64,000 bases of DNA from an uncultured Lachnospiraceae bacterium (GTDB lineage Bacteria > Bacillota > Clostridia > Lachnospirales > Lachnospiraceae), in the NCBI GenBank assembly GCA_902779575.1, contig CACZBW010000013.1, forward strand, positions 41,649 through 105,648. The letters run 5' to 3'. Position 1 is the first letter of the stretch. Each line of letters starts with the position of its first letter. Under the pieces are notes generated by a model, which worked only from the letters and a program-made list of their open reading frames with translations, was not told the origin of the DNA and did not search any database. Made by a program: the position numbers and the translations under genes. Below are positions 1 to 64,000 of the stretch, piece after piece.

Positions 1-5
1 CGGGA

Positions 6-1907
6 GTGGGGTTTGAATTTCTTCATGAACTGGATCAGTATCTTTTCGGAAAAGGTGTGCACTATGACATTTTCCGGAAACTTGGCGCGCATCCTTCCAC
101 AATGGACGGGAAGAAGGGAATTCATTTTGCTGTCTGGGCGCCCCATGCCGTGGGAGTCAACCTGATCGGTGAATTCAACGGCTGGGATGAGGAGAGCATT
201 CCGATGGAACGTCTGGATCCCGTAGGTTTCTGGGAAGCATTTCTTCCGGAAGCGAAGGAAGGTCAGATGTACAAGTATCTGATCCATGCGGCGGACGGGC
301 GGAAGCTCTATAAGGCAGACCCCTATGCAAACCAGGCGGAGAAGCGTCCGGGAACTGCGTCTGTAATTGCGGATATCAGTAAAATCCGCTGGACAGACAG
401 CGCCTGGATGAAGAAGCAGGAGACCTTTGTACAGGACAGCGCCCCGATTTCCATCTATGAGTGCCATATCGGCAGCTGGATGCGCCATCCCCACGGCAAC
501 AATGAGGACGGTTTCTACAATTACCGCTATTTCGCCCATTCTGTTACGGACTATCTGAAAAAGATGGGCTATACCCATATCGAACTGATGGGAATCGCGG
601 AGCATCCCTTTGACGGCTCCTGGGGCTACCAGGTGACCGGTTACTTTGCTCCGACCAGCCGTTACGGTACGCCGGAAGATTTTGCCTATATGGTCAACTA
701 CCTGCACCGCCACAACATCGGCGTGATTCTGGACTGGGTGCCGGCTCATTTCCCGCGCGACGCCCACGGACTGGCCGAGTTCGACGGAACGCCCTGCTAT
801 GAATACGCGGATCCGCGCAAGGGAGAGCATCCGGACTGGGGTACCAAGGTATTTGATTTCGGCAAGAGCGAAGTGAAAAACTTCCTGATCGGCAACGCCC
901 TGTTCTGGATCGAACAGTTCCACGTCGACGGTCTGAGAGTCGACGCCGTAGCCTCCATCCTGTATCTGGATTACGGCAGGAGAGACGGCGAGTGGGTGGC
1001 GAACGAGTACGGCGGAAACAAGAACCTCGAGGCCATCGAGTTCTTCAAGCATCTGAATTCCGTGGTCCGCGGCAAGCATCACGGCGTCATGATGATCGCG
1101 GAAGAGTCCACCGCATGGCCGAAGGTTACCGATATTCCCGAGAATGACGGACTTGGCTTCTCCATGAAGTGGAACATGGGCTGGATGCACGACTTCCTGG
1201 AATATATGAAGCTGGATCCCTATTTCCGCAAATTCAACCACAACAAGATGACCTTCGCCATGACCTACGCGTACTCCGAGAAGTACTGCCTGGTTCTGTC
1301 GCATGATGAGGTCGTCCATCTGAAATGCTCGATGCTGAACAAGATGCCGGGCTACTACAGCGATAAATTTGCCAACCTCAAGGCAGCCTATGCCTTCATG
1401 TTCGGCCATCCGGGCAAGAAGCTGCTCTTTATGGGACAGGAGTTCGCGCAGGAGAGAGAGTGGTCGGAGGACCGCGAGCTTGACTGGTTCCTGCTGGATC
1501 AGCCGGAACACAGGCAGATGCAGGACTTCACGGCAGAGCTGCTCCAGCTGTATAAGAGCACGCCGGCCCTGTATGACGCCGACTGCGTCCCGGCAGGCTT
1601 TGAATGGATCAACGCGGACGACGCGGACCGGAGCATCTACAGCTTCCTGCGCCACAGCGCGGACGGCAAGAGCAATCTGCTCTTTGTGATCAACTTTACC
1701 CCGATGGCCAGACCGGATTACCGGGTAGGCTGCGTGAAGAAGGGAACCTACCGCCTGGTTCTGGACGGCGACGAGGAGCGCTTCGGAGGCGCCGGAACCG
1801 CGCATCCGGAATCCTACAAGGCAGTAGAGTCCGAGTGCGACGGCAAGCCCTATTCCTTCGCTTATGATCTGCCGCCCTACGGCGTGGCAGTATTCCGCTA
1901 CAGATAA
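6..1907 (+). CDS. glgB: 1,4-alpha-glucan branching enzyme (start may lie outside window)
   Basis: GH13 glycogen branching enzyme, which cuts an alpha-1,4 glucan chain and rejoins it through an alpha-1,6 bond in the cytosol. A CBM48-like N-terminal region (about residues 40-130, with VWAPHA and GEFNGWD) precedes the catalytic barrel. Visible family residues are nucleophile Asp313 in GLRVDAV, acid/base Glu366 in MIAEEST, and His433-Asp434 in LSHDEVVH. The frame is open to the left edge. The first possible start is the GTG at base 6, but the short N-terminus means the real start may lie upstream of the window. No other glycogen gene is visible. A 50-bp gap to the next gene suggests cotranscription. 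Confidence 0.95.
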   Translation: MGFEFLHELDQYLFGKGVHYDIFRKLGAHPSTMDGKKGIHFAVWAPHAVGVNLIGEFNGWDEESIPMERLDPVGFWEAFLPEAKEGQMYKYLIHAADGRKLYKADPYANQAEKRPGTASVIADISKIRWTDSAWMKKQETFVQDSAPISIYECHIGSWMRHPHGNNEDGFYNYRYFAHSVTDYLKKMGYTHIELMGIAEHPFDGSWGYQVTGYFAPTSRYGTPEDFAYMVNYLHRHNIGVILDWVPAHFPRDAHGLAEFDGTPCYEYADPRKGEHPDWGTKVFDFGKSEVKNFLIGNALFWIEQFHVDGLRVDAVASILYLDYGRRDGEWVANEYGGNKNLEAIEFFKHLNSVVRGKHHGVMMIAEESTAWPKVTDIPENDGLGFSMKWNMGWMHDFLEYMKLDPYFRKFNHNKMTFAMTYAYSEKYCLVLSHDEVVHLKCSMLNKMPGYYSDKFANLKAAYAFMFGHPGKKLLFMGQEFAQEREWSEDRELDWFLLDQPEHRQMQDFTAELLQLYKSTPALYDADCVPAGFEWINADDADRSIYSFLRHSADGKSNLLFVINFTPMARPDYRVGCVKKGTYRLVLDGDEERFGGAGTAHPESYKAVESECDGKPYSFAYDLPPYGVAVFRYR

Positions 1908-1957
1908 GGTGCGGCAGCTGTTTCCGATTGCAGGCATAGAAAGGGGCCTCGGGGATC

Positions 1958-4012
1958 ATGAAGTCCAAACCAGGGGTTAAGTACAGCGGAAATCTGAAAA
2001 AGCACTGGAGCTGGTCGCTGGGCCTGTCTTTTACACTGTTCCTTCTGGCTGCCGCGGTGTTCTGGATCGATCATAAAGCCGGTTTTGTGGTACTTGCGTT
2101 TACGGTCGTTTATCTTGGCATTGTCCTTGTGCTCTATCTGCGTTTCAGATCCCGGATTTTAAACTCTCTTCTGGAGTTTGCAAGCAGCTATGAGCAGACG
2201 GAGGGAGAGATGCTGAGGCAGATCGAGATCCCGGTTACCATGGTGGACATGGAGGGCCGGGTAATCTGGATGAACGAAGCTTTCAGCACACTGACGGAGC
2301 GGCCGGAGAAGTTCAGCAGGAATATCAATGTCATTTTCCCGGAGCTGGCAGCCGAGCTGCTGCCTGTGTCCGGGCCGGATAAAGACATCCAGCTGCTTTA
2401 TAAAGAGCGCGACTATGTGGCGCGGATCCAGCGCGTGAGCCTGACGAATCTGATTCAGGAGACGGAACTTCTGGAGGAAGTGGTATCCGACGCCGGCAGC
2501 TTTTTCTATATGATCTATCTGATCGACGAGACGGAGCTGAATCAGCTGCGGCAGGAGAACCACGACCAGAAAAACGCCGTCGCCCTGGCCTATATCGACA
2601 ACTACGAGGAGGCCCTGGACGGAATTGACGAGGTACATTCCTCGCTGATGAATGTGCTTGTGGACAGAGAGATCAACAAGTATTTTTCCACTTTCGACTG
2701 TCTTGCCAGAAAACTGGAAAAGGATAAATACCTGATCGTTATGAATCAGAAGAGCCTGGACAGGCTGACTGATGACCACTTCTCGATTCTGGAAGAGGTA
2801 AAAACGGTCAATATCGGCAATGACGTCGGCATGACCATCAGCATCGGCGTGGGCATGGGCGGAAGCTATCAGCAGAATCACGATTTCGCCCGCTCCGCGA
2901 TTGAAATGGCGCTCGGGCGCGGCGGGGACCAGGCGGTTGTCAACCGTGAGTCCCAGATGACCTTCTACGGAGGGAAATCCCAGAGAAATGAGAAAAATAC
3001 GCGGGTCAAAGCCCGGGTAAAAGCGCAGGCCATGCGCGAGATCATGGAGTCCAAGGAGCGCGTGCTGACCATGGGACACCAGATCACGGACATGGATTCC
3101 CTGGGCGCGGCGGTCGGAATCTTCCGGGCGGCGAAGACCCTTGGAAAACCGGCCTATATCGTCATCGGAGAGAATACCGGCTCTGTTGACTGGTGGATCG
3201 ACGCCCTCCGGTCCAGCAAGGAGTACGAAGAGGATATCTTCATCAGCCATGAGCAGGCGATTGAGATGACCAACATGAATACGGCGGTTGTCGTGGTCGA
3301 TACAGCCCGCACCACGATGGTGGAATGCGGGGAGATCCTCTCCATGACGAATACCGTCGTTGTCCTGGACCATCACCGCCAGACGACGGAGCAGATTACG
3401 GGAGCAGCCCTCAGCTATATCGAGCCGTCGGCGTCCTCCGCCTGCGAGATGGTAGCGGAAGTCCTCCAGTATTTCGAGGAGGACGTGCGGCTCAGGGGAC
3501 TGGAAGCGGACTGCATGTACGCAGGCATTATCATTGACACTAATAATTTCGTAGCCAAGACCGGAGCCAGGACCTTTGAGGCCGCTGCCTACCTGAGGCG
3601 CGCCGGGGCGGACGCAACGCGGGTGCGCAAAGCGCTCAGGGATGATATGGACAGCTATAAGGCCCGGGCGGAGGCTGTCCGGCACGCGGAAGCCTTCATG
3701 GGCTGCTATATGATTTCCATCCTGCCGGCAGGCAATCTGGCGACGCCCAATGTAACCGCGGCCCAGGCCGCTAATGAGCTCCTGAATATCAACGGCGTCA
3801 AAGCGTCCTTTGTCGTGACGGAGTATGACAGCAGGGTCTTCATCAGCGCGCGTGCAATCGATGAAGTGAATGTGCAGCTGGTCATGGAACACCTTGGAGG
3901 CGGCGGCCATATGACGATCGCAGGCGCGCAGCTGACGGGCGTGAGCTGTGAGGAGGCGGTGGAGGAGATCCGCCGGACCCTGACGCAGATGACGGAGGCA
4001 GGGGAGATCTGA
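1958..4012 (+). CDS. gdpP: Cyclic-di-AMP phosphodiesterase, DHH/DHHA1 family
   Basis: Membrane-bound GdpP (YybT) hydrolyses c-di-AMP to pApA and so controls potassium and cell-wall homeostasis. Order of parts: two transmembrane helices (about residues 15-65), a PAS-like region (about 85-190), a degenerate GGDEF domain (about 200-340), then the catalytic DHH part. The metal-binding signature is clear: DMDSLGAA near residue 373, VVVVDTA near 445, LDHHR with Asp471, and the DHHA1 motif GGGGHMTIAG near 648. At 684 aa it has the family's normal length. It precedes rplI and dnaB, the conserved Firmicute order, and is followed by a strong hairpin at 4096. Confidence 0.95.
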   Translation: MKSKPGVKYSGNLKKHWSWSLGLSFTLFLLAAAVFWIDHKAGFVVLAFTVVYLGIVLVLYLRFRSRILNSLLEFASSYEQTEGEMLRQIEIPVTMVDMEGRVIWMNEAFSTLTERPEKFSRNINVIFPELAAELLPVSGPDKDIQLLYKERDYVARIQRVSLTNLIQETELLEEVVSDAGSFFYMIYLIDETELNQLRQENHDQKNAVALAYIDNYEEALDGIDEVHSSLMNVLVDREINKYFSTFDCLARKLEKDKYLIVMNQKSLDRLTDDHFSILEEVKTVNIGNDVGMTISIGVGMGGSYQQNHDFARSAIEMALGRGGDQAVVNRESQMTFYGGKSQRNEKNTRVKARVKAQAMREIMESKERVLTMGHQITDMDSLGAAVGIFRAAKTLGKPAYIVIGENTGSVDWWIDALRSSKEYEEDIFISHEQAIEMTNMNTAVVVVDTARTTMVECGEILSMTNTVVVLDHHRQTTEQITGAALSYIEPSASSACEMVAEVLQYFEEDVRLRGLEADCMYAGIIIDTNNFVAKTGARTFEAAAYLRRAGADATRVRKALRDDMDSYKARAEAVRHAEAFMGCYMISILPAGNLATPNVTAAQAANELLNINGVKASFVVTEYDSRVFISARAIDEVNVQLVMEHLGGGGHMTIAGAQLTGVSCEEAVEEIRRTLTQMTEAGEI

Positions 4013-4095
4013 TTTAACATGTAACTGTTCAAAGCGTCGCCCCGCGGGCTGCCGAAATTTGCTGTGGAACGGGGATATGGTTCTGTGTTATGATG

Positions 4096-4123
4096 AACAT
4101 GCCGGTCGCGGGACCGGCATGTT
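4096..4123. terminator. Perfect 12-bp hairpin between gdpP and rplI
   Basis: AACATGCCGGTC (4096-4107) pairs perfectly with 4112-4123 around a 4-base loop. There is no T-run after it, so it is either a weak or factor-dependent terminator for gdpP or a processing/stability hairpin in a gdpP-rplI transcript. The rest of the 282-bp gap (4013-4294) shows no convincing gene. Confidence 0.5.
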
Positions 4124-4294
4124 ATGCTGTATGGGAAAAACAGTTCAGCCGGACACGCACCGTTTTTGCGGCTGCCGGCGTATGACGGACAGGGCAGCTC
4201 TGCTGCAGGGGGCGTGTGGTTCATGCGTGCCGGGCAGAGGGAGTACAGTTCCCTGTATCCGGTCAGAGATATAAAAGAGAGGCAGGAGAGAGTC

Positions 4295-4741
4295 ATGAAA
4301 GTAATTCTTCTGGAAGATGTAAAGAAAGTCGGGAAAAAAGGCGAGATCGTCGAGGCTTCCGACGCTTATGCCCGCAATGTACTGCTGCGCCAGAAACTGG
4401 CGGTGGAAGCGACCGGAAAGGCCCGCAATGACCTGAAGCTTCAGAAGGCCAATGACGAGAAGGTCGCCGCGGAGAATCTGGCAGAGGCGGAAGCGCTTAA
4501 AAAGAAGATCGAGGCTTCCTCTGTCACCTTAAAGGTAAAGACGGGCGAAGGCGGCAGACTGTTCGGTTCGGTTTCCTCCAAGGAGATTTCTGAGGCGATC
4601 CAGCAGCAGATCGGCGTGGAAGTAGACCGCAAGAAGATTGTGGTTGAGAATCCGATCAAGAACGTCGGACAGATGGAAGTGCTGATCAAGCTGCATACGA
4701 AAGTGCGCGCGAACCTGAAGGTGAAGGTTGAGAGCCTGTAA
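4295..4741 (+). CDS. rplI: 50S ribosomal protein L9
   Basis: Ribosomal protein L9, which binds 23S rRNA at the base of the L1 stalk. The 148-aa product begins [20 protein letters not shown], the typical N-terminal RNA-binding domain. A long charged connecting helix (about residues 40-75) and the C-terminal domain ([13 protein letters not shown] onward) follow. The ATG at 4295 has an AGGAGAG ribosome-binding site just upstream; longer in-frame starts would add non-homologous sequence. It lies between gdpP and dnaB, as in other Firmicutes, and ends 39 bp before dnaB, so the two are almost certainly cotranscribed. Confidence 0.97.
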
Positions 4742-4780
4742 GAAGGAACTTCCCGAGAACTCCCGGACTGAGGGTTGGAT

Positions 4781-6130
4781 ATGGATGAAAATTTAATCAA
4801 GCGGATCCTGCCGCACAGTCAGGAGGCGGAGAAGTCCGTGATCGGATCGATGATAATCGATCCGGAGGCGATCGCGGTCGCGGCACAGAAACTGACAGCG
4901 GAAGATTTTTACCAGAAGGCCTATGGCCTTCTTTTCAGTGCGATCGTTGACCTGGACGCCTCCGGCAAACCGATTGACACGGTGACGCTCCAGAACCGGC
5001 TCCGTGAGATGGACGCGCCGGAAGAACTGGCCAGCGTGGAGACGCTCTCGGGGCTGATCGACGCGGTTCCGGTCTCAACGAATATCGGCGCCTATGCGGG
5101 GATTGTAGCGGATAAGGCGCAGCTGCGGAGAATGATCCGCACCATGGAGGAGCTGACCAATTCCTGCTATGCGGACAAACAGCAGGCGGAGGAGCTCATG
5201 GCCGAGACGGAAAAGCAGGTCTTCCGGATTCTGCAGCGGTCGCAGGATCGTTCCTTTACGCCGATCGCCGATATCGTCATGAGCGCCCTGAACCGGATTT
5301 CGTCGGCCAGCCTTGCCGGAAGCACCGTGACAGGCCTGGCGAGCGGCTTTCCGGATCTGGATTTTAAGACCAGCGGCTTTCAGAATTCCGACCTGATCCT
5401 GATCGCGGCAAGACCCTCCATGGGGAAAACGGCTTTTGTGCTGAACATAGCGGATCATATGGCGTTTCACGACGGAAAGACCGTAGCGATCTTTTCCCTC
5501 GAGATGTCCAAGGAGCAGCTGGTCAACCGTCTGCTCTCCCAGGAGTCCAATGTCGACGCCATGAAGCTGCGGAACGGAAACCTGTCGGACTCCGAGTGGG
5601 ACAGCCTGGTCGCGGGAGCGGACGTCATCGGCAAGTCAAACCTGATCATAGACGACACGCCCGGCATTTCTCCCGCGGAGCTGCGCAGCAAATGCAGGCG
5701 CTACAAGCTGGAGTACAATCTGGATATCATTCTCATTGACTACCTGCAGCTGATGTCCGGGAGCGGCAGCCGCCGGTCAGATTCCAGGCAGCAGGAGATT
5801 TCGGAGATTTCCAGATCCCTCAAGGAAATCGCCAGGGAACTGCAGATTCCGGTGATCGCGCTCAGCCAGCTCTCCCGCGCGGTGGAGCAGCGGCCCGACC
5901 ACCGGCCGATCCTTTCGGACCTGCGTGAATCCGGCGCGATCGAGCAGGACGCGGACGTCGTCATGTTCCTGTACCGGGAAGACTATTACAATAAAGACAC
6001 CGAGCGCAAGGGGATCGCGGACGTGATCATCGCCAAGCAGAGGAATGGCCCGCTCGGGGATATCGAGCTTGCCTGGCTGCCGGAGTATACCAAATTCGCG
6101 AGCCTGGAGCGGAATTACCAGCAGAGGTAA
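4781..6130 (+). CDS. dnaB: Replicative DNA helicase DnaB
   Basis: Hexameric 5'-3' replicative helicase (called DnaC in Bacillus). The N-terminal primase-interacting domain (about residues 5-110, starting IKRILPHSQEAE) precedes a RecA-like ATPase domain. Walker A is ARPSMGKTAF with Lys216, followed by IFSLEMS and the Walker B region DIILIDYLQLM. The arginine-finger region is SDLRESGAIEQDADVVMFL. The ATG at 4781 is chosen because GAGGG sits six bases upstream; a TTG two codons earlier is less likely. The length of 449 aa is normal. No inteins or loader gene are seen here. Confidence 0.96.
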   Translation: MDENLIKRILPHSQEAEKSVIGSMIIDPEAIAVAAQKLTAEDFYQKAYGLLFSAIVDLDASGKPIDTVTLQNRLREMDAPEELASVETLSGLIDAVPVSTNIGAYAGIVADKAQLRRMIRTMEELTNSCYADKQQAEELMAETEKQVFRILQRSQDRSFTPIADIVMSALNRISSASLAGSTVTGLASGFPDLDFKTSGFQNSDLILIAARPSMGKTAFVLNIADHMAFHDGKTVAIFSLEMSKEQLVNRLLSQESNVDAMKLRNGNLSDSEWDSLVAGADVIGKSNLIIDDTPGISPAELRSKCRRYKLEYNLDIILIDYLQLMSGSGSRRSDSRQQEISEISRSLKEIARELQIPVIALSQLSRAVEQRPDHRPILSDLRESGAIEQDADVVMFLYREDYYNKDTERKGIADVIIAKQRNGPLGDIELAWLPEYTKFASLERNYQQR

Positions 6131-6181
6131 GGAGCAGTAAGGAAAAGCAGGAGCGGAAGGCTGTTTCTGCGGGGAGACAGA

Positions 6182-7546
6182 TTGGCAGACAGAAACTTTA
6201 TCTATATAGCAGAGTGCAGCGACGGCAGCTGGTATACAGGCTGGACGACGGATCTGCAGCGGCGGATCAGGGTACACAACAGCGGCCGCGGCGCCAGATA
6301 TACGAAGTCCCGCAGGCCGGTTAAGCTGATCTACTGGGAGGAGTATCCGACAGAAAAGCAGGCAAGGAGCCGGGAATATGAGATTAAGCAGCTGAGCAGG
6401 CAGGAGAAGGAAAAACTGGTGCGGGCTGCGGCAGGAAAGGGTAAAGAAATGAGTGTGGAACAGTTTTTTGACAAGGTCCTTTCAGTCCGACTGACAGAAG
6501 ACCGCAGGGCGCTGGATATCATCGATCAGACCCTTCTCCCCGGAACGATCCGGAGGATCCGTCTGGAGACGAAGGAGGAGATCTGGGAAGCGATTAAAAA
6601 GCTCAGAGTCCGCGGGGCGCCGGCGATCGGCGTGACGGCGGCGTATGGAATGGCTGTGCTGAGCGAGCAGTTTGAAGAGACGTCTTTTGACACATTTTAT
6701 GAACGCTTCAAAGCCCTGAAGGAATATCTCGCTTCTTCCAGGCCGACGGCAGTCAATCTTTTCTGGGCGCTGAACAGAATGGATGAGACCGCCCTTTCGA
6801 ACCGTGAGAAAGGGGTGGCGAAGGTTAAGGAACTTCTGTATGCGGAGGCGGAAGCGATCCGGGAAGAAGATGTCGCGATCAGCCGGAATATCGGAGAGAT
6901 CGGCTTCGGCCTTTTGAAGAAACTGAAGAAAGACGGGAAGCCGGTGGGCATCATGACCCACTGCAACGCGGGAACCCTGGCGACCGCAAAGTACGGGACC
7001 GCTACGGCGCCCATGTACACCGCTCTGGAACAGGGCTGGGCCGGAACGGACATGCATGTTTACTGCGATGAGACAAGACCCCTGCTGCAGGGCGCGAGGC
7101 TGACGAGCTTTGAGCTGCATTCCGCGGGCATCACGACGACCCTGCAGTGTGACAATATGGCGTCCCAGCTGATGAAATCGGGAAAGATCGATATCATTTT
7201 CGTAGGCTGCGACCGCGTTGCCGCGAACGGGGACGCCGCCAACAAGATCGGAACAAGCGGCCTTGCGATCCTTGCCAGACATTACGGGATTCCTTTCTAC
7301 GTGTGCGCGCCGAGTTCGACGATCGACCTTAAGACAGCGACGGGGGAGCAGATTCCCATCGAGATGAGGGAGCCGGATGAAGTAACGCAGATGTGGTATA
7401 AGGAGCGGATGGCGCCGGAGGGCATCGAAGTGTTCAACCCGGCCTTCGACGTGACCGACCACTCCCTGATCACCGGCATGATCACGGAAAAAGGCCTGTG
7501 CACGGATCCTTACGGAGAAAGCTTCCGGGAAATCGGGCTTTGCTGA
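6182..7546 (+). CDS. mtnA: GIY-YIG nuclease domain fused to MtnA
   Basis: Single open frame joining two usually separate proteins. Residues 1-80 form a small GIY-YIG endonuclease domain of the YhbQ/UPF0213 type (FIYIAECSDGSWYTG, then RARYTKSRRP-like sequence). Residues 90-454 are S-methyl-5-thioribose-1-phosphate isomerase, which converts MTR-1-P to MTRu-1-P in methionine salvage. MtnA signatures are RGAPAIG, THCNAGTLAT (catalytic Cys) and GCDRVAANGDAANKIGT (catalytic Asp). The first start is a TTG at 6182. An internal ATG at 6449 has AGGAAAGG upstream and sits exactly where MtnA normally begins, so a free MtnA may also be made. No other salvage genes are nearby. It starts 51 bp after dnaB. 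Confidence 0.88.
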   Translation: MADRNFIYIAECSDGSWYTGWTTDLQRRIRVHNSGRGARYTKSRRPVKLIYWEEYPTEKQARSREYEIKQLSRQEKEKLVRAAAGKGKEMSVEQFFDKVLSVRLTEDRRALDIIDQTLLPGTIRRIRLETKEEIWEAIKKLRVRGAPAIGVTAAYGMAVLSEQFEETSFDTFYERFKALKEYLASSRPTAVNLFWALNRMDETALSNREKGVAKVKELLYAEAEAIREEDVAISRNIGEIGFGLLKKLKKDGKPVGIMTHCNAGTLATAKYGTATAPMYTALEQGWAGTDMHVYCDETRPLLQGARLTSFELHSAGITTTLQCDNMASQLMKSGKIDIIFVGCDRVAANGDAANKIGTSGLAILARHYGIPFYVCAPSSTIDLKTATGEQIPIEMREPDEVTQMWYKERMAPEGIEVFNPAFDVTDHSLITGMITEKGLCTDPYGESFREIGLC

Positions 7547-7609
7547 CAGAAGAAAGTCCGCATTTGATGCGTCCGCTTTATTGACGCAATGAAAATGAGA
7601 TGAAAAAAT

Positions 7610-7637
7610 GCCTCTGTCCTCGCAGGAGGACAGAGGC
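7610..7637. terminator. 12-bp hairpin after mtnA
   Basis: A perfect 12-bp stem (7610-7621 with 7626-7637, loop GCAG). The T-run is on the minus-strand side (AAAAAA at 7603-7608), so as an intrinsic terminator it reads best right-to-left. On the + strand it is followed only by a weak T-poor sequence, so termination of mtnA is possible but less certain. Confidence 0.6.
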
Positions 7638-7947
7638 ACTGCTATTTGTGATCAGGAAATCGTTCTGTAAGATATACCGCTTATCGCAGTGCCTGTACGT
7701 TATGGGCCAAAAAGGATGCTGGTGTTTTTCAGATTGATAACGGAACAGGACTCTCTTTGGAAAAATCATCTTTGCAGCAGGTGGTTCTCTGAACGGTGTT
7801 TACGTGGAGACAGCAATAATGTTTCTTCTGCATGGATTCTCCTTACACAGGCCGTATATGATTACAACAGGAAGCAACGACCAAACAGACGCTGTAATCA
7901 ATTCAAGAAATTACGAAAAGATCAGATAAACTAAGGGAGAAAATAAA
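7638..7947. other. Gene-free stretch upstream of small peptide gene
   Basis: About 310 bp with short open frames on both strands but no recognisable protein and no good ribosome-binding site except the one for the next gene (TAAGGGAG at 7932). It probably holds the promoter of the small peptide gene plus decayed sequence. The base composition is more AT-rich than the flanking core genes. Confidence 0.4.
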
Positions 7948-8175
7948 ATGTCAGTAAAAAAGAAACAGCTGAGTGTTGATGAGATGGAAAAGGTTACGGG
8001 CGGTGCGCGTACATTTGAATCGGTGCCTAATCCCGACGGCAGCGGCTGGCTCAAAGTATACGTGAATGGCGTTCTTGAGGCAACATACGAATATGAAAAT
8101 GAAATGTACCTGGAAGCGCTCATGTGTTCATTATTAAACATGGATGGGTATTCTAAAGGATACAAAGCAGGATGA
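7948..8175 (+). CDS. Small peptide with double-glycine-type leader
   Basis: 75-aa product. Residues 7-19 (QLSVDEMEKVTGG) match the double-glycine leader consensus of class II bacteriocins and related exported peptides: hydrophobic residues at spaced positions and Gly18-Gly19 before the cleavage point. The predicted 56-residue core is acidic and Tyr-rich, has a single Cys, and shows no lanthionine-type Ser/Thr/Cys pattern. TAAGGGAG precedes the ATG by 8 bases and a hairpin terminator follows, so it looks like a monocistronic gene. No peptidase-transporter, maturation enzyme or immunity gene is adjacent. Function unknown; export by a transporter encoded elsewhere is inference. Confidence 0.7.
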   Translation: MSVKKKQLSVDEMEKVTGGARTFESVPNPDGSGWLKVYVNGVLEATYEYENEMYLEALMCSLLNMDGYSKGYKAG

Positions 8176-8255
8176 GTTGGCTGAGGATCTCCGGTAACAG
8201 CCAGCAAGAGGGTTCCGAACAGTTCGGAAGCCAGAACACGAAAATAGATAATACG

Positions 8256-8289
8256 AGAGGGTTTCTATCTATTAGAAACCCTCTTTATT
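8256..8289 (+). terminator. Intrinsic terminator of the small peptide gene
   Basis: A perfect 12-bp stem AGAGGGTTTCTA (8256-8267) pairs with 8273-8284, loop TCTAT, followed by TTATTATT. It lies 80 bp after the peptide stop codon and before the CPCC gene. Confidence 0.85.
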
Positions 8290-8453
8290 ATTAGGGAGAA
8301 CAGACAGAGGAATTTTCAAGTGGTGAAATTTACGCCTTATCCGTCACAGGAAGAAATCTCTGGAGATAAACTGTCCTGTCTATTATGGTCGTCTTCTGAG
8401 CGACCTTTTTTGCATATATTACTGGTACACTGCATATATGGAGGTGATCAGCA

Positions 8454-9461
8454 ATGAGGAACGAAGATAAGATTAATGAACTGAAAGCATTGGGTAAGAC
8501 TCCGGATATGGAAGATGTTTTCGATACTCTTGAGAAAATCGGCGACCTCAAGGTGAATTACGACGAGATCCTGAGGGATGCGACGGATAAGTGGAAGGTT
8601 GGAGGACCATCTATTTTCGACATCGCCATTTCTGAATATCTGGAAACCGGAAATTATAATGAAGTGGCAGCTGTTCTAACATTCTTAACGAGGGAAGACA
8701 AGGTGGCCTGTGGAGCTTTCGAAAGACGGTCGAAGAATGGTGAGATCAGGAAAGTGATTGACCGCATGATCCAGCTTCTTCAGAGTGACGAAAGCGCAGC
8801 TGCCCAGGAGTGGATAACGGTTAAAGGTCAGATTTGCCCCGTGTGCGGAAAATATACTTTCATTGAAGACGACAACTTTGAAATCTGCCCTGTATGCGGC
8901 TGGGAAGATGATGGCATCCAGAGGGATGATCCGGATTATGCAGGCGGAGCAAATCACCTGAGCCTGAACCAATACCGTGAAGAGTATAAGCGCAGAATGG
9001 AAAATCATTGTGGAAATAGAGAAGGGGCCATGATTCAGCTCAAGAAGATGGTCAAAGATCCACCGACCGATGTTCGCGCGTATTATGACATTGCTGAAAC
9101 ATCAGGTGCTTTCGAAGAAAGCTATAAATACTTTAAGGACAAGGAATTTTCAGATTTTGTCATGGAAACACTCAGAGAAGATTTCAAGGATCCTGAAATC
9201 GTGGACATTATAAAGGGAGAGCTTAAGAGATCAGAAGAGGAACTGAAACACAGCAAGCAGATGCGAGACTTGCTGAAGGATTACGAGGCACACGAAGAAG
9301 AGATTGGTTTTGACCTTAATGCGGTAAAGAAAACACTGGACCCTGCAGTCATCCACACGGCGGTATTGCGGGTTATGACAGAGCAGGGCGTTCCCGGATG
9401 GGCGAAGCGATTTTATATAAAAGGAAAACTGATGGAACTGGTAAAAATGTACTGCAGATGA
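8454..9461 (+). CDS. CPCC-type cysteine-rich domain protein
   Basis: 335-aa cytosolic protein with an excellent start (GGAGGTGATC six bases before the ATG at 8454). The middle carries a CPCC-family zinc-ribbon-like domain: Cys128-Pro-Val-Cys131 and Cys145-Pro-Val-Cys148, followed by WEDDGIQRDDPDYAGGAN and SLNQYREEY, typical of that family. The N-terminal 110 residues and C-terminal 150 residues are helical and charged, and I do not recognise them; the C-terminus is predicted coiled coil (about 245-285). CPCC proteins have no established function. It sits in an accessory islet between the leader peptide and a stalk-domain protein. Confidence 0.8.
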   Translation: MRNEDKINELKALGKTPDMEDVFDTLEKIGDLKVNYDEILRDATDKWKVGGPSIFDIAISEYLETGNYNEVAAVLTFLTREDKVACGAFERRSKNGEIRKVIDRMIQLLQSDESAAAQEWITVKGQICPVCGKYTFIEDDNFEICPVCGWEDDGIQRDDPDYAGGANHLSLNQYREEYKRRMENHCGNREGAMIQLKKMVKDPPTDVRAYYDIAETSGAFEESYKYFKDKEFSDFVMETLREDFKDPEIVDIIKGELKRSEEELKHSKQMRDLLKDYEAHEEEIGFDLNAVKKTLDPAVIHTAVLRVMTEQGVPGWAKRFYIKGKLMELVKMYCR

Positions 9462-9619
9462 ATGGTGTCCAGGCTGCTTATGTTCGGGTCCATTCCCCCG
9501 ATTTCGGCGTTACCGGTTATGCGAATGCAGCTTACATTGGGCAATTGGAACAGAAATTTCGATCGCCAGGCGGCAATGGTGCTGCCTGGTTTTTCTGTCA
9601 CGGAAAATCCCGAAAGTAA
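9458..9619 (+). CDS. Possible small coupled ORF, SH3-like remnant
   Basis: A 53-codon frame whose ATG overlaps the CPCC stop codon (ATGA at 9458), the arrangement of translationally coupled genes. The product contains GVTGYANAAYIG, which resembles the last strands of a bacterial SH3 domain, then a Gly-rich tail. There is no separate ribosome-binding site. It may be a remnant of a larger secreted protein or simply chance; low confidence. Confidence 0.3.
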   Translation: MNGVQAAYVRVHSPDFGVTGYANAAYIGQLEQKFRSPGGNGAAWFFCHGKSRK

Positions 9620-9772
9620 TGGTCGCTTCCTAAAGGCGGCGAATAAGCTATGGAGAAATATCTACAGGATCACTCTGGACATTACCTGTTTTTTCATTCA
9701 TTATTAGTAGAGTCACATAGACTGCTAACTGCTGATCAACTGGATGGATACAGATAAAGTAAGCTAAAACAA

Positions 9773-9810
9773 CTCCCGGCCACCGGTGTAAATGAACCGA
9801 TGATCGGGAG
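9773..9810 (-). terminator. Minus-strand terminator of the stalk-domain gene
   Basis: On the minus strand CTCCCG (9810-9805) pairs with CGGGAG (9778-9773), with an inner CGGT/ACCG pair, followed by TTGTTTT. It lies just past the TAA at 9817, not near the earlier TGA at 9964, which hints that the original gene ended at 9817. Confidence 0.6.
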
Positions 9811-9816
9811 CTCATT

Positions 9817-9963
9817 TTATATACGAGTCTCAGGCTTTGGCTTCCTGACCATTTTGAGAGTAAAGCAAATGCCGTCTTCAGCGCAGACCGTGACGTAATC
9901 TGCCAGCGCATACCAGTATTCTGTCGGGAATTCTGTCAGCTGATCCGCATTGTCGACAGAATT
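9817..9963 (-). pseudogene. In-frame coding tail after the TGA of the stalk-domain gene
   Basis: Directly after the TGA at 9964-9966 the same frame continues for 48 sense codons to a TAA at 9817. The tail reads like protein (for example TEFPTEYWYALADYV and GICFTLKMVRKPKP) and uses GC-rich third positions. It is either the severed C-terminus of the upstream gene or a fragment of another gene that happens to be in frame. Confidence 0.45.
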
Positions 9964-10851
9964 TCACTTTGCTGCCTTATAAGTATAGATCCATTCGTAA
10001 AACATATGGCCGCCATAATCATTCTCATATTCGGAGCCATATGAGTCATACCCTGTAGCCACATCGAATACGATCGCTATCTGATCCCCGTCCTGCGGAC
10101 TATTCGGGAAATTTCCGAATAATTCGGTGGAAGCGTTCCATTTGTGAGTCCAGTCTTCGCCGTCTTTGTCGGCAAAGTATCCGTCGCTCCATCCAAAGAA
10201 CCGGTCACCTGTGTCATTGCCATTGCCTTTACTGAAATAAACACGTGCAGTATCGTGTCTCTCCCCAAATTCGTTGCCGGTTTCACAGCGCAGCGTTACC
10301 TTTGCTGTTTCACCGGGTGCATAGGATTGCTCCGGGCATGAACATTCAAGTTCAAATGATGCGAAAGAGATTTCATGATTCTCATAATGAGGCCCTTTAT
10401 AACCTCCATCCAGGCAGAAGCTGACATATCCGTCATCCGTGATACCCTCAAAATACTCATTATAAATATAATACTCGTTCTGCTTGCTTACATATGCTCC
10501 TTCATAAGAATAATATGTTTCGTCAGTCAGATTCCAGGCGTTCTCCTTTAATTCTTTCGATAGTTTTGCTGTATCGGAAATTCTGTCCAGTGATAAAGTA
10601 TTTGTAATTTCATCCCAGTTTACATTGTATCCTATATCTTCTGATATAAAAGCAACAGGAATGTAAACAACACCATCCAGGATGAGTGCTCCAACAGGAT
10701 TACCATTGTTGTCCTTTAAAGAAATTTCTTCTCCATCCACAATAACTTTTATATCCTGTTGGGCAGGTATATCGTCTGTATCTCCCAAAACTGTTGAACA
10801 ACAAAGAAACAGAAGCATTAAAGTTAATAATAAAGCAATTGATTTTTTCAT
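9964..10851 (-). CDS. Secreted protein with copper-amine-oxidase-N-like stalk domain
   Basis: 295-aa exported protein. Residues 1-23 are a signal peptide (MKKSIALLLTLMLLFLCC core). Residues 33-92 match the stalk/copper amine oxidase N-terminal-like fold often used as a wall-proximal domain in Firmicutes (IKVIVDGEEISL, then GVVYIPVAFISEDIGYNVNW). The remaining 200 residues are unrecognised and rich in acidic residues, Tyr and Gly. AAGGAGCGGG on the minus strand precedes the ATG. The reading frame continues past the TGA, so this copy may be truncated. Codon use is more AT-rich than that of core neighbours, in keeping with an acquired islet. Confidence 0.7.
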   Translation of the reverse strand: MKKSIALLLTLMLLFLCCSTVLGDTDDIPAQQDIKVIVDGEEISLKDNNGNPVGALILDGVVYIPVAFISEDIGYNVNWDEITNTLSLDRISDTAKLSKELKENAWNLTDETYYSYEGAYVSKQNEYYIYNEYFEGITDDGYVSFCLDGGYKGPHYENHEISFASFELECSCPEQSYAPGETAKVTLRCETGNEFGERHDTARVYFSKGNGNDTGDRFFGWSDGYFADKDGEDWTHKWNASTELFGNFPNSPQDGDQIAIVFDVATGYDSYGSEYENDYGGHMFYEWIYTYKAAK

Positions 10852-11421
10852 ACTTTACACCCGCTCCTTTCAAAACAACAATACAATTATGCATAATAAT
10901 ACAATTATATTATTCAATTTCAATAATAGCAAAGTATAGTCTTCCTTTTCAAGGATGCGCTTGCAGCAGTATATATTGCTTTGCCTTGAAAATATGGCAT
11001 TTAATTGAGTTTAGTTTGACAGCCATGGTTCTCCTCTGATGTAGAAAGATCCTTTCAAAGATGTTCCAGAGCTATACTGAACCAGCAGGATGGTACTATT
11101 TTCGAACATACCATTTCAGAAGTCTTTTCAAACACAGAAAAGCAGACACTTTTCAAGAAAAGAATAGATATGACAGATGAACACTCAGGTACACCACGAA
11201 TGAAAGATAGAACAAATAAAAAGAAGGAGCAGCCGTTCCTTGCCACTCCCTCTTATAATCCCTTATTCTGTTGGAATTATGCCGCTTTGAGGCGCGTCAG
11301 CGCATCCGCAGCTTACTAAGCTCAAACTGCGGCTGTGCCTTGTTTTCACTAAGTGCGCTGCAGGGCTCGCACGTAAGCTTCGAACATCGCCATTGGCTCG
11401 TTCTCAGCAAATGCTCATGCC
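10852..11421. other. Promoter zone and gene debris
   Basis: 10852-10960 is very AT-rich and holds several -10/-35-like pairs on the minus strand for the stalk-domain gene, such as TTGAAA near 10948 with TATTAT 18 bp later. From about 11017 to 11318 the + strand has an open frame of about 100 codons without a start (DGTIFEHTISEVFSN is readable) that looks like decayed coding sequence of unknown origin. 11319-11421 shows nothing I can name. Confidence 0.35.
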
Positions 11422-11964
11422 TCAGCCAAAGTATCTGTCAAGCAGGCCCTTGAACGCCTTGCCGTGCCTTGCCTCGTCGCGGGCCATCTCATGGACTGTG
11501 TCATGGATCGCGTCGAGGTTGAGGGCTTTTGCTCTCTTTGCAAGATCGGTCTTGCCCATGGTTGCGCCGTTCTCGGCTTCTACACGAACCTGAAGGTTCT
11601 TCTTCGTATCCGCATATACTACTTCACCGAGAAGTTCGGCAAACTTGGCGGCATGCTCTGCTTCTTCAAAAGCCGCGGTCTTGTAATATTCTCCTACTTC
11701 CGGATAGCCTTCTCTGTAAGCCTGGCGGGACATAGCCAGATACATGCCTACTTCGGAGCACTCCCCTTCAAAATTCGCTCTCAGGTCTGCCTTAATATCT
11801 TCCGGAGCATCGGAAGCGACTCCGACTACGTGCTCCGCAGCCCATACAAGCTCGTCAGCCTGCTTTGTGAACTTGGAAGCGGGAGCCTTACATACAGGAC
11901 ATTTCTCCGGCGGATTCTCGCCCTCAAAGACATAACCGCAAACGTTGCATACCCATTTTGCCAT
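11422..11964 (-). CDS. Rubrerythrin with N-terminal rubredoxin domain
   Basis: 180-aa 'reverse' rubrerythrin: the rubredoxin domain comes first (Cys6-x2-Cys9 and Cys22-x2-Cys25 bind one iron) and the di-iron four-helix domain follows, with Glu/His ligands in [27 protein letters not shown] and [12 protein letters not shown]. It reduces hydrogen peroxide in anaerobes, drawing electrons from NAD(P)H via partner oxidoreductases. The ATG at 11964 is set by AAAGGAG upstream; a longer frame to 12075 lacks homology. A near-consensus sigma-A promoter lies 100 bp upstream. Confidence 0.93.
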
Positions 11965-12065
11965 ATCAATTCTCCTTTCATAAAGCAGCTCAGGTTCGCT
12001 TATGTGAACTCTTTGCATACATTGTAAAAATGTGACTGCCATATGGAACCTGCAGTCACAGTCTG

Positions 12066-12094
12066 ATTGTATCAAATCCCTTGTTCTATGTCAA
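12066..12094 (-). promoter_or_regulatory. Sigma-A promoter of rubrerythrin
   Basis: On the minus strand TTGACA (12094-12089), an exact 17-bp spacer and TACAAT (12071-12066). It lies about 100 bp upstream of the rubrerythrin start codon. No clear PerR box is seen next to it. Confidence 0.8.
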
Positions 12095-12179
12095 TTGAAC
12101 AAGTTTGACTTATCTACATTATTATATCAATTATGTTAATAAGTTTTTAATTATTTGCTTCATATAATCTTTCAAAGGC

Positions 12180-12208
12180 TTGACATAAATGTTTCGGTTT
12201 GTTATCAT
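12180..12208 (+). promoter_or_regulatory. Sigma-A promoter of the NlpC/P60 gene
   Basis: TTGACA (12180-12185), 17-bp spacer, TATCAT (12203-12208). Transcription would start near 12215 and give a leader of about 150 nt with three hairpins (TCTGA/TCAGA near 12272, CATCCGGT/ACCGGGATG near 12293, and AAAGCCG at 12330-12336 with 12342-12348), the last ending at the ribosome-binding site GGAGGAG. Confidence 0.8.
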
Positions 12209-12365
12209 GAACCCAGTTGGTATGTAACAATTCTGTAATATAATTATCAGAAATGAAATCTTTCATGCCGTTCTGATTTTGGTTCAGACAGCATCCGGTG
12301 TCTTAAAAGAACCGGGATGTAAGAATGAGAAAGCCGCCGGACGGCTTTCCGGAGGAGAATACAAG

Positions 12366-13712
12366 ATGAGAAAAAATCTGGCAAAATACACTGTTTTCAG
12401 CCTGACATTCGGACTTCTGGCAGCAGCTGTGAGTACGGCGGCGTATGCGGTCCCGGCAGGATCTATGGGTTATGCGAACTGCTCAGACGCGGTTAATATC
12501 CGCTCTGCGGCGGGTCCGGACAGCCAGGTCGTCGGAACCCTCTATAACAATGACGAAGTTTACGTCGAGTCCGTCGACGAATACGGATGGGCCCTGATCT
12601 ACGCAAATGGCGTGGAAGGCTATGTTGCGGGACAGTATCTTTCTTCCAGCCCGAACTCCAATGCGGCGGGAAGCGGAGCCGCTGCTTCCTATACAGATAC
12701 CGGAGCGACGTCCTCCTCTAGCGTAGACGCGCTTTACCAGGCTTACCTGGATGCCCAGGAAGCAGCCATGCATCCGACCAGTGAAGCGGAGGCGCAGGCA
12801 ACTGCAGACGCGGCGGTCGCGGCTTACAATGCTTATGTGGCAGCTGCGAACGGCACTCCGGTCTCCTCTTCTACCGGCAGCAGTTCTTCAACATCCTCCG
12901 CGGCGTCTTCCGCCAGCGTGGATGAACTGTATCAGGCATATGTTGCCGCTCAGGACGCGGCCATGCATCCGACCAGCGAAGAAGAAGCGCAGTCGACGGC
13001 AGCTGCGGCGGTTGCAGCATACAATGCCTATCTTAATGCAATCAACGCGGCGGACGCCGCAGCTGCGGCAGGAACCGGTACAGGTACCTCTTCCGGCTCA
13101 GCTGTATCCGAATCCCAGGTGGACGCTCTGTACCAGGCTTATCTGGCGGCAGAAGACGCGGCCATGCATCCTGCAAACGAAGAAGAGGCGCAGACTACAG
13201 CTGCAGCCGCAGTGGAAGCATACAATGCATACCTGAAAGCTGTCAACGCCTATGATGAGGCAGTGGCAAACGGAACCGCGGTTTCCGGAGAAAGCGCTGC
13301 GGTTGTGGATGACAGTGGCACGCAGAGCACTGAGACAGCGACCCAGTCTTCCGGAGCGACAGGAAGCCAGATCGCACAGTACGCCACACAGTTTGTCGGC
13401 AATCCTTATGTTTACGGCGGATCCAGCCTTACAGGCGGCGCGGACTGCTCCGGATTTGTCATGGCAGTCTTCGCGCACTTCGGAATCAACCTTCCGCATA
13501 ACGCCGCTTCCCAGAGCGGATATGGCACGCCGGTTTCCATGAGCGAGCTCCAGCCGGGCGACCTGCTCTTCTATTCAAACGGCGGAGGTATCGGACATGT
13601 CACGATCTATATCGGCAACGATCAGGTCTGCCATGCGAGCAACTCCAGAGTCGGCATCGTCATCTCCAACATGAGTTACCGCACACCCTGCGCGGCAAGG
13701 AGACTGGTCTGA
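12366..13712 (+). CDS. Secreted SH3-repeat-NlpC/P60 peptidoglycan endopeptidase
   Basis: 448-aa cell-wall hydrolase. A signal peptide (1-30, ending AAYA) precedes an SH3b wall-binding domain (about 38-98, VNIRSAAGPDSQVVG to GYVAGQYL). Next come three near-identical helical repeats of about 46 residues (about 118, 183 and 249 onward; each reads VDxLYQAYxxAxxAAMHP and later AAVxAYNAYL), joined by Ser/Thr/Ala-rich linkers. The C-terminal NlpC/P60 domain has Cys361 in GGADCSGF and His411 in IGHVTIYIG. It probably cuts D-gamma-Glu-to-diamino-acid bonds in peptidoglycan. GGAGGAG precedes the ATG. It is flanked by its own promoter and terminator, so it is monocistronic. Confidence 0.93.
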   Translation: MRKNLAKYTVFSLTFGLLAAAVSTAAYAVPAGSMGYANCSDAVNIRSAAGPDSQVVGTLYNNDEVYVESVDEYGWALIYANGVEGYVAGQYLSSSPNSNAAGSGAAASYTDTGATSSSSVDALYQAYLDAQEAAMHPTSEAEAQATADAAVAAYNAYVAAANGTPVSSSTGSSSSTSSAASSASVDELYQAYVAAQDAAMHPTSEEEAQSTAAAAVAAYNAYLNAINAADAAAAAGTGTGTSSGSAVSESQVDALYQAYLAAEDAAMHPANEEEAQTTAAAAVEAYNAYLKAVNAYDEAVANGTAVSGESAAVVDDSGTQSTETATQSSGATGSQIAQYATQFVGNPYVYGGSSLTGGADCSGFVMAVFAHFGINLPHNAASQSGYGTPVSMSELQPGDLLFYSNGGGIGHVTIYIGNDQVCHASNSRVGIVISNMSYRTPCAARRLV

Positions 13713-13781
13713 TCCGTCAGGATACAGAATGGCTCTTTGTAAAGCGGGAAAACTGAGAAAACGGAACATCAGCAATGATCC

Positions 13782-13818
13782 AGGCCGTACCGGCAGAACC
13801 GGTACGGCCTTTCTTTTG
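13782..13818 (+). terminator. Terminator of the NlpC/P60 gene
   Basis: A perfect 12-bp stem AGGCCGTACCGG (13782-13793) pairs with 13799-13810, loop CAGAA, followed by TTCTTTTG. Confidence 0.9.
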
Positions 13819-13980
13819 ATCTGCCAGGCAGCTGATCGGCGCAAAAGTCTGACAATAGAAAAAATTGTGTGAACCGGAAAATCAAATTTCGTACGAACAG
13901 ACGGTCGAAAAGGGTAATTTGCACAAAGAAAGCATTTTCAGGGGCCTGTAAAGGATCCGGGTGTGGAAAGCGGCTGACTT

Positions 13981-14065
13981 TTATCCACTCTTTTTTTCCA
14001 CATATTTCATTTTCCGAAAGAGCCATTTTGTTGACTTATACACGAATTTATCCACATTATCCACA
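13981..14065 (+). other. Cluster of DnaA boxes
   Basis: Within the 597-bp gap 13713-14309, five DnaA-box-like 9-mers lie in the same orientation in 85 bp: 13981-13989 (TTATCCACT), 13994-14002 (TTTTCCACA), 14036-14044 (TTATACACG), and two perfect, abutting TTATCCACA boxes at 14048-14056 and 14057-14065. An AT-rich stretch follows at 14115-14165. This could be a DnaA-titrating or regulatory site, or an origin element. Neither dnaA nor dnaN is in the window and genes on both sides run the same way, which argues against a main oriC. Confidence 0.6.
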
Positions 14066-14309
14066 ATTTCAGGATGGAAAAAGATAAATCCGGGCTGTTC
14101 AAAGAGCGGAACAGCTGTTTTGTGAATATTGCAAAATCCGTCAGGAATCCTTTTTTTTATCCAAAAGAAGGTTGACAACTGAACTTTGAATCAATTGGAG
14201 AATCTTTCAGACAGTTTCGACTTTTGTTTTTTGCGGCGCTTCTTAAGGGAATGGTTGTGTGGTATACTTGCAGGGAAAGAGAAATGATTTTCCGGAGGAG
14301 AAACAGAGG

Positions 14310-15161
14310 ATGAAGCTGCAGACCGAGCGCATTACAGACCTGACTTTGCCGAAGCTGGACTGCTACGCGCGCCTTCGGGAGCCGCAGCTTTCTCATCTGT
14401 TCGAACCGGAACCGGGAATCTTTATCGCGGAGAGCCCGGTGGTGATCGGAAGAGCGCTGGAAGCAGGCTACAGACCGCTGTCCTTCCTGCTGGAGGAGAG
14501 CCAGCTCCCGCTTCTTGATGAACTGTCCGGACAGATGCGGCAGCCCGGGGCGGCCCCGGATGAACTGCTTCCGGTCTATGTATCGGATATGGAGGTTCTT
14601 TCCGGAATCACGGGTTACCGCCTGACCAGGGGCATGCTCTGCGCCATGCGGCGCCGGCCCCTGCCGGATGCGGGAGTAATCTGCGCGGACGCGGAACGGA
14701 TCCTGGTACTGGAGGAAGTCGTGAATCCAACGAATGTCGGGGCCATCTTCCGGAGCGCGGCGGCTCTGGGCATGGACGCGGTTCTTCTCACGGAAGGCTG
14801 CAGCGATCCGCTCTACAGAAGGTGTATCCGGGTCAGCATGGGAACGGTGTTTCAGATTCCGTGGACTTTTTTCGGAATAGACTGCGGATGGCCCGAAAAG
14901 GGGATGGACCTGCTGCACAGCCATGGCTTTAAGACAGTCGCCATGGCGCTCAGGGAGGATGCGGCGGCGCTGGATGACCCGGCGCTGAACGCGGAACGGA
15001 AACTTGCGGTTATCATGGGAACGGAAGGGGACGGACTCAGGGAACGGACGATTGCCGGGTGTGATTATACGGTCCGCATTGCCATGGCGCACGGGGTGGA
15101 TTCTCTCAATGTGGCCGCGGCAAGTGCCGTTGCCTGCTATCAGCTCGGGAAACGGAGCTGA
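14310..15161 (+). CDS. TrmH-family RNA 2'-O-methyltransferase (SPOUT)
   Basis: 283-aa SPOUT-class methyltransferase that uses S-adenosylmethionine to methylate ribose in rRNA or tRNA. The N-terminal substrate-binding domain (about 1-115) contains GIFIAESPVVIGRALEAG. The knotted catalytic domain has the three family motifs: NPTNVGAIFRSAAALG (about 146-161), IMGTEGDGL (about 235) and HGVDSLNVAAASAV (about 258). The ATG at 14310 is chosen because CCGGAGGAG lies ten bases upstream. The exact target nucleotide cannot be read from sequence; it is closest in type to YsgA-like enzymes. A possible -10 (TATACT) lies near 14263. Confidence 0.9.
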   Translation: MKLQTERITDLTLPKLDCYARLREPQLSHLFEPEPGIFIAESPVVIGRALEAGYRPLSFLLEESQLPLLDELSGQMRQPGAAPDELLPVYVSDMEVLSGITGYRLTRGMLCAMRRRPLPDAGVICADAERILVLEEVVNPTNVGAIFRSAAALGMDAVLLTEGCSDPLYRRCIRVSMGTVFQIPWTFFGIDCGWPEKGMDLLHSHGFKTVAMALREDAAALDDPALNAERKLAVIMGTEGDGLRERTIAGCDYTVRIAMAHGVDSLNVAAASAVACYQLGKRS

Positions 15162-15299
15162 AGCTGTGACGGGGACATCTGCCGCTTTCAGGGCTTACAG
15201 TCCGGCAGATACCGGCCGCTCTTACGGGCTGCTTGCCGCCGAAGACAGGAGCCTGAACAGAAACAAGGCATTTTTCAGCAGAATATGGAGGGTAGTTTT

Positions 15300-16292
15300 A
15301 TGAAGGTTATGCTGATAGGCGGTACGGGAACGATCAGTTCCGCCGTTGTGGAATCTCTGCTTGCCCGCGGGGATGAGGTGGTTCTGCTGAACCGGGGGAA
15401 CAAACCCGCTCCGGATGGGGTGCGGCTCCTGAAGGCCGACATTCACAGGGAGGACGAGGTGAAAGCCCTCCTGGAGGGGGAACAGTTTGACTGCGTCTGC
15501 GAGTTTACCGGATTTGTGGCGGAGGATGCCCTGCGGGACATCCGTCTGTTCAGCGGAAAGACGGAACAGTTTATCTATATCAGCAGCGCTTCCGCCTATG
15601 AAAAACCGGTCCGCTCTTATCCGATTACCGAGGAGACACCGCTTGTCAATCCTTACTGGCAGTATTCCAGAAATAAGGCCGTTTCGGAGGAAATCTATTT
15701 CAGGGCATACAAAGAAGAAGGTTTCCCGGTGACCGTCGTGCGGCCGAGCCATACCTTTAACGAGAAGCGCCTTCCGACGGCCTTCCACGGGAAAAATGGT
15801 CCCTGGCAGGTCGTGAAGAGAATTCTGGACGGGAAACCGGTGATTCTTCCAGGTGACGGCACGTCCCTCTGGACGACGACGTTTTCTTCTGATTTTGCCG
15901 TGGGCTTTACCGGCCTGATCGGGAATAAGGACGCGATCGGGGAAGCGTTCCACATCACGACCGATGAAGTGATGAGCTGGAATCAGATCTACGAGACAAT
16001 CGCGAAAGCCATGGGCCGGGAAGTCCGGATCGTCCATATTCCTTCGGAAATTCTGGCTGCGGATGATCCGGGCTGGGATCTCGGGGGACAGCTTTTGGGA
16101 GACAAGGCAAATTCCGTTATCTTTGACAATACAAAGATCAAGTCCTTTGTCCCGGGGTTTCACTGCGTAATTTCTATGTCGAAGGGGCTGAGCCGGGCGG
16201 CGCGCTATATGGCGGAGCATCCGGAGGACCAGGTGGAGGATCCGGAATTTGACCGGTGGTGCGATCAGGAAATCGCCAGATACGGCCGGTAA
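15300..16292 (+). CDS. NAD-dependent epimerase/dehydratase (extended SDR)
   Basis: 330-aa Rossmann-fold enzyme. The nucleotide-binding motif is GGTGTISSAVV (residues 7-17), followed by VVLLNRGN, where the Arg suggests NADP preference. YISSASAYEK and the catalytic YSRNK (Tyr-x3-Lys, about residue 121) follow. The C-terminal half resembles sugar-nucleotide or isoflavone-type reductase members of the atypical extended SDRs. The substrate is unknown. GGAGGG eight bases upstream fixes the ATG at 15300. It lies 138 bp after the RNA methyltransferase gene, with no terminator between them. Confidence 0.85.
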   Translation: MKVMLIGGTGTISSAVVESLLARGDEVVLLNRGNKPAPDGVRLLKADIHREDEVKALLEGEQFDCVCEFTGFVAEDALRDIRLFSGKTEQFIYISSASAYEKPVRSYPITEETPLVNPYWQYSRNKAVSEEIYFRAYKEEGFPVTVVRPSHTFNEKRLPTAFHGKNGPWQVVKRILDGKPVILPGDGTSLWTTTFSSDFAVGFTGLIGNKDAIGEAFHITTDEVMSWNQIYETIAKAMGREVRIVHIPSEILAADDPGWDLGGQLLGDKANSVIFDNTKIKSFVPGFHCVISMSKGLSRAARYMAEHPEDQVEDPEFDRWCDQEIARYGR

Positions 16293-16452
16293 AGGCTGTG
16301 ATGCATCATCAGGCAGAGTTTTCGGAAAAGGAGGTACGGAACATGAGTTTTTTCCGCTCCGGCTTCCATATCCCGGCAGGGATGCGATATAATAAAAGAG
16401 ATTTTATTTTTTGCTATGGCAACCATTTCACAATATGAATAAGGAGATAGCG

Positions 16453-18036
16453 ATGGTAGCATGGGTTGATTTTGATAAGCTGGAGTCTTATAAAAAACTT
16501 TCTTCCATGACAAAGAAAGTGGACCTGACAGAGGTGATGGCAGGGGAAGAGGGTGCCGCGCGGGTGGCGGAATACTGCATGCCGATGTCCAGCGGCCTCG
16601 TCTACAATTACGCGGCCAAGCAGGTGGACGGCGAGGTGCTCGCGGCCCTCGGAGAGCTCGCGGAGGAAGCACAGCTTTCAGAGAAATTTGCCGCCCTGTA
16701 CAACGGCGAAGTGATCAACACGGGAGAAAAGAGACTGGTTCTGCACCAGCTGTGCCGCGGCCAGCTCGGGGATGCGGTCGTCGCCGACGGCGTTGACAAG
16801 AGAGCCTTTTATGCGGAGCAGCAGAAGCGGATCGCGGAGTTTGCAGCGAAAGTGCACGCGGGTGAGATCGTTAATGAAGCCGGCGAGAAATTCACCACTG
16901 TCGTTCAGATCGGGATCGGCGGAAGCGACCTGGGGCCCCGCGCCATCTACATTGCCCTGGAGAACTGGGCGAGAAAGAACGGCAGCCTGAAGATGGAAGC
17001 GAAATTCATCAGCAACGTCGATCCGGATGACGCGGCGGCGGTTCTGAATTCCGTGGACGTAGCCCATTCCGTCTTCGTTCTGGTTTCGAAGTCCGGCACC
17101 ACGCTGGAAACGCTGACCAATGAATCCTTCGTGAAGAACGCCCTCGAGGCGGCAGGTCTTGACGCGTCCAGACATATGATCGCGGTCACCAGCGAGACTT
17201 CCCCGCTTGCGAAGAACAGCGGATATCTGGCAGCTTTCTTCATGGACGACTATATCGGCGGGCGTTATTCCTCCTCGTCGGCAGTCGGCGGCGCGGTTCT
17301 CTCCCTGGCCTTCGGACCGGATGTATTCGCACGCTTCCTGGAAGGCGCGGCAGCGGAAGACCGCAATGCCGCAAATAAGGATCTTATGAAGAATCCTGCC
17401 ATGCTGGATGCCCTGATCGGCGTATACGAGCGCAATTTCCTGGGCTACCAGAGCACGGCGGTTCTCCCCTATTCACAGGCGCTGAGCCGCTTCCCGGCAC
17501 ATCTCCAGCAGCTGGATATGGAATCGAACGGAAAGAGCGTAAACCGCTTCGCGGAACCGATCTCCTATAAGACCGGACCGGTGATCTTCGGCGAGCCGGG
17601 AACCAACGGCCAGCATTCCTTCTATCAGCTCCTGCATCAGGGCACGGACATTGTCCCGATCCAGTTTATCGGCTTCCGCAAGAGCCAGCTTGAGACGGAC
17701 GTGGTGATCCAGGACAGCACCAGCCAGCAGAAACTCTGTGCAAATGTGGCTGCCCAGATCATGGCTTTCGCCTGCGGAAAGAAGGATGAGAATCCGAACA
17801 AGAATTTCGAGGGCGGAAGACCCTCCAGCATTATCGCCGGTGACCAGCTCACGCCGGAAGCAGTCGGCGCCCTGCTTGCCCATTTCGAAAACAAGGTCAT
17901 GTTCCAGGGCTTCGTATGGAACATCAACAGCTTCGACCAGGAAGGCGTCCAGCTCGGGAAAGTGCTTGCGAAGAAAGTCCTTGCCCATCAGACGGACGGC
18001 GCCCTCAAGGCTTACAGTGACCTGCTTCATATCTGA
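16453..18036 (+). CDS. pgi: Glucose-6-phosphate isomerase
   Basis: 527-aa phosphoglucose isomerase, converting glucose-6-P and fructose-6-P in glycolysis. Family motifs are visible: QIGIGGSDLGPRA (about residue 156), VSKSGTTLETLTN (about 213), GGRYSSSSAVGGAVLSLAFG (about 269), ESNGKSVNRF (about 356) and the C-terminal Lys region near 512. AAGGAG six bases before the ATG at 16453 fixes the start; an ATG at 16435 lies upstream of this ribosome-binding site. A TATAAT at 16388 may be its -10 box. A large terminator follows. Confidence 0.95.
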   Translation: MVAWVDFDKLESYKKLSSMTKKVDLTEVMAGEEGAARVAEYCMPMSSGLVYNYAAKQVDGEVLAALGELAEEAQLSEKFAALYNGEVINTGEKRLVLHQLCRGQLGDAVVADGVDKRAFYAEQQKRIAEFAAKVHAGEIVNEAGEKFTTVVQIGIGGSDLGPRAIYIALENWARKNGSLKMEAKFISNVDPDDAAAVLNSVDVAHSVFVLVSKSGTTLETLTNESFVKNALEAAGLDASRHMIAVTSETSPLAKNSGYLAAFFMDDYIGGRYSSSSAVGGAVLSLAFGPDVFARFLEGAAAEDRNAANKDLMKNPAMLDALIGVYERNFLGYQSTAVLPYSQALSRFPAHLQQLDMESNGKSVNRFAEPISYKTGPVIFGEPGTNGQHSFYQLLHQGTDIVPIQFIGFRKSQLETDVVIQDSTSQQKLCANVAAQIMAFACGKKDENPNKNFEGGRPSSIIAGDQLTPEAVGALLAHFENKVMFQGFVWNINSFDQEGVQLGKVLAKKVLAHQTDGALKAYSDLLHI

Positions 18037-18045
18037 TCCGTTTTT

Positions 18046-18116
18046 GCTCTGCGGCAGGCCGGGAGCTTTATCCCGGCTGTCCGGCGCCGTTTCGGACGGC
18101 GGAACAGAGCTTTTTT
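18046..18116 (+). terminator. Terminator of pgi
   Basis: A long composite hairpin: outer GCTCTG (18046-18051) pairs with CAGAGC (18105-18110), with inner stems around CGGGAGCTTTATCCCGG and GCCGT/ACGGC, then TTTTTT. Immediately after it a second 9-bp hairpin (18118-18126 with 18135-18143) lies in the deoD leader. Confidence 0.8.
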
Positions 18117-18171
18117 ACAGCTGCCCGGGCGACTGGGCAGCTGCCATTTCTGAAAGTGAGGAAATATAATT

Positions 18172-18903
18172 ATGATGAAAGAATCACCGTCTTCCTGCAT
18201 CCAGCTCAAGGAAGGTACCCATGTCGCGAAAGTCGTCCTGATGCCGGGAGATCCGCTGCGCGCGAAGTATATCGCGGAGCATTATCTGGAGAATCCGGTC
18301 CTCTTCAACGATGTACGGAATATGTACGGCTATACCGGCACATATAAGGGAAAAGAAGTCTCTGTCATGGGTTCCGGTATGGGAATGCCCTCCTTCACCC
18401 TGTATGCCTATGAGCTTTACACCTTCTTCGGGGTGGAGGCGATCATCCGCGTCGGATCCGCCGGAGCCCTTCAGGAAAGCGTACATATCAGGGACGTCGT
18501 GATCGCCATGTCCGCGTCGACCAACTCTTCCATGCCCGCTGTTTATCCGCTTCAGGGCATGATGGCGCCAACGGCAAGCTTTGATCTGCTCGAGCTTGCG
18601 GTTAATGCCGCAAGGAAGCTGGGCGTGCGCGCGGACCTCGGCCAGGTATTCTCTTCTGATTTCTTCTACAATCCGGACAAAGAGATCAATGAGAAGGCCC
18701 GCAGGAGCGGTCATCTGTGCGTGGAGATGGAGACGGCGGCCGCCTACCTGACCGCCATGAACTGCGGAAAGAAGGCGCTCTCGATTCTTACCATCTCGGA
18801 TTCTATCGTGACAGGTGAAGGGCTGAACGCCCAGGAGAGACAGGACAGCTTCCATGAGATGATGGAGATCGCGCTGGAGACAGCCGCGAACGCGGAGGTC
18901 TGA
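18172..18903 (+). CDS. deoD: Purine-nucleoside phosphorylase, DeoD type
   Basis: 243-aa hexameric PNP that splits purine (deoxy)ribonucleosides with phosphate into base and (deoxy)ribose-1-phosphate. Visible motifs: VLMPGDPLRAKYIAE (phosphate site), GSGMGMPSFTLYAYEL, RVGSAGAL, CVEMETAA (ribose site) and ILTISDSIVTGE with the catalytic Asp. Two tandem ATG codons (18172 and 18175) are possible starts after GTGAGG. It is followed after 141 bp by a PfkB-family kinase, and udp, cdd and deoC lie 19 kb downstream, giving a full nucleoside breakdown route. Confidence 0.94.
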   Translation: MMKESPSSCIQLKEGTHVAKVVLMPGDPLRAKYIAEHYLENPVLFNDVRNMYGYTGTYKGKEVSVMGSGMGMPSFTLYAYELYTFFGVEAIIRVGSAGALQESVHIRDVVIAMSASTNSSMPAVYPLQGMMAPTASFDLLELAVNAARKLGVRADLGQVFSSDFFYNPDKEINEKARRSGHLCVEMETAAAYLTAMNCGKKALSILTISDSIVTGEGLNAQERQDSFHEMMEIALETAANAEV

Positions 18904-19044
18904 CCCTGATAATTTCTGAAACGGCTGTGACTGCAATCCATTCTGCCCCGGCAAAACTGCGCCCGGGCGCACGGCAGCTTCGGCCGTCGGACTTCAGCCT
19001 GGAAAAACCACATTTGCGTGTAAACATCGGAAGGGGCTTACGAA

Positions 19045-19977
19045 ATGGGAATTGTGGTAGTTGGAGCTGCATTTGTTGACATCAAGGGTTACCCGCTCGC
19101 GCAGTATATTCCCGGCGGGAGGAATGTCGGAAGGGTCCTTCAGGTTCACGGCGGAGTGAGCCGGAATGTGGCGGAGGACATCGCGAATATCCAGCTGAAG
19201 CCGACCTATGTCAGCGTCCTGGATCACAGCGGAATCTCCGCCGATGTGCTGAGCCGCCTGCAGGCGCATCATGTGAACACGGATTATATCCGCAAAACGG
19301 AGGACGGGCTGGGCACCTGGCTGGCTATTTTTGACAACCACGGGGATGTGACGGCTTCTATTTCCAAGAGGCCGGATCTGAAGGAGATCGTGAATATCTT
19401 CCGGGAACAGGGCGATGAGATTGTGAGAAACGCGGACAGTATCGCCGTTGAGATCGATATGGAGATGGAGGTGCTGGAACCGATCTTCGACCTTGCTGAG
19501 AAGTATGGAAAACAGGTCTACGCGGTGGTCTCGAATATGTCGATCGCCATGGAACGCCGGGGACTGCTGAGCCGGACCGGCTGCATCGTCTGCAATAAGC
19601 AGGAGGCCGGCCTGCTGTTTTCGGAAAATTATGAAGGGATTGCACCGGACAAACTTGCAGCTATTATAAGGGAGAAGATCGAGAGCGCCGATATTCCGCG
19701 CATGGTCGTAACCATGGGACAGGACGGGGCGGTCTTCGCCGGCCTGGACGGAGAGCACGGTTACTGCCCGGGACTGAAGGTCGACGTCATCGATACGACA
19801 GGGGCGGGGGACGCGTTTTTCGCCGGCTGCGCGATCGGTCTTACCTATGGCAAGAACCTGGAGGAGGCAAGCCAGATCGGGACGAGACTGGCCGCTTCCG
19901 TGATCGCGATCAAGGAGAATGTCTGTCCGGAATTCTATCCGGAGGAATTCGGTCTTTCCGGCGCTGTCAGGAACTGA
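19045..19977 (+). CDS. PfkB-family carbohydrate/nucleoside kinase
   Basis: 310-aa ribokinase-superfamily enzyme, cytosolic. Signature 1 region GGVSRNVAEDIA (about residue 33-46) and signature 2 DTTGAGDAFFAG with the catalytic Asp (about residue 254) are clear. The GGVSRNVAE form is typical of pseudouridine kinases (PsuK) and related nucleoside kinases, and its position just behind deoD supports a nucleoside-linked substrate, but no psuG is adjacent, so the substrate is inference. Start ATG at 19045 after GGAAGGGG. A strong terminator follows. Confidence 0.85.
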   Translation: MGIVVVGAAFVDIKGYPLAQYIPGGRNVGRVLQVHGGVSRNVAEDIANIQLKPTYVSVLDHSGISADVLSRLQAHHVNTDYIRKTEDGLGTWLAIFDNHGDVTASISKRPDLKEIVNIFREQGDEIVRNADSIAVEIDMEMEVLEPIFDLAEKYGKQVYAVVSNMSIAMERRGLLSRTGCIVCNKQEAGLLFSENYEGIAPDKLAAIIREKIESADIPRMVVTMGQDGAVFAGLDGEHGYCPGLKVDVIDTTGAGDAFFAGCAIGLTYGKNLEEASQIGTRLAASVIAIKENVCPEFYPEEFGLSGAVRN

Positions 19978-20055
19978 AACGGAGCCTCCGGGCGACGGTC
20001 AGAACCGAGATTCATTTTTCGGGTGCCGACCGGGACTGAAATTCAATATGCTGTA

Positions 20056-20105
20056 AAAAAGAGTGGGGATGCCGCGTCCTGCGATGCGGTTTCCCCACTC
20101 TTTTT
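20056..20105. terminator. Bidirectional terminator after the PfkB kinase gene
   Basis: A 14-bp stem AAAAAGAGTGGGGA (20056-20069) pairs with 20092-20105, with an inner CCGC/GCGG pair. It ends in a T-run on both strands. Confidence 0.92.
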
Positions 20106-20210
20106 GTCTGAACACAGCCCTTCCTGAATTTTCGGAAAATCCTTAAGAAAGCTTAAGAAATCAAAATCGGATCTATGGTATCATGATTGCAGCTTAAGCT
20201 TATGTAACGT

Positions 20211-20242
20211 TAAAAAGAGAAAACGGCTCGGTACAGGAGCCG
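20211..20242 (-). terminator. Minus-strand terminator of kdgK
   Basis: Minus-strand stem CGGCTC/GAGCCG (20242-20237 with 20229-20224) followed by TTTTCTCTTTTT. It lies 50 bp past the kdgK stop. The rest of 20106-20210 shows only AT-rich sequence with repeated CTTAAG motifs and no gene. Confidence 0.75.
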
Positions 20243-20294
20243 GCCCGGCGTCGGAAAAAGTTCAGCGCAGAAAGCGGCCTGACTCAGAAAACGC

Positions 20295-21383
20295 TCAGCG
20301 CCGGATGTCATAGCTCATATCCATGAGATCTATGATGGACTGCGCGTCATCCGTTATGTTGGCGTCTCCGTGGATCGTATGCTTGATCGCGCTGGAGGCC
20401 ACGGCAAAATTGATCATATCCATCGGTTTGAATTCGTTCATCATCGCGTAGATCAGTCCGGAGGCGAAAGCGTCGCCGCCGCCGACCCGGTCGAGGATGT
20501 TGAAGGTGAAAAGCCTGCTTTCGAAGGTATGATCCCTGTACCACATGAAAGCCTTGAGGGAGTTTTCACTGCCCGAATAAGCGTAGCGCACATGGCGCGC
20601 GATGCATTTCAGATTGGGATAGCGTTCCGCGAAATGCTGGAAGACTTCATCCTGCTGTTCGTAATCCGGCTGCATGGGAAGGCCGTCTTTCCAGTCGCCG
20701 GCGGATGGATCCGTCTCATCTTTATACAGGTGATATGGCTCGATCCCGAACAGGACGTCCACGTAGGGAAGACACTGTGTACAATAGTCGCGGGCCTGTT
20801 CCCAGGTCCAGAGTCTGGAACGGAAATTCCCGTCAAAACTGACAGTGAGTCCCAGTTCTTTGGCGGTTTTCAGCATATCCAGGATCAGCTGCGCGCAGCC
20901 CGGACCGAGGGCGGGCGTGATTCCGGACAGGTGGAGCCAGTCAAAGCCGGAGAGCAGGGCTCTCAGATCATAGCCGGAGAAGTCATACTCCGTGATCGCG
21001 CTGTGCTTCCGGTCATAGGTAACTTTGGAGGCGCGGATTCCGTAACCGGTTTCAAGGTAGTAGGTTCCCAGTCTGTGCGTCGGGGTTTCCTCCGGACTGG
21101 ACAGGATGACCGGCGTGCAGTGAACGTCGTTGGACCTGAGCCAGCGGATGGCGCTTTTCCCGAGGGAGTTGTTGGGGACCACACTGAAAAAGGTACTGTC
21201 GATCCCCAGATTTGCCAGCGACAGGGCGATATTTGCTTCGCTTCCGCCGTAACTGGCGTCGAACTCGGAAGCCATGCGGATCTTTTCATAATTTGGCGGA
21301 GTCAGGCGCAGCATGATCTCACCGGCAGTGATGAAAGTCTTTGTGCAGCGTTTTTGCTTGAGAAGCGGATTACGGTGTTCCAT
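20295..21383 (-). CDS. kdgK: 2-dehydro-3-deoxygluconokinase-like sugar kinase (PfkB family)
   Basis: 362-aa PfkB-family kinase of the KdgK subgroup, which phosphorylates 2-keto-3-deoxygluconate in pectin or uronate breakdown. N-terminal GEIMLRLTPPNYEKI and the YGGSEANIALSLANLG sugar-binding region are typical. The C-terminal catalytic loop reads DRVGGGDAFASGL (GGGDAF rather than the usual GAGDAF). GGGAGGACT precedes the ATG on the minus strand. It stands alone with its own promoter and terminator. No kdgA or uronate genes are nearby, so the substrate is inferred from sequence resemblance only. Confidence 0.82.
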   Translation of the reverse strand: MEHRNPLLKQKRCTKTFITAGEIMLRLTPPNYEKIRMASEFDASYGGSEANIALSLANLGIDSTFFSVVPNNSLGKSAIRWLRSNDVHCTPVILSSPEETPTHRLGTYYLETGYGIRASKVTYDRKHSAITEYDFSGYDLRALLSGFDWLHLSGITPALGPGCAQLILDMLKTAKELGLTVSFDGNFRSRLWTWEQARDYCTQCLPYVDVLFGIEPYHLYKDETDPSAGDWKDGLPMQPDYEQQDEVFQHFAERYPNLKCIARHVRYAYSGSENSLKAFMWYRDHTFESRLFTFNILDRVGGGDAFASGLIYAMMNEFKPMDMINFAVASSAIKHTIHGDANITDDAQSIIDLMDMSYDIRR

Positions 21384-21494
21384 TTTGCAGTCCTCCCTGT
21401 TCTGTGGTTTCTGATTGAGATCATCGCGGAACGGGTTATTACGGTATTGTTTCCATACTGTGATATTCCGCCTGGACAGGATCCTTCTGAAAAA

Positions 21495-21523
21495 ATGATA
21501 ATTGGAAAAGAAGGACGGGTCAA
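21495..21523 (-). promoter_or_regulatory. Sigma-A promoter of kdgK
   Basis: Minus-strand TTGACC (21523-21518), exact 17-bp spacer, TATCAT (21500-21495), about 110 bp upstream of the kdgK start. The rest of the 418-bp divergent gap (21384-21801) is A-rich on its right half and holds no gene. Confidence 0.8.
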
Positions 21524-21801
21524 GGAAACCTTGTTAAAAAGTGAAACATCTGCCCGGGAGAATCCGATGTGCGGGGGAAGGGATTATGCGCTTCGGCCGC
21601 TCTTTGGAATCCGGCGGGTGAAAAATATATGAGGATGACGGAGCATTGCAAATGAAATAAGAATGATGCAGCTTTTTCCAGAATAATTTGGCGGAAATAA
21701 GAAAGCAGAGTAAATAAAAGAATTCGGAAGAATAAGAAACCGGAAGAATAAAAAACGAAAAAGCCAGAAGCGCAAATGAAAGACAAAGGAGGAGAAGAGG
21801 T

Positions 21802-23349
21802 ATGAAAAAGAGACTTGGATCGGGAATCAGGACCGTACTGCTTGCAGGGGCGGCCGCGTTTATTTTGGGAGGCGCAGCCTTCGGAGCGGAGGGCGATGTC
21901 CTGCCGCAGGTTCTGCTGGATAGCCAGTGGGACTGGTACAGTACCAGCGACCCGGAGTATAAGGACCTGTTCCATAATCAATACGAACTGGCCCGCCTGA
22001 ATCAGGAGAGCGCCGCGGTTTATCCGGAGCTTGACAGCGCGCTGAAGGCATGGTCCGGGGAGAAACAGGCGCGTCAGGAGGAATACAACAGCCATATGCA
22101 TGAACTGGCGGACGATGTATATGAGAATGAGGCGCAGGTGCTGCCCCTGACGGCACAGAGCGACCTGTATGTCCGCAGGGCGGATGAGAAGGTGCTGAGC
22201 CTTCTTGAGTTCACTGCCTCCTATGAGGGAGGAGTGCACGGGATGTACGGCTACTTCGGCTACAATTTTGACTCCCGGACCGGAGAAAAGCTTACTCTGG
22301 ACAGAGTGTTCCGGAACACGGATGACCTTCCGGGGCTGATTGCGGAAACGCTGCGGAAGACCTATCCGGGAATGTCTTTTCACAGCCTGGATGAAAGCCT
22401 TTCGGAGGATTTTTCAAGCGGTACTTATGCTGACTGGAACTGGACGCTGGATCCGAACGGGGTGACTTTCTATTTCGCGCCCTATTACCTTGCCTCCTAT
22501 GCGGACGGGAGCCTGGAAGCATTCATTCCTTTCCGGGGAAATGAAAGCATTTTCACCGGAGAGTTCGGGGAGCAGACCGGAGCCTGGGCGATGGGAATGC
22601 CGGATTTCTTCAACCAGAATTATATGAGGAGCGACGGAAGCTGGCATAAACTGCTGCTGATTAAGAATCCGGATGAGTATGACGCATTTAACGGCCTGAC
22701 GATTGAGAAGGACGGAAATCAGACCGCCATGCCGGGCCTCTGGTATTATGAGGCGGACTTCAGCCTGGTGCACGCGGCGGACGGGGCTTACTATCTGTAC
22801 GCCATGTACACGTCGGAGAACGATTACAGCAGCATCTGTGTTTATGATCTCTACGGTACGCCTTACAAGACCGGAAGCATCGAAGGAAGCTATGCGGACA
22901 GATCCGGCGGGCCGGCGGACGCGGAGGATCAGCAGTGGAGATGCGTGCTTTCCCATCCGGAGCGTTTTACTGTCAATTCCGTGATCCAGTATCTGAGCAC
23001 CTGCTTCGGCAACCGGGATTATGTACCCGGGCCGGACGGGATGCCCGTGCCGCAGACGCCGTATTATGAGTTTGATTATACCCGCAATCTGACACTGAAG
23101 AGAGATCTCACACTGCAGGGCGTAGCGTACAGCGACGACAGTTCTGCCGGAAATGAGACCGGTGAGGTTACCGTGAAGAGCGGCGAGACCCTGAGCTTCT
23201 GGAGAACAGACGGGGAAAGCTATATGGATCTGAAGAGAGCGGACGGAAGCGCGGTCCGCTGCAGGCTGGATGAGAGCCATGGATGGCCGTACACGATCGG
23301 CGGCGTCGATATCGAAGAAGCATTTGACGGAATAATGTTTGCGGGGTAA
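21802..23349 (+). CDS. Secreted DUF3298 (RsiV-like) domain protein
   Basis: 515-aa exported protein. Signal peptide residues 1-29 (cleavage after AAFGA). Residues about 70-260 match the DUF4163/DUF3298 module found in RsiV-type anti-sigma factors and in secreted Clostridial proteins: YEGGVHGMYGYFGYNFD, TGEKLTLDRVF, LPGLIAETLRKTYPG, then NGVTFYFAPYYLASYADG. The C-terminal half (about 270-515) is unrecognised, rich in Tyr, Asp and Gly. Unlike RsiV it has no transmembrane anchor or cytoplasmic part and no sigma gene beside it. AAGGAGGAG precedes the ATG. Role unknown, possibly lysozyme or ligand binding outside the cell. Confidence 0.8.
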   Translation: MKKRLGSGIRTVLLAGAAAFILGGAAFGAEGDVLPQVLLDSQWDWYSTSDPEYKDLFHNQYELARLNQESAAVYPELDSALKAWSGEKQARQEEYNSHMHELADDVYENEAQVLPLTAQSDLYVRRADEKVLSLLEFTASYEGGVHGMYGYFGYNFDSRTGEKLTLDRVFRNTDDLPGLIAETLRKTYPGMSFHSLDESLSEDFSSGTYADWNWTLDPNGVTFYFAPYYLASYADGSLEAFIPFRGNESIFTGEFGEQTGAWAMGMPDFFNQNYMRSDGSWHKLLLIKNPDEYDAFNGLTIEKDGNQTAMPGLWYYEADFSLVHAADGAYYLYAMYTSENDYSSICVYDLYGTPYKTGSIEGSYADRSGGPADAEDQQWRCVLSHPERFTVNSVIQYLSTCFGNRDYVPGPDGMPVPQTPYYEFDYTRNLTLKRDLTLQGVAYSDDSSAGNETGEVTVKSGETLSFWRTDGESYMDLKRADGSAVRCRLDESHGWPYTIGGVDIEEAFDGIMFAG

Positions 23350-23367
23350 AGTGTATCTGAAGGTTCC

Positions 23368-23582
23368 TATTCACAGCCTCAATGCCTGCGAAGCAGGAAC
23401 CGCCCCACCCGCCTCAGACGGGAGCATTGAAGATGCGGCATACGTGCGCAGCACGGATGGTATACTCTGTACGCTGTTCCACTAAGCAGCAAAGCTGCCA
23501 GGTGGAATATGCGTGAGGTCTGGCGGGGCGGAGCCGTGAATAATAACGATACACGGCCTGTTATGCGGAGAAACGTGTATCG
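23368..23582 (+). ncRNA. Candidate structured RNA with pseudoknot
   Basis: The gap 23350-23646 is almost entirely self-complementary. Pairings: TATTCAC 23368-23374 with 23536-23542; TCAATGC 23379-23385 with 23424-23430; hairpin CCTGC-GAA-GCAGG 23385-23397; CCCG/CGGG 23408-23411 with 23419-23422; CCGCCCC 23400-23406 with GGGGCGG 23525-23531, crossing the second stem as a pseudoknot; CGTGC-GCA-GCACG 23443-23455; TTCCAC/GTGGAA 23477-23482 with 23502-23507 enclosing GCAGC/GCTGC. A 9-bp hairpin (23547-23555 with 23574-23582) follows. I cannot assign a family; raiA and other large Clostridial RNA families should be tested. It may be a cis-acting leader or a free RNA. Confidence 0.6.
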
Positions 23583-23646
23583 TGGCCACTCATATCATGA
23601 AGACGCAGGATTCCTGCGCCCCTGAAGAAACGGGAGGACAGAGAAG

Positions 23647-23814
23647 ATGAACAGACCGCACAGCAGAAAAAAGACGATCCTCGAAGGAACCGCCGAAGTC
23701 ATTAAGGGCGAAAAGGTGGAAGGAACCCCTTCCGCAGCGGCCGGAATGGAGCAGGCGGCTTCCGGAATGCAGCAGGAAGCAGAGGAAGAAAAGCAGGAGG
23801 AGAAGAAGGACTGA
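23647..23814 (+). CDS. Small charged protein coupled to clostripain-family gene
   Basis: A 55-aa frame (too short for usual cut-offs) beginning MNRPHSRKKTILEGTAEVIK, with a basic N-terminus, a central Ala/Gly/Met/Gln stretch and an acidic Glu/Lys tail (EEEKQEEKKD). GGGAGGA precedes its ATG by ten bases, and its TGA overlaps the ATG of the next gene (TGATG at 23812-23816), the hallmark of coupled translation. There is no signal peptide or membrane segment. No family recognised; it may be a translational coupler or a cytosolic partner of the peptidase precursor. Confidence 0.65.
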   Translation: MNRPHSRKKTILEGTAEVIKGEKVEGTPSAAAGMEQAASGMQQEAEEEKQEEKKD

Positions 23815-26357
23815 TGCTTAAAAACCGGAATAAAGTCAGTGCAGCGGATCGTATTGCCTCCATGTCCCTCAGCCGCCTTTTCGCGGCCGCAGCAGCTGTG
23901 ATGCTGATTATGACAGGGGTTCTGTCGCTTTCATTTTCCACTGTCTGGGCAAAAGGAACAGATACGAACTACACGCAGATCAATAATACCGTGGCGAAAG
24001 GCGCGCGGGCCAAGTATACGAAACTGAAAGGCAAGGGCAGGGACACTGTCACGCTGATGATCTATATGATCGGAACGGACCTGGAGAGCCAGAACGGCAT
24101 GGCGACCTCCGACCTCAACGAAATGCTTTACTCGGAGATCGATAACAGCAGGGTCAATATCCTGATCGAGACAGGCGGCTGCAGAAGATGGAGAAACAGC
24201 GTTATCTCCGCGGGCAAGCTGCAGCGCTGGAAGCTGACGGGCAGGGGTCTTCAGCTGGACGATACCATGAAGTCCCAGGCGATGACCAATGAAGCTGCCC
24301 TGGCCGACTTTATCCAGTACGCGAAGAAGACGGCTCCCGCAGACCGCTACATGCTGATCTTCTGGGATCACGGCGGCGGATCGGTCAGCGGATACGGATA
24401 CGATGAGGTATATCCGAACGATTCCATGGATGTGGGCGAGATTGCCTCCGCACTGAAGAAGGGCGGACTGAAGTTTGATTTTATCGGCTTCGACGCCTGC
24501 CTGATGGCGACTCTGGAGACCGCGGTCGCCGTGGAACCCTATGCGGATTACATGATCGCCAGCGAGGAAGCCGAGCCGGGCACCGGCTGGTACTATACCA
24601 ACTGGCTGAAGCTTCTGGACAACAACTCTTCTACCAATACCCTGGAACTTGGCAGGCAGATCCTTGACGATTTCACCATGGCTTCGGCCCGCTCGAATTC
24701 CAGGTCGCAGACCACCCTTTCCCTGATTGACCTGTCCGAGCTGGACAACAGCGTGCTCAGGAGCCTGACAAGCTTTGGAAAAGGGCTGACGAAACAGCTT
24801 AAGAGCAAGGATTTCCAGTCCGTGGCGACAGCAAGGAACGGAAGCCGTGAATTTGCCCGCAGCAATCACCTGGACCAGATCGACCTTGTGGATTTCTGCA
24901 ACCGTCTCGGAACGGACGAAGGCGCGGCGCTGGCTAAGGCGATCCGCTCCGCTGTGAAATATAACCGCGTCAACAATATGACCGACGCCTACGGGCTGAG
25001 CATCTATTTCCCGAATTCCAGCCTGAAGTCCATGAATTCCATGATTCAGATCTATGAGAATATCGGCATGGACGACGAATGGTCGGAGAGTATCCGGACC
25101 TATGCGACGCTGGAATCTTCCGGACAGATCGCGGCGTCTTCGGGCGCTGCTTACGGCAGCGGTTCCGGCAGCCTGCTCGATATCCTGCTGGGCCTGTCGG
25201 GCGGCTCCTATGATTCCGGTTACGGTTCAGGGAACAGCGCGGGATCCGGACAGAGCTTCGGTTCCTCCACCGGTTCCGGCTATGATCCCTACGGCGGCTA
25301 TTCCAATGTGTACGGATCTAGCTATGATTCCTACGGGTCCATGACCATGGAGGACATGCTCAATCTCCTGACCGGATCTTCTTACGGATCCTCCTATGGT
25401 TCTTCCTACGGTTCCCAGGGCGGCTATGGAAACGGAAATACTTCTTCCTGGGGCGGCTATGGGAACGGCGGGAATACGTCCTCCTGGGGCGGCTATGGAA
25501 ACGGCAATACATCCTCCTGGGGCGGCGGCAGCTCCTCCTCTTCCGGCGGACTGACGGACAGCCTGCTCTCCCTGCTTCTCGGCGGTTATACCTCCACGGA
25601 CGGCATGAACTACGGCGGAACGAATTATTCTTCCATCCTGGGCGGCTCGAGCGATTATGTCTCCACGGACCTGCTCAGCCTGGCCGCGCAGCTGCTCTGC
25701 GGCAGGGCCATGGTCGGATCCGAGACCCTGGCGCTTACCGATAAGGACGGCGTGCAGGTTCTGCAGATGGACGAAGACCGCTGGGACCAGGTAGTTTCCG
25801 CGGAACTGGAAGTTTTCATTGACGACGGAAACGGCTATCTGGATCTGGGCCTTGACAATGTGTTCGAATTCGACGATGACGGCGACATGATCGTCGACTG
25901 GGACGGCACCTGGCTGACGCTTGAGGGACAGCCTGTCGCGGTCTATCCGATCAGCGACGAGGATGCTGACGAAGACGGGCTGTGGATCACAAGGAAGTAC
26001 ATCCCGGCGCTGCTGGAAGGCGAGCGCGTGAACCTCATCGTGGAGTTCAATGAGGAGACAGGGGAAGATAAGGTCCTCGGTGCACAGAGCATCCTGGATA
26101 CGGGCGTGGTAGGAAAAGGCTACATCGAGATGGAAGCGGGAGACGAGATCAAGCTTCTCTGCGACTATTTCACATACGACGGCAATTTTGAGTCCCAGTA
26201 TGTCCTTGGAAAACCGGTTACAGTGCCGGAGGACGGCGTCCTTACCATCGGCAATATGGAACTTACGGCGTCTTCCGACTACCAGATGCTTTACACAGGA
26301 CGTCTGACCGACATTTACCAGGCGCATTACTGGCTGCCGGTGACGAAGGTGTCCTGA
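23814..26357 (+). CDS. Secreted clostripain-family (C11) cysteine peptidase
   Basis: 847-aa exported peptidase. A signal/anchor segment lies at about residues 21-46. The C11 domain (about 78-430) has the catalytic dyad His186 in WDHGGGSVSGYGYDE and Cys229 in FIGFDACLMATLETA, plus TLMIYMIGTDLE and the SEEAEPGTGW motif; family members cut after Arg or Lys. A low-complexity insert rich in Gly, Ser, Tyr and Asn (about 450-590, repeated YGSSYGSS and SSWGGYGNG) separates it from a C-terminal beta-rich region with acidic DDGNGYLDLG and DEDADEDGLW stretches that may bind calcium. It is coupled to the small gene upstream. Confidence 0.9.
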   Translation: MLKNRNKVSAADRIASMSLSRLFAAAAAVMLIMTGVLSLSFSTVWAKGTDTNYTQINNTVAKGARAKYTKLKGKGRDTVTLMIYMIGTDLESQNGMATSDLNEMLYSEIDNSRVNILIETGGCRRWRNSVISAGKLQRWKLTGRGLQLDDTMKSQAMTNEAALADFIQYAKKTAPADRYMLIFWDHGGGSVSGYGYDEVYPNDSMDVGEIASALKKGGLKFDFIGFDACLMATLETAVAVEPYADYMIASEEAEPGTGWYYTNWLKLLDNNSSTNTLELGRQILDDFTMASARSNSRSQTTLSLIDLSELDNSVLRSLTSFGKGLTKQLKSKDFQSVATARNGSREFARSNHLDQIDLVDFCNRLGTDEGAALAKAIRSAVKYNRVNNMTDAYGLSIYFPNSSLKSMNSMIQIYENIGMDDEWSESIRTYATLESSGQIAASSGAAYGSGSGSLLDILLGLSGGSYDSGYGSGNSAGSGQSFGSSTGSGYDPYGGYSNVYGSSYDSYGSMTMEDMLNLLTGSSYGSSYGSSYGSQGGYGNGNTSSWGGYGNGGNTSSWGGYGNGNTSSWGGGSSSSSGGLTDSLLSLLLGGYTSTDGMNYGGTNYSSILGGSSDYVSTDLLSLAAQLLCGRAMVGSETLALTDKDGVQVLQMDEDRWDQVVSAELEVFIDDGNGYLDLGLDNVFEFDDDGDMIVDWDGTWLTLEGQPVAVYPISDEDADEDGLWITRKYIPALLEGERVNLIVEFNEETGEDKVLGAQSILDTGVVGKGYIEMEAGDEIKLLCDYFTYDGNFESQYVLGKPVTVPEDGVLTIGNMELTASSDYQMLYTGRLTDIYQAHYWLPVTKVS

Positions 26358-26435
26358 GGCAGTCCCGACTGTCTGTGATCCGGGCATGCCGGTGCTGCAG
26401 CATCTGCCTGTGATCCGGGCAATCTGAATCAGTCA

Positions 26436-26464
26436 TTGAAATGATTGTAAAAATCCGATATACT
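26436..26464 (+). promoter_or_regulatory. Sigma-A promoter of the C39-like peptidase gene
   Basis: TTGAAA (26436-26441), 17-bp spacer, TATACT (26459-26464). A hairpin in the predicted leader (26480-26491 with 26503-26513, CCGGCC/GGCCGG core) follows. Just upstream, CTGTGATCCGGGCA occurs twice within 40 bp (near 26374 and 26408). Confidence 0.75.
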
Positions 26465-26633
26465 TGTTTCTGTCAGCGGATCTTTCCGGCCTGTTAAGGG
26501 CGGGCCGGAAGATAGCAGATATTTCTGCGGGGCAGATCCTGAGGGCGGCTGCCATGCATGCATGAGCGGCTATGCGATCGGGAAACGCTGACAGGAACAG
26601 GGGATCGGATTATTTTAATTACAGGGGAGAAAG

Positions 26634-27425
26634 ATGCAGATTTGCAGAAGGGGGAAGGGCCTGAAATGCGCAGGCTCTGTTCTGGCAGCTCTGCTGGTGC
26701 TGATGTTATCCGCACAGACGGTGTCTGCCTACAATGCAGGAAAAGCAGCGAAGTACGGGCTGATCCGGGGGGATCTGTCCACATGGACGCAGAGAGGGAG
26801 CAGTTTTTCAGAGAACCGGCAGATATCTGTCAACGGTCATTCCGCCCTCTCCAGCATGGGATGCAGCTATTACGCGACTTTTTTTATGCTCTGCAGGATG
26901 GGACTGAGGAATCCGCTCACGGATACGGCCTGGGAACTGGCGCTGGAGTGCAGGGAGAAGGGCCTGTGCCGGGACGGGACAGGATATTTTGATCCAAGGT
27001 CCATCGCGAAAGTGACAGGCGGAAGAGCCGTATTTGTGGAAGAAGGCAATTACGGCAACTATTACAGCGGGCAGAGGGGAATCGAGCGCTGCAGCAATCA
27101 TGAGGACGTCAGGGAACTGATCCGCCGTCTTATGGAGGAGAAGGGGTATTTCTGCGTCGTCTGCGTGGTCGGAACCGTGACCAATTACCAGGGCCTGGAA
27201 TATAATTCCGGCGGCCATTATATCTTTATTGATTCGCTTCTGCCGGAAGACTGGCTGATCGGGGATCCGGCGTTTCCGGGAACAAGGTGGTCGGACAACT
27301 GGGGGCGGCATGGAGGAGAAGTTGTGAAGATCTATGCCTATCAGCTTCTCGACGAGAACGGGGACCAGGTCTGGCCTTCCGAGCGGCAGTCCATGTACGT
27401 GGTCCGGAGCTTTGATGAATATTGA
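26634..27425 (+). CDS. Secreted C39-like/papain-fold cysteine peptidase
   Basis: 263-aa exported protein with a signal peptide (about 1-32, ending TVSA). The mature part has the order expected of a papain-fold C39-like peptidase: Cys in SSMGCSYYATFFMLCRMG (about residue 76), His in SGGHYIFIDS (about residue 201) and Asp in WLIGDPAF. GGGGAG precedes the ATG. No ABC transporter domain is attached, so it is not a bacteriocin-processing C39 exporter; it may be a secreted peptidase or an inactive relative. Its own promoter lies 170 bp upstream. Confidence 0.75.
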   Translation: MQICRRGKGLKCAGSVLAALLVLMLSAQTVSAYNAGKAAKYGLIRGDLSTWTQRGSSFSENRQISVNGHSALSSMGCSYYATFFMLCRMGLRNPLTDTAWELALECREKGLCRDGTGYFDPRSIAKVTGGRAVFVEEGNYGNYYSGQRGIERCSNHEDVRELIRRLMEEKGYFCVVCVVGTVTNYQGLEYNSGGHYIFIDSLLPEDWLIGDPAFPGTRWSDNWGRHGGEVVKIYAYQLLDENGDQVWPSERQSMYVVRSFDEY

Positions 27426-27587
27426 GAGTTGATGAATTGCCCTCCGCATCTTTTGCGGGGGGCTGTTATGTCCATACAGGAAAAAGGAAAACCATTCGGC
27501 AGCCGGGGCTGTCTTATCTGAGGCACGTGCAGGTACGCCGTGCGGAGAGACTTCCGGCGCTGAAGATTACGAGAGGGGACTTACATT

Positions 27588-29121
27588 ATGCCGTGCACAA
27601 CGATTCTGGTAGGAAAACTGGCAAGTTACGACGGGTCGACGATCATCGCGCGCAATGACGACGCGGGCGCGGATCATCTTATGCCGAAAAAGTGTTCCGT
27701 GATCCATCCGCAGGAGCAGCCGCGTGTATACCGCTCCGTCCTTTCCCATGTCGAGATCCCTCTGCCGGAGAATCCGATGCGCTATACCTGCGTACCGAAC
27801 GCGCTGACCGGGCAGGGCGTCTGGGCGGCGTCCGGCGTAAATGAGGCAAATGTTGCGATGACCGCAACCGAGACCATCACCTCGAACGCGCGGGTGCTGG
27901 GAGCGGACCCGCTGGTGACTTATGTTCCGGCTGAAAAAAAGCGCCTTGTCTCCGACCGGACGGGGGATATCGACCGTTCGGACGCCTCATTTCAAGAAGA
28001 TTCCTGCGCCGCGTCCGGGGCAGAAATCCCGGGCGGGATCGGGGAGGAAGATATCGTAGTCCTTGTCCTTCCCTATATCCGTTCCGCCAGAGAGGGCGTG
28101 CTCCGGCTCGGACAGCTCCTTGCGCAGTACGGGACCTATGAGATGAACGGAATCGCTTTCCAGGATTCGGACGAGATCTGGTGGCTGGAAACAATCGGCG
28201 GCCATCACTGGATCGCGAAAAGGGTTCCGGACGATCAGTATGTTGTGATTGCCCAATCAGCAGGGAATCGACGAATTCGACCTGGAGGACGCTTTCGGCG
28301 CGCAGAAGGAGCATCTCTGCTCGCCGGATCTCAGGGAATTTATTAAGGATAATTATCTGGACCTGTCGCTGGACGGGACTTTTCGCGCGCGCTATGCCTT
28401 CGGCAGCCATGATGATTCGGACCATACCTATAACACCTGCCGCGCGTGGGCGATCGAGCGCTGGCTGAACCCGCGCTCCTTCTGCTGGGACGGCCCGGAC
28501 GCGGACTACAGGCCGGATGACGATGATATTCCGTGGAGCATGCGGCCGGAACGGAAAATGACGGTTGAGGATGTGAAATATGTGCTTTCCGGCCATTACC
28601 AGGGGACGGAATATGACCCCTACGGCAAATCCGGCAAAGGAGGACTCTATCGTCCGGTCGGCGTAAACCGTACGGATTTTCTGTCCATTATCCAGATCAG
28701 GCCTTATCTGCCTGAGGCGGTCAGGGCGCTGCAGTGGATTGCATTTGCCTCCAACGTCTTTAACGCGATCGCCCCGTTCTATACGAATGTGGAGGAGCTG
28801 CCGGACTATCTGACCTTCACGGAGGATACCGTGTCCACAGACAGCTTCTACTGGAGCAGCAGGCTGATCGGGGCGCTGGCCGACGCGCATTTCGCGAAGA
28901 ACGCCATCCATATCGAGCGCTATCAGAACCTGGTGTTCAGAAGAAGCCATGAACTGGTCGCGAAGATGGACCGCGCTTATCTGCAGGAAGGGCATTCCCT
29001 GGAGGAAGCGAATCTTGAGATCGCGGATATGCTGAAAGAAGAAACTGTCAGGGCCCTGGGGAATGTACTCTTCGAATCCACCAAAGCCATGACCAACGCC
29101 TTCTCCCGCGCGGACGCGTAA
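27588..29121 (+). pseudogene. pepD: C69-family dipeptidase, split by a frameshift
   Basis: Peptidase U34/C69 (PepD, dipeptidase A) in two overlapping frames: 27588-28346 and 28249-29121. Cys3 in [10 protein letters not shown] is the family's N-terminal nucleophile, followed by [10 protein letters not shown]. Near 28247-28250 the frame shifts: the first frame ends its homology at DDQYVV and the family motif [15 protein letters not shown] resumes in the +1-shifted frame, as expected if one extra T had been inserted in GTGATTGCCC. Both halves are otherwise well conserved, so the event is recent or a sequence error. It ends 19 bp before the next gene, at the head of the unusual operon. Confidence 0.88.
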
Positions 29122-29140
29122 ATATAAAGGAATCATTTCA

Positions 29141-30004
29141 ATGACTACAGAGAAAACCAACCCGAGCCTCTCCGCTTTTCTTGAGGAGGACAGGGAACAT
29201 ATCCTGTCAGAACTGAAAGCGGATCCGTCAGAGACCCATGCAAAAGAGGTTCTGTCCAGGGAGCTGGAACGGCTCATGTACCGCGCGGCGGAAGCGGATA
29301 TGGGCGAGTCTGCCCAGAATATGCTGATCACTGTGCGCAATACCCTGCCCATCGTGGAATCTGTTTCCGATGTGGAAGAGTGGAGAAGGATTGAATCCGG
29401 AAAGCAGAAACGCAGCTTCCCGGTATTTCCCATCGTGCTTCTGGCGGCAGGCGTCGCCTTTATCCTTCTCGGAAGAGGAACCGCTCTGTCCAGCATTCTT
29501 CTTACGGCGGGCGGATGCATCGAGCTTGGAACGGGAGCTTACCTTTTCGGGAAGAGCGGCAGGAAAGAAGTTTCCGGCCGGGATAACCGTATTTCCGCGG
29601 AAGTCGAGAGGAAGTTTCTGGTGGATCCGGAAGACGCCTATCATGTGCTTGCCGCGGTAACCCTCGCGGCGGACCACAGCCTTGAGCTGGAGCGGGACCG
29701 GATGCTGCTGGAAGATTCCGCCGCAGGGACTTCAAAGACAGCGCAGCGGACGGAGATTGAGTTTTATTCAGAGCTTCTGGAATATGTCTACAGGCAGCTG
29801 AGATCTGAAAAAGACGCTGACGACGCCTGGGAACAGATCGATTATATTCGATATTATCTGCACACGACAGGGATTGACGTAACCGACTACAGTCCGGAAC
29901 ACGCGGGCTGGTTTGAACTCCTGCCGGGCGGGCAGACGCTCACGATCCGGCCGGCCCTGATCATGGACGGGACCGTGCTGAGAAAAGGAATTGCTTCCGT
30001 ATAA
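29141..30004 (+). CDS. Two-helix membrane protein of the TerB/Hsp70-like operon
   Basis: 287-aa protein I do not recognise. A cytosolic helical N-terminus (1-92) is followed by two hydrophobic helices (about 94-111 and 115-133), then a C-terminal domain of about 150 residues that contains VERKFLVDPEDAYHVLAAV, a Tyr-rich helix and a beta-like end (GGQTLTIRPALIMDG). The topology suggests both ends face the cytosol. AAAGGA precedes the ATG. It is spaced 38 bp from the Hsp70-like gene, so it is probably a dedicated membrane partner of that ATPase (inference). Confidence 0.7.
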   Translation: MTTEKTNPSLSAFLEEDREHILSELKADPSETHAKEVLSRELERLMYRAAEADMGESAQNMLITVRNTLPIVESVSDVEEWRRIESGKQKRSFPVFPIVLLAAGVAFILLGRGTALSSILLTAGGCIELGTGAYLFGKSGRKEVSGRDNRISAEVERKFLVDPEDAYHVLAAVTLAADHSLELERDRMLLEDSAAGTSKTAQRTEIEFYSELLEYVYRQLRSEKDADDAWEQIDYIRYYLHTTGIDVTDYSPEHAGWFELLPGGQTLTIRPALIMDGTVLRKGIASV

Positions 30005-30042
30005 GCGGCCGCTGTCCTGCATTTCTCTAAAAGGAAGAAAAG

Positions 30043-31956
30043 ATGGAACGTTTTTTTGGATTTGATCTGGGTGACGCGGAGAGCGCGGTGGCCAGACTTG
30101 CCAGGGAAGAAAAAGGCGAGCCGGCCATTGTGCCGGTGTGCGACGCGCCCAGTTTTATCACAGCTTATGCCAGAGCGGCGGGAGGCGGTCTTCTGATCGG
30201 GGAGAGCGCCTGCTACAGCGCGGACACGACTGTGCGGCGAATCCGTTTCAAGAGCAGGTTCCTCAGCGATCCGGACACGGAGAAGGATATACAGACCTTT
30301 GCCGCCGGAGTCCTGGGAGAACTGTATCAGTCCGGAAATCTGGTTCAGAATGAGGACTGCTGCTTTTATATCGGCTGCCCGGCAGGCTGGAACGCCGTCC
30401 AGAGGGAGCGCTACCGCGAGATTTTTGAGCGGATCGGCTATCCGCCGGTCAGGATTGTCTCGGAATCCCGTGCAGCCCTGATCTCGGCCTGCCAGTCCAG
30501 GCACCTACAGGTCGGCTATGATATCATGACCAGGCCGGTCCTTGTGGTGGACGTGGGGTCCTCCACAACCGATTTTGCCTACATCGAGGGCGGCCACGAG
30601 GTGGAACTGAAGACCGCGGGGGAGGTTGTGCTCGGCGGAGGGCTCATGGATGAGCTTCTGCTGGACTGTGCAGTCGCGGCAAGCCCGCGGGCGGATGAGA
30701 TCCGGGAGATTTTCTCTAAGAGCGAAGCCTGGAGAAATTACTGTGAATTTGCCGCAAGAAGGCTGAAAGAGAAATATTTTGCGGACGAGGCATACTGGGA
30801 GAACCAGCTCTGCAGAAAGAGCGTGGAGATTCTGTTTGACGGAAAACAGATCCGGCTGCCGATCGAAATAAACAGGGAAATCGCGGACCGCCTCCTGAAC
30901 GGACCGGTACCCGGTCTCAAAGGCGCTTCCTTCCACGATGTATTCTGCGGCAGTCTTAACCAGATCCGGGAGAAGATCGACGGGAAGATGCCGGAACTGC
31001 TTTTCCTGACAGGCGGCGTGTCAAATCTTCCGGCGATCCGTACCTGGTGCCAGGAAGCCTATCCGGATTCGGTGGTGGTGACAGGTCCGCATCCGGAATT
31101 TTCAGTCGCCAAAGGCCTTGCCTACAGCGGCCGGATTGATGAAGACATGAGGGCCTTCCGCAGGGAAGTGAGCAATCTGATTGACTCCGCCGTGGTGGAG
31201 CAGCTGGTTGAAGAACATCTGGACGAGCTCTATGACGCCGTGGTGGATGCACTGGTTGAGCCGCTCATGGAAAATGCGGTCATCAATATTTTTGACCGGT
31301 GGCGGAGCGGAGAGATCGAGCGCCTGTCGGAAATCGATGAGAAGCTGAAGGAAGAGATTGAGGATTACCTGAGAGGGCCGGAAGCCCAGAAACTGCTTGT
31401 GGGCGTAATTTCAGGCTGGCTTAAACCTGTCGCCTACGCACTGGAAGAGTATACGATGCCCATCTGCGTGAGCCATGGGATTCCCTATAAGGCTTTGAAC
31501 CTGACGACATATCTGTCCGTCTCCGATCTGGAAATCCAGATTGACGCGAGGGATATCTTCGCGGTAGATCAGTTCACCTGGATGATCAATGCGATCCTGT
31601 CCGTTATCGTGGGCCTGATCTGCGGCGGAAACGGGATTGCCCTGATTACGGGCGGCCTGAAAGGAATCCTGGCGGGAACGATCGTCTCCCTGTTTGTTCT
31701 CCTGATCGGGCAGGAGCATATCGAGGCGAAAATGATGGACATCAATCTGCCGAAGACGCTGCGGAAGCTGATTCCGAGAGGGCAGTTTGCTTCGAGAATG
31801 AAGAAGATGGCGCCGGAGGTAAAGGCCAGTTTTCATAAGAATCTGGAAAATGAAAAGACGGAGGAGATCTCCTCCCGCCTTGTCAGCGAAATCTCCGGCC
31901 AGATCGAGCAGTGCCTGACCCGGATGGCAGAGGTTGTGGAGATTCCGCTGGGGTAA
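30043..31956 (+). CDS. Hsp70/actin-fold ATPase with C-terminal membrane segment
   Basis: 637-aa protein. The N-terminal 370 residues have an Hsp70-type nucleotide-binding fold: phosphate-1 loop FFGFDLGDAES (4-14), phosphate-2 loop VVDVGSSTTDFAYIEGG with Asp170, and adenosine motif LTGGVSNLPAIR (about 322-333). There is no DnaK substrate domain. Instead the C-terminal part is a long acidic helical region (about 375-500), a hydrophobic stretch (about 510-556) able to span the membrane twice, and a basic tail. It is therefore not a general chaperone. Position between a two-helix membrane protein and a TerB-domain protein suggests a membrane-linked regulator or scaffold of this system. Confidence 0.8.
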   Translation: MERFFGFDLGDAESAVARLAREEKGEPAIVPVCDAPSFITAYARAAGGGLLIGESACYSADTTVRRIRFKSRFLSDPDTEKDIQTFAAGVLGELYQSGNLVQNEDCCFYIGCPAGWNAVQRERYREIFERIGYPPVRIVSESRAALISACQSRHLQVGYDIMTRPVLVVDVGSSTTDFAYIEGGHEVELKTAGEVVLGGGLMDELLLDCAVAASPRADEIREIFSKSEAWRNYCEFAARRLKEKYFADEAYWENQLCRKSVEILFDGKQIRLPIEINREIADRLLNGPVPGLKGASFHDVFCGSLNQIREKIDGKMPELLFLTGGVSNLPAIRTWCQEAYPDSVVVTGPHPEFSVAKGLAYSGRIDEDMRAFRREVSNLIDSAVVEQLVEEHLDELYDAVVDALVEPLMENAVINIFDRWRSGEIERLSEIDEKLKEEIEDYLRGPEAQKLLVGVISGWLKPVAYALEEYTMPICVSHGIPYKALNLTTYLSVSDLEIQIDARDIFAVDQFTWMINAILSVIVGLICGGNGIALITGGLKGILAGTIVSLFVLLIGQEHIEAKMMDINLPKTLRKLIPRGQFASRMKKMAPEVKASFHKNLENEKTEEISSRLVSEISGQIEQCLTRMAEVVEIPLG

Positions 31957-31986
31957 GAAAGCGGTGAGTGAGGAAGGAGAAGGCAG

Positions 31987-34158
31987 ATGTCAGAGGGCAA
32001 GATCTATAAAGACCAGCCGATTCCGCCGCGGCCTTCCTCATCCGGAGCCGGCCGGCAGAGTCCGGCCGGCGGGAAGCCCGGGGAGAATTCCCGGCAGGAG
32101 TCCGGGCAGGAGCGAGGAGCTTACCGGAGGCAGGGGAGAATTCTGAACAGCAGGCGCCGTACGGATCAGACCGGCGCGCCTACAAGACAGCTGGGCCGCT
32201 CTCCGTGGAATTTTATAACGGAAGAGGAACTCTTTTCCGGCTTCCGCCCCGCGGAACCCCGTACACAGTACGGCGCCGGGCGGCCGGGAAAATCTGCGCA
32301 GCAGGCCGGAAGAGGGATGCCTGTAGCGGAAAAGATCCGGAAGCTGAACAGCATGCTTTCTCCTTACCAGTACAGCTTTGAAAAAAAGAGCAGGGCTTTC
32401 CTTGAACAGGCCAGGTTTATGGCGGATTATGAGGAGGAAGTCTCCGGGCCGGGAGTGCCGGATCCCTGCTGGCCCGTGCAGCGTCATAATCTCCCGGCTT
32501 ACCAGGAGCTGAACATCTATGAGCTCAGCTCTTATTTTCGCTGGAGAACACAGATCCGGCAGCTGCTCAGAGACGGCGTGGAAGAGAAAAAGGACTGGCC
32601 GGCGGTCTGTTCCGATTTTGCCTATATCCTGCTGTTTGAGCTGATTAACAGGATCGGACCCGGCAGCCCGGAAGAAGGCCTGAAGCAGATCATAGCGCTC
32701 AACCGGATCTATGCCGGGTCGGTATCCTGGCCCTCCTCCCATGTGCACTGGTGGATTCAGGATTATATCCTCTGTTATGAAATGAGCCAGGACTACGCCG
32801 CGGAATATTTTCGGGATACGATTTATTCTTCCCGGACAGTGAATGCGCTGGCGGATCCTTTCGCCGCGACGGACAAGGAGATCCTTGCGGCTGTCGACAT
32901 GTATTCCGCCTATCATCTGAACCGCTCCGGCTTAAGAGAGCAGTTTCCCGCGGAGACGGAAGAAGCGACCGCAGCGGTGGTCAGAGCCCTGGCGGATTAT
33001 TATACAGAGAAGATGCAGGGCAGCTCGAAAGAAAGCGCACGAAGCCCCAGCAGCATGGAGACAGATCCGGCAGCCGGCATAAACAGGACCCAGAGGACCG
33101 CGTCGGATCTGTCAGTCAGCGACTGTGACAACAGAGAGGCTGCAGCAGACCTGTCAGAAGGCGCCCGCGGCACGGGAGAGGCTGCGGCAGATCCGCCGCA
33201 AAGGCATGACGGACTGGCTGTGAAAATCTTCGGGCAGAGGAGCGAATGGCCGCGCCAGATTTTCCGCGGAGCCCTCTTTGATCCTTCTCGGATTGACGAT
33301 CACCGATATGTACTGTCTCCTTCCAGGCAGTTCCGTTTTCTGAAGGGGAAATGTTATTACGACTCCTTTCCGTCAGATGTCCCTTCGGAAGGGAAACACT
33401 TTTTTGGCAGCCTGATCCGGGAAACCGACCGCAGGCTGCGTATTGCCCTGGCTTTCGGCCGCCCGCTCAAGGAGGCGCAGCTGGACCCCGGGACAGCCCC
33501 GGTGATTCAGCAGCAGATTGATCTTTTCCTCGCGAGAAAAAATGAACGGGAGAAACCGGTTCTTCAGGTTGATTTCAGCCGGCTTTCCGGAATCCGTGCG
33601 GATTCGGATTACACGGCCGGACAGCTGCTTCGCGGGATCGGAGACAATGGGGAAGAGCCTGAACAGCAGGGGGAATTGTCTCCTTCAGAGCCTGTGGATG
33701 AAAATGCCCTGCGGCCTGATTTTTCGGATGAAAGATTTTCCGGCGCAGCTGCTCCACAGACTGAGTTCGCAGAAGAAAGGCCGGCAGATCCGGTTATTCA
33801 GCGGCCTGTGATCTCAGGTTCGATGCCGGTGAAACCGGACCTGTCGCAGGATGCGTCCGCATCTGCAGCTGTTCCCCGTCCTCAGTCAGCGGACGCGAGC
33901 TTCCGGCAGGATTTTCCGATGGGAATGACAGAGGAAGAGTACAGGCTGCTGACAATGATCCTGGCCGGGGAAAATCCGGAGGAATATCTGCGGAGCAGGA
34001 GACTGCTGCAGTCTGTGCTTGTCGATTCCATTAATGAGAAATTTTACGATGAGATCGGTGACTCCGTTCTGGAAGAAGGGGACAGCGGTCCTGAGATAAT
34101 CCCGGATTACCGGGAAGAGCTGGAAGAAATAATCAATTCCTCATTGGCGGAATTCTGA
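31987..34158 (+). CDS. TerB-N/TerB-C domain protein
   Basis: 723-aa cytosolic protein. A disordered basic N-terminus (1-115) is followed by the TerB-N domain (about 120-335): the core RAFLEQARFMADYEEE, YQELNIYELSSYFRWRTQIR and FAYILLFELINRIG match the family. A low-complexity linker (about 340-400) leads to a middle region (about 405-520) and a second linker. The TerB-C end (about 640-723) has SVLVDSINEKFYDEIGDSVLEE, then GPEIIPDYREELEEI. Such proteins occur next to P-loop ATPases and superfamily-II helicases in Ter-type stress/DNA-processing modules, exactly as here. The ATG is set by AAGGAGAAGGCAG. It is probably a structural hub of the complex. Confidence 0.85.
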   Translation: MSEGKIYKDQPIPPRPSSSGAGRQSPAGGKPGENSRQESGQERGAYRRQGRILNSRRRTDQTGAPTRQLGRSPWNFITEEELFSGFRPAEPRTQYGAGRPGKSAQQAGRGMPVAEKIRKLNSMLSPYQYSFEKKSRAFLEQARFMADYEEEVSGPGVPDPCWPVQRHNLPAYQELNIYELSSYFRWRTQIRQLLRDGVEEKKDWPAVCSDFAYILLFELINRIGPGSPEEGLKQIIALNRIYAGSVSWPSSHVHWWIQDYILCYEMSQDYAAEYFRDTIYSSRTVNALADPFAATDKEILAAVDMYSAYHLNRSGLREQFPAETEEATAAVVRALADYYTEKMQGSSKESARSPSSMETDPAAGINRTQRTASDLSVSDCDNREAAADLSEGARGTGEAAADPPQRHDGLAVKIFGQRSEWPRQIFRGALFDPSRIDDHRYVLSPSRQFRFLKGKCYYDSFPSDVPSEGKHFFGSLIRETDRRLRIALAFGRPLKEAQLDPGTAPVIQQQIDLFLARKNEREKPVLQVDFSRLSGIRADSDYTAGQLLRGIGDNGEEPEQQGELSPSEPVDENALRPDFSDERFSGAAAPQTEFAEERPADPVIQRPVISGSMPVKPDLSQDASASAAVPRPQSADASFRQDFPMGMTEEEYRLLTMILAGENPEEYLRSRRLLQSVLVDSINEKFYDEIGDSVLEEGDSGPEIIPDYREELEEIINSSLAEF

Positions 34159-34162
34159 AGTC

Positions 34163-34285
34163 ACGGAAATAAAACAGCCGCTTTGCGGAGCGGATTGTTA
34201 CGGAGATAAACAGCCGCTTTGCGGAGCGGATTGTTGCGGAGATCAAACAGCCGCTTTCGGAGCGGTCTGTTTTCGGAGAGCAAAA
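34163..34285 (+). repeat. Three-copy 36-37-bp tandem repeat ahead of the ATPase gene
   Basis: Units begin with CGGAGAT-like sequence at about 34163, 34200 and 34236 and end in a fourth partial CGGAGAG at 34274. Each contains AACAGCCGCTTTGCGGAGCGG, forming a small CCGCT/AGCGG hairpin. The final partial copy serves as the ribosome-binding site of the ATPase gene, and each unit carries a similar Shine-Dalgarno-like CGGAGA element. Confidence 0.9.
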
Positions 34286-35638
34286 ATGGCAGATTATACA
34301 GATCACGATGCAGCCGCGCGCAGAAAGGTACCGCGCCGGATTGCGCAGACCGTCCTGAATTCCCTGAAGGGCGGCGTCGTGCCGAGAACGGGGCTTCCCT
34401 ATGTGACGGTCGGCAGGAAGCATGAGATTGACGCACTGCTCCATGATGTGGATATCATCGCCGAAGGAGGCGCGTCTTTCCGTTTTATCGTCGGGCGCTA
34501 CGGGAGCGGAAAAAGTTTTCTCCTCCAGACGATACGGAATTATGTGATGGAGCGGGATTTCGTCGTAGCGGACGCCGATCTTTCGCCGGAGCGCAGGCTT
34601 CAGGGAACAAGGGGTCAGGGACTTGCGACTTACCGGGAACTGATCCGGAACCTTTCTACAAAGACCCGGCCCGAGGGCGGAGCGCTCACACTGGTTCTGG
34701 ACCGATGGATTTCCTCCGTACAGGCGCAGACAGCGTCGGAGACCGGACTGGACGTACAGGAGGCTTCCTTTGCCGCTGAGGTCGACCGGAAAATTTTTGC
34801 GGTGATTCATTCTCTCAGCGAACTGGTGCACGGCTTTGATTTCGCCCGTCTCCTATCCCTCTACTATCGTTCATATCTGCACGGGGATGATGAGACCAAG
34901 GCGAAGGTGGTGAAATGGTTCCGCGGGGAATATTCCACCAAAACGGAAGCCCGGCAGGACCTGGGGGTGACAGTGATCATCACGGACGACGACTGGTATG
35001 AATACCTGAAGCTTTTTGCCAGCTTTTTCCGCCAGGCGGGTTACCGGGGCTTCATGATCTTTATCGATGAGCTTGTGAACATTTACAAGATCCCGAACAG
35101 CATCACCCGGCAGTATAATTATGAAAAAATCCTGACCATGTACAATGATACGCTTCAGGGAAAGGCGCAGTATCTGGGAATCCTGATGAGCGGGACGCCG
35201 CAGAGCGTGGAGGATACGCGCCGCGGCATTTACAGCTACGAAGCGCTCCGTTCCCGGCTGACGGAAGGCCGCTTTTCCAGAGAAGGCGCCAGAGATATGC
35301 TGGCGCCGGTCATCCGCCTGGATCCGCTTTCCCCTGAGGAAATGCTGGTCCTCACGGAAAAACTTGCGGATATGCACGCCGGCCTTTACGGTTATGAGCG
35401 GAGCATGACGCAGGAGGACCTGGCTCTGTTTCTCAGAATTGAGTACGGGAGAATCGGGGCGGATACCAATATTACGCCCAGAGAGGTAATCCGGGATTTC
35501 ATCGAGCTTCTGGACATTCTGTACCAGCATCCCGGCATCTCGGTAAACGAGCTGATGGAATCAGATGCGTTCAGCTACGCGAAATCGGATGCGGTGAGCG
35601 ATGAAGCGCTGGAAGAATTCGCGGAATTTACCTTGTGA
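34286..35638 (+). CDS. P-loop ATPase of the BrxC/BrxD (DUF2791) type
   Basis: 450-aa ATP-binding protein. Walker A is VGRYGSGKSFLLQT with Lys76; Walker B is FMIFIDELVNIY with Asp261-Glu262; sensor-like LGILMSGTPQSVEDTRRGIYSYEALRSRL (within 305-335) follows. The profile matches the BREX-type ATP-binding protein family, also found in Ter-linked DNA-processing operons. The N-terminus ARRKVPRRIAQTVLNSLKGGVVP is typical. It is probably the motor or regulator that acts with the TerB-domain protein and the helicase downstream. There is no PglZ, BrxL or methyltransferase in the window, so this is not a complete BREX locus. GGAGAG, from the last tandem repeat, precedes the ATG. Confidence 0.88.
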   Translation: MADYTDHDAAARRKVPRRIAQTVLNSLKGGVVPRTGLPYVTVGRKHEIDALLHDVDIIAEGGASFRFIVGRYGSGKSFLLQTIRNYVMERDFVVADADLSPERRLQGTRGQGLATYRELIRNLSTKTRPEGGALTLVLDRWISSVQAQTASETGLDVQEASFAAEVDRKIFAVIHSLSELVHGFDFARLLSLYYRSYLHGDDETKAKVVKWFRGEYSTKTEARQDLGVTVIITDDDWYEYLKLFASFFRQAGYRGFMIFIDELVNIYKIPNSITRQYNYEKILTMYNDTLQGKAQYLGILMSGTPQSVEDTRRGIYSYEALRSRLTEGRFSREGARDMLAPVIRLDPLSPEEMLVLTEKLADMHAGLYGYERSMTQEDLALFLRIEYGRIGADTNITPREVIRDFIELLDILYQHPGISVNELMESDAFSYAKSDAVSDEALEEFAEFTL

Positions 35639-35667
35639 AAATCATATAAAACGCTGAGGACTTGGAG

Positions 35668-38025
35668 ATGGATGTTTTCGGCCGTTATGCGCCATTTATT
35701 CAGGATTTCATATACCGCAGCAACTGGCAGAACCTTCGGGCGATCCAGGCGGCGGCGGGCGAAGCGATCTTTGAATCGGATGAAAATGTACTGCTGGCGG
35801 CTTCCACGGCTTCCGGCAAGACGGAAGCCGCCTTTTTTCCGATCCTGACTCTGTTTGATGAGGATCCCCCTGCTTCTGTCGGCTGTATCTATATCGCGCC
35901 GCTGAAGGCGCTGATCAACGACCAGTTCGGACGTCTGAATGATCTGTGTGAGGAGGCCGGCATTCCCGTCTGGCACTGGCACGGCGACGTGTCGGCGTCC
36001 CATAAAAAGAAGCTTCTGAAACATCCTTCCGGCATTCTGCAGATTACGCCGGAATCCCTGGAAGCTCTGCTTCTGAGAAAACATGGGGAGATTCCGAATC
36101 TTTTCGGAGACCTCAGGTTTGTCGTGATCGACGAGATCCATTCCCTGCTGAGGGGAGACCGGGGCGGCCAGACCCTGTGCCTGATCGAGCGCCTGAGCAG
36201 GATGGCGGAGGTAATGCCCCGCAGGATCGGTCTCTCGGCAACCATCGGAGATCCGGAAGCGGCCGGCCGTTTTCTCTCAAGCGGAACGGGGCGGGGCTGC
36301 GTGATCCCGCGGATTGAGGCAAAAGGACTGCGCTGGCGTCTCTCCATGGAGCATTTTTTCCTGACTCCGCCTCAGGCAGCGGATGAAGCAGCCGCACCCG
36401 GGAAGGATTTTCAGGCAGCGGAAGAAACCGCTGCGCCTGGGAGAGATTTCCGGATGCCGGATGCGTCAGCCCCGCCAGGAAAAAGCCCTCAGGAATCGGA
36501 TTTTCCGGACGGCCAGGAAAGTCTGATCTCCGGCGACAGCACTGTGAGCGCGCCTTCGGACAGAGCGCCTTACGGCGCGGATCCGGGGATGGCCTATATC
36601 TTTGAACATACAAAAGGCAGAAAATGCCTGGTATTCAGCAATTCCAGGGAGGAGTGCGAGGCTGTCACCTCCACGCTCCGCCAGTACTGCGAAGCCGCGC
36701 ACGAGCCGGACCGCTTCATGATTCATCACGGCAATCTGTCCGTTTCCTTCCGCGAGACCGCGGAGGAGGCGATGAAACAGGAGGACGCCGCCGTCACAAC
36801 CTGTACGACCGCGACGCTGGAGCTTGGAATTGACATCGGAAAGCTGGAACGGGCTTTCCAGATCGACGCGCCGTTTACCGTTTCCTCCTTCCTTCAGAGG
36901 ATGGGCCGGACCGGCAGGCGGGGCGAGCCCCAGGAAATGTGGTTTGTCATGCGGGAGGAGCACGCCGAGGCGAGGGATCTGCTCCCGGAGACCATCCCCT
37001 GGAAACTGATTCAGGGAATCGCCCTGATCCAGCTGTACCTTGAGGAGCACTGGGTGGAGCCGCCCCGGGAGGACAGGCTTCCTTACAGCCTGCTCTATCA
37101 CCAGACCATGAGCACGCTGGCCTCAGGCGGAGAGATGACGCCGGCGGAGCTGGCCTCCAGGGTATTGAGCCTGGCATATTTCAGAGGAATCTCAAAAGAG
37201 GATTACCGGATTCTACTGAATCATCTGGTCGCCATCGACCATATCCAGCTGACCGAGAACCGGGGCCTGATCGTCGGACTCAGCGGGGAACGGATTACCA
37301 GCTCCTTCAAGTTTTACGCGGTTTTCCAGGAAAATGAAGAGTACCGGGTCCGCTGTGAATCCCAGGAGATCGGGACGATAGTCAAACCGCCGCCGGTCGG
37401 GGACAAGATTGCGATTGCCGGCCATATCTGGGTAGTGGAAGAAGTGGACAGGACCCATCATCAGGTTTACTGCCATATGGTGAAAGGCAAAGTGCCTGCC
37501 TATTTCGGCCAGGAACCGGGAGATATCCACACAAAGATTCTGGAGCGGATGCGGCGGGTGCTGAGTGAGCAGAAAAGCTACCCATACCTGCTGAAAAATG
37601 CTTCCGCGAGACTTGCGACAGCACGGCAGGCCGCGATTCTGGCCCATCTTGACCGGAAACCGCTCGTCTGTCTGGGAGGTAATATGTACTGTCTCCTCCC
37701 ATGGCTGGGAAGTTATGCCTTTCTGGCCCTGGAGCGTTTTCTGCGTCTGAAATGTGCCGGAGCGCTCGGCCTGAAGGGCTTCAATTCCGCGCGGCCTTAT
37801 TTTATGCAGTTTACAATGAGCGCGTCGGAGAGTGAATTTGTCCGGATTCTGAAGGCGGAAGCGCTCAGGGACCTTGATCCGATGGAGCTGCTTTATCCCG
37901 GAGAGGTTCCCCTCTTTGACAAGTACGACGATATTCTGCCGGAGGAACTGGTCCGGAAAGGATTTGCGTACGGGGTGCTGGATACAGAAGGCATGAAAAA
38001 GCGGATTCTGGAGTGGGAAGGATAA
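35668..38025 (+). CDS. Lhr-like DEAD/DEAH-box helicase (DEIH box)
   Basis: 785-aa superfamily-II helicase. Motif I is ASTASGKTEAAFF with Lys51; motif II is DEIH (Asp155-His158); motif III is SAT; motif VI is QRMGRTGRRG (about residue 410). A non-conserved insert (about 230-300) between the two RecA domains is Ala/Pro/Asp-rich with repeated APGKDF/APGRDF segments. The C-terminal half resembles Lhr-type winged-helix regions. The start is the ATG at 35668 (GAGGACTTGGAG upstream) rather than an in-frame TTG two codons before. It is the last gene of the probable operon, 29 bp after the ATPase gene; Lhr-type enzymes unwind 3'-tailed nucleic acids. Confidence 0.88.
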   Translation: MDVFGRYAPFIQDFIYRSNWQNLRAIQAAAGEAIFESDENVLLAASTASGKTEAAFFPILTLFDEDPPASVGCIYIAPLKALINDQFGRLNDLCEEAGIPVWHWHGDVSASHKKKLLKHPSGILQITPESLEALLLRKHGEIPNLFGDLRFVVIDEIHSLLRGDRGGQTLCLIERLSRMAEVMPRRIGLSATIGDPEAAGRFLSSGTGRGCVIPRIEAKGLRWRLSMEHFFLTPPQAADEAAAPGKDFQAAEETAAPGRDFRMPDASAPPGKSPQESDFPDGQESLISGDSTVSAPSDRAPYGADPGMAYIFEHTKGRKCLVFSNSREECEAVTSTLRQYCEAAHEPDRFMIHHGNLSVSFRETAEEAMKQEDAAVTTCTTATLELGIDIGKLERAFQIDAPFTVSSFLQRMGRTGRRGEPQEMWFVMREEHAEARDLLPETIPWKLIQGIALIQLYLEEHWVEPPREDRLPYSLLYHQTMSTLASGGEMTPAELASRVLSLAYFRGISKEDYRILLNHLVAIDHIQLTENRGLIVGLSGERITSSFKFYAVFQENEEYRVRCESQEIGTIVKPPPVGDKIAIAGHIWVVEEVDRTHHQVYCHMVKGKVPAYFGQEPGDIHTKILERMRRVLSEQKSYPYLLKNASARLATARQAAILAHLDRKPLVCLGGNMYCLLPWLGSYAFLALERFLRLKCAGALGLKGFNSARPYFMQFTMSASESEFVRILKAEALRDLDPMELLYPGEVPLFDKYDDILPEELVRKGFAYGVLDTEGMKKRILEWEG

Positions 38026-38062
38026 GGAATCCCTGAGAAGATAAGCAGAAGAGAACAAACGG

Positions 38063-38071
38063 TGTTATAAT
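38063..38071 (+). promoter_or_regulatory. Extended -10 promoter of udp-cdd-deoC
   Basis: TGTTATAAT, a TGnTATAAT extended -10 box with no good -35 partner. A perfect 14-bp palindrome GCCGTCCGGACGGC (38083-38096), about 12 bases after the -10, could be an operator or hairpin at the start of the transcript; TATGAAAAAACGGAGC is then repeated twice near 38120-38155. Confidence 0.55.
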
Positions 38072-38188
38072 AATACGCAAAGGCCGTCCGGACGGCGGAA
38101 GACAGTGTCAGGCGACTTATGAAAAAACGGAGCGTATGAAAAAACGGAGCCAGAGAAATAAGCCCGGCGGAAAGAGAGGGGAAGAAAA

Positions 38189-38974
38189 ATGATTGACTAT
38201 TCCGAGGGAACTGGAAAACTGTATCATATTCAGGTGGCACCCGGGGAGGTAGGAAGATATGTGATTCTTCCCGGAGATCCCAAGAGATGTGAAAAGATCG
38301 CGCAGTATTTTGACAATCCGGTCCTGATCGCGGACAACCGCGAATATGTGACTTACACAGGAACCCTGGACGGCGTAAAGGTATCGGTTACTTCCACCGG
38401 AATCGGCGGGCCGAGCGCAGCGATCGCCATGGAAGAGCTGAAGAGGTGCGGCGCGGATACATTTTTAAGAGTCGGCACCTGCGGCGGCATGCAGCTGGAA
38501 GTAAAAGGCGGCGACCTTGTAATCGCCACCGGAGCCATCCGGGCGGAAGGCACCAGCAAAGAGTATGCGCCGGTCGAATATCCCGCGGTGGCGGATTTTG
38601 ATATTGCCCTTGCCATGAGGCAGGCGGCGGCCAGCCTTGGCTTTACCGCGCATCTGGGCGTCGTCCAGTGCAAAGACTCTTTCTACGGACAGCATGAGCC
38701 GGAAGTGAAGCCGGTGAGCTACGAACTGCTGAATAAATGGGAAGCCTGGATCAGGTGCGGCTGTCTTGCCTCCGAGATGGAGTCCGCCGCCCTGTTCGTC
38801 GTGGGCTCCTGCCTGAAGGTCAGGGTAGGCACGGTGCTTCTGACAATCGCCAATCAGGAGAGGGCGAAAGCCGGCCTTGAAAATGAGCAGGTACACGACA
38901 CATCAGGTGCGATAAGGACGGCGGTGGAAGCCATCCGCCTGCTGATTAAGCAGGACGCACAGGAGGGGAAATGA
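38189..38974 (+). CDS. udp: Uridine phosphorylase
   Basis: 261-aa nucleoside phosphorylase that splits uridine (and often deoxyuridine/thymidine) with phosphate. Motifs: [45 protein letters not shown] (phosphate loop) and [12 protein letters not shown] (ribose contact Glu-Met-Glu). The N-terminal [16 protein letters not shown] is typical. AGAGGGGAAG precedes the ATG. The stop overlaps the start of cdd by four bases (ATGA), so the two are translationally coupled. Together with deoC it forms a pyrimidine nucleoside catabolism operon. Confidence 0.94.
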
Positions 38975-39444
38975 TGCCGGACAGGAAAAATGATGAGACG
39001 GTGCCGGCCGGAACATCCGCCGGACTGCCGGAAAAAGCCATGATTGAGGAGCTTTGCAATAAAGCGGCTGCGATGCGGGAGCGGGCTTATGTCCCTTACT
39101 CTCATTTCCGGGTAGGGGCGGCCCTTCTGGCTGAGAGCGGCCGGATCTATACGGGCTGCAATATCGAGAACGCTGCGTTTACGCCCGGTATCTGTGCGGA
39201 GAGAACCGCATTTGCCAAAGCGGTCAGCGAGGGAGAGAAGCATTTTCTCGCGATCGCGATTGCGGGAGGCCCGGAGCAGGGACCCGCGCAGTACTGCCCG
39301 CCCTGCGGAGTCTGCAGGCAGGTGATATCCGAATTCTGCGATTCGGATTTCCCGATATTCCTGACAAAGGGCGGAACAGATTACAAAGCATACACGCTGG
39401 AAGAACTGCTGCCCTTCCGTTTCGGACCGGACAATATGCGCTGA
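38971..39444 (+). CDS. cdd: Cytidine deaminase
   Basis: 157-aa zinc enzyme converting cytidine and deoxycytidine to the uridine forms, feeding Udp. Zinc ligands and proton shuttle are Cys75-Ala76-Glu77 in [10 protein letters not shown], with Cys112 and Cys115 in PPCGVCRQV. The core [18 protein letters not shown] and [18 protein letters not shown] are canonical. The first 22 residues extend beyond most homologues and look disordered; an in-frame ATG at residue 24 is an alternative start, but the ATGA overlap with udp favours the longer one. Confidence 0.94.
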
Positions 39445-39561
39445 CCCGGAATGCTCCTGTCCCTGCCGGGCCGGATTCCGGTATTGCAGGGAATATGGCT
39501 GCTGCCAGCCGTTCAGGGTGAATTGATTTAAGTCGTTCTCGTATAAGGAGTTGTGGAAGAT

Positions 39562-40203
39562 ATGGAAAATATAGCTGGAAAGATCGATCATACTCTGCTC
39601 AAGGCGGAGGCCGGGGAAAGCGATATCCGCAGGATCTGTGCGGAGGCAAGGCAGTACGGCTTCGCGTCCGTCTGCGTGAATTCATGCTATACGAAGCTCG
39701 TCGCGGACGAGCTGAAGGGAACGGGGATCGAAACCTGCGTGGTGGTCGGCTTCCCGCTCGGCGCCATGGCAACAGCCGCGAAAGCTTATGAAGCCGCGTG
39801 CGCAAAAGCGGACGGTGCCGGAGAGATCGATATGGTGATCAATGTGGGCGCCCTGAAGGAAGGCAGAGACGATTATGTCGAGGAGGATATCCGCGCTGTC
39901 GTGGAAGCTGCCGCTCCCGCGATCGTGAAAGTAATTATCGAGACCTGCCTGCTGACCGATGAGGAGAAGGTGAAAGCCTGCCTCCTTGCCGAGAAAGCGG
40001 GAGCCGCCTTTGTAAAGACTTCTACAGGATTTTCGAAAGCGGGGGCGACCGCTGAGGATGTCGCACTGATGAAGAAGACGGTCGGCGACCGCCTTAAGGT
40101 GAAAGCAGCCGGCGGGATCCATACCCCGCAGCAGGCGCAGGAACTGCTGGCGGCAGGAGCGGACCGCATCGGGGCCAGCAACGGAATCGCACTGCTTGGC
40201 TGA
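39562..40203 (+). CDS. deoC: Deoxyribose-phosphate aldolase
   Basis: 213-aa class I aldolase splitting deoxyribose-5-phosphate into acetaldehyde and glyceraldehyde-3-phosphate, the last step of deoxynucleoside breakdown. The Schiff-base lysine is Lys152 in [18 protein letters not shown]; the catalytic second lysine lies in [26 protein letters not shown] and VVGFPLGA are family motifs. AAGGAG at 39545 is 11 bases before the ATG at 39562; an in-frame GTG at 39553 is an alternative. It lies 117 bp after cdd. No phosphopentomutase (deoB) is seen in the window. Confidence 0.94.
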
Positions 40204-40432
40204 GAAAGCTGACTGCAGCATCACTCTGCCCGGCTGAGAGCCGGCAGCAGCGGAATCACTCTGGCTGGCTGAGAACCGTCGGCAGCGAATCATGCAGCCG
40301 GCCGGGAAGCCGTGACAGAGGAAATGCGGTGATTCGTTAAGCATCGGTCGGTGCGCGCCTCCGGGTAAGGGCCGGAAAGCGCGCAGGAGAAGATACGAAG
40401 ATACAGGGGAGTATAGGTAAGGGGAAAGAAAC

Positions 40433-41404
40433 ATGTCAGCGAAGCGGTTTTTTGTGACCTTTCTGGCGTCGGCCGTGCTGTGCGGGGGTACAGCCGGTGC
40501 GGTTACGCTGGACTGGGAAGATCTGACGAACGCCCAGCAAAAAAAGGCATATCTGGATCTGGAAGAGGAGAATAAAGAGCTGAAGGACCAGCTTGCCAGG
40601 CTGGAGGAGCAGCTGCGGGCAGCCGGCATAGAGCCGGTTTCTTCCGGGAGCAGCAACAATGCTTCAGGAGGAGGGGGATCCTTATCGTCCGGCGCAGCTG
40701 ATTCATCCGGATCCTCCGAAACGGGGACGGTTACCTTCGGTTCTTCCGGCCAGCTGAAGAGCGTGAATTCATTTCTGGATGATCTCGCGCAGTCCTTCAA
40801 CGCCCGCCAGAATCTTGCCAGAACATACAGTACGGATGAAGTCTCCGCCATGTCCGCGGACGATATGTGGAACTTCCGTTTTCAGTGCGCGGAAGCGGAG
40901 AGAGACTTTTTTAACAGCTATGACGGAGCGCAGTTTGATGACCTGAACATATTCTATCTCTGTTCCGAATACTGCCTGGGCCTGGGAAAACAGTTTCAGG
41001 CGGAAGAGGTCTGGAACAGCAGCGGGGATTCGGAAAAGGCAAACCAGCTCTATACGGCGGGCTACTATAACAGGGCGTACGCGCTGGTGGAGCTGTGTGA
41101 ATTCTACGGCCTGGACCTGGCCCAGGAATATGCGAATCTGAAGTCCGCGGTGAGGCAGATGGACGCGCTCAGCGGGGAGGAGACGCGCAATGCGGCGGTG
41201 GACCCCGCAACCGTGATGCAGGTCCAGCAGCTACTGAATGACATCGGCTTCCGCTGCGGAACGCCGGACGGCATTGCGGGAAGACAGACAGCAAGTTCGA
41301 TCGAACGCTTCCAGACGATGTACGGCTATGAACCCGCGGACGGAATCATTGACAGCGAACTGATCAGCCAGCTGCAGGACAGGCTGGCCAGGCAGCAGGG
41401 GTAA
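40433..41404 (+). CDS. Secreted coiled-coil protein with peptidoglycan-binding domain
   Basis: 323-aa exported protein: signal peptide 1-23 (FFVTFLASAVLCGG core), a coiled coil (about 35-66, YLDLEEENKELKDQLARLEEQ), a Ser/Gly linker (about 70-100), an uncharacterised helical domain rich in Tyr and Glu (about 105-250), and a C-terminal PG_binding_1 domain (about 258-320; VQQLLNDIGFRCGTPDGIAGRQTASSIERFQ). It probably sits in the wall. GGGGAAAGAAAC precedes the ATG. The 229-bp gap after deoC holds imperfect GGCTGAGA-containing repeats but no gene. Confidence 0.8.
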   Translation: MSAKRFFVTFLASAVLCGGTAGAVTLDWEDLTNAQQKKAYLDLEEENKELKDQLARLEEQLRAAGIEPVSSGSSNNASGGGGSLSSGAADSSGSSETGTVTFGSSGQLKSVNSFLDDLAQSFNARQNLARTYSTDEVSAMSADDMWNFRFQCAEAERDFFNSYDGAQFDDLNIFYLCSEYCLGLGKQFQAEEVWNSSGDSEKANQLYTAGYYNRAYALVELCEFYGLDLAQEYANLKSAVRQMDALSGEETRNAAVDPATVMQVQQLLNDIGFRCGTPDGIAGRQTASSIERFQTMYGYEPADGIIDSELISQLQDRLARQQG

Positions 41405-41432
41405 AGCGGCTGCTTAGGGAGGAGTAAGCGAA

Positions 41433-42707
41433 GTGGGACTGAAGATACTGGCGATCATACTGTTTCTGGCCATGTATGTTCTCATGACCCTGTTCATGCG
41501 GATCAGAGTCTGGATCGTACTCAGCACGGCAGTTCTGTTTCTCGTTACGGGAATTCTTCCGGTTTCCGTACTGCCCGAAGCGATCAACTGGAATGTTCTT
41601 CTGATGATTTCGGGAACCATGATTCTGGTTGATTTCTTCATAGAATCGAAAATGCCGAACCTGATTGCGGATTTCCTGCTGGATAAGGCCAAAAATGTCA
41701 TGTGGGTCATTATCTACATGTCGCTTTTCGCCGGAGTGATCTCCGCTTTTGTCGACAATGTCGCGACCGTCCTCATGGTGGCGCCGGTCGGAATTGCCGT
41801 CTGCAAAAAGCTGAAGATTTCGCCGGTTCCCATGATTCTGTCCATCGCGGTTTCTTCCAATCTGCAGGGCGCCGCAACCCTGGTCGGCGATACGACCTCG
41901 ATCATGCTCGGCGCGTATGCGAAGATGGATTTTATGGAATTCTTCTGGATGGAGGGCCGTCCCGGAATCTTTTTCGCCGTCGAGCTCGGCGCGCTTGCCA
42001 CGGTTCCGGTCATGATGATCCTGTTCCATTCTTTCCGGCAGCCGGTGGAGGCAAAGGGCAGGACAAAGGTTACAGACTATAAACCGAGCTGGCTCCTGAT
42101 TCTCATGGTGGTCCTGCTGATCTGCGCATCTTTTATCCCGAACAAGCCGGAGGTCACCAACGGCGTGATCTGCTGCTGCCTGGCTCTGGCGGCGGTTGTC
42201 CTTGATTATCTGCAGGGCCGTTCGACGAAAAATACGGTGCATGCCTTCCGGAACCTGGATTATGAGACGCTGGGCCTGCTGTTCTGTCTCTTCCTTGTGA
42301 TTCAGGGAATCACAGAGGTGGGAATCGTGGATGAGGCGGCGCAGCTGATCGCGAAGGCCGGCGGGAAAAATATGTTCCTGCTCTATACGATCATCGTCTG
42401 GGGATCCGTGCTGTTTTCCGCCTTTATCGACAATATCCCCTACGTGGCAACCATGCTGCCGGTAATCACGGGTATTACCAGGGCGCTGGGAGTGGAGCCT
42501 TACCTTCTCTATTTCGGACTCCTGACCGGGGCTACCCTGGGAGGAAATCTGACTCCGATCGGGGCCTCCGCCAATATAACCGCGACCGGACTCCTGAAAA
42601 AAGAAGGCTTCAGCGTTTCCTTCGGCGACTTCATGAAAATCGGAGTTCCCTTTACGCTTACCGCGGTTTTTGTCGGATATCTCTTCATCTGGATTTTCTG
42701 GGCGTAA
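41433..42707 (+). CDS. Ion-transporter superfamily permease (ArsB/NhaD/SLC13-like)
   Basis: 424-aa integral membrane protein with about 11 hydrophobic helices. The two halves carry the repeated signature of the ion-transporter superfamily: SAFVDNVATVLMVAPVG (about 108-124) and SAFIDNIPYVATMLPVI (about 329-345), each followed by a helix with GAATLVGDTTSIM or GGNLTPIGASANI. These are hairpin-type substrate and sodium sites. Substrate may be an organic acid, arsenite or sodium/proton exchange; the sequence does not decide. GTG start at 41433 after GGAGGAG. It is 28 bp behind the peptidoglycan-binding gene, so possibly cotranscribed. Confidence 0.85.
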   Translation: MGLKILAIILFLAMYVLMTLFMRIRVWIVLSTAVLFLVTGILPVSVLPEAINWNVLLMISGTMILVDFFIESKMPNLIADFLLDKAKNVMWVIIYMSLFAGVISAFVDNVATVLMVAPVGIAVCKKLKISPVPMILSIAVSSNLQGAATLVGDTTSIMLGAYAKMDFMEFFWMEGRPGIFFAVELGALATVPVMMILFHSFRQPVEAKGRTKVTDYKPSWLLILMVVLLICASFIPNKPEVTNGVICCCLALAAVVLDYLQGRSTKNTVHAFRNLDYETLGLLFCLFLVIQGITEVGIVDEAAQLIAKAGGKNMFLLYTIIVWGSVLFSAFIDNIPYVATMLPVITGITRALGVEPYLLYFGLLTGATLGGNLTPIGASANITATGLLKKEGFSVSFGDFMKIGVPFTLTAVFVGYLFIWIFWA

Positions 42708-43306
42708 AGTCAGGAGATTTACTCCCGAAGATTAAAAACCGGGGAAATAAAGCCGCGATCAAATCCGGGAAATGTAACCGGAACAGTCCGAGAAGCGGAA
42801 ACCCGGAAAAGAATAAAAAAGAAACCGCTTCCTTTTTTCGGATGCAGAGCATTTCCGGAAAGGGGAGGCGGGTTTTTTTGCCCCTGAAAAGGGAGTGCCG
42901 GCCAGCTGGCGCTGACCGGCGGGGAGTATGAGTTTCCCTGTCTGTGAAACATATACACAGCAGCATGGAAGAAATAGGAGGTATTGAAAATATTTTGCTG
43001 CTTTTTTTCGCTAAAACGTCACTTACAGTATATTCTGTAAATATGGAATAGTAAAGAGAAAAAGAATGAATAATTTGTGAATTTTAAAGGCGCACCCTAA
43101 ATCACAAATAATATTCGCCGCCGATCTCCCTGTATTCAAACTATATTCAGCCGGATGCTCCGGATTCCGGCGAAATTCTGTGTACCCGGGCTCTTCTGAG
43201 TGCCTTCTGAGTGTATTCAGGCCAGATTACAGGGATCACGGCGAAGTTTTCTGAGCATGAGCGTTTGTCAAAGGGATTTTTTGTTCACAAATTATTCACA
43301 AAATAA
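42708..43306. other. Long gene-free stretch ahead of hsp20
   Basis: No convincing gene in about 600 bp. The left part is A-rich with a GGGG/CCCC hairpin and T7 run near 42860-42886. The right part has short repeats: TTCTGAGTG twice (about 43194 and 43206) and TATTCA elements three times near 43133-43220. TTGTTCACA and TTATTCACA (43281-43300) resemble DnaA boxes. Confidence 0.4.
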
Positions 43307-43349
43307 TTAGCACTCGCCACTTGACGTGGCTAATAACAAGTGATATAAC
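43307..43349 (+). promoter_or_regulatory. CIRCE operator overlapping the hsp20 promoter
   Basis: Left arm TTAGCACTC (43307-43315) is a perfect CIRCE half-site; after exactly 9 bp the right arm CGTGGCTAA (43325-43333) keeps the GCTAA end of the consensus GAGTGCTAA. It overlaps the -35 of a good sigma-A promoter: TTGACG (43321-43326), 17-bp spacer, TATAAC (43344-43349). This is the arrangement expected for HrcA repression of a heat-shock gene; the leader to the start codon is about 120 nt. Confidence 0.8.
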
Positions 43350-43472
43350 AGAGTCATCAAGAGGGAAATGAAAAAAGTTCATCTTGATAAATACAATTTA
43401 TATATTTACAAATGCAAATTTACAGACAGCGCACGCAGCGCTTATCTGCTCATGATTAAGGAGGTATAAATT

Positions 43473-43919
43473 ATGTTGTTACCGAGACTTTATAACAGAG
43501 ATTTCTTTGATGACTTTTTCGATTTTGGATGGCCGCAGATGCCGAACGTTGAGAAACAGCTTTACGGCAAGAGAGCCGGCGAGGTCATGAAGACCGACGT
43601 GAAGGAAACAGAAGACAGCTACAAGGTAGCGATCGACCTTCCGGGATTTAAGAAAGACGAGATCGAGATCGAGCTGAAAGACGGTTATATGACCGTCAGC
43701 GCTTCCAAGGGCCTTGAGAAAGACGAGAAGAACGAGGAAGGCAAGTATATCAGAAGAGAGCGTTACACAGGGAATGTCCGCAGAAGCTTTTATGTGGGCG
43801 AGAACCTGACAGAAGACGATATCAAGGCATCCTTCGAGGACGGTATCCTGAAACTGGATCTTCCGAAGAAGGAAAACAAGCCGCAGGTTGAGACCAGACA
43901 TATCGTTTCGATTGAGTAA
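43473..43919 (+). CDS. Small heat-shock protein Hsp20
   Basis: 148-aa alpha-crystallin-type chaperone that holds unfolding proteins as large oligomers. The N-terminal Phe/Asp-rich arm (NRDFFDDFFDFGWP) precedes the alpha-crystallin domain (about 38-140), with VKETEDSYKVAIDLPGFKKDEI and the C-terminal GILKLDLPKKE strand. The usual I-x-I tail motif is present only loosely (RHIVSIE). AAGGAGG precedes the ATG by eight bases. CIRCE upstream and a terminator downstream show it is a single-gene HrcA regulon unit. Confidence 0.95.
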   Translation: MLLPRLYNRDFFDDFFDFGWPQMPNVEKQLYGKRAGEVMKTDVKETEDSYKVAIDLPGFKKDEIEIELKDGYMTVSASKGLEKDEKNEEGKYIRRERYTGNVRRSFYVGENLTEDDIKASFEDGILKLDLPKKENKPQVETRHIVSIE

Positions 43920-43963
43920 TCCAATATTGTGAAAGCAGCTGACTAAGCTGTGGGATCCATTTT

Positions 43964-43991
43964 CCCCGGGCAGAAATGTCCGGGGTTTTTT
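43964..43991 (+). terminator. Terminator of hsp20
   Basis: CCCCGGGCA (43964-43972) pairs with TGTCCGGGG (43977-43985), loop GAAA, one G-T pair, followed by TTTTTT (43986-43991). Confidence 0.92.
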
Positions 43992-44066
43992 ATGCAATCC
44001 GGGTAATGAAGCTATCACCGGACAGTCTGTTTATGATACAATGAATCTGTTGAATTCAATTCAGAA

Positions 44067-44198
44067 CTTCGCCGCGCAGATTCCCCTGACTGCAGCCGTA
44101 TGAGGAACACAGGTCAACAGATCCCCCGCAGTCGTGGGGCCGGACCCGCGGCGAAGGCTGAAGCCTCCGGCGGGTGCAATTCCGCCAGGGCGGAATTG
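44067..44198 (+). ncRNA. Structured leader upstream of the DUF212 gene
   Basis: A 9-bp stem CTTCGCCGC (44067-44075) with GCGGCGAAG (44148-44156) encloses about 70 nt including a CCCC/GGGG hairpin (44123-44138). A short AGGCT/AGCCT hairpin and a 9-10-bp CAATTCCGCC/GGCGGAATTG hairpin (44177-44198) follow, ending 30 bp before the start codon. The first 15 bases (AACTTCGCCGCGCAG) recur exactly at 52947 upstream of lysS. Family unknown; could be a leader element or a dispersed repeat. Confidence 0.45.
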
Positions 44199-44229
44199 AT
44201 AAATATTCAAGACAGGAAAGGACGCCGCC

Positions 44230-44709
44230 ATGAATCCGGTACTCTCATTCTTTTTAGATCTTCTCCACAATTATGCATTTATGTCCGCGGGAGGGGCGTG
44301 GCTGGTCGCCCAGGCCTTCAAGGTCATCTACGAGACGGTCCGGTACGGATTTGATACAAAGAGACTGGCGGGCGGCGGCGGAATGCCGAGCACCCATTCC
44401 GCTACCGTGACAGGACTTACGGTCGGATGCCTGCTTCAGAATTCCGCTGCAAGTTCGGAATTCGCGATCGCCCTGATTCTTGCCATGGTGGTGATGTACG
44501 ACGCCATGGGCGTGAGGAAAGAGACCGGGACGGAAGCCAAGATCCTGAACCGCCTGAGAAAGAGGGATATCCGCGACGGAGTCAAGCCTCTTTTCAACAA
44601 GCCGCTGGAGGAGAAGATGGGACATACCCTGCCGGAGGTTCTGGTCGGCATCGCGATCGGGATCGTGATGGGGATCGTGATGTGCCGCGTGTCAGCCCTG
44701 ATTCCGTAA
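44230..44709 (+). CDS. Divergent PAP2-family membrane protein (DUF212, YuiD-like)
   Basis: 159-aa membrane protein with about four hydrophobic helices. The family hallmark GGGGMPSTHSATVTGL (about 50-65) and the later DAMGVRKETGTEAKILN (about 97-113) resemble the phosphate-binding loops of PAP2 acid phosphatases and haloperoxidases, though the family is divergent. The C-terminal LPEVLVGIAIGIVMGIVM helix is typical. It may act on a membrane lipid phosphate; the role is not established. GGAAAGGACG precedes the ATG. It is flanked by a structured leader and its own terminator. Confidence 0.88.
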   Translation: MNPVLSFFLDLLHNYAFMSAGGAWLVAQAFKVIYETVRYGFDTKRLAGGGGMPSTHSATVTGLTVGCLLQNSAASSEFAIALILAMVVMYDAMGVRKETGTEAKILNRLRKRDIRDGVKPLFNKPLEEKMGHTLPEVLVGIAIGIVMGIVMCRVSALIP

Positions 44710-44781
44710 AAGTCGGGCGGCTGAACCGGCCGTTCGCCCGGATGCAGCTGCGCCGATAAAGGACCCATTAACAGTTAAAAA

Positions 44782-44820
44782 CGGCGCGCCGTCGGATACA
44801 GACATTGGCGCGCCGCCTTT
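44782..44820. terminator. Terminator between DUF212 gene and aminotransferase
   Basis: CGGCGCGCC (44782-44790) pairs with GGCGCGCCG (44807-44815), followed by CCTTTTATG on the + strand and by TTTTTAAC on the minus strand, so it can serve both converging genes. Confidence 0.8.
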
Positions 44821-44855
44821 TATGACCGGGACAGTTTTGCCGCTATTCCCGATCT

Positions 44856-46031
44856 TTATTTTTTATGAAGGATACCGCTCTCCCCGACTGCCCTGACGGC
44901 CTTTTCCATCTCTTCCGCCGGCAGAACCAGGGCCATGCGCACGTGTCCTTCCCCGAGTTTTCCGAAGGCCGAGCCCGGCGTGACGATCATGCCGGATTTC
45001 TCCATCAGTTCCATGGTAAACTCAGCAGAATTCGTGTACCCCTCCGGGAGCGGCGCCCATACGAACATGGTCCCCTTCGCGTCCGGGACATTCCAGCCGA
45101 TTTCTCTGAGTCCGCCGCACAGCGTCTTCATGCGTTTCTCATAATCGGCGCACTGTATGTGAACCGATTCCTGGGGGCCTTCCAGAGCCGCGGCAATTCC
45201 ATACTGCAGAGGAAGGAACATGCCGTAGTCAAACTGGGAGCGCACATTCCAGAAGGTACGGACGATATCACGGTTGCCCACAACCAGGGACGTCCGCGCG
45301 CCGGTCATGTTGTAGGACTTGGAAAGAGAGTAAAATTCGACGCCGACTTCCTTCGCACCTTCATAGGCCAGGAAGGAGCCGCCCGTGCGTCCGTCGTAAA
45401 TGATATCGGAATACGCGTTGTCATGGATGACGACGGTGTTGTATTTTTTTGCCCAGGCGATGAGTTCCCTGTAGAAGGCATCGTCCGCAACCGCGCAGAC
45501 CGGATTGAGCGGGTAGGAGACCAGGATATATTTCGCCTGACGGGCCGTTTCCTCCGGGATTTCGGACAGGCGGGGAAGATAGCCATCCTCCTCATAAAGA
45601 CTGTAGGGAACTGTCTTCACGCCGCACAGTTCCGGACCGATCGAAAAAATCGGGTAGCCGGGATCCGGAACCAGGGCGATATCGCCGGGATTGCACAGAG
45701 CCCAGGCGATGTGCGCCATACCTTCCTGCGATCCGGAGATGGTCATGACCTCGTCATCCTCAAGCGATACGCCGAAGCGCCTTAAATAAAAATCGCGGAC
45801 AGCCTTTTTCAGGAAGGGCCGGTCTGTGAGAGAATACTTGAAATTCTCCGGATCCTTCGCCGCTTCCGATACTGCCTCCCGGATATGGGCCGGCGTTTCA
45901 AAGTCGGGGGTTCCGACTGAAAGGTTGTAGATCGTGCGCCCCTGCCGGGCAAGCTCCATCTTTTTCTCATTCAGAACAGCAAAGATACCTGCCTTGAACT
46001 GCTGTGACTTTTCTGAAAATGAAATCTCCAT
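44856..46031 (-). CDS. PLP-dependent aminotransferase, class I/II
   Basis: 391-aa fold-type I aminotransferase, close in layout to LL-diaminopimelate/aspartate-type enzymes. IYNLSVGTPDFETPAHI (substrate-side N-terminus), SGSQEGMAHIAWALCNPGD, and VSYPLNPVCAVAD (where most relatives have NPTGA) precede the PLP lysine Lys238 in SLSKSYNMTGAR; Arg in the C-terminal HVRMAL binds the substrate carboxylate. The amino acid it handles cannot be read from sequence. AGGGGG precedes the ATG on the minus strand. A 210-nt structured leader and a promoter lie upstream. Confidence 0.88.
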   Translation of the reverse strand: MEISFSEKSQQFKAGIFAVLNEKKMELARQGRTIYNLSVGTPDFETPAHIREAVSEAAKDPENFKYSLTDRPFLKKAVRDFYLRRFGVSLEDDEVMTISGSQEGMAHIAWALCNPGDIALVPDPGYPIFSIGPELCGVKTVPYSLYEEDGYLPRLSEIPEETARQAKYILVSYPLNPVCAVADDAFYRELIAWAKKYNTVVIHDNAYSDIIYDGRTGGSFLAYEGAKEVGVEFYSLSKSYNMTGARTSLVVGNRDIVRTFWNVRSQFDYGMFLPLQYGIAAALEGPQESVHIQCADYEKRMKTLCGGLREIGWNVPDAKGTMFVWAPLPEGYTNSAEFTMELMEKSGMIVTPGSAFGKLGEGHVRMALVLPAEEMEKAVRAVGESGILHKK

Positions 46032-46277
46032 ATATTCCCCCTGATCTTAAAAACTATCCCCGCTTTTAAACACTGTTTTCCGGAGTATGGCCTTACAGTT
46101 GTACGCTGCTGCAGGCCGCCCCGTATAAGGCCGGAACTGACTGTGCTTCCGAAAAAGCGTCTTTCCGGAAGCTGCAGGATCCGCAGCAGTTTTCTGCTGC
46201 CGCCTTTTCGCCGTTCATAATAATGAACGCTTTCTTAATATTCAACTAAGTTTACCTTTGAAGACCACTTTCGTCAA
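46032..46277 (-). promoter_or_regulatory. Promoter and structured leader of the aminotransferase gene
   Basis: Minus-strand promoter TTGACG (46277-46272), 17-bp spacer, TAAACT (46254-46249). The 210-nt leader starts with a perfect palindrome CGTTCAT/ATGAACG (46229-46212), then GCAGCAG/CTGCTGC, GCTTCCG/CGGAAGC and further GC stems. It lacks the T-box motif and any riboswitch core I know; an attenuator or unassigned riboswitch is possible. The remaining bases 46278-46372 hold short hairpins ahead of the NfeD gene. Confidence 0.5.
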
Positions 46278-46372
46278 TGCCGGTGGATTGATTTTAAGAG
46301 CTCTTTGTGAGATACTCACAGTGTCCGTCCGGAAGGACGGATCAGAAACAGATTCAGGCAGGAGGTGAGGAG

Positions 46373-46846
46373 ATGGAGTTACAGGCGGTTATCTGGCTTG
46401 TTCTTCTGATACTGTTTGTCATACTGGAAGCGATATCCGTCGCGCTGGTTTCCGTATGGTTTGTCGGAGGGAGCCTCGCGGCGCTGCTGACCACATTTTT
46501 GACAGACAATGTGTGGATCCAGATCGCTGTATTCGCCGCGGTGTCGCTCGTCCTTCTCCTGGCCGTGAGGCCGATCGCCGCGAAGCTGACAGGAAAAAAC
46601 CTGAGCAAAGTGGTCTCCGGTGCGCAGGCTCTGGTCGGGAAACGGGCGGTCGTGACACAGGATATTGACAATCTGGGTTCCCGCGGGGAAGTCCAGGTGA
46701 ACGGTCAGCTCTGGAGCGCGAGAGCAGTGAAGGACAGGGATACATTCCGTAAAGACGAAGTGGTAGTTATACGGAAGATTGACGGCGTCAAGCTTCTGGT
46801 AGAGAAAGATCCGTCGGCGGCCGCTGACAGCACGGCGGCCGGCTGA
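46373..46846 (+). CDS. NfeD-like membrane protein
   Basis: 157-aa NfeD short form (YuaF type): three hydrophobic helices in the first 72 residues (VIWLVLLILFVILEAI; AALLTTFL; IAVFAAVSLVLLLAV) and a C-terminal OB-fold domain (about 88-146; LVGKRAVVTQDIDNLGSRGEVQVNGQLWSA). GGAGGTGAGG fixes the ATG at 46373. NfeD proteins pair with SPFH-domain proteins in membrane microdomains, and the next gene, 35 bp on, is exactly that. Confidence 0.9.
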   Translation: MELQAVIWLVLLILFVILEAISVALVSVWFVGGSLAALLTTFLTDNVWIQIAVFAAVSLVLLLAVRPIAAKLTGKNLSKVVSGAQALVGKRAVVTQDIDNLGSRGEVQVNGQLWSARAVKDRDTFRKDEVVVIRKIDGVKLLVEKDPSAAADSTAAG

Positions 46847-46881
46847 TAAAAAAGAAAAAGGGGTAAAAGGAGGGTGAAAGA

Positions 46882-47886
46882 ATGTTCGGTACAATGGTAG
46901 GTTCTGTTATTCTTGTGGTTCTGATTGTGCTTGTACTCTGGGTTGTCGCCAGCTGTATCCGGGTCGTGCCGGAAGCGCAGGCCATGGTCGTGGAGCGTTT
47001 CGGCGGCTACCTGACGACATGGAACAAAGGGATTCATCTCAAGATGCCCTTCGTCGACCGTGTCGCAAAGAGAGTGACGCTGAAGGAGCAGGTGGTTGAT
47101 TTCGCGCCGCAGCCCGTGATTACGAAAGATAACGTAACGATGCAGATCGATACGGTCGTATTTTATCAGATTACGGACCCGAAGCTTTTTGCTTACGGCG
47201 TGGAGAATCCGATTCTGGCAATCGAGAATCTGACGGCGACGACTCTGAGAAATATCATCGGTGACATGGAACTGGATGAGACGCTCACTTCCCGTGAGGT
47301 CATCAATACAAAGATGCGCGCGAACCTTGACCAGGCGACAGACCCCTGGGGTATCAAGGTCGGACGTGTGGAGCTGAAAAACATCATCCCGCCGGATCAG
47401 ATCGTGGACGCCATGGAGAAGCAGATGAAGGCGGAGCGTGAGAGACGTGAAGCGATCCTGATTGCGGAAGGTGAGAAGAAGTCCTCGATCCTTCGCGCGG
47501 AAGGTAAGAAGGAATCCGCGATTCTCGAAGCGGAGGCGGAGAAGGAAGCGGCGATCCTGCGCGCCGAAGCGGCAAGGGAAAAGATGATCCGTGAGGCGGA
47601 AGGCCGCGCGGAAGCGATCCGCAAGACCCAGCAGGCCAATGCGGACGGTATCCGCATGATCAAGGAAGCCGGCGCGGACCAGGCGGTCCTGGCACTCAAG
47701 AGCCTTGAAGTCTGGCCGTCCGTTGCAAACGGAAAAGCCACCAAGATTATCATTCCCTCCGAACTGCAGAATGTGGCAGGGCTGATCAAATCCGTCGCGG
47801 AAGTGGCGAAGGACAGCGATATCGCACAGGCGGATCCGGTTCTGGCCGGAAACGGGCAGCAGGAAGAAGAGGACGAAGTATTTTGA
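46882..47886 (+). CDS. SPFH-domain (stomatin/QmcA-like) protein
   Basis: 334-aa membrane-anchored SPFH protein: one N-terminal helix (5-26), the SPFH domain (about 28-180; VVPEAQAMVVERFGGYLTTW, MQIDTVVFYQITDPKLFAYGV, ENLTATTLRNIIGDMELDE), then a long coiled coil of Ala/Glu/Lys/Arg repeats (about 180-265, EAEKEAAILRAEA) and a short C-terminal region with an acidic tail. It forms oligomeric scaffolds in the membrane and may influence protease activity or fluidity. GGAGG precedes the ATG. It forms an operon with the NfeD gene. Confidence 0.93.
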   Translation: MFGTMVGSVILVVLIVLVLWVVASCIRVVPEAQAMVVERFGGYLTTWNKGIHLKMPFVDRVAKRVTLKEQVVDFAPQPVITKDNVTMQIDTVVFYQITDPKLFAYGVENPILAIENLTATTLRNIIGDMELDETLTSREVINTKMRANLDQATDPWGIKVGRVELKNIIPPDQIVDAMEKQMKAERERREAILIAEGEKKSSILRAEGKKESAILEAEAEKEAAILRAEAAREKMIREAEGRAEAIRKTQQANADGIRMIKEAGADQAVLALKSLEVWPSVANGKATKIIIPSELQNVAGLIKSVAEVAKDSDIAQADPVLAGNGQQEEEDEVF

Positions 47887-48039
47887 TGAATCCCGGTCCC
47901 GGATGGGACCGTACAGACGTCGGCAGTACGGCAGGAACGTCCGTGCGTCCCTGGCTGAAAAATGGACGGACAGCCGGCAGGCTTTTGTGAAAGCGCGGCT
48001 GTCCGCAGGTAATTTAGAAATGATAGAAGGAGCGTCATC

Positions 48040-49023
48040 ATGAATTTGCGGGGCAGGAATTTTCTGACACTGAAGGATTTCACACCGGAAGAGATCACCT
48101 ATATGATCGACCGGGCAGCTCAGCTGAAGGCTGAGAAGAGAGCCGGCAAGACACATATCAATCATCCGGGCAGGAATATTGCCCTCATTTTCGAGAAGAC
48201 CAGCACAAGAACCCGCTGTTCTTTTGAGGTGGCGGCCCATGACCTTGGGATGCATGTGACCTATCTGGATCCGAGCGGTTCCCAGATCGGCAAGAAGGAG
48301 AGCATCGCGGATACTGCCAGAGTGCTCGGGCGCATGTTCGACGGGATCGAATACCGTGGTTACGGTCAGGAGATCGTGGAAAACCTCGCAAAGTATTCGG
48401 GCGTCCCGGTCTGGAACGGTCTGACGAATGAATATCATCCGACCCAGATGCTTGCGGATATGCTGACGATCCGGGAACATTTCGGCTCCCTCAAAGGCAG
48501 AAAACTGACCTATATGGGCGACGCCCGATATAATATGGGGAATTCCCTGATGATCGTCTGCGCCAAGCTGGGACTTCATTTTACCGCGTGCACGACGAAG
48601 GAATATTTCCCGAATGAGCAGCTGGTAAAGGAATGCCTTGCATGGGCGAAGGAGAGCGGAGGAAGCATCACGCTCACTGAGGATGTTGAAGCAGGCACAA
48701 AGGGAGCGGATGTCATTTATACGGACGTATGGGTATCCATGGGCGAGCCGGACGAAGTCTGGGCGGAGCGGATCCATGCGCTGCTTCCTTACCAGGTGAA
48801 TAAGAAAGTGATGGAAAATGCCGGGAAACAGGCGATCTTCATGCACTGCCTGCCCGCTTTCCATGATCTGAATACGACGATCGGAAAGAAGATCTATGAA
48901 AAATTCGGGCTGGAAGCCATGGAAGTGACGGATGAGGTCTTCGAATCGGAGCAGTCGCTTGTCTTTGAAGAAGCGGAGAACCGCATGCATACGATCAAGG
49001 CTGTCATGGACGTTACTCTTTAA
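48040..49023 (+). CDS. argF: Ornithine carbamoyltransferase
   Basis: 327-aa transcarbamoylase joining carbamoyl phosphate and ornithine to give citrulline. Carbamoyl phosphate motif Ser55-Thr-Arg-Thr-Arg59 ([11 protein letters not shown]), HPTQML (about 128), ornithine-binding DVWVSMGE (about 229; the SMG loop) and catalytic Cys270 in MHCLPAF are all intact. GAAGGAG precedes the ATG. It stands alone: neither arginine biosynthesis genes nor arcA/arcC lie nearby, so an anabolic or catabolic role is not decided by context. Confidence 0.95.
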
Positions 49024-49039
49024 TGAAGATGATTCGTCA

Positions 49040-49068
49040 GCCAAAAGTTCTTCAACCGGACTTTTGGC
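49040..49068. terminator. Hairpin after argF
   Basis: GCCAAAAGT (49040-49048) pairs perfectly with ACTTTTGGC (49060-49068), loop of 11. No T-run follows, so termination would be weak. Confidence 0.45.
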
Positions 49069-49111
49069 GCCGCAGGCATGAACATCACTCTTAAGGAACG
49101 GAGGTCGGCTC

Positions 49112-49402
49112 ATGAATGACAGACGTGTTGCCGTCAGAAACAGAAGAGTTGAAAAAGCGAGACTCGTAGTGGAGAGTATCGCGCTCGTGATCGGCGGCCT
49201 TATGATCCTTGGAGCGATTCTGTTCGCGGTGGGACTGGTCCGGACGGAATGGCTCCTGCATCTTCTGATCGGAATGGGAGCCGCTCTGAATCTGTTTCTG
49301 GCACTGCGCTGGATTCTTTCCGAGCTGTACCTTCCGGCAGCCGCGGCTTTTGTTCTGTTTCTGGCTTCGGGGGGACTTCTGCTGTTTTTCCTTCTTGAAT
49401 AA
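49112..49402 (+). CDS. Small three-helix membrane protein
   Basis: 96-aa protein with a basic cytosolic N-terminus (NDRRVAVRNRRVEKAR) and three hydrophobic helices (about 22-43, 48-65, 72-95). GAACGGAGGTC precedes the ATG, an excellent ribosome-binding site. Not recognised as a member of a named family. It lies between argF and birA, 150 bp before the latter, without a clear terminator. Confidence 0.75.
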   Translation: MNDRRVAVRNRRVEKARLVVESIALVIGGLMILGAILFAVGLVRTEWLLHLLIGMGAALNLFLALRWILSELYLPAAAAFVLFLASGGLLLFFLLE

Positions 49403-49556
49403 GGCGGCAATCAGAAACCATCCCGCTCTCAGAACCATAATTTTCTCAAAGAGGAAAGAGTTGTCAGGCGTCAGGCTTATTTGTCAGCGGCTTTTGTATG
49501 GCGCTGAAAAGAGGGAGGCTCTGAGCAGTGCCGGGATACTGTGCAAGGTAACTGAT

Positions 49557-50540
49557 ATGTATAAAAATGAGATTTTGCGTATGCTCCGCAGTTCCGGGAC
49601 TTATGTTTCCGGGCAGGATCTCTGCAGGGAGCTGGGCATTTCCCGTACAGCTGTCTGGAAAAATATCCGGCAGCTGGAGGAAGACGGTTATGAGATAGAA
49701 GCTTCTGCCGGAAAGGGATACCGGATTACCGGCTTTCCGGACACGATCGCGGAAGAAGAGGTGGCGAGCATCCTGCAGACAGAGCGGGTGGGAAAGAAAA
49801 TCCGTTATTTCAGCCGGATTGATTCCACCAACCAGTACGCAAAAAGGATAGCGGAAGAAGGCGCGGAGGACGGCACGCTGATCATCGCGGATGAACAGAC
49901 TGCCGGAAAAGGACGGAGCGGGCGCCGCTGGGTGACGCCGCCCGGGGAGGCGATCGCATTTACCCTTCTGCTCAGGCCTCCGCTTTCACCTGACCGGATC
50001 TCCATGGTGACGCTGGTTATGGGAATGGCGGCTGCGAAGGCAGTCCGGTCCCTCTACGATCTCCCTGCCGGGATCAAATGGCCCAACGATGTCGTCACGG
50101 GAGGCCGCAAACTCTGCGGGATCCTGACAGAGATGAGCGCGGAGGTGGAAAAGGTCCACTATATCGTCATCGGCGTGGGGATCAACGCCAATATCTGTGA
50201 GTTTCCGGAAGAGATCCGTCAGATTGCGACGAGCCTGAAGCTGGAGACCGGACAGGATGTGAACCGGGCGCAGGTTATTGCCCGGACGATGGAGTATTTC
50301 GAGCGGTATTATACTGTATTTGAGAAGGACGGCGACCTGAGCGGCCTGATGGAGGAGTACAACGCGCTTCTGCTCAACCGCGGAAGAGGCGTCCGCGTGC
50401 TTGACCCCGCCGGAGCGTATACCGGGACGGCCCGGGGAATCAACAGCCGGGGAGAACTGATCGTTGAGCGGGATGACGGAGCAGAGAGCATGGTTTATGC
50501 CGGCGAGGTTTCCGTCCGCGGAATATACGGATACGTCTGA
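49557..50540 (+). CDS. birA: Biotin-[acetyl-CoA-carboxylase] ligase / biotin repressor
   Basis: 327-aa bifunctional BirA. The N-terminal winged helix (about 1-62; CRELGISRTAVWKNIRQLEEDGYEIEA) binds DNA; the catalytic domain (about 80-260) has DSTNQYAK, the biotinyl-AMP loop GKGRSGRRWVTPPG, and the catalytic IKWPNDV lysine. A C-terminal SH3-like domain follows (about 275-325). The ATG at 49557 begins the conserved helix; AAGGT lies upstream. It makes biotinyl-5'-AMP, biotinylates acyl carboxylases and, with DNA-binding, represses biotin genes. The 260-bp gap after it holds TTCTGA-rich repeats but no gene. Confidence 0.93.
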   Translation: MYKNEILRMLRSSGTYVSGQDLCRELGISRTAVWKNIRQLEEDGYEIEASAGKGYRITGFPDTIAEEEVASILQTERVGKKIRYFSRIDSTNQYAKRIAEEGAEDGTLIIADEQTAGKGRSGRRWVTPPGEAIAFTLLLRPPLSPDRISMVTLVMGMAAAKAVRSLYDLPAGIKWPNDVVTGGRKLCGILTEMSAEVEKVHYIVIGVGINANICEFPEEIRQIATSLKLETGQDVNRAQVIARTMEYFERYYTVFEKDGDLSGLMEEYNALLLNRGRGVRVLDPAGAYTGTARGINSRGELIVERDDGAESMVYAGEVSVRGIYGYV

Positions 50541-50800
50541 GAGCGGAAGGGACTTCTGGTTCTGCGAGCGGGATGAGTTCATATTCTGAAAACGGATTGA
50601 TTTCTGATTCTGAGAGCAGAATGGTCTCTGATTCTGGAATGGATTTTGTTTCTCTCTGGTTAGCGGCCGGGTGTAAATTTCCTTCTGAACCGGGAATCTG
50701 CAGCCGCAGAAAAAAGATTCGGGAATAGAATCTCGAGGCAGATAATCTCCCGGCAGAGCGGCGTCGGGAAGGACTATTTCTTAGACAGGTGCGGGTTATT

Positions 50801-51157
50801 ATGGATATGACAGAGTCAAGAGTACTGTGCGCCGCGAGCGCCTATGAACAGAAATACTATTTCAATAAAACCTTCGACCGGATTCCGGACGATATCAAGG
50901 ACCAGCTTCACATCATCTGCGTCCTGTTCACGGAGGATATCGGAGGAATCATCCTCTTTGAATTTGACGAGGAGGGGCATCTCCATATCAGGACTGAGGC
51001 GACGGCTTCTGATTACAACTATGACGAGATCGGAGCAGCCCTGGAGGTGAAGGAGATTCAAAAACAGCGCCGGGATATGCTGAACGGCCTGGAACTGTAC
51101 TACAGGGCATTTGTGCTCGGGCAGCCGCTGGATCTTGAGGACTGGCAGCTGGAATAA
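50801..51157 (+). CDS. Conserved small cytosolic protein (DUF6145-like)
   Basis: 118-aa soluble protein beginning MDMTESRVLCAASAYEQKYYFN; the VLCAASxYxxKYYFN start, the acidic DEIGAALEVKEIQ middle and LELYYRAFVLG end match a family found in Lachnospiraceae next to tRNA-dihydrouridine synthase genes. No catalytic motif or metal site is visible. The start is the ATG at 50801; the ribosome-binding site (ACAGGTG) is weak and a GTG at 50789 is possible. Function unknown; the neighbourhood suggests RNA metabolism (inference). Confidence 0.7.
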   Translation: MDMTESRVLCAASAYEQKYYFNKTFDRIPDDIKDQLHIICVLFTEDIGGIILFEFDEEGHLHIRTEATASDYNYDEIGAALEVKEIQKQRRDMLNGLELYYRAFVLGQPLDLEDWQLE

Positions 51158-51312
51158 GACCGCAGAGCAGGGGCGGGCAGCCGTGCAGCAGGTTTTCCCA
51201 GCGCTGCTATAAGGCAGCTAAGCTGGCGCGGCCGCGCCGCGGAAAGCGGCAGGCCGGGAGGCAGATTGCCCGGATTTGGAGAGAAACGACGGAAACGGAG
51301 ACAGATACAACT

Positions 51313-52272
51313 GTGAAAATCGGACAGACAGAACTGAAAAACAACCTGATACTGGCACCGATGGCAGGCGTGAGCGACCTGCCATTTCGTATGCTCTGCG
51401 CAGAGCAGGGCGCCGGACTGGTCTGCATGGAGATGGTGAGCGCGAAAGCCATTCTTTTTCACAACCGCCACACGGAAGAGCTGATGCGCTCCGATGAGAA
51501 GGAAAGGCCGGTTTCCCTGCAGCTGTTCGGCTCCGATCCGCAGATTATTTCGGAGATGGCGGAGCAGATCGAGGAGAAGCCGTTTGACATCCTTGACCTG
51601 AATATGGGCTGTCCGGTTCCCAAGGTCGTGCGAAACGGCGAGGGCAGCGCCCTCATGCGGGATCCGGAACTTGCCGCCCGGATCGTACGGGAAACGGTAA
51701 AAAGAATCCGGAAGCCGGTTACGGTGAAATTCCGGAAGGGCTTTAACGACAGGGAAGTCAATGCGGTTGAGTTTGCGAAAAGACTGGAGGATGCAGGAGC
51801 CGCTGCAGTCACGGTCCACGGGCGGACACGAGAGCAGTACTACGCCGGAAAGGCAGACTGGGACATCATCCGGGCCGTGAAGGAAGCGGTAAGCATACCA
51901 GTCATAGGAAACGGCGATGTGACGGACCCCGCGTCAGCCCGGGCTCTGCAGGACTATACAGGCTGCGATGGCGTCATGATCGGAAGAGCGGCACGCGGGA
52001 ATCCCTGGATCTTCAGCAGGATCCTTGAAGAGCGCCGGACCGGAACGGATCCGGGGCGTCCGGCTATCTCTGAAGTCAGGAAGATGATCCTGCGGCATGC
52101 ACAGATGACGGTGGAGTTCAAAGGCGAGTACACGGGAATCCGTGAAATGCGCAAGCATGTGGCCTGGTACACGACAGGATTCAGGAACGCTTCCGTCCTG
52201 AGAGGCGCCTCCAACCGGATCTGTACATTGGCGGACCTCAATGAGCTCCTATTGACTTTGCCTGATGTATAA
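51313..52272 (+). CDS. dusB: tRNA-dihydrouridine synthase
   Basis: 319-aa FMN enzyme that reduces uridines in tRNA to dihydrouridine. The TIM barrel starts ILAPMAGVSDLPFRMLC; active-site Cys100 is in NMGCPVPKVVRNGEGS; VTVKFRKGF, VHGRTREQYYAG and GNGDV plus GVMIGRAARGNPW bind FMN and substrate. A C-terminal helical tRNA-binding domain (about 250-319) has MRKHVAWYTTGFRN. GTG start at 51313 after ACGGAG. The 3' end of the gene contains the predicted greA promoter. Confidence 0.94.
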   Translation: MKIGQTELKNNLILAPMAGVSDLPFRMLCAEQGAGLVCMEMVSAKAILFHNRHTEELMRSDEKERPVSLQLFGSDPQIISEMAEQIEEKPFDILDLNMGCPVPKVVRNGEGSALMRDPELAARIVRETVKRIRKPVTVKFRKGFNDREVNAVEFAKRLEDAGAAAVTVHGRTREQYYAGKADWDIIRAVKEAVSIPVIGNGDVTDPASARALQDYTGCDGVMIGRAARGNPWIFSRILEERRTGTDPGRPAISEVRKMILRHAQMTVEFKGEYTGIREMRKHVAWYTTGFRNASVLRGASNRICTLADLNELLLTLPDV

Positions 52273-52280
52273 GATATAAT
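52252..52280 (+). promoter_or_regulatory. Sigma-A promoter of greA inside the end of dusB
   Basis: TTGACT (52252-52257), 17-bp spacer, TATAAT (52275-52280). The dusB stop codon lies in the spacer. Confidence 0.8.
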
Positions 52281-52289
52281 TTCGCTTTA

Positions 52290-52323
52290 GTGAAATACTT
52301 TATGTATTTCACCTATTGTTTTT
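52290..52323 (+). terminator. Hairpin at the greA start point / possible dusB terminator
   Basis: A perfect 9-bp stem GTGAAATAC (52290-52298) pairs with 52304-52312, loop TTTAT, then CTATTG and a T6 run. It could end dusB transcripts, or be the stabilising 5' hairpin of the greA mRNA, which is predicted to start near 52287. Confidence 0.55.
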
Positions 52324-52407
52324 TAACGGTATGGTTCAGGGGGGCAGATCCGTCAGGGGATGTCCCGGAATTGCGGAACCGCAAAGTAGAAGGAAGGTTT
52401 CCGGGGG

Positions 52408-52890
52408 ATGGATAACAGCAAGACGCTCCTGACACAGTCAGGGTTCAAAAAGCTCCAGGATGAACTGGAGCATCTTAAGGTCAACCGCAGGAAAGAGATT
52501 GCTGAGAAGATTAAAGAGGCCAGAGCGCAGGGTGACCTGTCTGAGAATGCAGAATATGACGCGGCAAAGGATGAGCAGAGGGATATCGAAGCCCGGATCG
52601 AGGAGATTGAGGCGATCCTGAAGAACGCGGATGTCGTTGAGGAAACTCTGGATGATGACAGAGTCAATATCGGCTGCAGAGTGACGATCCTTGATATCGA
52701 ATTTGATGAAGAGATGGTGTTCGACCTGGTCGGTTCCTCTGAGGCGAACAGCCTTAAGGGAAGTATTTCCAATGAATCTCCGGTCGGGAAGGCTCTTATG
52801 GGCAGGGAAGTCGGCGACCTTGTATCGGTTGAGACACAGGCCGGTGAGATCCAGTATAAGATCCTGAAGGTTGAGCGTTCCGCGACATAA
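52408..52890 (+). CDS. greA: Transcription elongation factor GreA
   Basis: 160-aa factor that rescues backtracked RNA polymerase by stimulating transcript cleavage. The N-terminal coiled coil (about 8-76) has the acidic tip LSENAEYDAAKDEQ, and the C-terminal FKBP-like domain (about 84-158) has VGCRVTILD-like strands and SNESPVGKALMGREVGD. GGGGG precedes the ATG. It is followed by an intrinsic terminator. Confidence 0.96.
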   Translation: MDNSKTLLTQSGFKKLQDELEHLKVNRRKEIAEKIKEARAQGDLSENAEYDAAKDEQRDIEARIEEIEAILKNADVVEETLDDDRVNIGCRVTILDIEFDEEMVFDLVGSSEANSLKGSISNESPVGKALMGREVGDLVSVETQAGEIQYKILKVERSAT

Positions 52891-52912
52891 GAGGCAGGAC
52901 AGGCTTTATGCG

Positions 52913-52944
52913 GGGCTGCGGCAGTTATGCCGGAGCCCTTTTTT
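52913..52944 (+). terminator. Terminator of greA
   Basis: GGGCT (52913-52917) and CGGCA pair with TGCCG and AGCCC (52934-52938), loop GTTA, followed by TTTTTT. Confidence 0.85.
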
Positions 52945-52946
52945 AA

Positions 52947-53024
52947 AACTTCGCCGCGCAGGTTTCCGTGACAGCCAGGGCACGGGGGATGCTCAGAATA
53001 ACAAGCATAGTCCGCCGCGGGAAG
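52947..53024 (+). ncRNA. Structured element upstream of lysS
   Basis: CTTC-G-CCGCG (52949-52958) pairs with CGCGGGAAG (53016-53024) with one bulged G, enclosing CCGTG/CACGG and ATGCT/AGCAT hairpins. Its first 15 bases are identical to those of the element at 44065. It has no T-box motifs. Family unknown; cis-regulatory or dispersed repeat. Confidence 0.4.
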
Positions 53025-53088
53025 ACAGCAGTTATACAGTTTTACTTCGTCGTGCGCAGAGTGTACAGGGAAGAAAAGGAGTGAAAAG

Positions 53089-54654
53089 GTGGCAGAGAAT
53101 CAGATGAACAATCCGCAGGAAGAACAGGCACAGAATCAGCTCAGCGGTCAGAAACAGCAGAAGAAAAAGCAGGCAGGCCAGGAACAGCAGCAGGATATGA
53201 ACCAGCTGCTGAAGATCCGCCGCGACAAGCTTGCTCAGCTGCAGGAACAGGGCAGCGATCCTTTCCGGATTACCAAATATGACGTGACTCACCATACAAG
53301 GGAAGTGAAGGAGCATTTTGATGAGCTGGAAGGAACGGACGTAACCGTAGCGGGCCGCATGATGAGCAAACGCGTTATGGGGAAGGCTTCCTTCGCGAAC
53401 GTCCAGGACCGTGACGGCAATATTCAGCTGTATGTTGCGAGAGATTCCCTCGGGGAAGAGTCTTATGCGGCTTTCAAGAAGATGGATATCGGAGATATCA
53501 TCGGCGTGAAGGGCGAAGTCTTCCGTACAAAGACAGGAGAGATGTCCCTGCACGCGAAGGAGATTACTCTCCTGAGCAAGAATCTGGTTCCACTTCCGGA
53601 GAAGTTCCACGGCCTGCAGGATACCGATATCCGCTATCGTCAGAGATACCTGGACCTGATTATGAATACGGAAGTGCGCGATACCTTTATCAAGCGCTCC
53701 CAGATCATCCAGGAGATCCGCAACTTCCTCGCGCAGAGAGACTTCATGGAAGTGGAGACTCCGATGCTGGTGGAAAATGCCGGCGGCGCCGCGGCGAGGC
53801 CATTTGAGACCCATTACAATGCTCTGGATGAGGACGTCAAGCTCCGCATTTCCCTGGAGCTGTATCTGAAGCGCCTGATCGTCGGAGGACTGGAACGGGT
53901 CTATGAGATCGGCCGTGTATTCCGCAATGAAGGCGTTGATACCCGCCACAATCCGGAATTTACCCTGATGGAGCTCTATCAGGCTTATACGGATTATAAC
54001 GGGATGATGGAACTGACAGAGAGCATGTTCCGGCATCTGGCCCGCAAGGTCTGCGGCAGCGCGGTTATCAGTTACCAGGGCACGGTGATCGATATGGAGA
54101 AGCCTTTCGCGAAGATCTCCATGACAGAGGCGGTGAAGCAGTACTCCGGAGTTGATTTTGACCAGATCCATACGGATGAAGAAGCAAAAGCCGCGGCGAA
54201 GGAGCATCACATTGATTTTGAGCCCCGCCATAAGAAGGGCGATATCCTGAATCTTTTCTTTGAAGAGTTCTGCGAGGAAAAGATGATCCAGCCGACCTTT
54301 GTCATCGACCATCCGATCGAGATCTCCCCGCTGACGAAGAAAAAGCCCGACGATCCGGAAAAGGTGGAACGTTTTGAACTTTACATCTACGGACGCGAGA
54401 TGTGCAACGCTTATTCCGAGCTGAACGATCCGATCGACCAGCGTGAGCGCTTCAAGGCCCAGGACGCCCTGGCGGCGGCAGGAGATGAGGAAGCGAACCA
54501 TACCGATGAGGACTTCCTTCACGCCATTGAGATCGGAATGCCCCCGACAGGCGGCATCGGTTATGGCATTGATCGTCTGGTTATGCTGCTTACAGACTCT
54601 GCGGCGATCAGAGACGTTTTGCTGTTCCCGACGATGAAGTCACTCAAGGAATAA
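53089..54654 (+). CDS. lysS: Lysyl-tRNA synthetase, class II
   Basis: 521-aa class II LysRS that charges tRNA-Lys. A Gln/Lys-rich disordered N-terminal extension (1-40) precedes the OB-fold anticodon domain (about 75-170; VAGRMMSKRVMGKASFANVQDRDG) and the catalytic domain with motif 1 (FLAQRDFMEVETPML), motif 2 (YEIGRVFRNEGVDTRHNPEFTL within 285-310) and motif 3 (GGIGYGIDRLVMLL near the C-terminus). GTG start at 53089 after AAAAGGAG; an ATG at 53104 is an alternative. It marks the end of the core block before accessory DNA. Confidence 0.95.
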   Translation: MAENQMNNPQEEQAQNQLSGQKQQKKKQAGQEQQQDMNQLLKIRRDKLAQLQEQGSDPFRITKYDVTHHTREVKEHFDELEGTDVTVAGRMMSKRVMGKASFANVQDRDGNIQLYVARDSLGEESYAAFKKMDIGDIIGVKGEVFRTKTGEMSLHAKEITLLSKNLVPLPEKFHGLQDTDIRYRQRYLDLIMNTEVRDTFIKRSQIIQEIRNFLAQRDFMEVETPMLVENAGGAAARPFETHYNALDEDVKLRISLELYLKRLIVGGLERVYEIGRVFRNEGVDTRHNPEFTLMELYQAYTDYNGMMELTESMFRHLARKVCGSAVISYQGTVIDMEKPFAKISMTEAVKQYSGVDFDQIHTDEEAKAAAKEHHIDFEPRHKKGDILNLFFEEFCEEKMIQPTFVIDHPIEISPLTKKKPDDPEKVERFELYIYGREMCNAYSELNDPIDQRERFKAQDALAAAGDEEANHTDEDFLHAIEIGMPPTGGIGYGIDRLVMLLTDSAAIRDVLLFPTMKSLKE

Positions 54655-54694
54655 ATGCCGCAACCATGCGGGTTTCCGGACTTGAGAAAATGTG

Positions 54695-54717
54695 TTGACA
54701 ACAAATTGACAACAAAT
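54695..54717 (+). repeat. Direct 11-bp repeat after lysS
   Basis: TTGACAACAAAT occurs at 54695-54706 and again at 54706-54717. Such short repeated recombinase-like sites, beside an excisionase-like gene remnant, are consistent with an old integration end, but no integrase gene is present. Confidence 0.4.
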
Positions 54718-54799
54718 TTGCAATGCATCACGAAGAATAATGAGCGGGGATGAATTGTTAGCAATCATGTGACAATAGAAGCACTTATTGTAAGAATAG

Positions 54800-54835
54800 G
54801 CACCTTTCAGGAGTTAATCCTGGAAGGTGCTTTTT
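54800..54835 (+). terminator. Strong terminator between lysS and accessory region
   Basis: GCACCTTTCAGGA (54800-54812) pairs with 54818-54830 (one T-G pair), loop GTTAA, followed by TTTTT. It lies 145 bp after lysS and just before the small excisionase-like gene. Confidence 0.88.
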
Positions 54836-54908
54836 CTATTCCGGGAAAAACAGAAGTCATTGTTGGTCTGAATTGCTACTGTTGTCAATAATCTGAAAGG
54901 AGAAACGC

Positions 54909-55193
54909 ATGGAGACAAGGAAGGAACACACCTATCAGCCAATTGTTTCAGAAAGAGAATACTACGATCTGGAGCACCGCTCGGAAATCCGCGAAGGAGC
55001 CAGGAAGCTCCGGAGACAATATCTCCGGTATAAGGAAGCAGAGATCATCTACAGCATGTCCCACAAGAAACTGCTGGAGTGCCAAGGACTTGTTACAAAA
55101 CAATTAAAAAAGTGCCAGTCAAATGGACTGACACAAAAACAGCAAAAAGCTGATGCAGTAAAGGATAATTCCTGGTTTTATAGTCAGCGTTGA
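54909..55193 (+). pseudogene. Truncated DUF6462 (excisionase-like) protein
   Basis: 94-aa frame. Residues about 30-57 (RRQYLRYKEAEIIYSMSHKKLLE) match the start of the small DUF6462 helix-turn-helix proteins found next to integrases in Clostridial conjugative transposons. After LLE (base about 55080) the similarity ends abruptly and is replaced by an unrelated Gln/Lys-rich tail that also forms the minus-strand terminator of the ABC operon. AAAGGAG precedes the ATG. It is therefore probably a broken mobile-element gene that marks the edge of the sugar cluster. Confidence 0.6.
55106..55134 (-). terminator. Terminator of the sugar ABC operon
   Basis: Minus-strand stem GTGTCAGTC (55134-55126) pairs with GACTGGCAC (55120-55112) with one G-T pair, then TTTTTT (55111-55106). 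It lies about 100 bp past the last permease gene. Confidence 0.85.
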
Positions 55194-55231
55194 TTTAGCT
55201 GGCTTGTTTTAATGACATTGCCTCCTGAATA

Positions 55232-56083
55232 TCATCCCTTCACGGCACCGTCCGTCATGCCGGCCAGCATGTATTTTCCTAGGAAGAAATACAGAATGAA
55301 GGTGGGCAGGATGGTAAGGAAGATGGTGGTGAAGGTCCGGCCCCAGTCTGTGGCGCCGTACATTCCAACAAAGTCCCGCAGGCCGAGGGTTACGGTCTGC
55401 AGCTTTTTCGAGCTGGTGAACGTGTAGGCAAAAACAAATTCATTCCAGCAGAAGATGCCATCCATGGTGGCTAAAGTCAGGAAGATGTTTTTCGCCATCG
55501 GAGTAACGATCACTGCATATACGCGGAATGGAGAGCACCCATCCAGCACAGCGGATTCCAATACTTCATCCGGCAGAAACTTGAAGAAGTTGGCAAACAG
55601 ATAAATGGTGAAGGGGAAGTCGAATGCGATCTGCGGCAGGATCACTCCCACAAGGCTGTCAGTCAGATGCAGCTTTCCGAAGGTCAGGTAAAGCGGGATC
55701 AGGCAGACCTGCAGGGGAATCATCAGCCCCATAAGGAAATAGGAGAGCATCAGCTTCTGCCCCTTAAACTGCAGCTTGCAGATTGCGAAGGCTGCCATGG
55801 ATCCAAACAAAAGTACCGGAACCAGCACGCATACCATAACAGTCAGGCTGTTCAGGAAATATCTTGGGATGTTCGACTCGAGCAACACATACCTGATGTT
55901 TCCCAGATATAGTCCATCCGGGAGCGCATACTGGGCTTTGGATACAAACTCTTCCGGCGTCTTAAATGCTGACATCATCGTGTAAAAGAAGGGGTAGACC
56001 ATTATGATCAGCACCAGCACTGCCAGAACGTACAATGCGCTTCTGCCAAGCCTGCTTTTTTTCAAGCCGCTGTACTCTTCCAT
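55232..56083 (-). CDS. Carbohydrate ABC transporter permease, MalG type
   Basis: 283-aa inner-membrane permease with six hydrophobic helices. N-terminal basic tail, then helix 1 (LYVLAVLVLIIMVYPFFYT). The EAA-type loop that contacts the ATPase is ESAVLDGCSPFRVYAVIVTPM (about 185-205); the usual EAA reads ESA here. The last gene of the operon, two bases after the MalF-type permease gene. No ATPase gene is present; as in many Firmicute sugar systems a shared MsmX-type ATPase elsewhere may power it. Confidence 0.9.
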   Translation of the reverse strand: MEEYSGLKKSRLGRSALYVLAVLVLIIMVYPFFYTMMSAFKTPEEFVSKAQYALPDGLYLGNIRYVLLESNIPRYFLNSLTVMVCVLVPVLLFGSMAAFAICKLQFKGQKLMLSYFLMGLMIPLQVCLIPLYLTFGKLHLTDSLVGVILPQIAFDFPFTIYLFANFFKFLPDEVLESAVLDGCSPFRVYAVIVTPMAKNIFLTLATMDGIFCWNEFVFAYTFTSSKKLQTVTLGLRDFVGMYGATDWGRTFTTIFLTILPTFILYFFLGKYMLAGMTDGAVKG

Positions 56084-56085
56084 GT

Positions 56086-56964
56086 TCAGTCCTCCCTCTC
56101 AAAGATTCTCCGGAAAACAGTAGCAAATACCAGGCTGATGATCACGATCATCACTGCCACGGCGCTGCCGTATCCGTATTTCATACTGCTGAATGCCTGC
56201 TTATACATATATGGAGCGAGCAGCTGAGCACTGTTTCCCGGACCGTTATTGGTCAGAAGATACGGGATATCATATGCTCTCAGGGAACCGTTCAGTACCA
56301 GTACGCAGTTCGCAACGATCACATTTCTGATGTAAGGGATCTTTACATGGATCGCAATATCCCAGGATGAAGCTCCGTCAATCTTTGCTGCCTCTACCAG
56401 CTCATCCGGTACTCCGAGCAGCGCCGCATAGAAAATGACCATATACATGCCCATGTATTTATAGCCTTCTACAAAGGCGGCACTCCCCAGGCAGAGGCGG
56501 ACATCCGTCAGCCATTTGATGTCATACCAGGCCGGGTTGATCTTCCCCAGTATGGAATTGAACAGGCCCAGAGGCTGCAGCGACATGAGTTTTTCGAAGA
56601 TCTGGCAGAGGGCAACCGATGAGATGACCACCGGCACGTAATACATGGTCTGGAAAAACGTCCGCAGTTTCGGCAAAGACGACAGCAGAAAGGCCAATGC
56701 CAATCCGACAAATACCTGAAGCGCGATCTGCGCTGCAGTATAAATGATGGTGTGACGGAAGGCCGGAAGGAATTCTCTGTCACGGGTAAAAAGCTTCAGG
56801 TAATTTGTGAAGCCGACAAATTTCATGCTTCCGATTCCGTTCCAGTCAAATATACTGTAGACAGACGACCAGATGATCGGCACAAATACGATCAATGTGT
56901 AGATCAGCAGCGCCGGGCAGGTAAAGAGCAGCACCGTCTGCCACTGATGTTTTCCCAGTTTCAT
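56086..56964 (-). CDS. Carbohydrate ABC transporter permease, MalF type
   Basis: 292-aa permease with six hydrophobic helices. The EAA-type loop reads ELVEAAKIDGASSWDIAIHVKIPYIRN (within about 190-215). Start MKLGKHQWQTVL at 56964 follows AAAGGCGGTGG on the minus strand; a longer frame to 57099 is GC-rich and not homologous. It pairs with the next permease and the binding protein gene upstream. The 188-bp gap before it (56965-57152) is unusually GC-rich with GGCCGGCC-type stems and may limit transcription between the binding protein and the permeases. Confidence 0.92.
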   Translation of the reverse strand: MKLGKHQWQTVLLFTCPALLIYTLIVFVPIIWSSVYSIFDWNGIGSMKFVGFTNYLKLFTRDREFLPAFRHTIIYTAAQIALQVFVGLALAFLLSSLPKLRTFFQTMYYVPVVISSVALCQIFEKLMSLQPLGLFNSILGKINPAWYDIKWLTDVRLCLGSAAFVEGYKYMGMYMVIFYAALLGVPDELVEAAKIDGASSWDIAIHVKIPYIRNVIVANCVLVLNGSLRAYDIPYLLTNNGPGNSAQLLAPYMYKQAFSSMKYGYGSAVAVMIVIISLVFATVFRRIFERED

Positions 56965-57152
56965 GGAGTCCACCGCCTTTCTTGTTTGCAGCCTTTTCAG
57001 GAATCCCTTGGCTTTGTGTGCAGGGCAGGGGTAAGCATGCTGCCGCACGGGAGGCCGCTGACCGGGCGCCGCACCGTGCGAAGGCCGCGGGCCAAGCACG
57101 TTGCAGCACCAAAGACCTTTGGCCGGCCGCCCGGCCCCCTAAATGCTTCTGC

Positions 57153-58466
57153 TTACTCTTCCTCAGAGAAATATGCCCCTGCATTCTCTTCGATGGAATA
57201 ATCCATCTCATCCATGAAGGTATCCGGATCGATCAGTGCCTGGGAAAGCTCGATTCCCAGCTCGCCGCTTGTGGTAATGGTGGTCGGATCAAGTTTGTCG
57301 TCCCAGGAAACCCATCCTTTTTCTACCTTCTGAAGGTATTCCAGAACATCGGACATTACTTTCGGGAAGTTCTCAGGGCTTCCCTCATCCAGCGGAGAAT
57401 AAACGCCGCGCGCATAGGAATACTCCGTGTGGTGCTTGACGAAGAATTCAAAGAAGCGCTGCAGTTCTTCATCATAGGAGTCCGCATTAATGCCCCATGC
57501 TTTTCCGGTATGCACCGGGATGTTCATCTGATCATCTTCCATGCCATCCACATAGGGTACCGGGAAGAAACCGATCTCTCCGTTTTCATATTTTGCCTGC
57601 ATCTCTTCGCTCAGGTCATTGGGCCCAAAGTAGGAGATGACTGCTGCATGATTTGCAAACGCATTGATGTTATCTGCATAGCCGGTATTTTCATAGCCTT
57701 TCATGAAGTACTCATTGCTTGCCAGTGTGTAGAGCAGATTGACGCCCTTCACCGCTACTTCATCATCTCTGTAAGCGATCGCACCTGTTTTCAGTTTGTT
57801 GATGAAGTTTCCGCCGCCCGTCACCCAGGGCATAAAGGATACATACCGCAGGGACTGCCAGGATTCAGCTCCTGCCATAGCGATTGGATCTTCCCCGTTC
57901 TCCTTGATCACCGCGCAGCAGTTTACAAACTCGTCCCAGGTCTTCGGCGCTTCCAGGCCATAAGCGTCAAAGGAATCTTTCCAGTACCAGAACAGCTCTG
58001 CAAAACGCCCATCCGGGAACAGATACAGACTTCCGTCATCAAATTTCAGGAAATCCAGGCAGCCGCCGTTGTAGGTGTCATACATATCCATGGCTTTGAG
58101 TTCTTCGCCGATGTTTACCATCTTTCCTTCCTGGGAAAGCTGGACGGAAAGAGGACCGTTGGGAATCTGATAGATGTCGGGCATATCGCCGCCGGCCATG
58201 TAAAGCTTCAGCTTATCAAGAAACTGGTCATGATCCGGAACAACTTCCACTTCCCAGCTGAAGTTGGGGTTTACTTCATCCTGATAGGCATGAAGGATAT
58301 CATCCCAGACCCAGTATGTCGTATTTGCCTCAGAGAGGTTCGTGTAGATCTTGATATGCTTCTCCGGCTGCGCCTCTTCTGCACTGACACTCACTGCACC
58401 GGCTGCAAAAATTGATCCTGCAAGAAGCAGCGTCATTGCTGCTCTGTTTACCTGTTTTGTGAACAT
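57153..58466 (-). CDS. Extracellular sugar-binding protein of ABC transporter
   Basis: 437-aa family 1-type solute-binding protein. It has a standard signal peptide (1-30, ending SVSA before EE) without a lipobox cysteine, unusual for a Gram-positive binding protein. Mature part begins KHIKIYTNLSEANTTYWVWDDI; GGDMPDIYQIPNGPLSVQLSQEGKM is the conserved ligand-side region. AAAGGAG precedes the ATG at 58466; a longer frame lacks homology. The ligand is probably a fructan or fructo-oligosaccharide, inferred only from the GH32 gene beside it. Confidence 0.9.
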   Translation of the reverse strand: MFTKQVNRAAMTLLLAGSIFAAGAVSVSAEEAQPEKHIKIYTNLSEANTTYWVWDDILHAYQDEVNPNFSWEVEVVPDHDQFLDKLKLYMAGGDMPDIYQIPNGPLSVQLSQEGKMVNIGEELKAMDMYDTYNGGCLDFLKFDDGSLYLFPDGRFAELFWYWKDSFDAYGLEAPKTWDEFVNCCAVIKENGEDPIAMAGAESWQSLRYVSFMPWVTGGGNFINKLKTGAIAYRDDEVAVKGVNLLYTLASNEYFMKGYENTGYADNINAFANHAAVISYFGPNDLSEEMQAKYENGEIGFFPVPYVDGMEDDQMNIPVHTGKAWGINADSYDEELQRFFEFFVKHHTEYSYARGVYSPLDEGSPENFPKVMSDVLEYLQKVEKGWVSWDDKLDPTTITTSGELGIELSQALIDPDTFMDEMDYSIEENAGAYFSEEE

Positions 58467-58506
58467 TTCGTACTCCTTTCTACTGTGTGTGAGGGTATGT
58501 TGCGGT

Positions 58507-58569
58507 GAGTCGGAAGACGTCTCCGCCGACACACTTGATGCATGAGCCGAAGGACGTCTCCGCCGACTC
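58507..58569. repeat. Repeat-hairpin between GH32 and binding-protein genes
   Basis: GACGTCTCCGCCGAC occurs at 58516-58530 and again at 58553-58567; outer GAGTCGG (58507-58513) also pairs with CCGACTC (58563-58569). It probably forms a hairpin between the two genes, a pattern often seen where a binding-protein message is stabilised. Confidence 0.6.
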
Positions 58570-58579
58570 GCCTGCGGAT

Positions 58580-59983
58580 TCACTTTTTCAGGGATTTTGA
58601 AATGGATGCATTTTCAAGCTCCAGGCAGCCGTCCGTCACATAGATGCCAAGGCTGTCTCCGGGCTTTGTATACATCCTTGTATTAAGAGCCACTCCATCT
58701 ATATAGATGGTGGCGATCGTATCATCCACGATCAGTTTCAGCCGATAGGTCCGGCCTGCTTTCAGGAAAACCGGACGGTCCAGGCCTTTGTTCATGCAGC
58801 GGAACCAGGGCATGTTCGGGGTCTTGTCAAACTCCAGGCGGTTTTCCCCAAGGGTAAACCGGAACTCATATCCTTCCCCGCTTGCTTCATTTTCATACAC
58901 CTTGACTGCAAAAGAGCGGGTGCCCTCCGTAAATTTCAGATCGGTTTCGAAGCTGTAAAGGCTTCCGCACTCCGGATCCAGCCGGATTTCCTGACGGGAG
59001 TCAACTGTTTTCAGGCAGATCTTTGAAACCGCTGTCTCTTTTCTTTCCAGGAAGGCGTCCCATACCGTCTGCGGGATCCGGACTCCCAGGGTGCCGTCTT
59101 CCCTCTGATAGACCTCATGTGCTACGAAGGTGCCTCCCCACTGGAAATTTCCAAGGTCATCATTGTTTTCCCTGGTCGGTACCCAGCCGAACAGGATCCT
59201 TTGCCCATTCAGTTCAAAGGTTCTTCCGGCATAATAAGCACGCCCATCGAAGGCATCATCTATCGGCGCTGTCCACGGGCCATCCAGGCTGCGGCTCATC
59301 CGGTATACGATCTTGTTTTTATCGCTGTACTCCGAGATCACCAGATACCACCAGTCTCCGATGCGGAACAGATCCGGCATCTCATGCATGGAATAAATGC
59401 CGGGGTTCCAGAAGTCTCCTCCAAAGGTCCAGTGTTCCAGATCCTTTGAGGTGAATTTCACGGTGCATCCGTTCAGGATCTTTTCCCCGTCCAGCTTTCG
59501 GGCTCCAAGGATGAGAAGATATTCTTCTTTTTCTTTATCCCATAAAACGAAGGGATCTCTCCAGTCATTCTTGTCGTACCCTGGCTGGGGGGTGAAAGTC
59601 AGTTTGTCCCGCGTTTTCTCCCAATGAACCAGATCCTTGCTGACAGCATGCATTAGTACCTGGGATGCCTTGCCCCGGGAGGCATATTCCCGGTTGAAGC
59701 CGGTATAAAATGCATGATAAAGACCTTCTGCCTCAAACACGCTTCCGGCATAGATGTACTGATCCTGGGCGTCATAATCGCCCTTTTTCAGACTCTCTCC
59801 ATAATCCTCGTAGTGCACGAAATCCGAGGTAACTGCAAGGGACCATCCAAAGGGCTGTCCGTTTTCCAGCGGCGCCGGGTCACGGGTGTCTCTCTGGTGA
59901 TATAGGTAGAATTTCCCGTCATGCCCGAACGGCATGCAGTCTCCGAACCAGTGTCCTTCCGGCTGATAGTACAGTTTGTGCAT
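58580..59983 (-). CDS. Glycoside hydrolase family 32-like beta-fructosidase
   Basis: 467-aa enzyme of the five-blade beta-propeller plus beta-sandwich type. The propeller shows a nucleophile-region Asp15 in WFGDCMPFGHDGKFYLYHQ, Arg142-Asp143-Pro144 in WRDPFV and acid/base-region Glu201 in MHEMPDLF, the GH32 D/RDP/E order, although the usual NDPNG is altered. The C-terminal sandwich (about 330-467) is typical. There is no signal peptide, so it acts in the cytosol on imported sugar. GAGGACGGG precedes the ATG on the minus strand. It is the first gene of the ABC operon, opposite the two-component genes. Confidence 0.82.
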   Translation of the reverse strand: MHKLYYQPEGHWFGDCMPFGHDGKFYLYHQRDTRDPAPLENGQPFGWSLAVTSDFVHYEDYGESLKKGDYDAQDQYIYAGSVFEAEGLYHAFYTGFNREYASRGKASQVLMHAVSKDLVHWEKTRDKLTFTPQPGYDKNDWRDPFVLWDKEKEEYLLILGARKLDGEKILNGCTVKFTSKDLEHWTFGGDFWNPGIYSMHEMPDLFRIGDWWYLVISEYSDKNKIVYRMSRSLDGPWTAPIDDAFDGRAYYAGRTFELNGQRILFGWVPTRENNDDLGNFQWGGTFVAHEVYQREDGTLGVRIPQTVWDAFLERKETAVSKICLKTVDSRQEIRLDPECGSLYSFETDLKFTEGTRSFAVKVYENEASGEGYEFRFTLGENRLEFDKTPNMPWFRCMNKGLDRPVFLKAGRTYRLKLIVDDTIATIYIDGVALNTRMYTKPGDSLGIYVTDGCLELENASISKSLKK

Positions 59984-60098
59984 TTCCCGTCCTCCTTGTT
60001 CTTTTCGTCCGGCTTTTAAGTGCTTTCCTTGTTTCCATGAGCAGCTGTTTTACTTTCTGTTTTTGTGTTTTTCCTTCTTTTCATTTCTGATGATCCGG

Positions 60099-60112
60099 CG
60101 AAAGCGCTTTGC
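60099..60112. promoter_or_regulatory. Cre/LacI-type operator candidate in the divergent gap
   Basis: CGAAAGCGCTTTGC centres on a perfect AAAGCGCTTT palindrome and fits 8 of 11 fixed positions of the CcpA cre consensus. It lies in the 341-bp gap 59984-60324 between the GH32 operon and the sensor kinase gene. A possible -10 TACAAT near 60280 serves the kinase. No other feature is seen in the gap. Confidence 0.55.
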
Positions 60113-60324
60113 TGCTTTCCCTTGATCACGGCCGCATCTTCGATCTGTCCTCATGTTACTCATTTTTCAGAAAATCGAAAATCCAAAGTTTCCGTCCTTA
60201 TTTTTCCGATAAATGCAAGAAATCGGTACGGAAATAGGAATATATTGTTCTCCACTCGAAGATTTCTATTTTTTGTATTACAATCAAAGCAATCCCCGGC
60301 CCGGTCTTTGAAGGGAGTCCCAAG

Positions 60325-62070
60325 ATGAAGATCCACAATAAACGCTTTTTCTCCATCCGCAATAAAATCCTGATCTACTTTATTACGCTTCTGATTCCGC
60401 TTGTCGCGGCTGTATTCTTTCTTCTCTACGGCAGGATCTTTTCCGTATTGCGCGAGTATGCCCAGGACCGGGCCGGCACTTCCATCCAGCAGGCTGGGGT
60501 GCTGCTGGAGAATACCCTCAATAATTTCAACAATATGGCCAATTTCATTGCTTACAATACGCAGACTCAGGAGACGCTGGAATACCGCATGCATCTTCCC
60601 TATGAGGATTATGCCCAGGTACCTTATCATTACTTTAACCGCATGGAACGGATCATGATCATCAACTACTCTTCCCTGATCCTGAATCAGATTGAGATCA
60701 TTGGAGATAATGGCATGATCTTTGATGTGCCGCGCCATAATCCTTCCTATACAGATGAGGAACTGCAGCTGGCAAGAGATGCAGCCCATAAGGAGGAAGG
60801 GCGGATCTTCTGGACCTCATTCCGGGAAGAAGAGTTCACACTTCTCAAAGAGATCCGCAGTATAACAGATACTTCGCCGCTTGGCTGCGTAATCCTCTCG
60901 GTCAAGCAGGACTACTTAAACCGCCAGCTGGCGTCGCTGCTCTCGGAGAGCGGTTCCTTCTTTGTTCTGGACCGGGACGGCAATTTCGTCTGCGGAGAAG
61001 CTTCCTATGTATCCGCCGAAACGGTCACACAGGCATTTGCACAGCAGGCAGACTCCGCCGGCGTCTTTATTCCTGTTGACACAACAGATGGCGAACAGCT
61101 GGTGTCCAGCTGCTCTCTCCCGCTTTACGGGCTTACTTTATATGGAATGATCCCGCAGGACTCTTTGTATCACGACGTGAACGGATTGATCACATGGATC
61201 CTGTCGCTCCTGGTTTTGATCATTGTCATCCTGCTGTTCTTTGCACTTCATTTTGCAAACTCCCTGACGGAGCCCATCAAGGATCTCTCCGCGGCGATGG
61301 ACACTGCATCGCAAGGCGTTTTTGATCTTCGTGTCCCGGTGAAGAGTTCAGATGAGATCGGTCTCCTGACCGCACATTTCAACGATATGCTCGGAGAGAT
61401 CAATTCCCTGATCGATAATGTTTACAAGCAGGAAATCCTGAAAAAGGAAGCAGAGTACCAGATGCTGGAAGCCCAGATCAATCCGCATTTCATCTATAAT
61501 GTTATGGATACCATCAGTTGGACCGCCCGCGCCAATCATCTGGACGATCTTTCAGAAATGGTCTCCGCTCTCTCTAAGCTGCTGCGTACCAGCATCAGCA
61601 AAAAGACTTTTGTTACAGTTTCCGAGGAAGTATCGTGTGTGAATAATTATCTGACTATCCAGAAGTTCCGATATAAGGACCGGATCGGGACGGTTATCGA
61701 TGTAGACCAGGAACTTCTGGAGATCATCATTCCCAAGCTGATCCTGGAACCTTTGGTTGAGAATGCGGTCATTCATGGATTGGAAGAAAAGGAAGGCCGG
61801 GGACTGATCCTTGTTTCCGGCCGGAAGCAGGGGGATGCTTTGGTCTTTAAGGTGAAGGATACCGGGGTCGGGATGTCCAAAGAACAGATTGAGCGGATCC
61901 GAAGGGAAGAGACTGCGGCGGGAACAAGTCACACCGGGTTGGGGCTGATGACGGTACACAACCGGATACAGCATCTTTACGGGGAAGCGTTTGGAATTCA
62001 GATTGAGTCTACTCTCGGCGAAGGCACCAGTATTACGCTGACGCTTCCGGCCCAGGAGACGGAAGGATAG
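60325..62070 (+). CDS. Sensor histidine kinase, YesM type
   Basis: 581-aa membrane kinase. Helix 1 (about 12-35), an extracellular sensor domain (about 36-285), helix 2 (about 288-312), a HAMP domain (about 312-365; LTEPIKDLSAAMD to SSDEIGLLTAHFNDML), then the His_kinase domain with the phospho-acceptor His388 in AQINPHFIYN and the HATPase part (VENAVIHGLEEKEG, DTGVGMS, HTGLGL). YesM kinases sense extracellular sugar or oligosaccharide. It is followed after 10 bp by its response regulator and is divergent from the sugar operon it probably controls. Confidence 0.93.
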   Translation: MKIHNKRFFSIRNKILIYFITLLIPLVAAVFFLLYGRIFSVLREYAQDRAGTSIQQAGVLLENTLNNFNNMANFIAYNTQTQETLEYRMHLPYEDYAQVPYHYFNRMERIMIINYSSLILNQIEIIGDNGMIFDVPRHNPSYTDEELQLARDAAHKEEGRIFWTSFREEEFTLLKEIRSITDTSPLGCVILSVKQDYLNRQLASLLSESGSFFVLDRDGNFVCGEASYVSAETVTQAFAQQADSAGVFIPVDTTDGEQLVSSCSLPLYGLTLYGMIPQDSLYHDVNGLITWILSLLVLIIVILLFFALHFANSLTEPIKDLSAAMDTASQGVFDLRVPVKSSDEIGLLTAHFNDMLGEINSLIDNVYKQEILKKEAEYQMLEAQINPHFIYNVMDTISWTARANHLDDLSEMVSALSKLLRTSISKKTFVTVSEEVSCVNNYLTIQKFRYKDRIGTVIDVDQELLEIIIPKLILEPLVENAVIHGLEEKEGRGLILVSGRKQGDALVFKVKDTGVGMSKEQIERIRREETAAGTSHTGLGLMTVHNRIQHLYGEAFGIQIESTLGEGTSITLTLPAQETEG

Positions 62071-62080
62071 GGAGGCGGAT

Positions 62081-63694
62081 ATGCTGAAAATACTGATTGT
62101 GGACGATGAGTATCAGATCAGAGAAGGGATGCGTTCCTTCCCGTGGGAACAATACGGCTGTGAAATTGCCGGCTTCTCGGAGGATGGCGAAGAGGCCCTG
62201 TTGAAATCACGCCTGCTGCAGCCCGATATCGTCATTACAGATATTAAAATGCAGGGAATGGATGGGCTGACCTTTGCGGAGGAACTGAAAAAAGAAAGCC
62301 CATTGACAGGAATCATCCTGCTTACCGGTTTTGATGAAGCTGCGTATGCAAGAAGAGCCGTCCATATCCATGTGGACGATTATCTCCTGAAGCCGGCTTC
62401 CGCAGGCGATCTGGCCGCCTCCCTCGAAAAAGTGTGCAGTCTGGTCCGCGTGCGCCAGAACCGGGAACAGCATTATGAGAAGCTGAACCGGCAGATTGAA
62501 GCTGCACTGCCGCTCCTGCGTTCCAATCTTTTCTCCAGGCTGGCAAACGGAACCTTTCATTCTGCCCGGGAGGCGGAAAGGTCCTTCTCGCTTTTTGATG
62601 TGAAAACCGGGAAATACGCCGTCATCGGTCTGAAATATTCTCTCAAGGAAACTTCCGGCTCCGACCGCATCCGTGAAGAATGGATGCATATGATGTCCAT
62701 CGGCAGTGCCTGTGAAAAAGAGTATGCCCAGTATACGCTGGCCCTGCTCTCTTTCTCCAACAACCCCTCCCTTTATTATCTCTTGATCTTTCCTGCGGAA
62801 TGGACTGCAGAGGATTGCGGGAAAGCGATCCAGATGTCCACGCACAAAGTGAAGAAACAGCTGAAAGCGGATCTGGACTTTGATCTTTCTTTCGGGATCA
62901 GCCGGATCTCTTCAGATCTGATGGGCGTGGCCGAGCTGTATTATCAGGCGAATTACGCCCTCAGTCAGTGCAGCTTCTTTTCAGATAACCCGACTCTTTA
63001 CTATAATGATCTGTCAGAAGAGGGTGAAAACGAGATCCATATTCCCGCTGCCAGGAGAGAGGAATTGATCACCGCCATCAACAGCGGCGACTATACTGCC
63101 GTTTCACAATATGTGGAATACCTGATCCCTCCCAGTCTCCCGGATTCGGTTCCCGATATTACAGCATCTATCCAGCGGGTTATGTCAGAAGTCTTCTATG
63201 TGCTGCAGCAGACGGAGGAAGTCGCGCCTTCGGAAGTGCTTAAGGAGGGCTTTAGGATGGATCTGTTCCAGGAGCTGCTTCACTCTCATTCGCAGAAAGA
63301 GCTGCGGGACTGCGCAGCTGCCATCATGGGATCTGTTCTTCAGGCGAAGCAGAAAAAGACGATCCGCCATTTCGATGTGACAGCAAATCAGATCGTTGCG
63401 TATATCCGCGAGCATTATCAGGAGGATCTGTCCCTTGATCTTCTGGCGGATCGGTTTCATTTCAGTACCTCTTACATCAGCCGCCTGATCCGCCGCTGCG
63501 AAGGGATCAATTTTACCGAGATCGTCACCGAAACGCGCCTGCAGAAAGCCAAACAGCTGCTGGAAGATCCTTCCTTGCGTACTTTGGATGTCGGATCTAT
63601 GGTAGGCTACCATGACACAAGCTACTTTATTCAATCCTTCCGGAAACGCTTCGGTGTGACCCCGAATGAATATCGGGGCCTCATGGCACTTTAA
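62081..63694 (+). CDS. Response regulator with AraC-type DNA-binding domain, YesN type
   Basis: 537-aa regulator. Receiver domain 1-120 with acidic pocket Asp9-Asp10 (IVDDEYQIREGM), phospho-acceptor Asp54 in VITDIKMQGMDG and Lys in LLKPAS. A middle region (about 150-420) typical of YesN proteins leads to two AraC helix-turn-helix motifs (about 438-535; LDLLADRFHFSTSYISRLIRR and VGSMVGYHDTSYFIQSFRKRFGVTPNEYR within). GGAGGCG precedes the ATG. It probably activates the GH32-ABC operon in response to the YesM-type kinase. Confidence 0.93.
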   Translation: MLKILIVDDEYQIREGMRSFPWEQYGCEIAGFSEDGEEALLKSRLLQPDIVITDIKMQGMDGLTFAEELKKESPLTGIILLTGFDEAAYARRAVHIHVDDYLLKPASAGDLAASLEKVCSLVRVRQNREQHYEKLNRQIEAALPLLRSNLFSRLANGTFHSAREAERSFSLFDVKTGKYAVIGLKYSLKETSGSDRIREEWMHMMSIGSACEKEYAQYTLALLSFSNNPSLYYLLIFPAEWTAEDCGKAIQMSTHKVKKQLKADLDFDLSFGISRISSDLMGVAELYYQANYALSQCSFFSDNPTLYYNDLSEEGENEIHIPAARREELITAINSGDYTAVSQYVEYLIPPSLPDSVPDITASIQRVMSEVFYVLQQTEEVAPSEVLKEGFRMDLFQELLHSHSQKELRDCAAAIMGSVLQAKQKKTIRHFDVTANQIVAYIREHYQEDLSLDLLADRFHFSTSYISRLIRRCEGINFTEIVTETRLQKAKQLLEDPSLRTLDVGSMVGYHDTSYFIQSFRKRFGVTPNEYRGLMAL

Positions 63695-63984
63695 GCGGGC
63701 AATATTCACGGGGCGTCTCTAATCTTTAGGAGGAGGCAGACCCAATCTTTAGGAGGGGTCAGACCCCACTGTGGTAAAAATAGGGTCAACTTAAAATAAA
63801 CACGGCAAGTTGCTTGATATAAAACACATATATCCTGAGGTACTTGCCATAAGGGTATATTAATCAAGACATATAAGAGATTTTATTCGAAAATTTGTAG
63901 CCTAGTACAGAATAAAATAAATAAGTAGCTACATTCTTACATCTGTGCTATACTGATTACATCACATTTAGAGAGGTATCAGTA
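63695..63984. other. AT-rich end region with short repeats
   Basis: AATCTTTAGGAGG followed by GCAGACCC or GTCAGACCCC occurs twice in tandem at about 63720-63770, the second including GGGGTCAGACCCC. The rest (63790-63984) is AT-rich, unlike the upstream genes, and holds only scattered promoter-like TATACT/TATTAA sequences. This looks like the edge of another acquired segment. Confidence 0.4.
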
Positions 63985-64000
63985 ATGGCACATGCATATT
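63985..64000 (+). CDS. First codons of a gene cut by the window end
   Basis: ATG at 63985 (MAHAY) follows GAGAGGT ten bases upstream, a plausible start. Too little is present to name the product. Confidence 0.3.

Follow-up and report, generated by a model that had tools for sequence, protein, structure and literature searches.

Two probably independent modules side by side in a Lachnospiraceae genome: a predicted Shango trio and a conserved gene pair for a membrane-anchored Hsp70-type ATPase and its two-helix partner

Shango is described as a three-gene anti-phage system which combines a TerB protein, an ATPase and a helicase; it is reported from P. aeruginosa and E. coli, and protection against phage has been demonstrated for the Shango system of P. 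aeruginosa PA14 (PMC10250203). SngC, the helicase of this system, has been assigned together with BrxHI, DruE and DpdJ to a clade of helicases that is potentially distinct (PMC12278908). In the BrxD-BrxHI dyad, BrxD is proposed to act as the loader of the helicase (PMC12839542), and Shango is included among the defence systems of the rumen (PMC13356809). Here we describe a locus in an uncultured Lachnospiraceae bacterium (GenBank assembly GCA_902779575.1, contig CACZBW010000013.1), where a trio of this kind follows two genes for membrane proteins. The whole stretch analysed, 64,000 nucleotides in length (positions 41,649 to 105,648 of the contig), is referred to as the window, and coordinates are those of the window. 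A preliminary description of this DNA had joined all of these genes into a single system. The reading which we favour instead, with a probability of roughly 0.87, is that the locus consists of two adjacent modules that are independent of each other, Shango at 31987-38025 and a gene pair at 29141-31956.

All reading frames were confirmed at their coordinates, on the + strand and in the order initially given, and the Pfam domains of every frame but that of the two-helix protein were confirmed as well. The spacing of mostly 19–38 bp given early on is right; from the second dipeptidase frame to the helicase the intergenic gaps are 19, 38, 30, 127 and 23 bp. The exception is the 127-bp gap between SngA and SngB, which is filled by a tandem repeat (34163..34284) of a 36-bp unit in 3.3 copies with a G+C-rich hairpin. 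A related locus is that of a sister species (L065), from a Lachnospiraceae genome whose Hsp70-like protein is 94% identical to that of the window. The coding of the two-helix, Hsp70-like, SngB and SngC genes is real, because dN/dS between the window and L065 is low (0.16, 0.05, 0.035 and 0.08, respectively); purifying selection acts on both pair genes and on SngB and SngC in this comparison. SngA was left outside it because the L065 copy is split over frames.

The first gene encodes a C69 dipeptidase and is frameshifted, as had been noted: two overlapping frames (27588..28346 and 28249..29121, both on the + strand) match PF03577 over profile positions 2-187 (E value 1.2e-86) and 184-400 (E value 1e-69), respectively. 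In the sister species (L065, 7526-9058) the dipeptidase is a single frame of 510 amino acids. The gene is present in three of 80 Hsp70-like loci, the sister species being one of the three, and, with the second piece as the query, in none of 35 other Shango loci; therefore it is a member of neither module, and we treat it as a neighbour.

The three genes at 31987-38025 are, as judged by profile matches, Shango. The product of the first (31987..34158, +) contains TerB_N and TerB_C domains (PF13208, PF15615) and matches the PADLOC model of SngA over residues 115-716 (E value 1.3e-47). The second (34286..35638, +) encodes a BrxD-like AAA+ ATPase with a BrxC_BrxD domain (PF10923, E value 2.4e-171) that matches SngB (E value 4.2e-195), while the third, adjacent on the same strand at a distance of 23 bp (35662..38025, +), encodes a BrxHI/Lhr-like SF2 helicase with DEAD (PF00270) and Helicase_C (PF00271) domains that matches SngC (E value 2.9e-274). 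Pfam thus agrees with the TerB_N/TerB_C protein, BrxC_BrxD ATPase and helicase which had been named in this order, the WH_Lhr match in the helicase being only weak (0.017). The translations of SngB and SngC include what we take to be the P-loop, DEIH and helicase motif VI. No solved structure matching SngA or SngB by sequence was found. By analogy with the described systems, the BrxD-like SngB would load the SngC helicase onto DNA that is invading or damaged, or activate it there, and SngA, the TerB protein, may act as a sensor or couple the action of SngB and SngC to a response. The possible anti-phage role which had been suggested for the locus as a whole probably holds for the trio, since PADLOC assigns these three genes to Shango, the system described in PMC10250203.

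SngB also matches the BrxD model (E value 7e-48) and SngC the BrxHI/BrxHII model (E value 6e-119), but with scores far below those of the two Shango models. Moreover, PglZ (PF08665), a core gene of BREX, has no match in the genome of the window, which is 95.3% complete, and no BREX model matches any of the 10 neighbours between 16411 and 42707; BREX was rejected on these two results. No other defence model of PADLOC matches these 10 neighbouring proteins.

The second module consists of the genes for the two-helix membrane protein (29141..30004, +) and the Hsp70-like protein (30043..31956, +). A scan with one genome per species retrieved 313 stretches with relatives of the Hsp70-like protein, and the best 80 of these 313 were analysed as loci. 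In 79 of these 80 a homologue of the two-helix protein is encoded directly upstream of the Hsp70-like gene, with a gap that ranges from -4 to 279 bp; in the single exception, the locus starts 68 bp from the end of the contig. The partner is found upstream also in five further genomes of the order whose Hsp70-like protein has at least 55% identity, the fifth of these (G074) via locus L143. The flanks available are unequal, reaching 5 kb or more on each side in 43 of the 80 pair loci and amounting to approximately 1,165 kb in total; within them the neighbourhoods are varied, and any third neighbour family of the pair is limited to 17 of the 80 loci or fewer. Occurrence is patchy, as the pair was found in 9 of 299 genomes of the family (E value 1e-60) and in 6 of 146 genomes of the order (at least 55% identity), with weak matches only in 6 more genomes, and phylum-wide in 1 of 398 sampled genomes, which is that of the window itself. 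The tight link between the two genes that had been pointed out earlier is thus strongly supported, and the two, conserved together chiefly in Clostridia of the rumen and gut, make up a probably autonomous pair.

The Hsp70-like protein matches PF00012 (E value 1.9e-6), as do all 61 members of an alignment (E value up to 0.1) that comprises the protein of the window, those of 58 of the 80 loci and two from genomes of the order. Its AlphaFold model (pLDDT 82) has the Hsp70 nucleotide-binding domain, with a Foldseek E value of 3.8e-15 to bovine Hsp70. Everything after residue 351 is modelled as helical, and the substrate-binding beta sandwich and the lid are absent from the model. The model is in accord with the early view of an Hsp70-fold ATPase that lacks the substrate domain. 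The C-terminal membrane segment likewise reported corresponds to hydrophobic segments at approximately residues 505-560, a region where the confidence of the model is low. Residues D8, K70, E141, D170 and T175, which by motif matching we presume to be the Hsp70 catalytic residues, are invariant in the 61 members. Otherwise only weak matches to HSP70, MreB and chaperone models were obtained, and at an E value of 0.01 neither this protein nor its partner has a PADLOC match.

The two-helix protein (P0001) has no Pfam match at an E value of 0.1 and none in PADLOC or NCBIfam. In its AlphaFold model (pLDDT 86) the N-terminal part is helical, two hydrophobic helices come next, and the C-terminal part has three helices and short strands. 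An alignment of 62 members was prepared from the protein of the window, 59 of the 79 homologues found and two from genomes of the order, and eight residues, from E214 to G283, are invariant in it, all of them in the C-terminal end. When the 62 members were scanned against Pfam at E values up to 1, 92 families were matched, and the 25 of these 92 that were listed are mostly membrane families matched by a few of the members, the best being a holin family (E value 1.1e-4). The matches of the family profile to solved structures (best E value 0.0027, to a designed channel) look like chance matches of membrane helices. We had suspected a relationship to GrpE from the last residues of the protein ahead of the fold search.

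The relation of the pair to Shango was followed in both directions. SngB matches were found in 30 of 146 genomes of the order at an E value of 1e-20 (24 at 1e-60) and in 31 of 299 genomes of the family at 1e-60, the genome of the window being included in each count. From the remaining genomes, 35 other SngB loci were recovered, in 15 of 29 genomes of the order and 20 of 30 of the family. All three Shango genes are matched in 31 of these 35, counting one (L182) in which SngC lies incomplete at the edge of the stretch, some 8 kb off; SngC is not in the stretch in L063 and L191, and SngA is not in the stretch in L174 and L186. The pair genes are present in none of the 35, and the profiles of both pair proteins also gave no match there. 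In the reverse direction, Shango lies in the fetched flank of a single one of the 80 Hsp70-like loci, that of the sister species. Besides the genome of the window, four sampled genomes have both (G074, G196, G396 and G433), and in each of them the pair and Shango are on different contigs. Co-occurrence within the family was 4 against 0.9 expected of 299 genomes (Fisher p 0.008); when the genome of the window is omitted it was 3 against 0.8 of 298 (p 0.037), p values which are not strict as the genomes are related. In the order it was 1 against 0.8 of 145 (p 0.58). The above-chance value in the family speaks against independence, though it could arise from shared ancestry and habitat. Furthermore, in a genome of the same genus (G211), SngB and SngC precede the same PNP-CDD genes as in the window and the genes upstream differ; no Hsp70-like gene was detected anywhere in G211 at an E value of 1e-60. 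SngA of G211, found by a TerB_C search, is on another contig, and the 19.5 kb analysed around it contain no SngB, no SngC and no pair. The simplest reading is that in this genus Shango sits by the nucleoside genes, and that the pair joined it upstream in one branch or was lost from G211. Since Shango accompanies the pair in 1 of 80 loci, the pair accompanies Shango in 0 of 35, and G211 has SngB-SngC without the pair, the pair and the trio are in all probability independent, and neighbours in one lineage. The inclusion of the membrane Hsp70-like and two-helix proteins in one system with the trio is not supported. The preliminary description had itself held that such a system fails if these two genes accompany the trio no more than random neighbours do, and that outcome was obtained; one six-gene system was rejected on the linkage counts.

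A narrower alternative would be a lineage-specific extended Shango of five genes, with the SngABC complex brought to the membrane by the Hsp70-type ATPase and the two-helix protein. The pair and SngA are indeed on the same strand with a gap of only 30 bp, and a noisy consensus scan (20 sites against 10.7 expected) placed no terminator-like site in this gap. Moreover, the sister species is arranged alike: the adjacency of pair and Shango is common to the two species despite a synonymous divergence (dS) of 0.38-0.66 in six genes, with purifying selection on the pair, SngB and SngC, but L065 also keeps the entire stretch from the clostripain gene through CDD. We nevertheless consider this extension very improbable, given the linkage counts elsewhere, the SngB-SngC and SngA genes of G211 without the pair, and the finding of the pair mostly without Shango; in the sister species, furthermore, three frames make up SngA, yet both pair genes are intact. 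We read the 30-bp gap as a sign that the genes may be transcribed together at this locus, and not that they work together. It is also conceivable, though unlikely, that the pair is a defence or stress module in its own right, which came to lie next to Shango through a site common to both. Many different neighbourhoods and a patchy occurrence would fit such a module, and Hsp70 domains are reported from some defence systems (CoCoNuTs, PMC11090510), whereas PADLOC matches neither pair protein nor any of the 10 neighbouring proteins of the window.

With the two modules taken as independent, we tentatively propose, at somewhat less than even odds, that the pair is a new membrane-bound Hsp70 machine of rumen and gut Clostridia, in which the substrate domain has been swapped for a helical, membrane-inserted end and which is driven by an exchange factor of its own, GrpE-like and likewise anchored in the membrane. 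The pair would work as a membrane-bound ATP switch on proteins at the inner membrane face, the two-helix protein exchanging nucleotide on the Hsp70-type ATPase through its GrpE-like end. The proposal draws on a fold comparison of the C-terminal part of the two-helix protein (approximately residues 155-287), in which GrpE bound to DnaK (1dkg_A) stands out with a probability of 0.92, the next-highest being 0.30 among the 50 of 107 matches listed, and all eight invariant residues are within this end. The match is weak, with an E value of 0.25, an rmsd of 17.3 and TM-scores of 0.26 by query and 0.43 by target, and it is at rank 2 behind an unrelated helical structure. Its chance origin is quite possible, although short of probable, and in that case the two-helix protein would not be GrpE-like and would serve the ATPase as a scaffold or receptor in the membrane. 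Several sequence comparisons are in line with a chance match. PF01025 at an E value of 0.001 retrieves only the ordinary grpE (contig C17) in the genome of the window and is not among the families listed for the two-helix protein in the Pfam scan at E values up to 1, and our own GrpE profiles gave a best E value of 0.025 among the 62 members with filters off. In hhalign comparisons with 26 ordinary and 16 accessory GrpE the probability was 0.1-0.4, or 2.9 with query and template swapped, which is near the 0.0-1.2 of unswapped controls (reversed columns and other parts of the same proteins). A GrpE identity by sequence was rejected on the latter two results, and the soluble C-terminal end is possibly, and weakly, GrpE-like by fold.

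In the open-licence literature we found no description of Shango with Hsp70 (titles and beginnings of abstracts) and, by title, no bacterial membrane-anchored Hsp70 or DnaK family of such a kind; a membrane-bound DnaK is mentioned in a paper on cyanobacterial Vipp1. The analysis keeps the record of a known defence system free of a false extension, and gene linkage reveals in the same window a conserved pair for which that literature yielded no description. Should the proposed mechanism hold, the energy of Hsp70 is used at the membrane without the usual substrate-binding domain and with a matching membrane exchange factor. The trio is already known; the pair is the overlooked part, and deserves a study of its own.

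Among the known systems, type 2 BREX has the BrxD-BrxHI dyad, whose ATPase and helicase families are common to SngB and SngC of the window; the window differs in that SngA is an extra component and that no BREX component is found among the 10 neighbours. Shango and the window are alike in the three protein families and in the gene order TerB, ATPase, helicase, the trio of the window differing in that it adjoins the membrane Hsp70-like pair and nucleoside-salvage genes. The pair shares with DnaK-GrpE the Hsp70 nucleotide-binding domain with conserved motif residues and possibly a GrpE-like partner end; in contrast to DnaK, the model has no substrate-binding beta sandwich, and hydrophobic segments are present in both pair proteins. 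On a different contig, the genome of the window also carries ordinary grpE and dnaK genes next to each other, dnaK being named from its sequence. An arrangement of accessory Hsp70 and GrpE-tailed partners exists in the same order, where an Hsp70-like frame accompanies the second, divergent GrpE match in 16 of the 19 stretches that have one. Unlike the two-helix protein, the 19 accessory GrpE matches exceed the cut-off of PF01025, and a strong membrane helix is lacking in the 16 partners recovered, whose 19-residue hydropathy peaks at 0.68-1.60. By analogy, it is plausible, and we put it no higher, that the pair represents a membrane version of this accessory Hsp70/GrpE arrangement.

Among the parts of the Shango system, SngA looks the least stable, because in G211, a genome of the same genus, SngB and SngC are located on contig C23 (L174, 4964-8890) and SngA on a separate contig, C22 (L244, 8800-10467), and because at L065, the sister-species locus with the window's arrangement, the matches to SngA are distributed across three frames (11869-14136). 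An assembly error may play a part in this. The gap between SngA and SngB is filled in the window by a 36-bp tandem repeat of 3.3 copies with a G+C-rich hairpin (34163-34284); the sister species also has a repeat in this gap, different from and longer than that of the window.

The dipeptidase is encoded by two overlapping frames in the window (27588-29121) and by a single intact 510-aa frame in L065. Another repeat, of 33 bp and 3.2 copies, lies within the clostripain-family gene (25418-25526), and its product is a stretch rich in Gly, Ser, Asn, Tyr, Trp and Thr.

In G196, a sampled genome with the membrane pair and Shango on different contigs, the Hsp70-like protein is made up of two adjacent frames (contig C20, 2870-4655) corresponding to residues 1-368 and 408-637, so that the break falls close to where the ATPase domain ends.

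An accessory Hsp70-GrpE arrangement recurs in the order of the window, the Lachnospirales. An Hsp70-like frame is present in 16 of the 19 stretches of this order with a second, divergent GrpE match (L224-L242); the proteins bearing these second matches are of about 170-650 aa.
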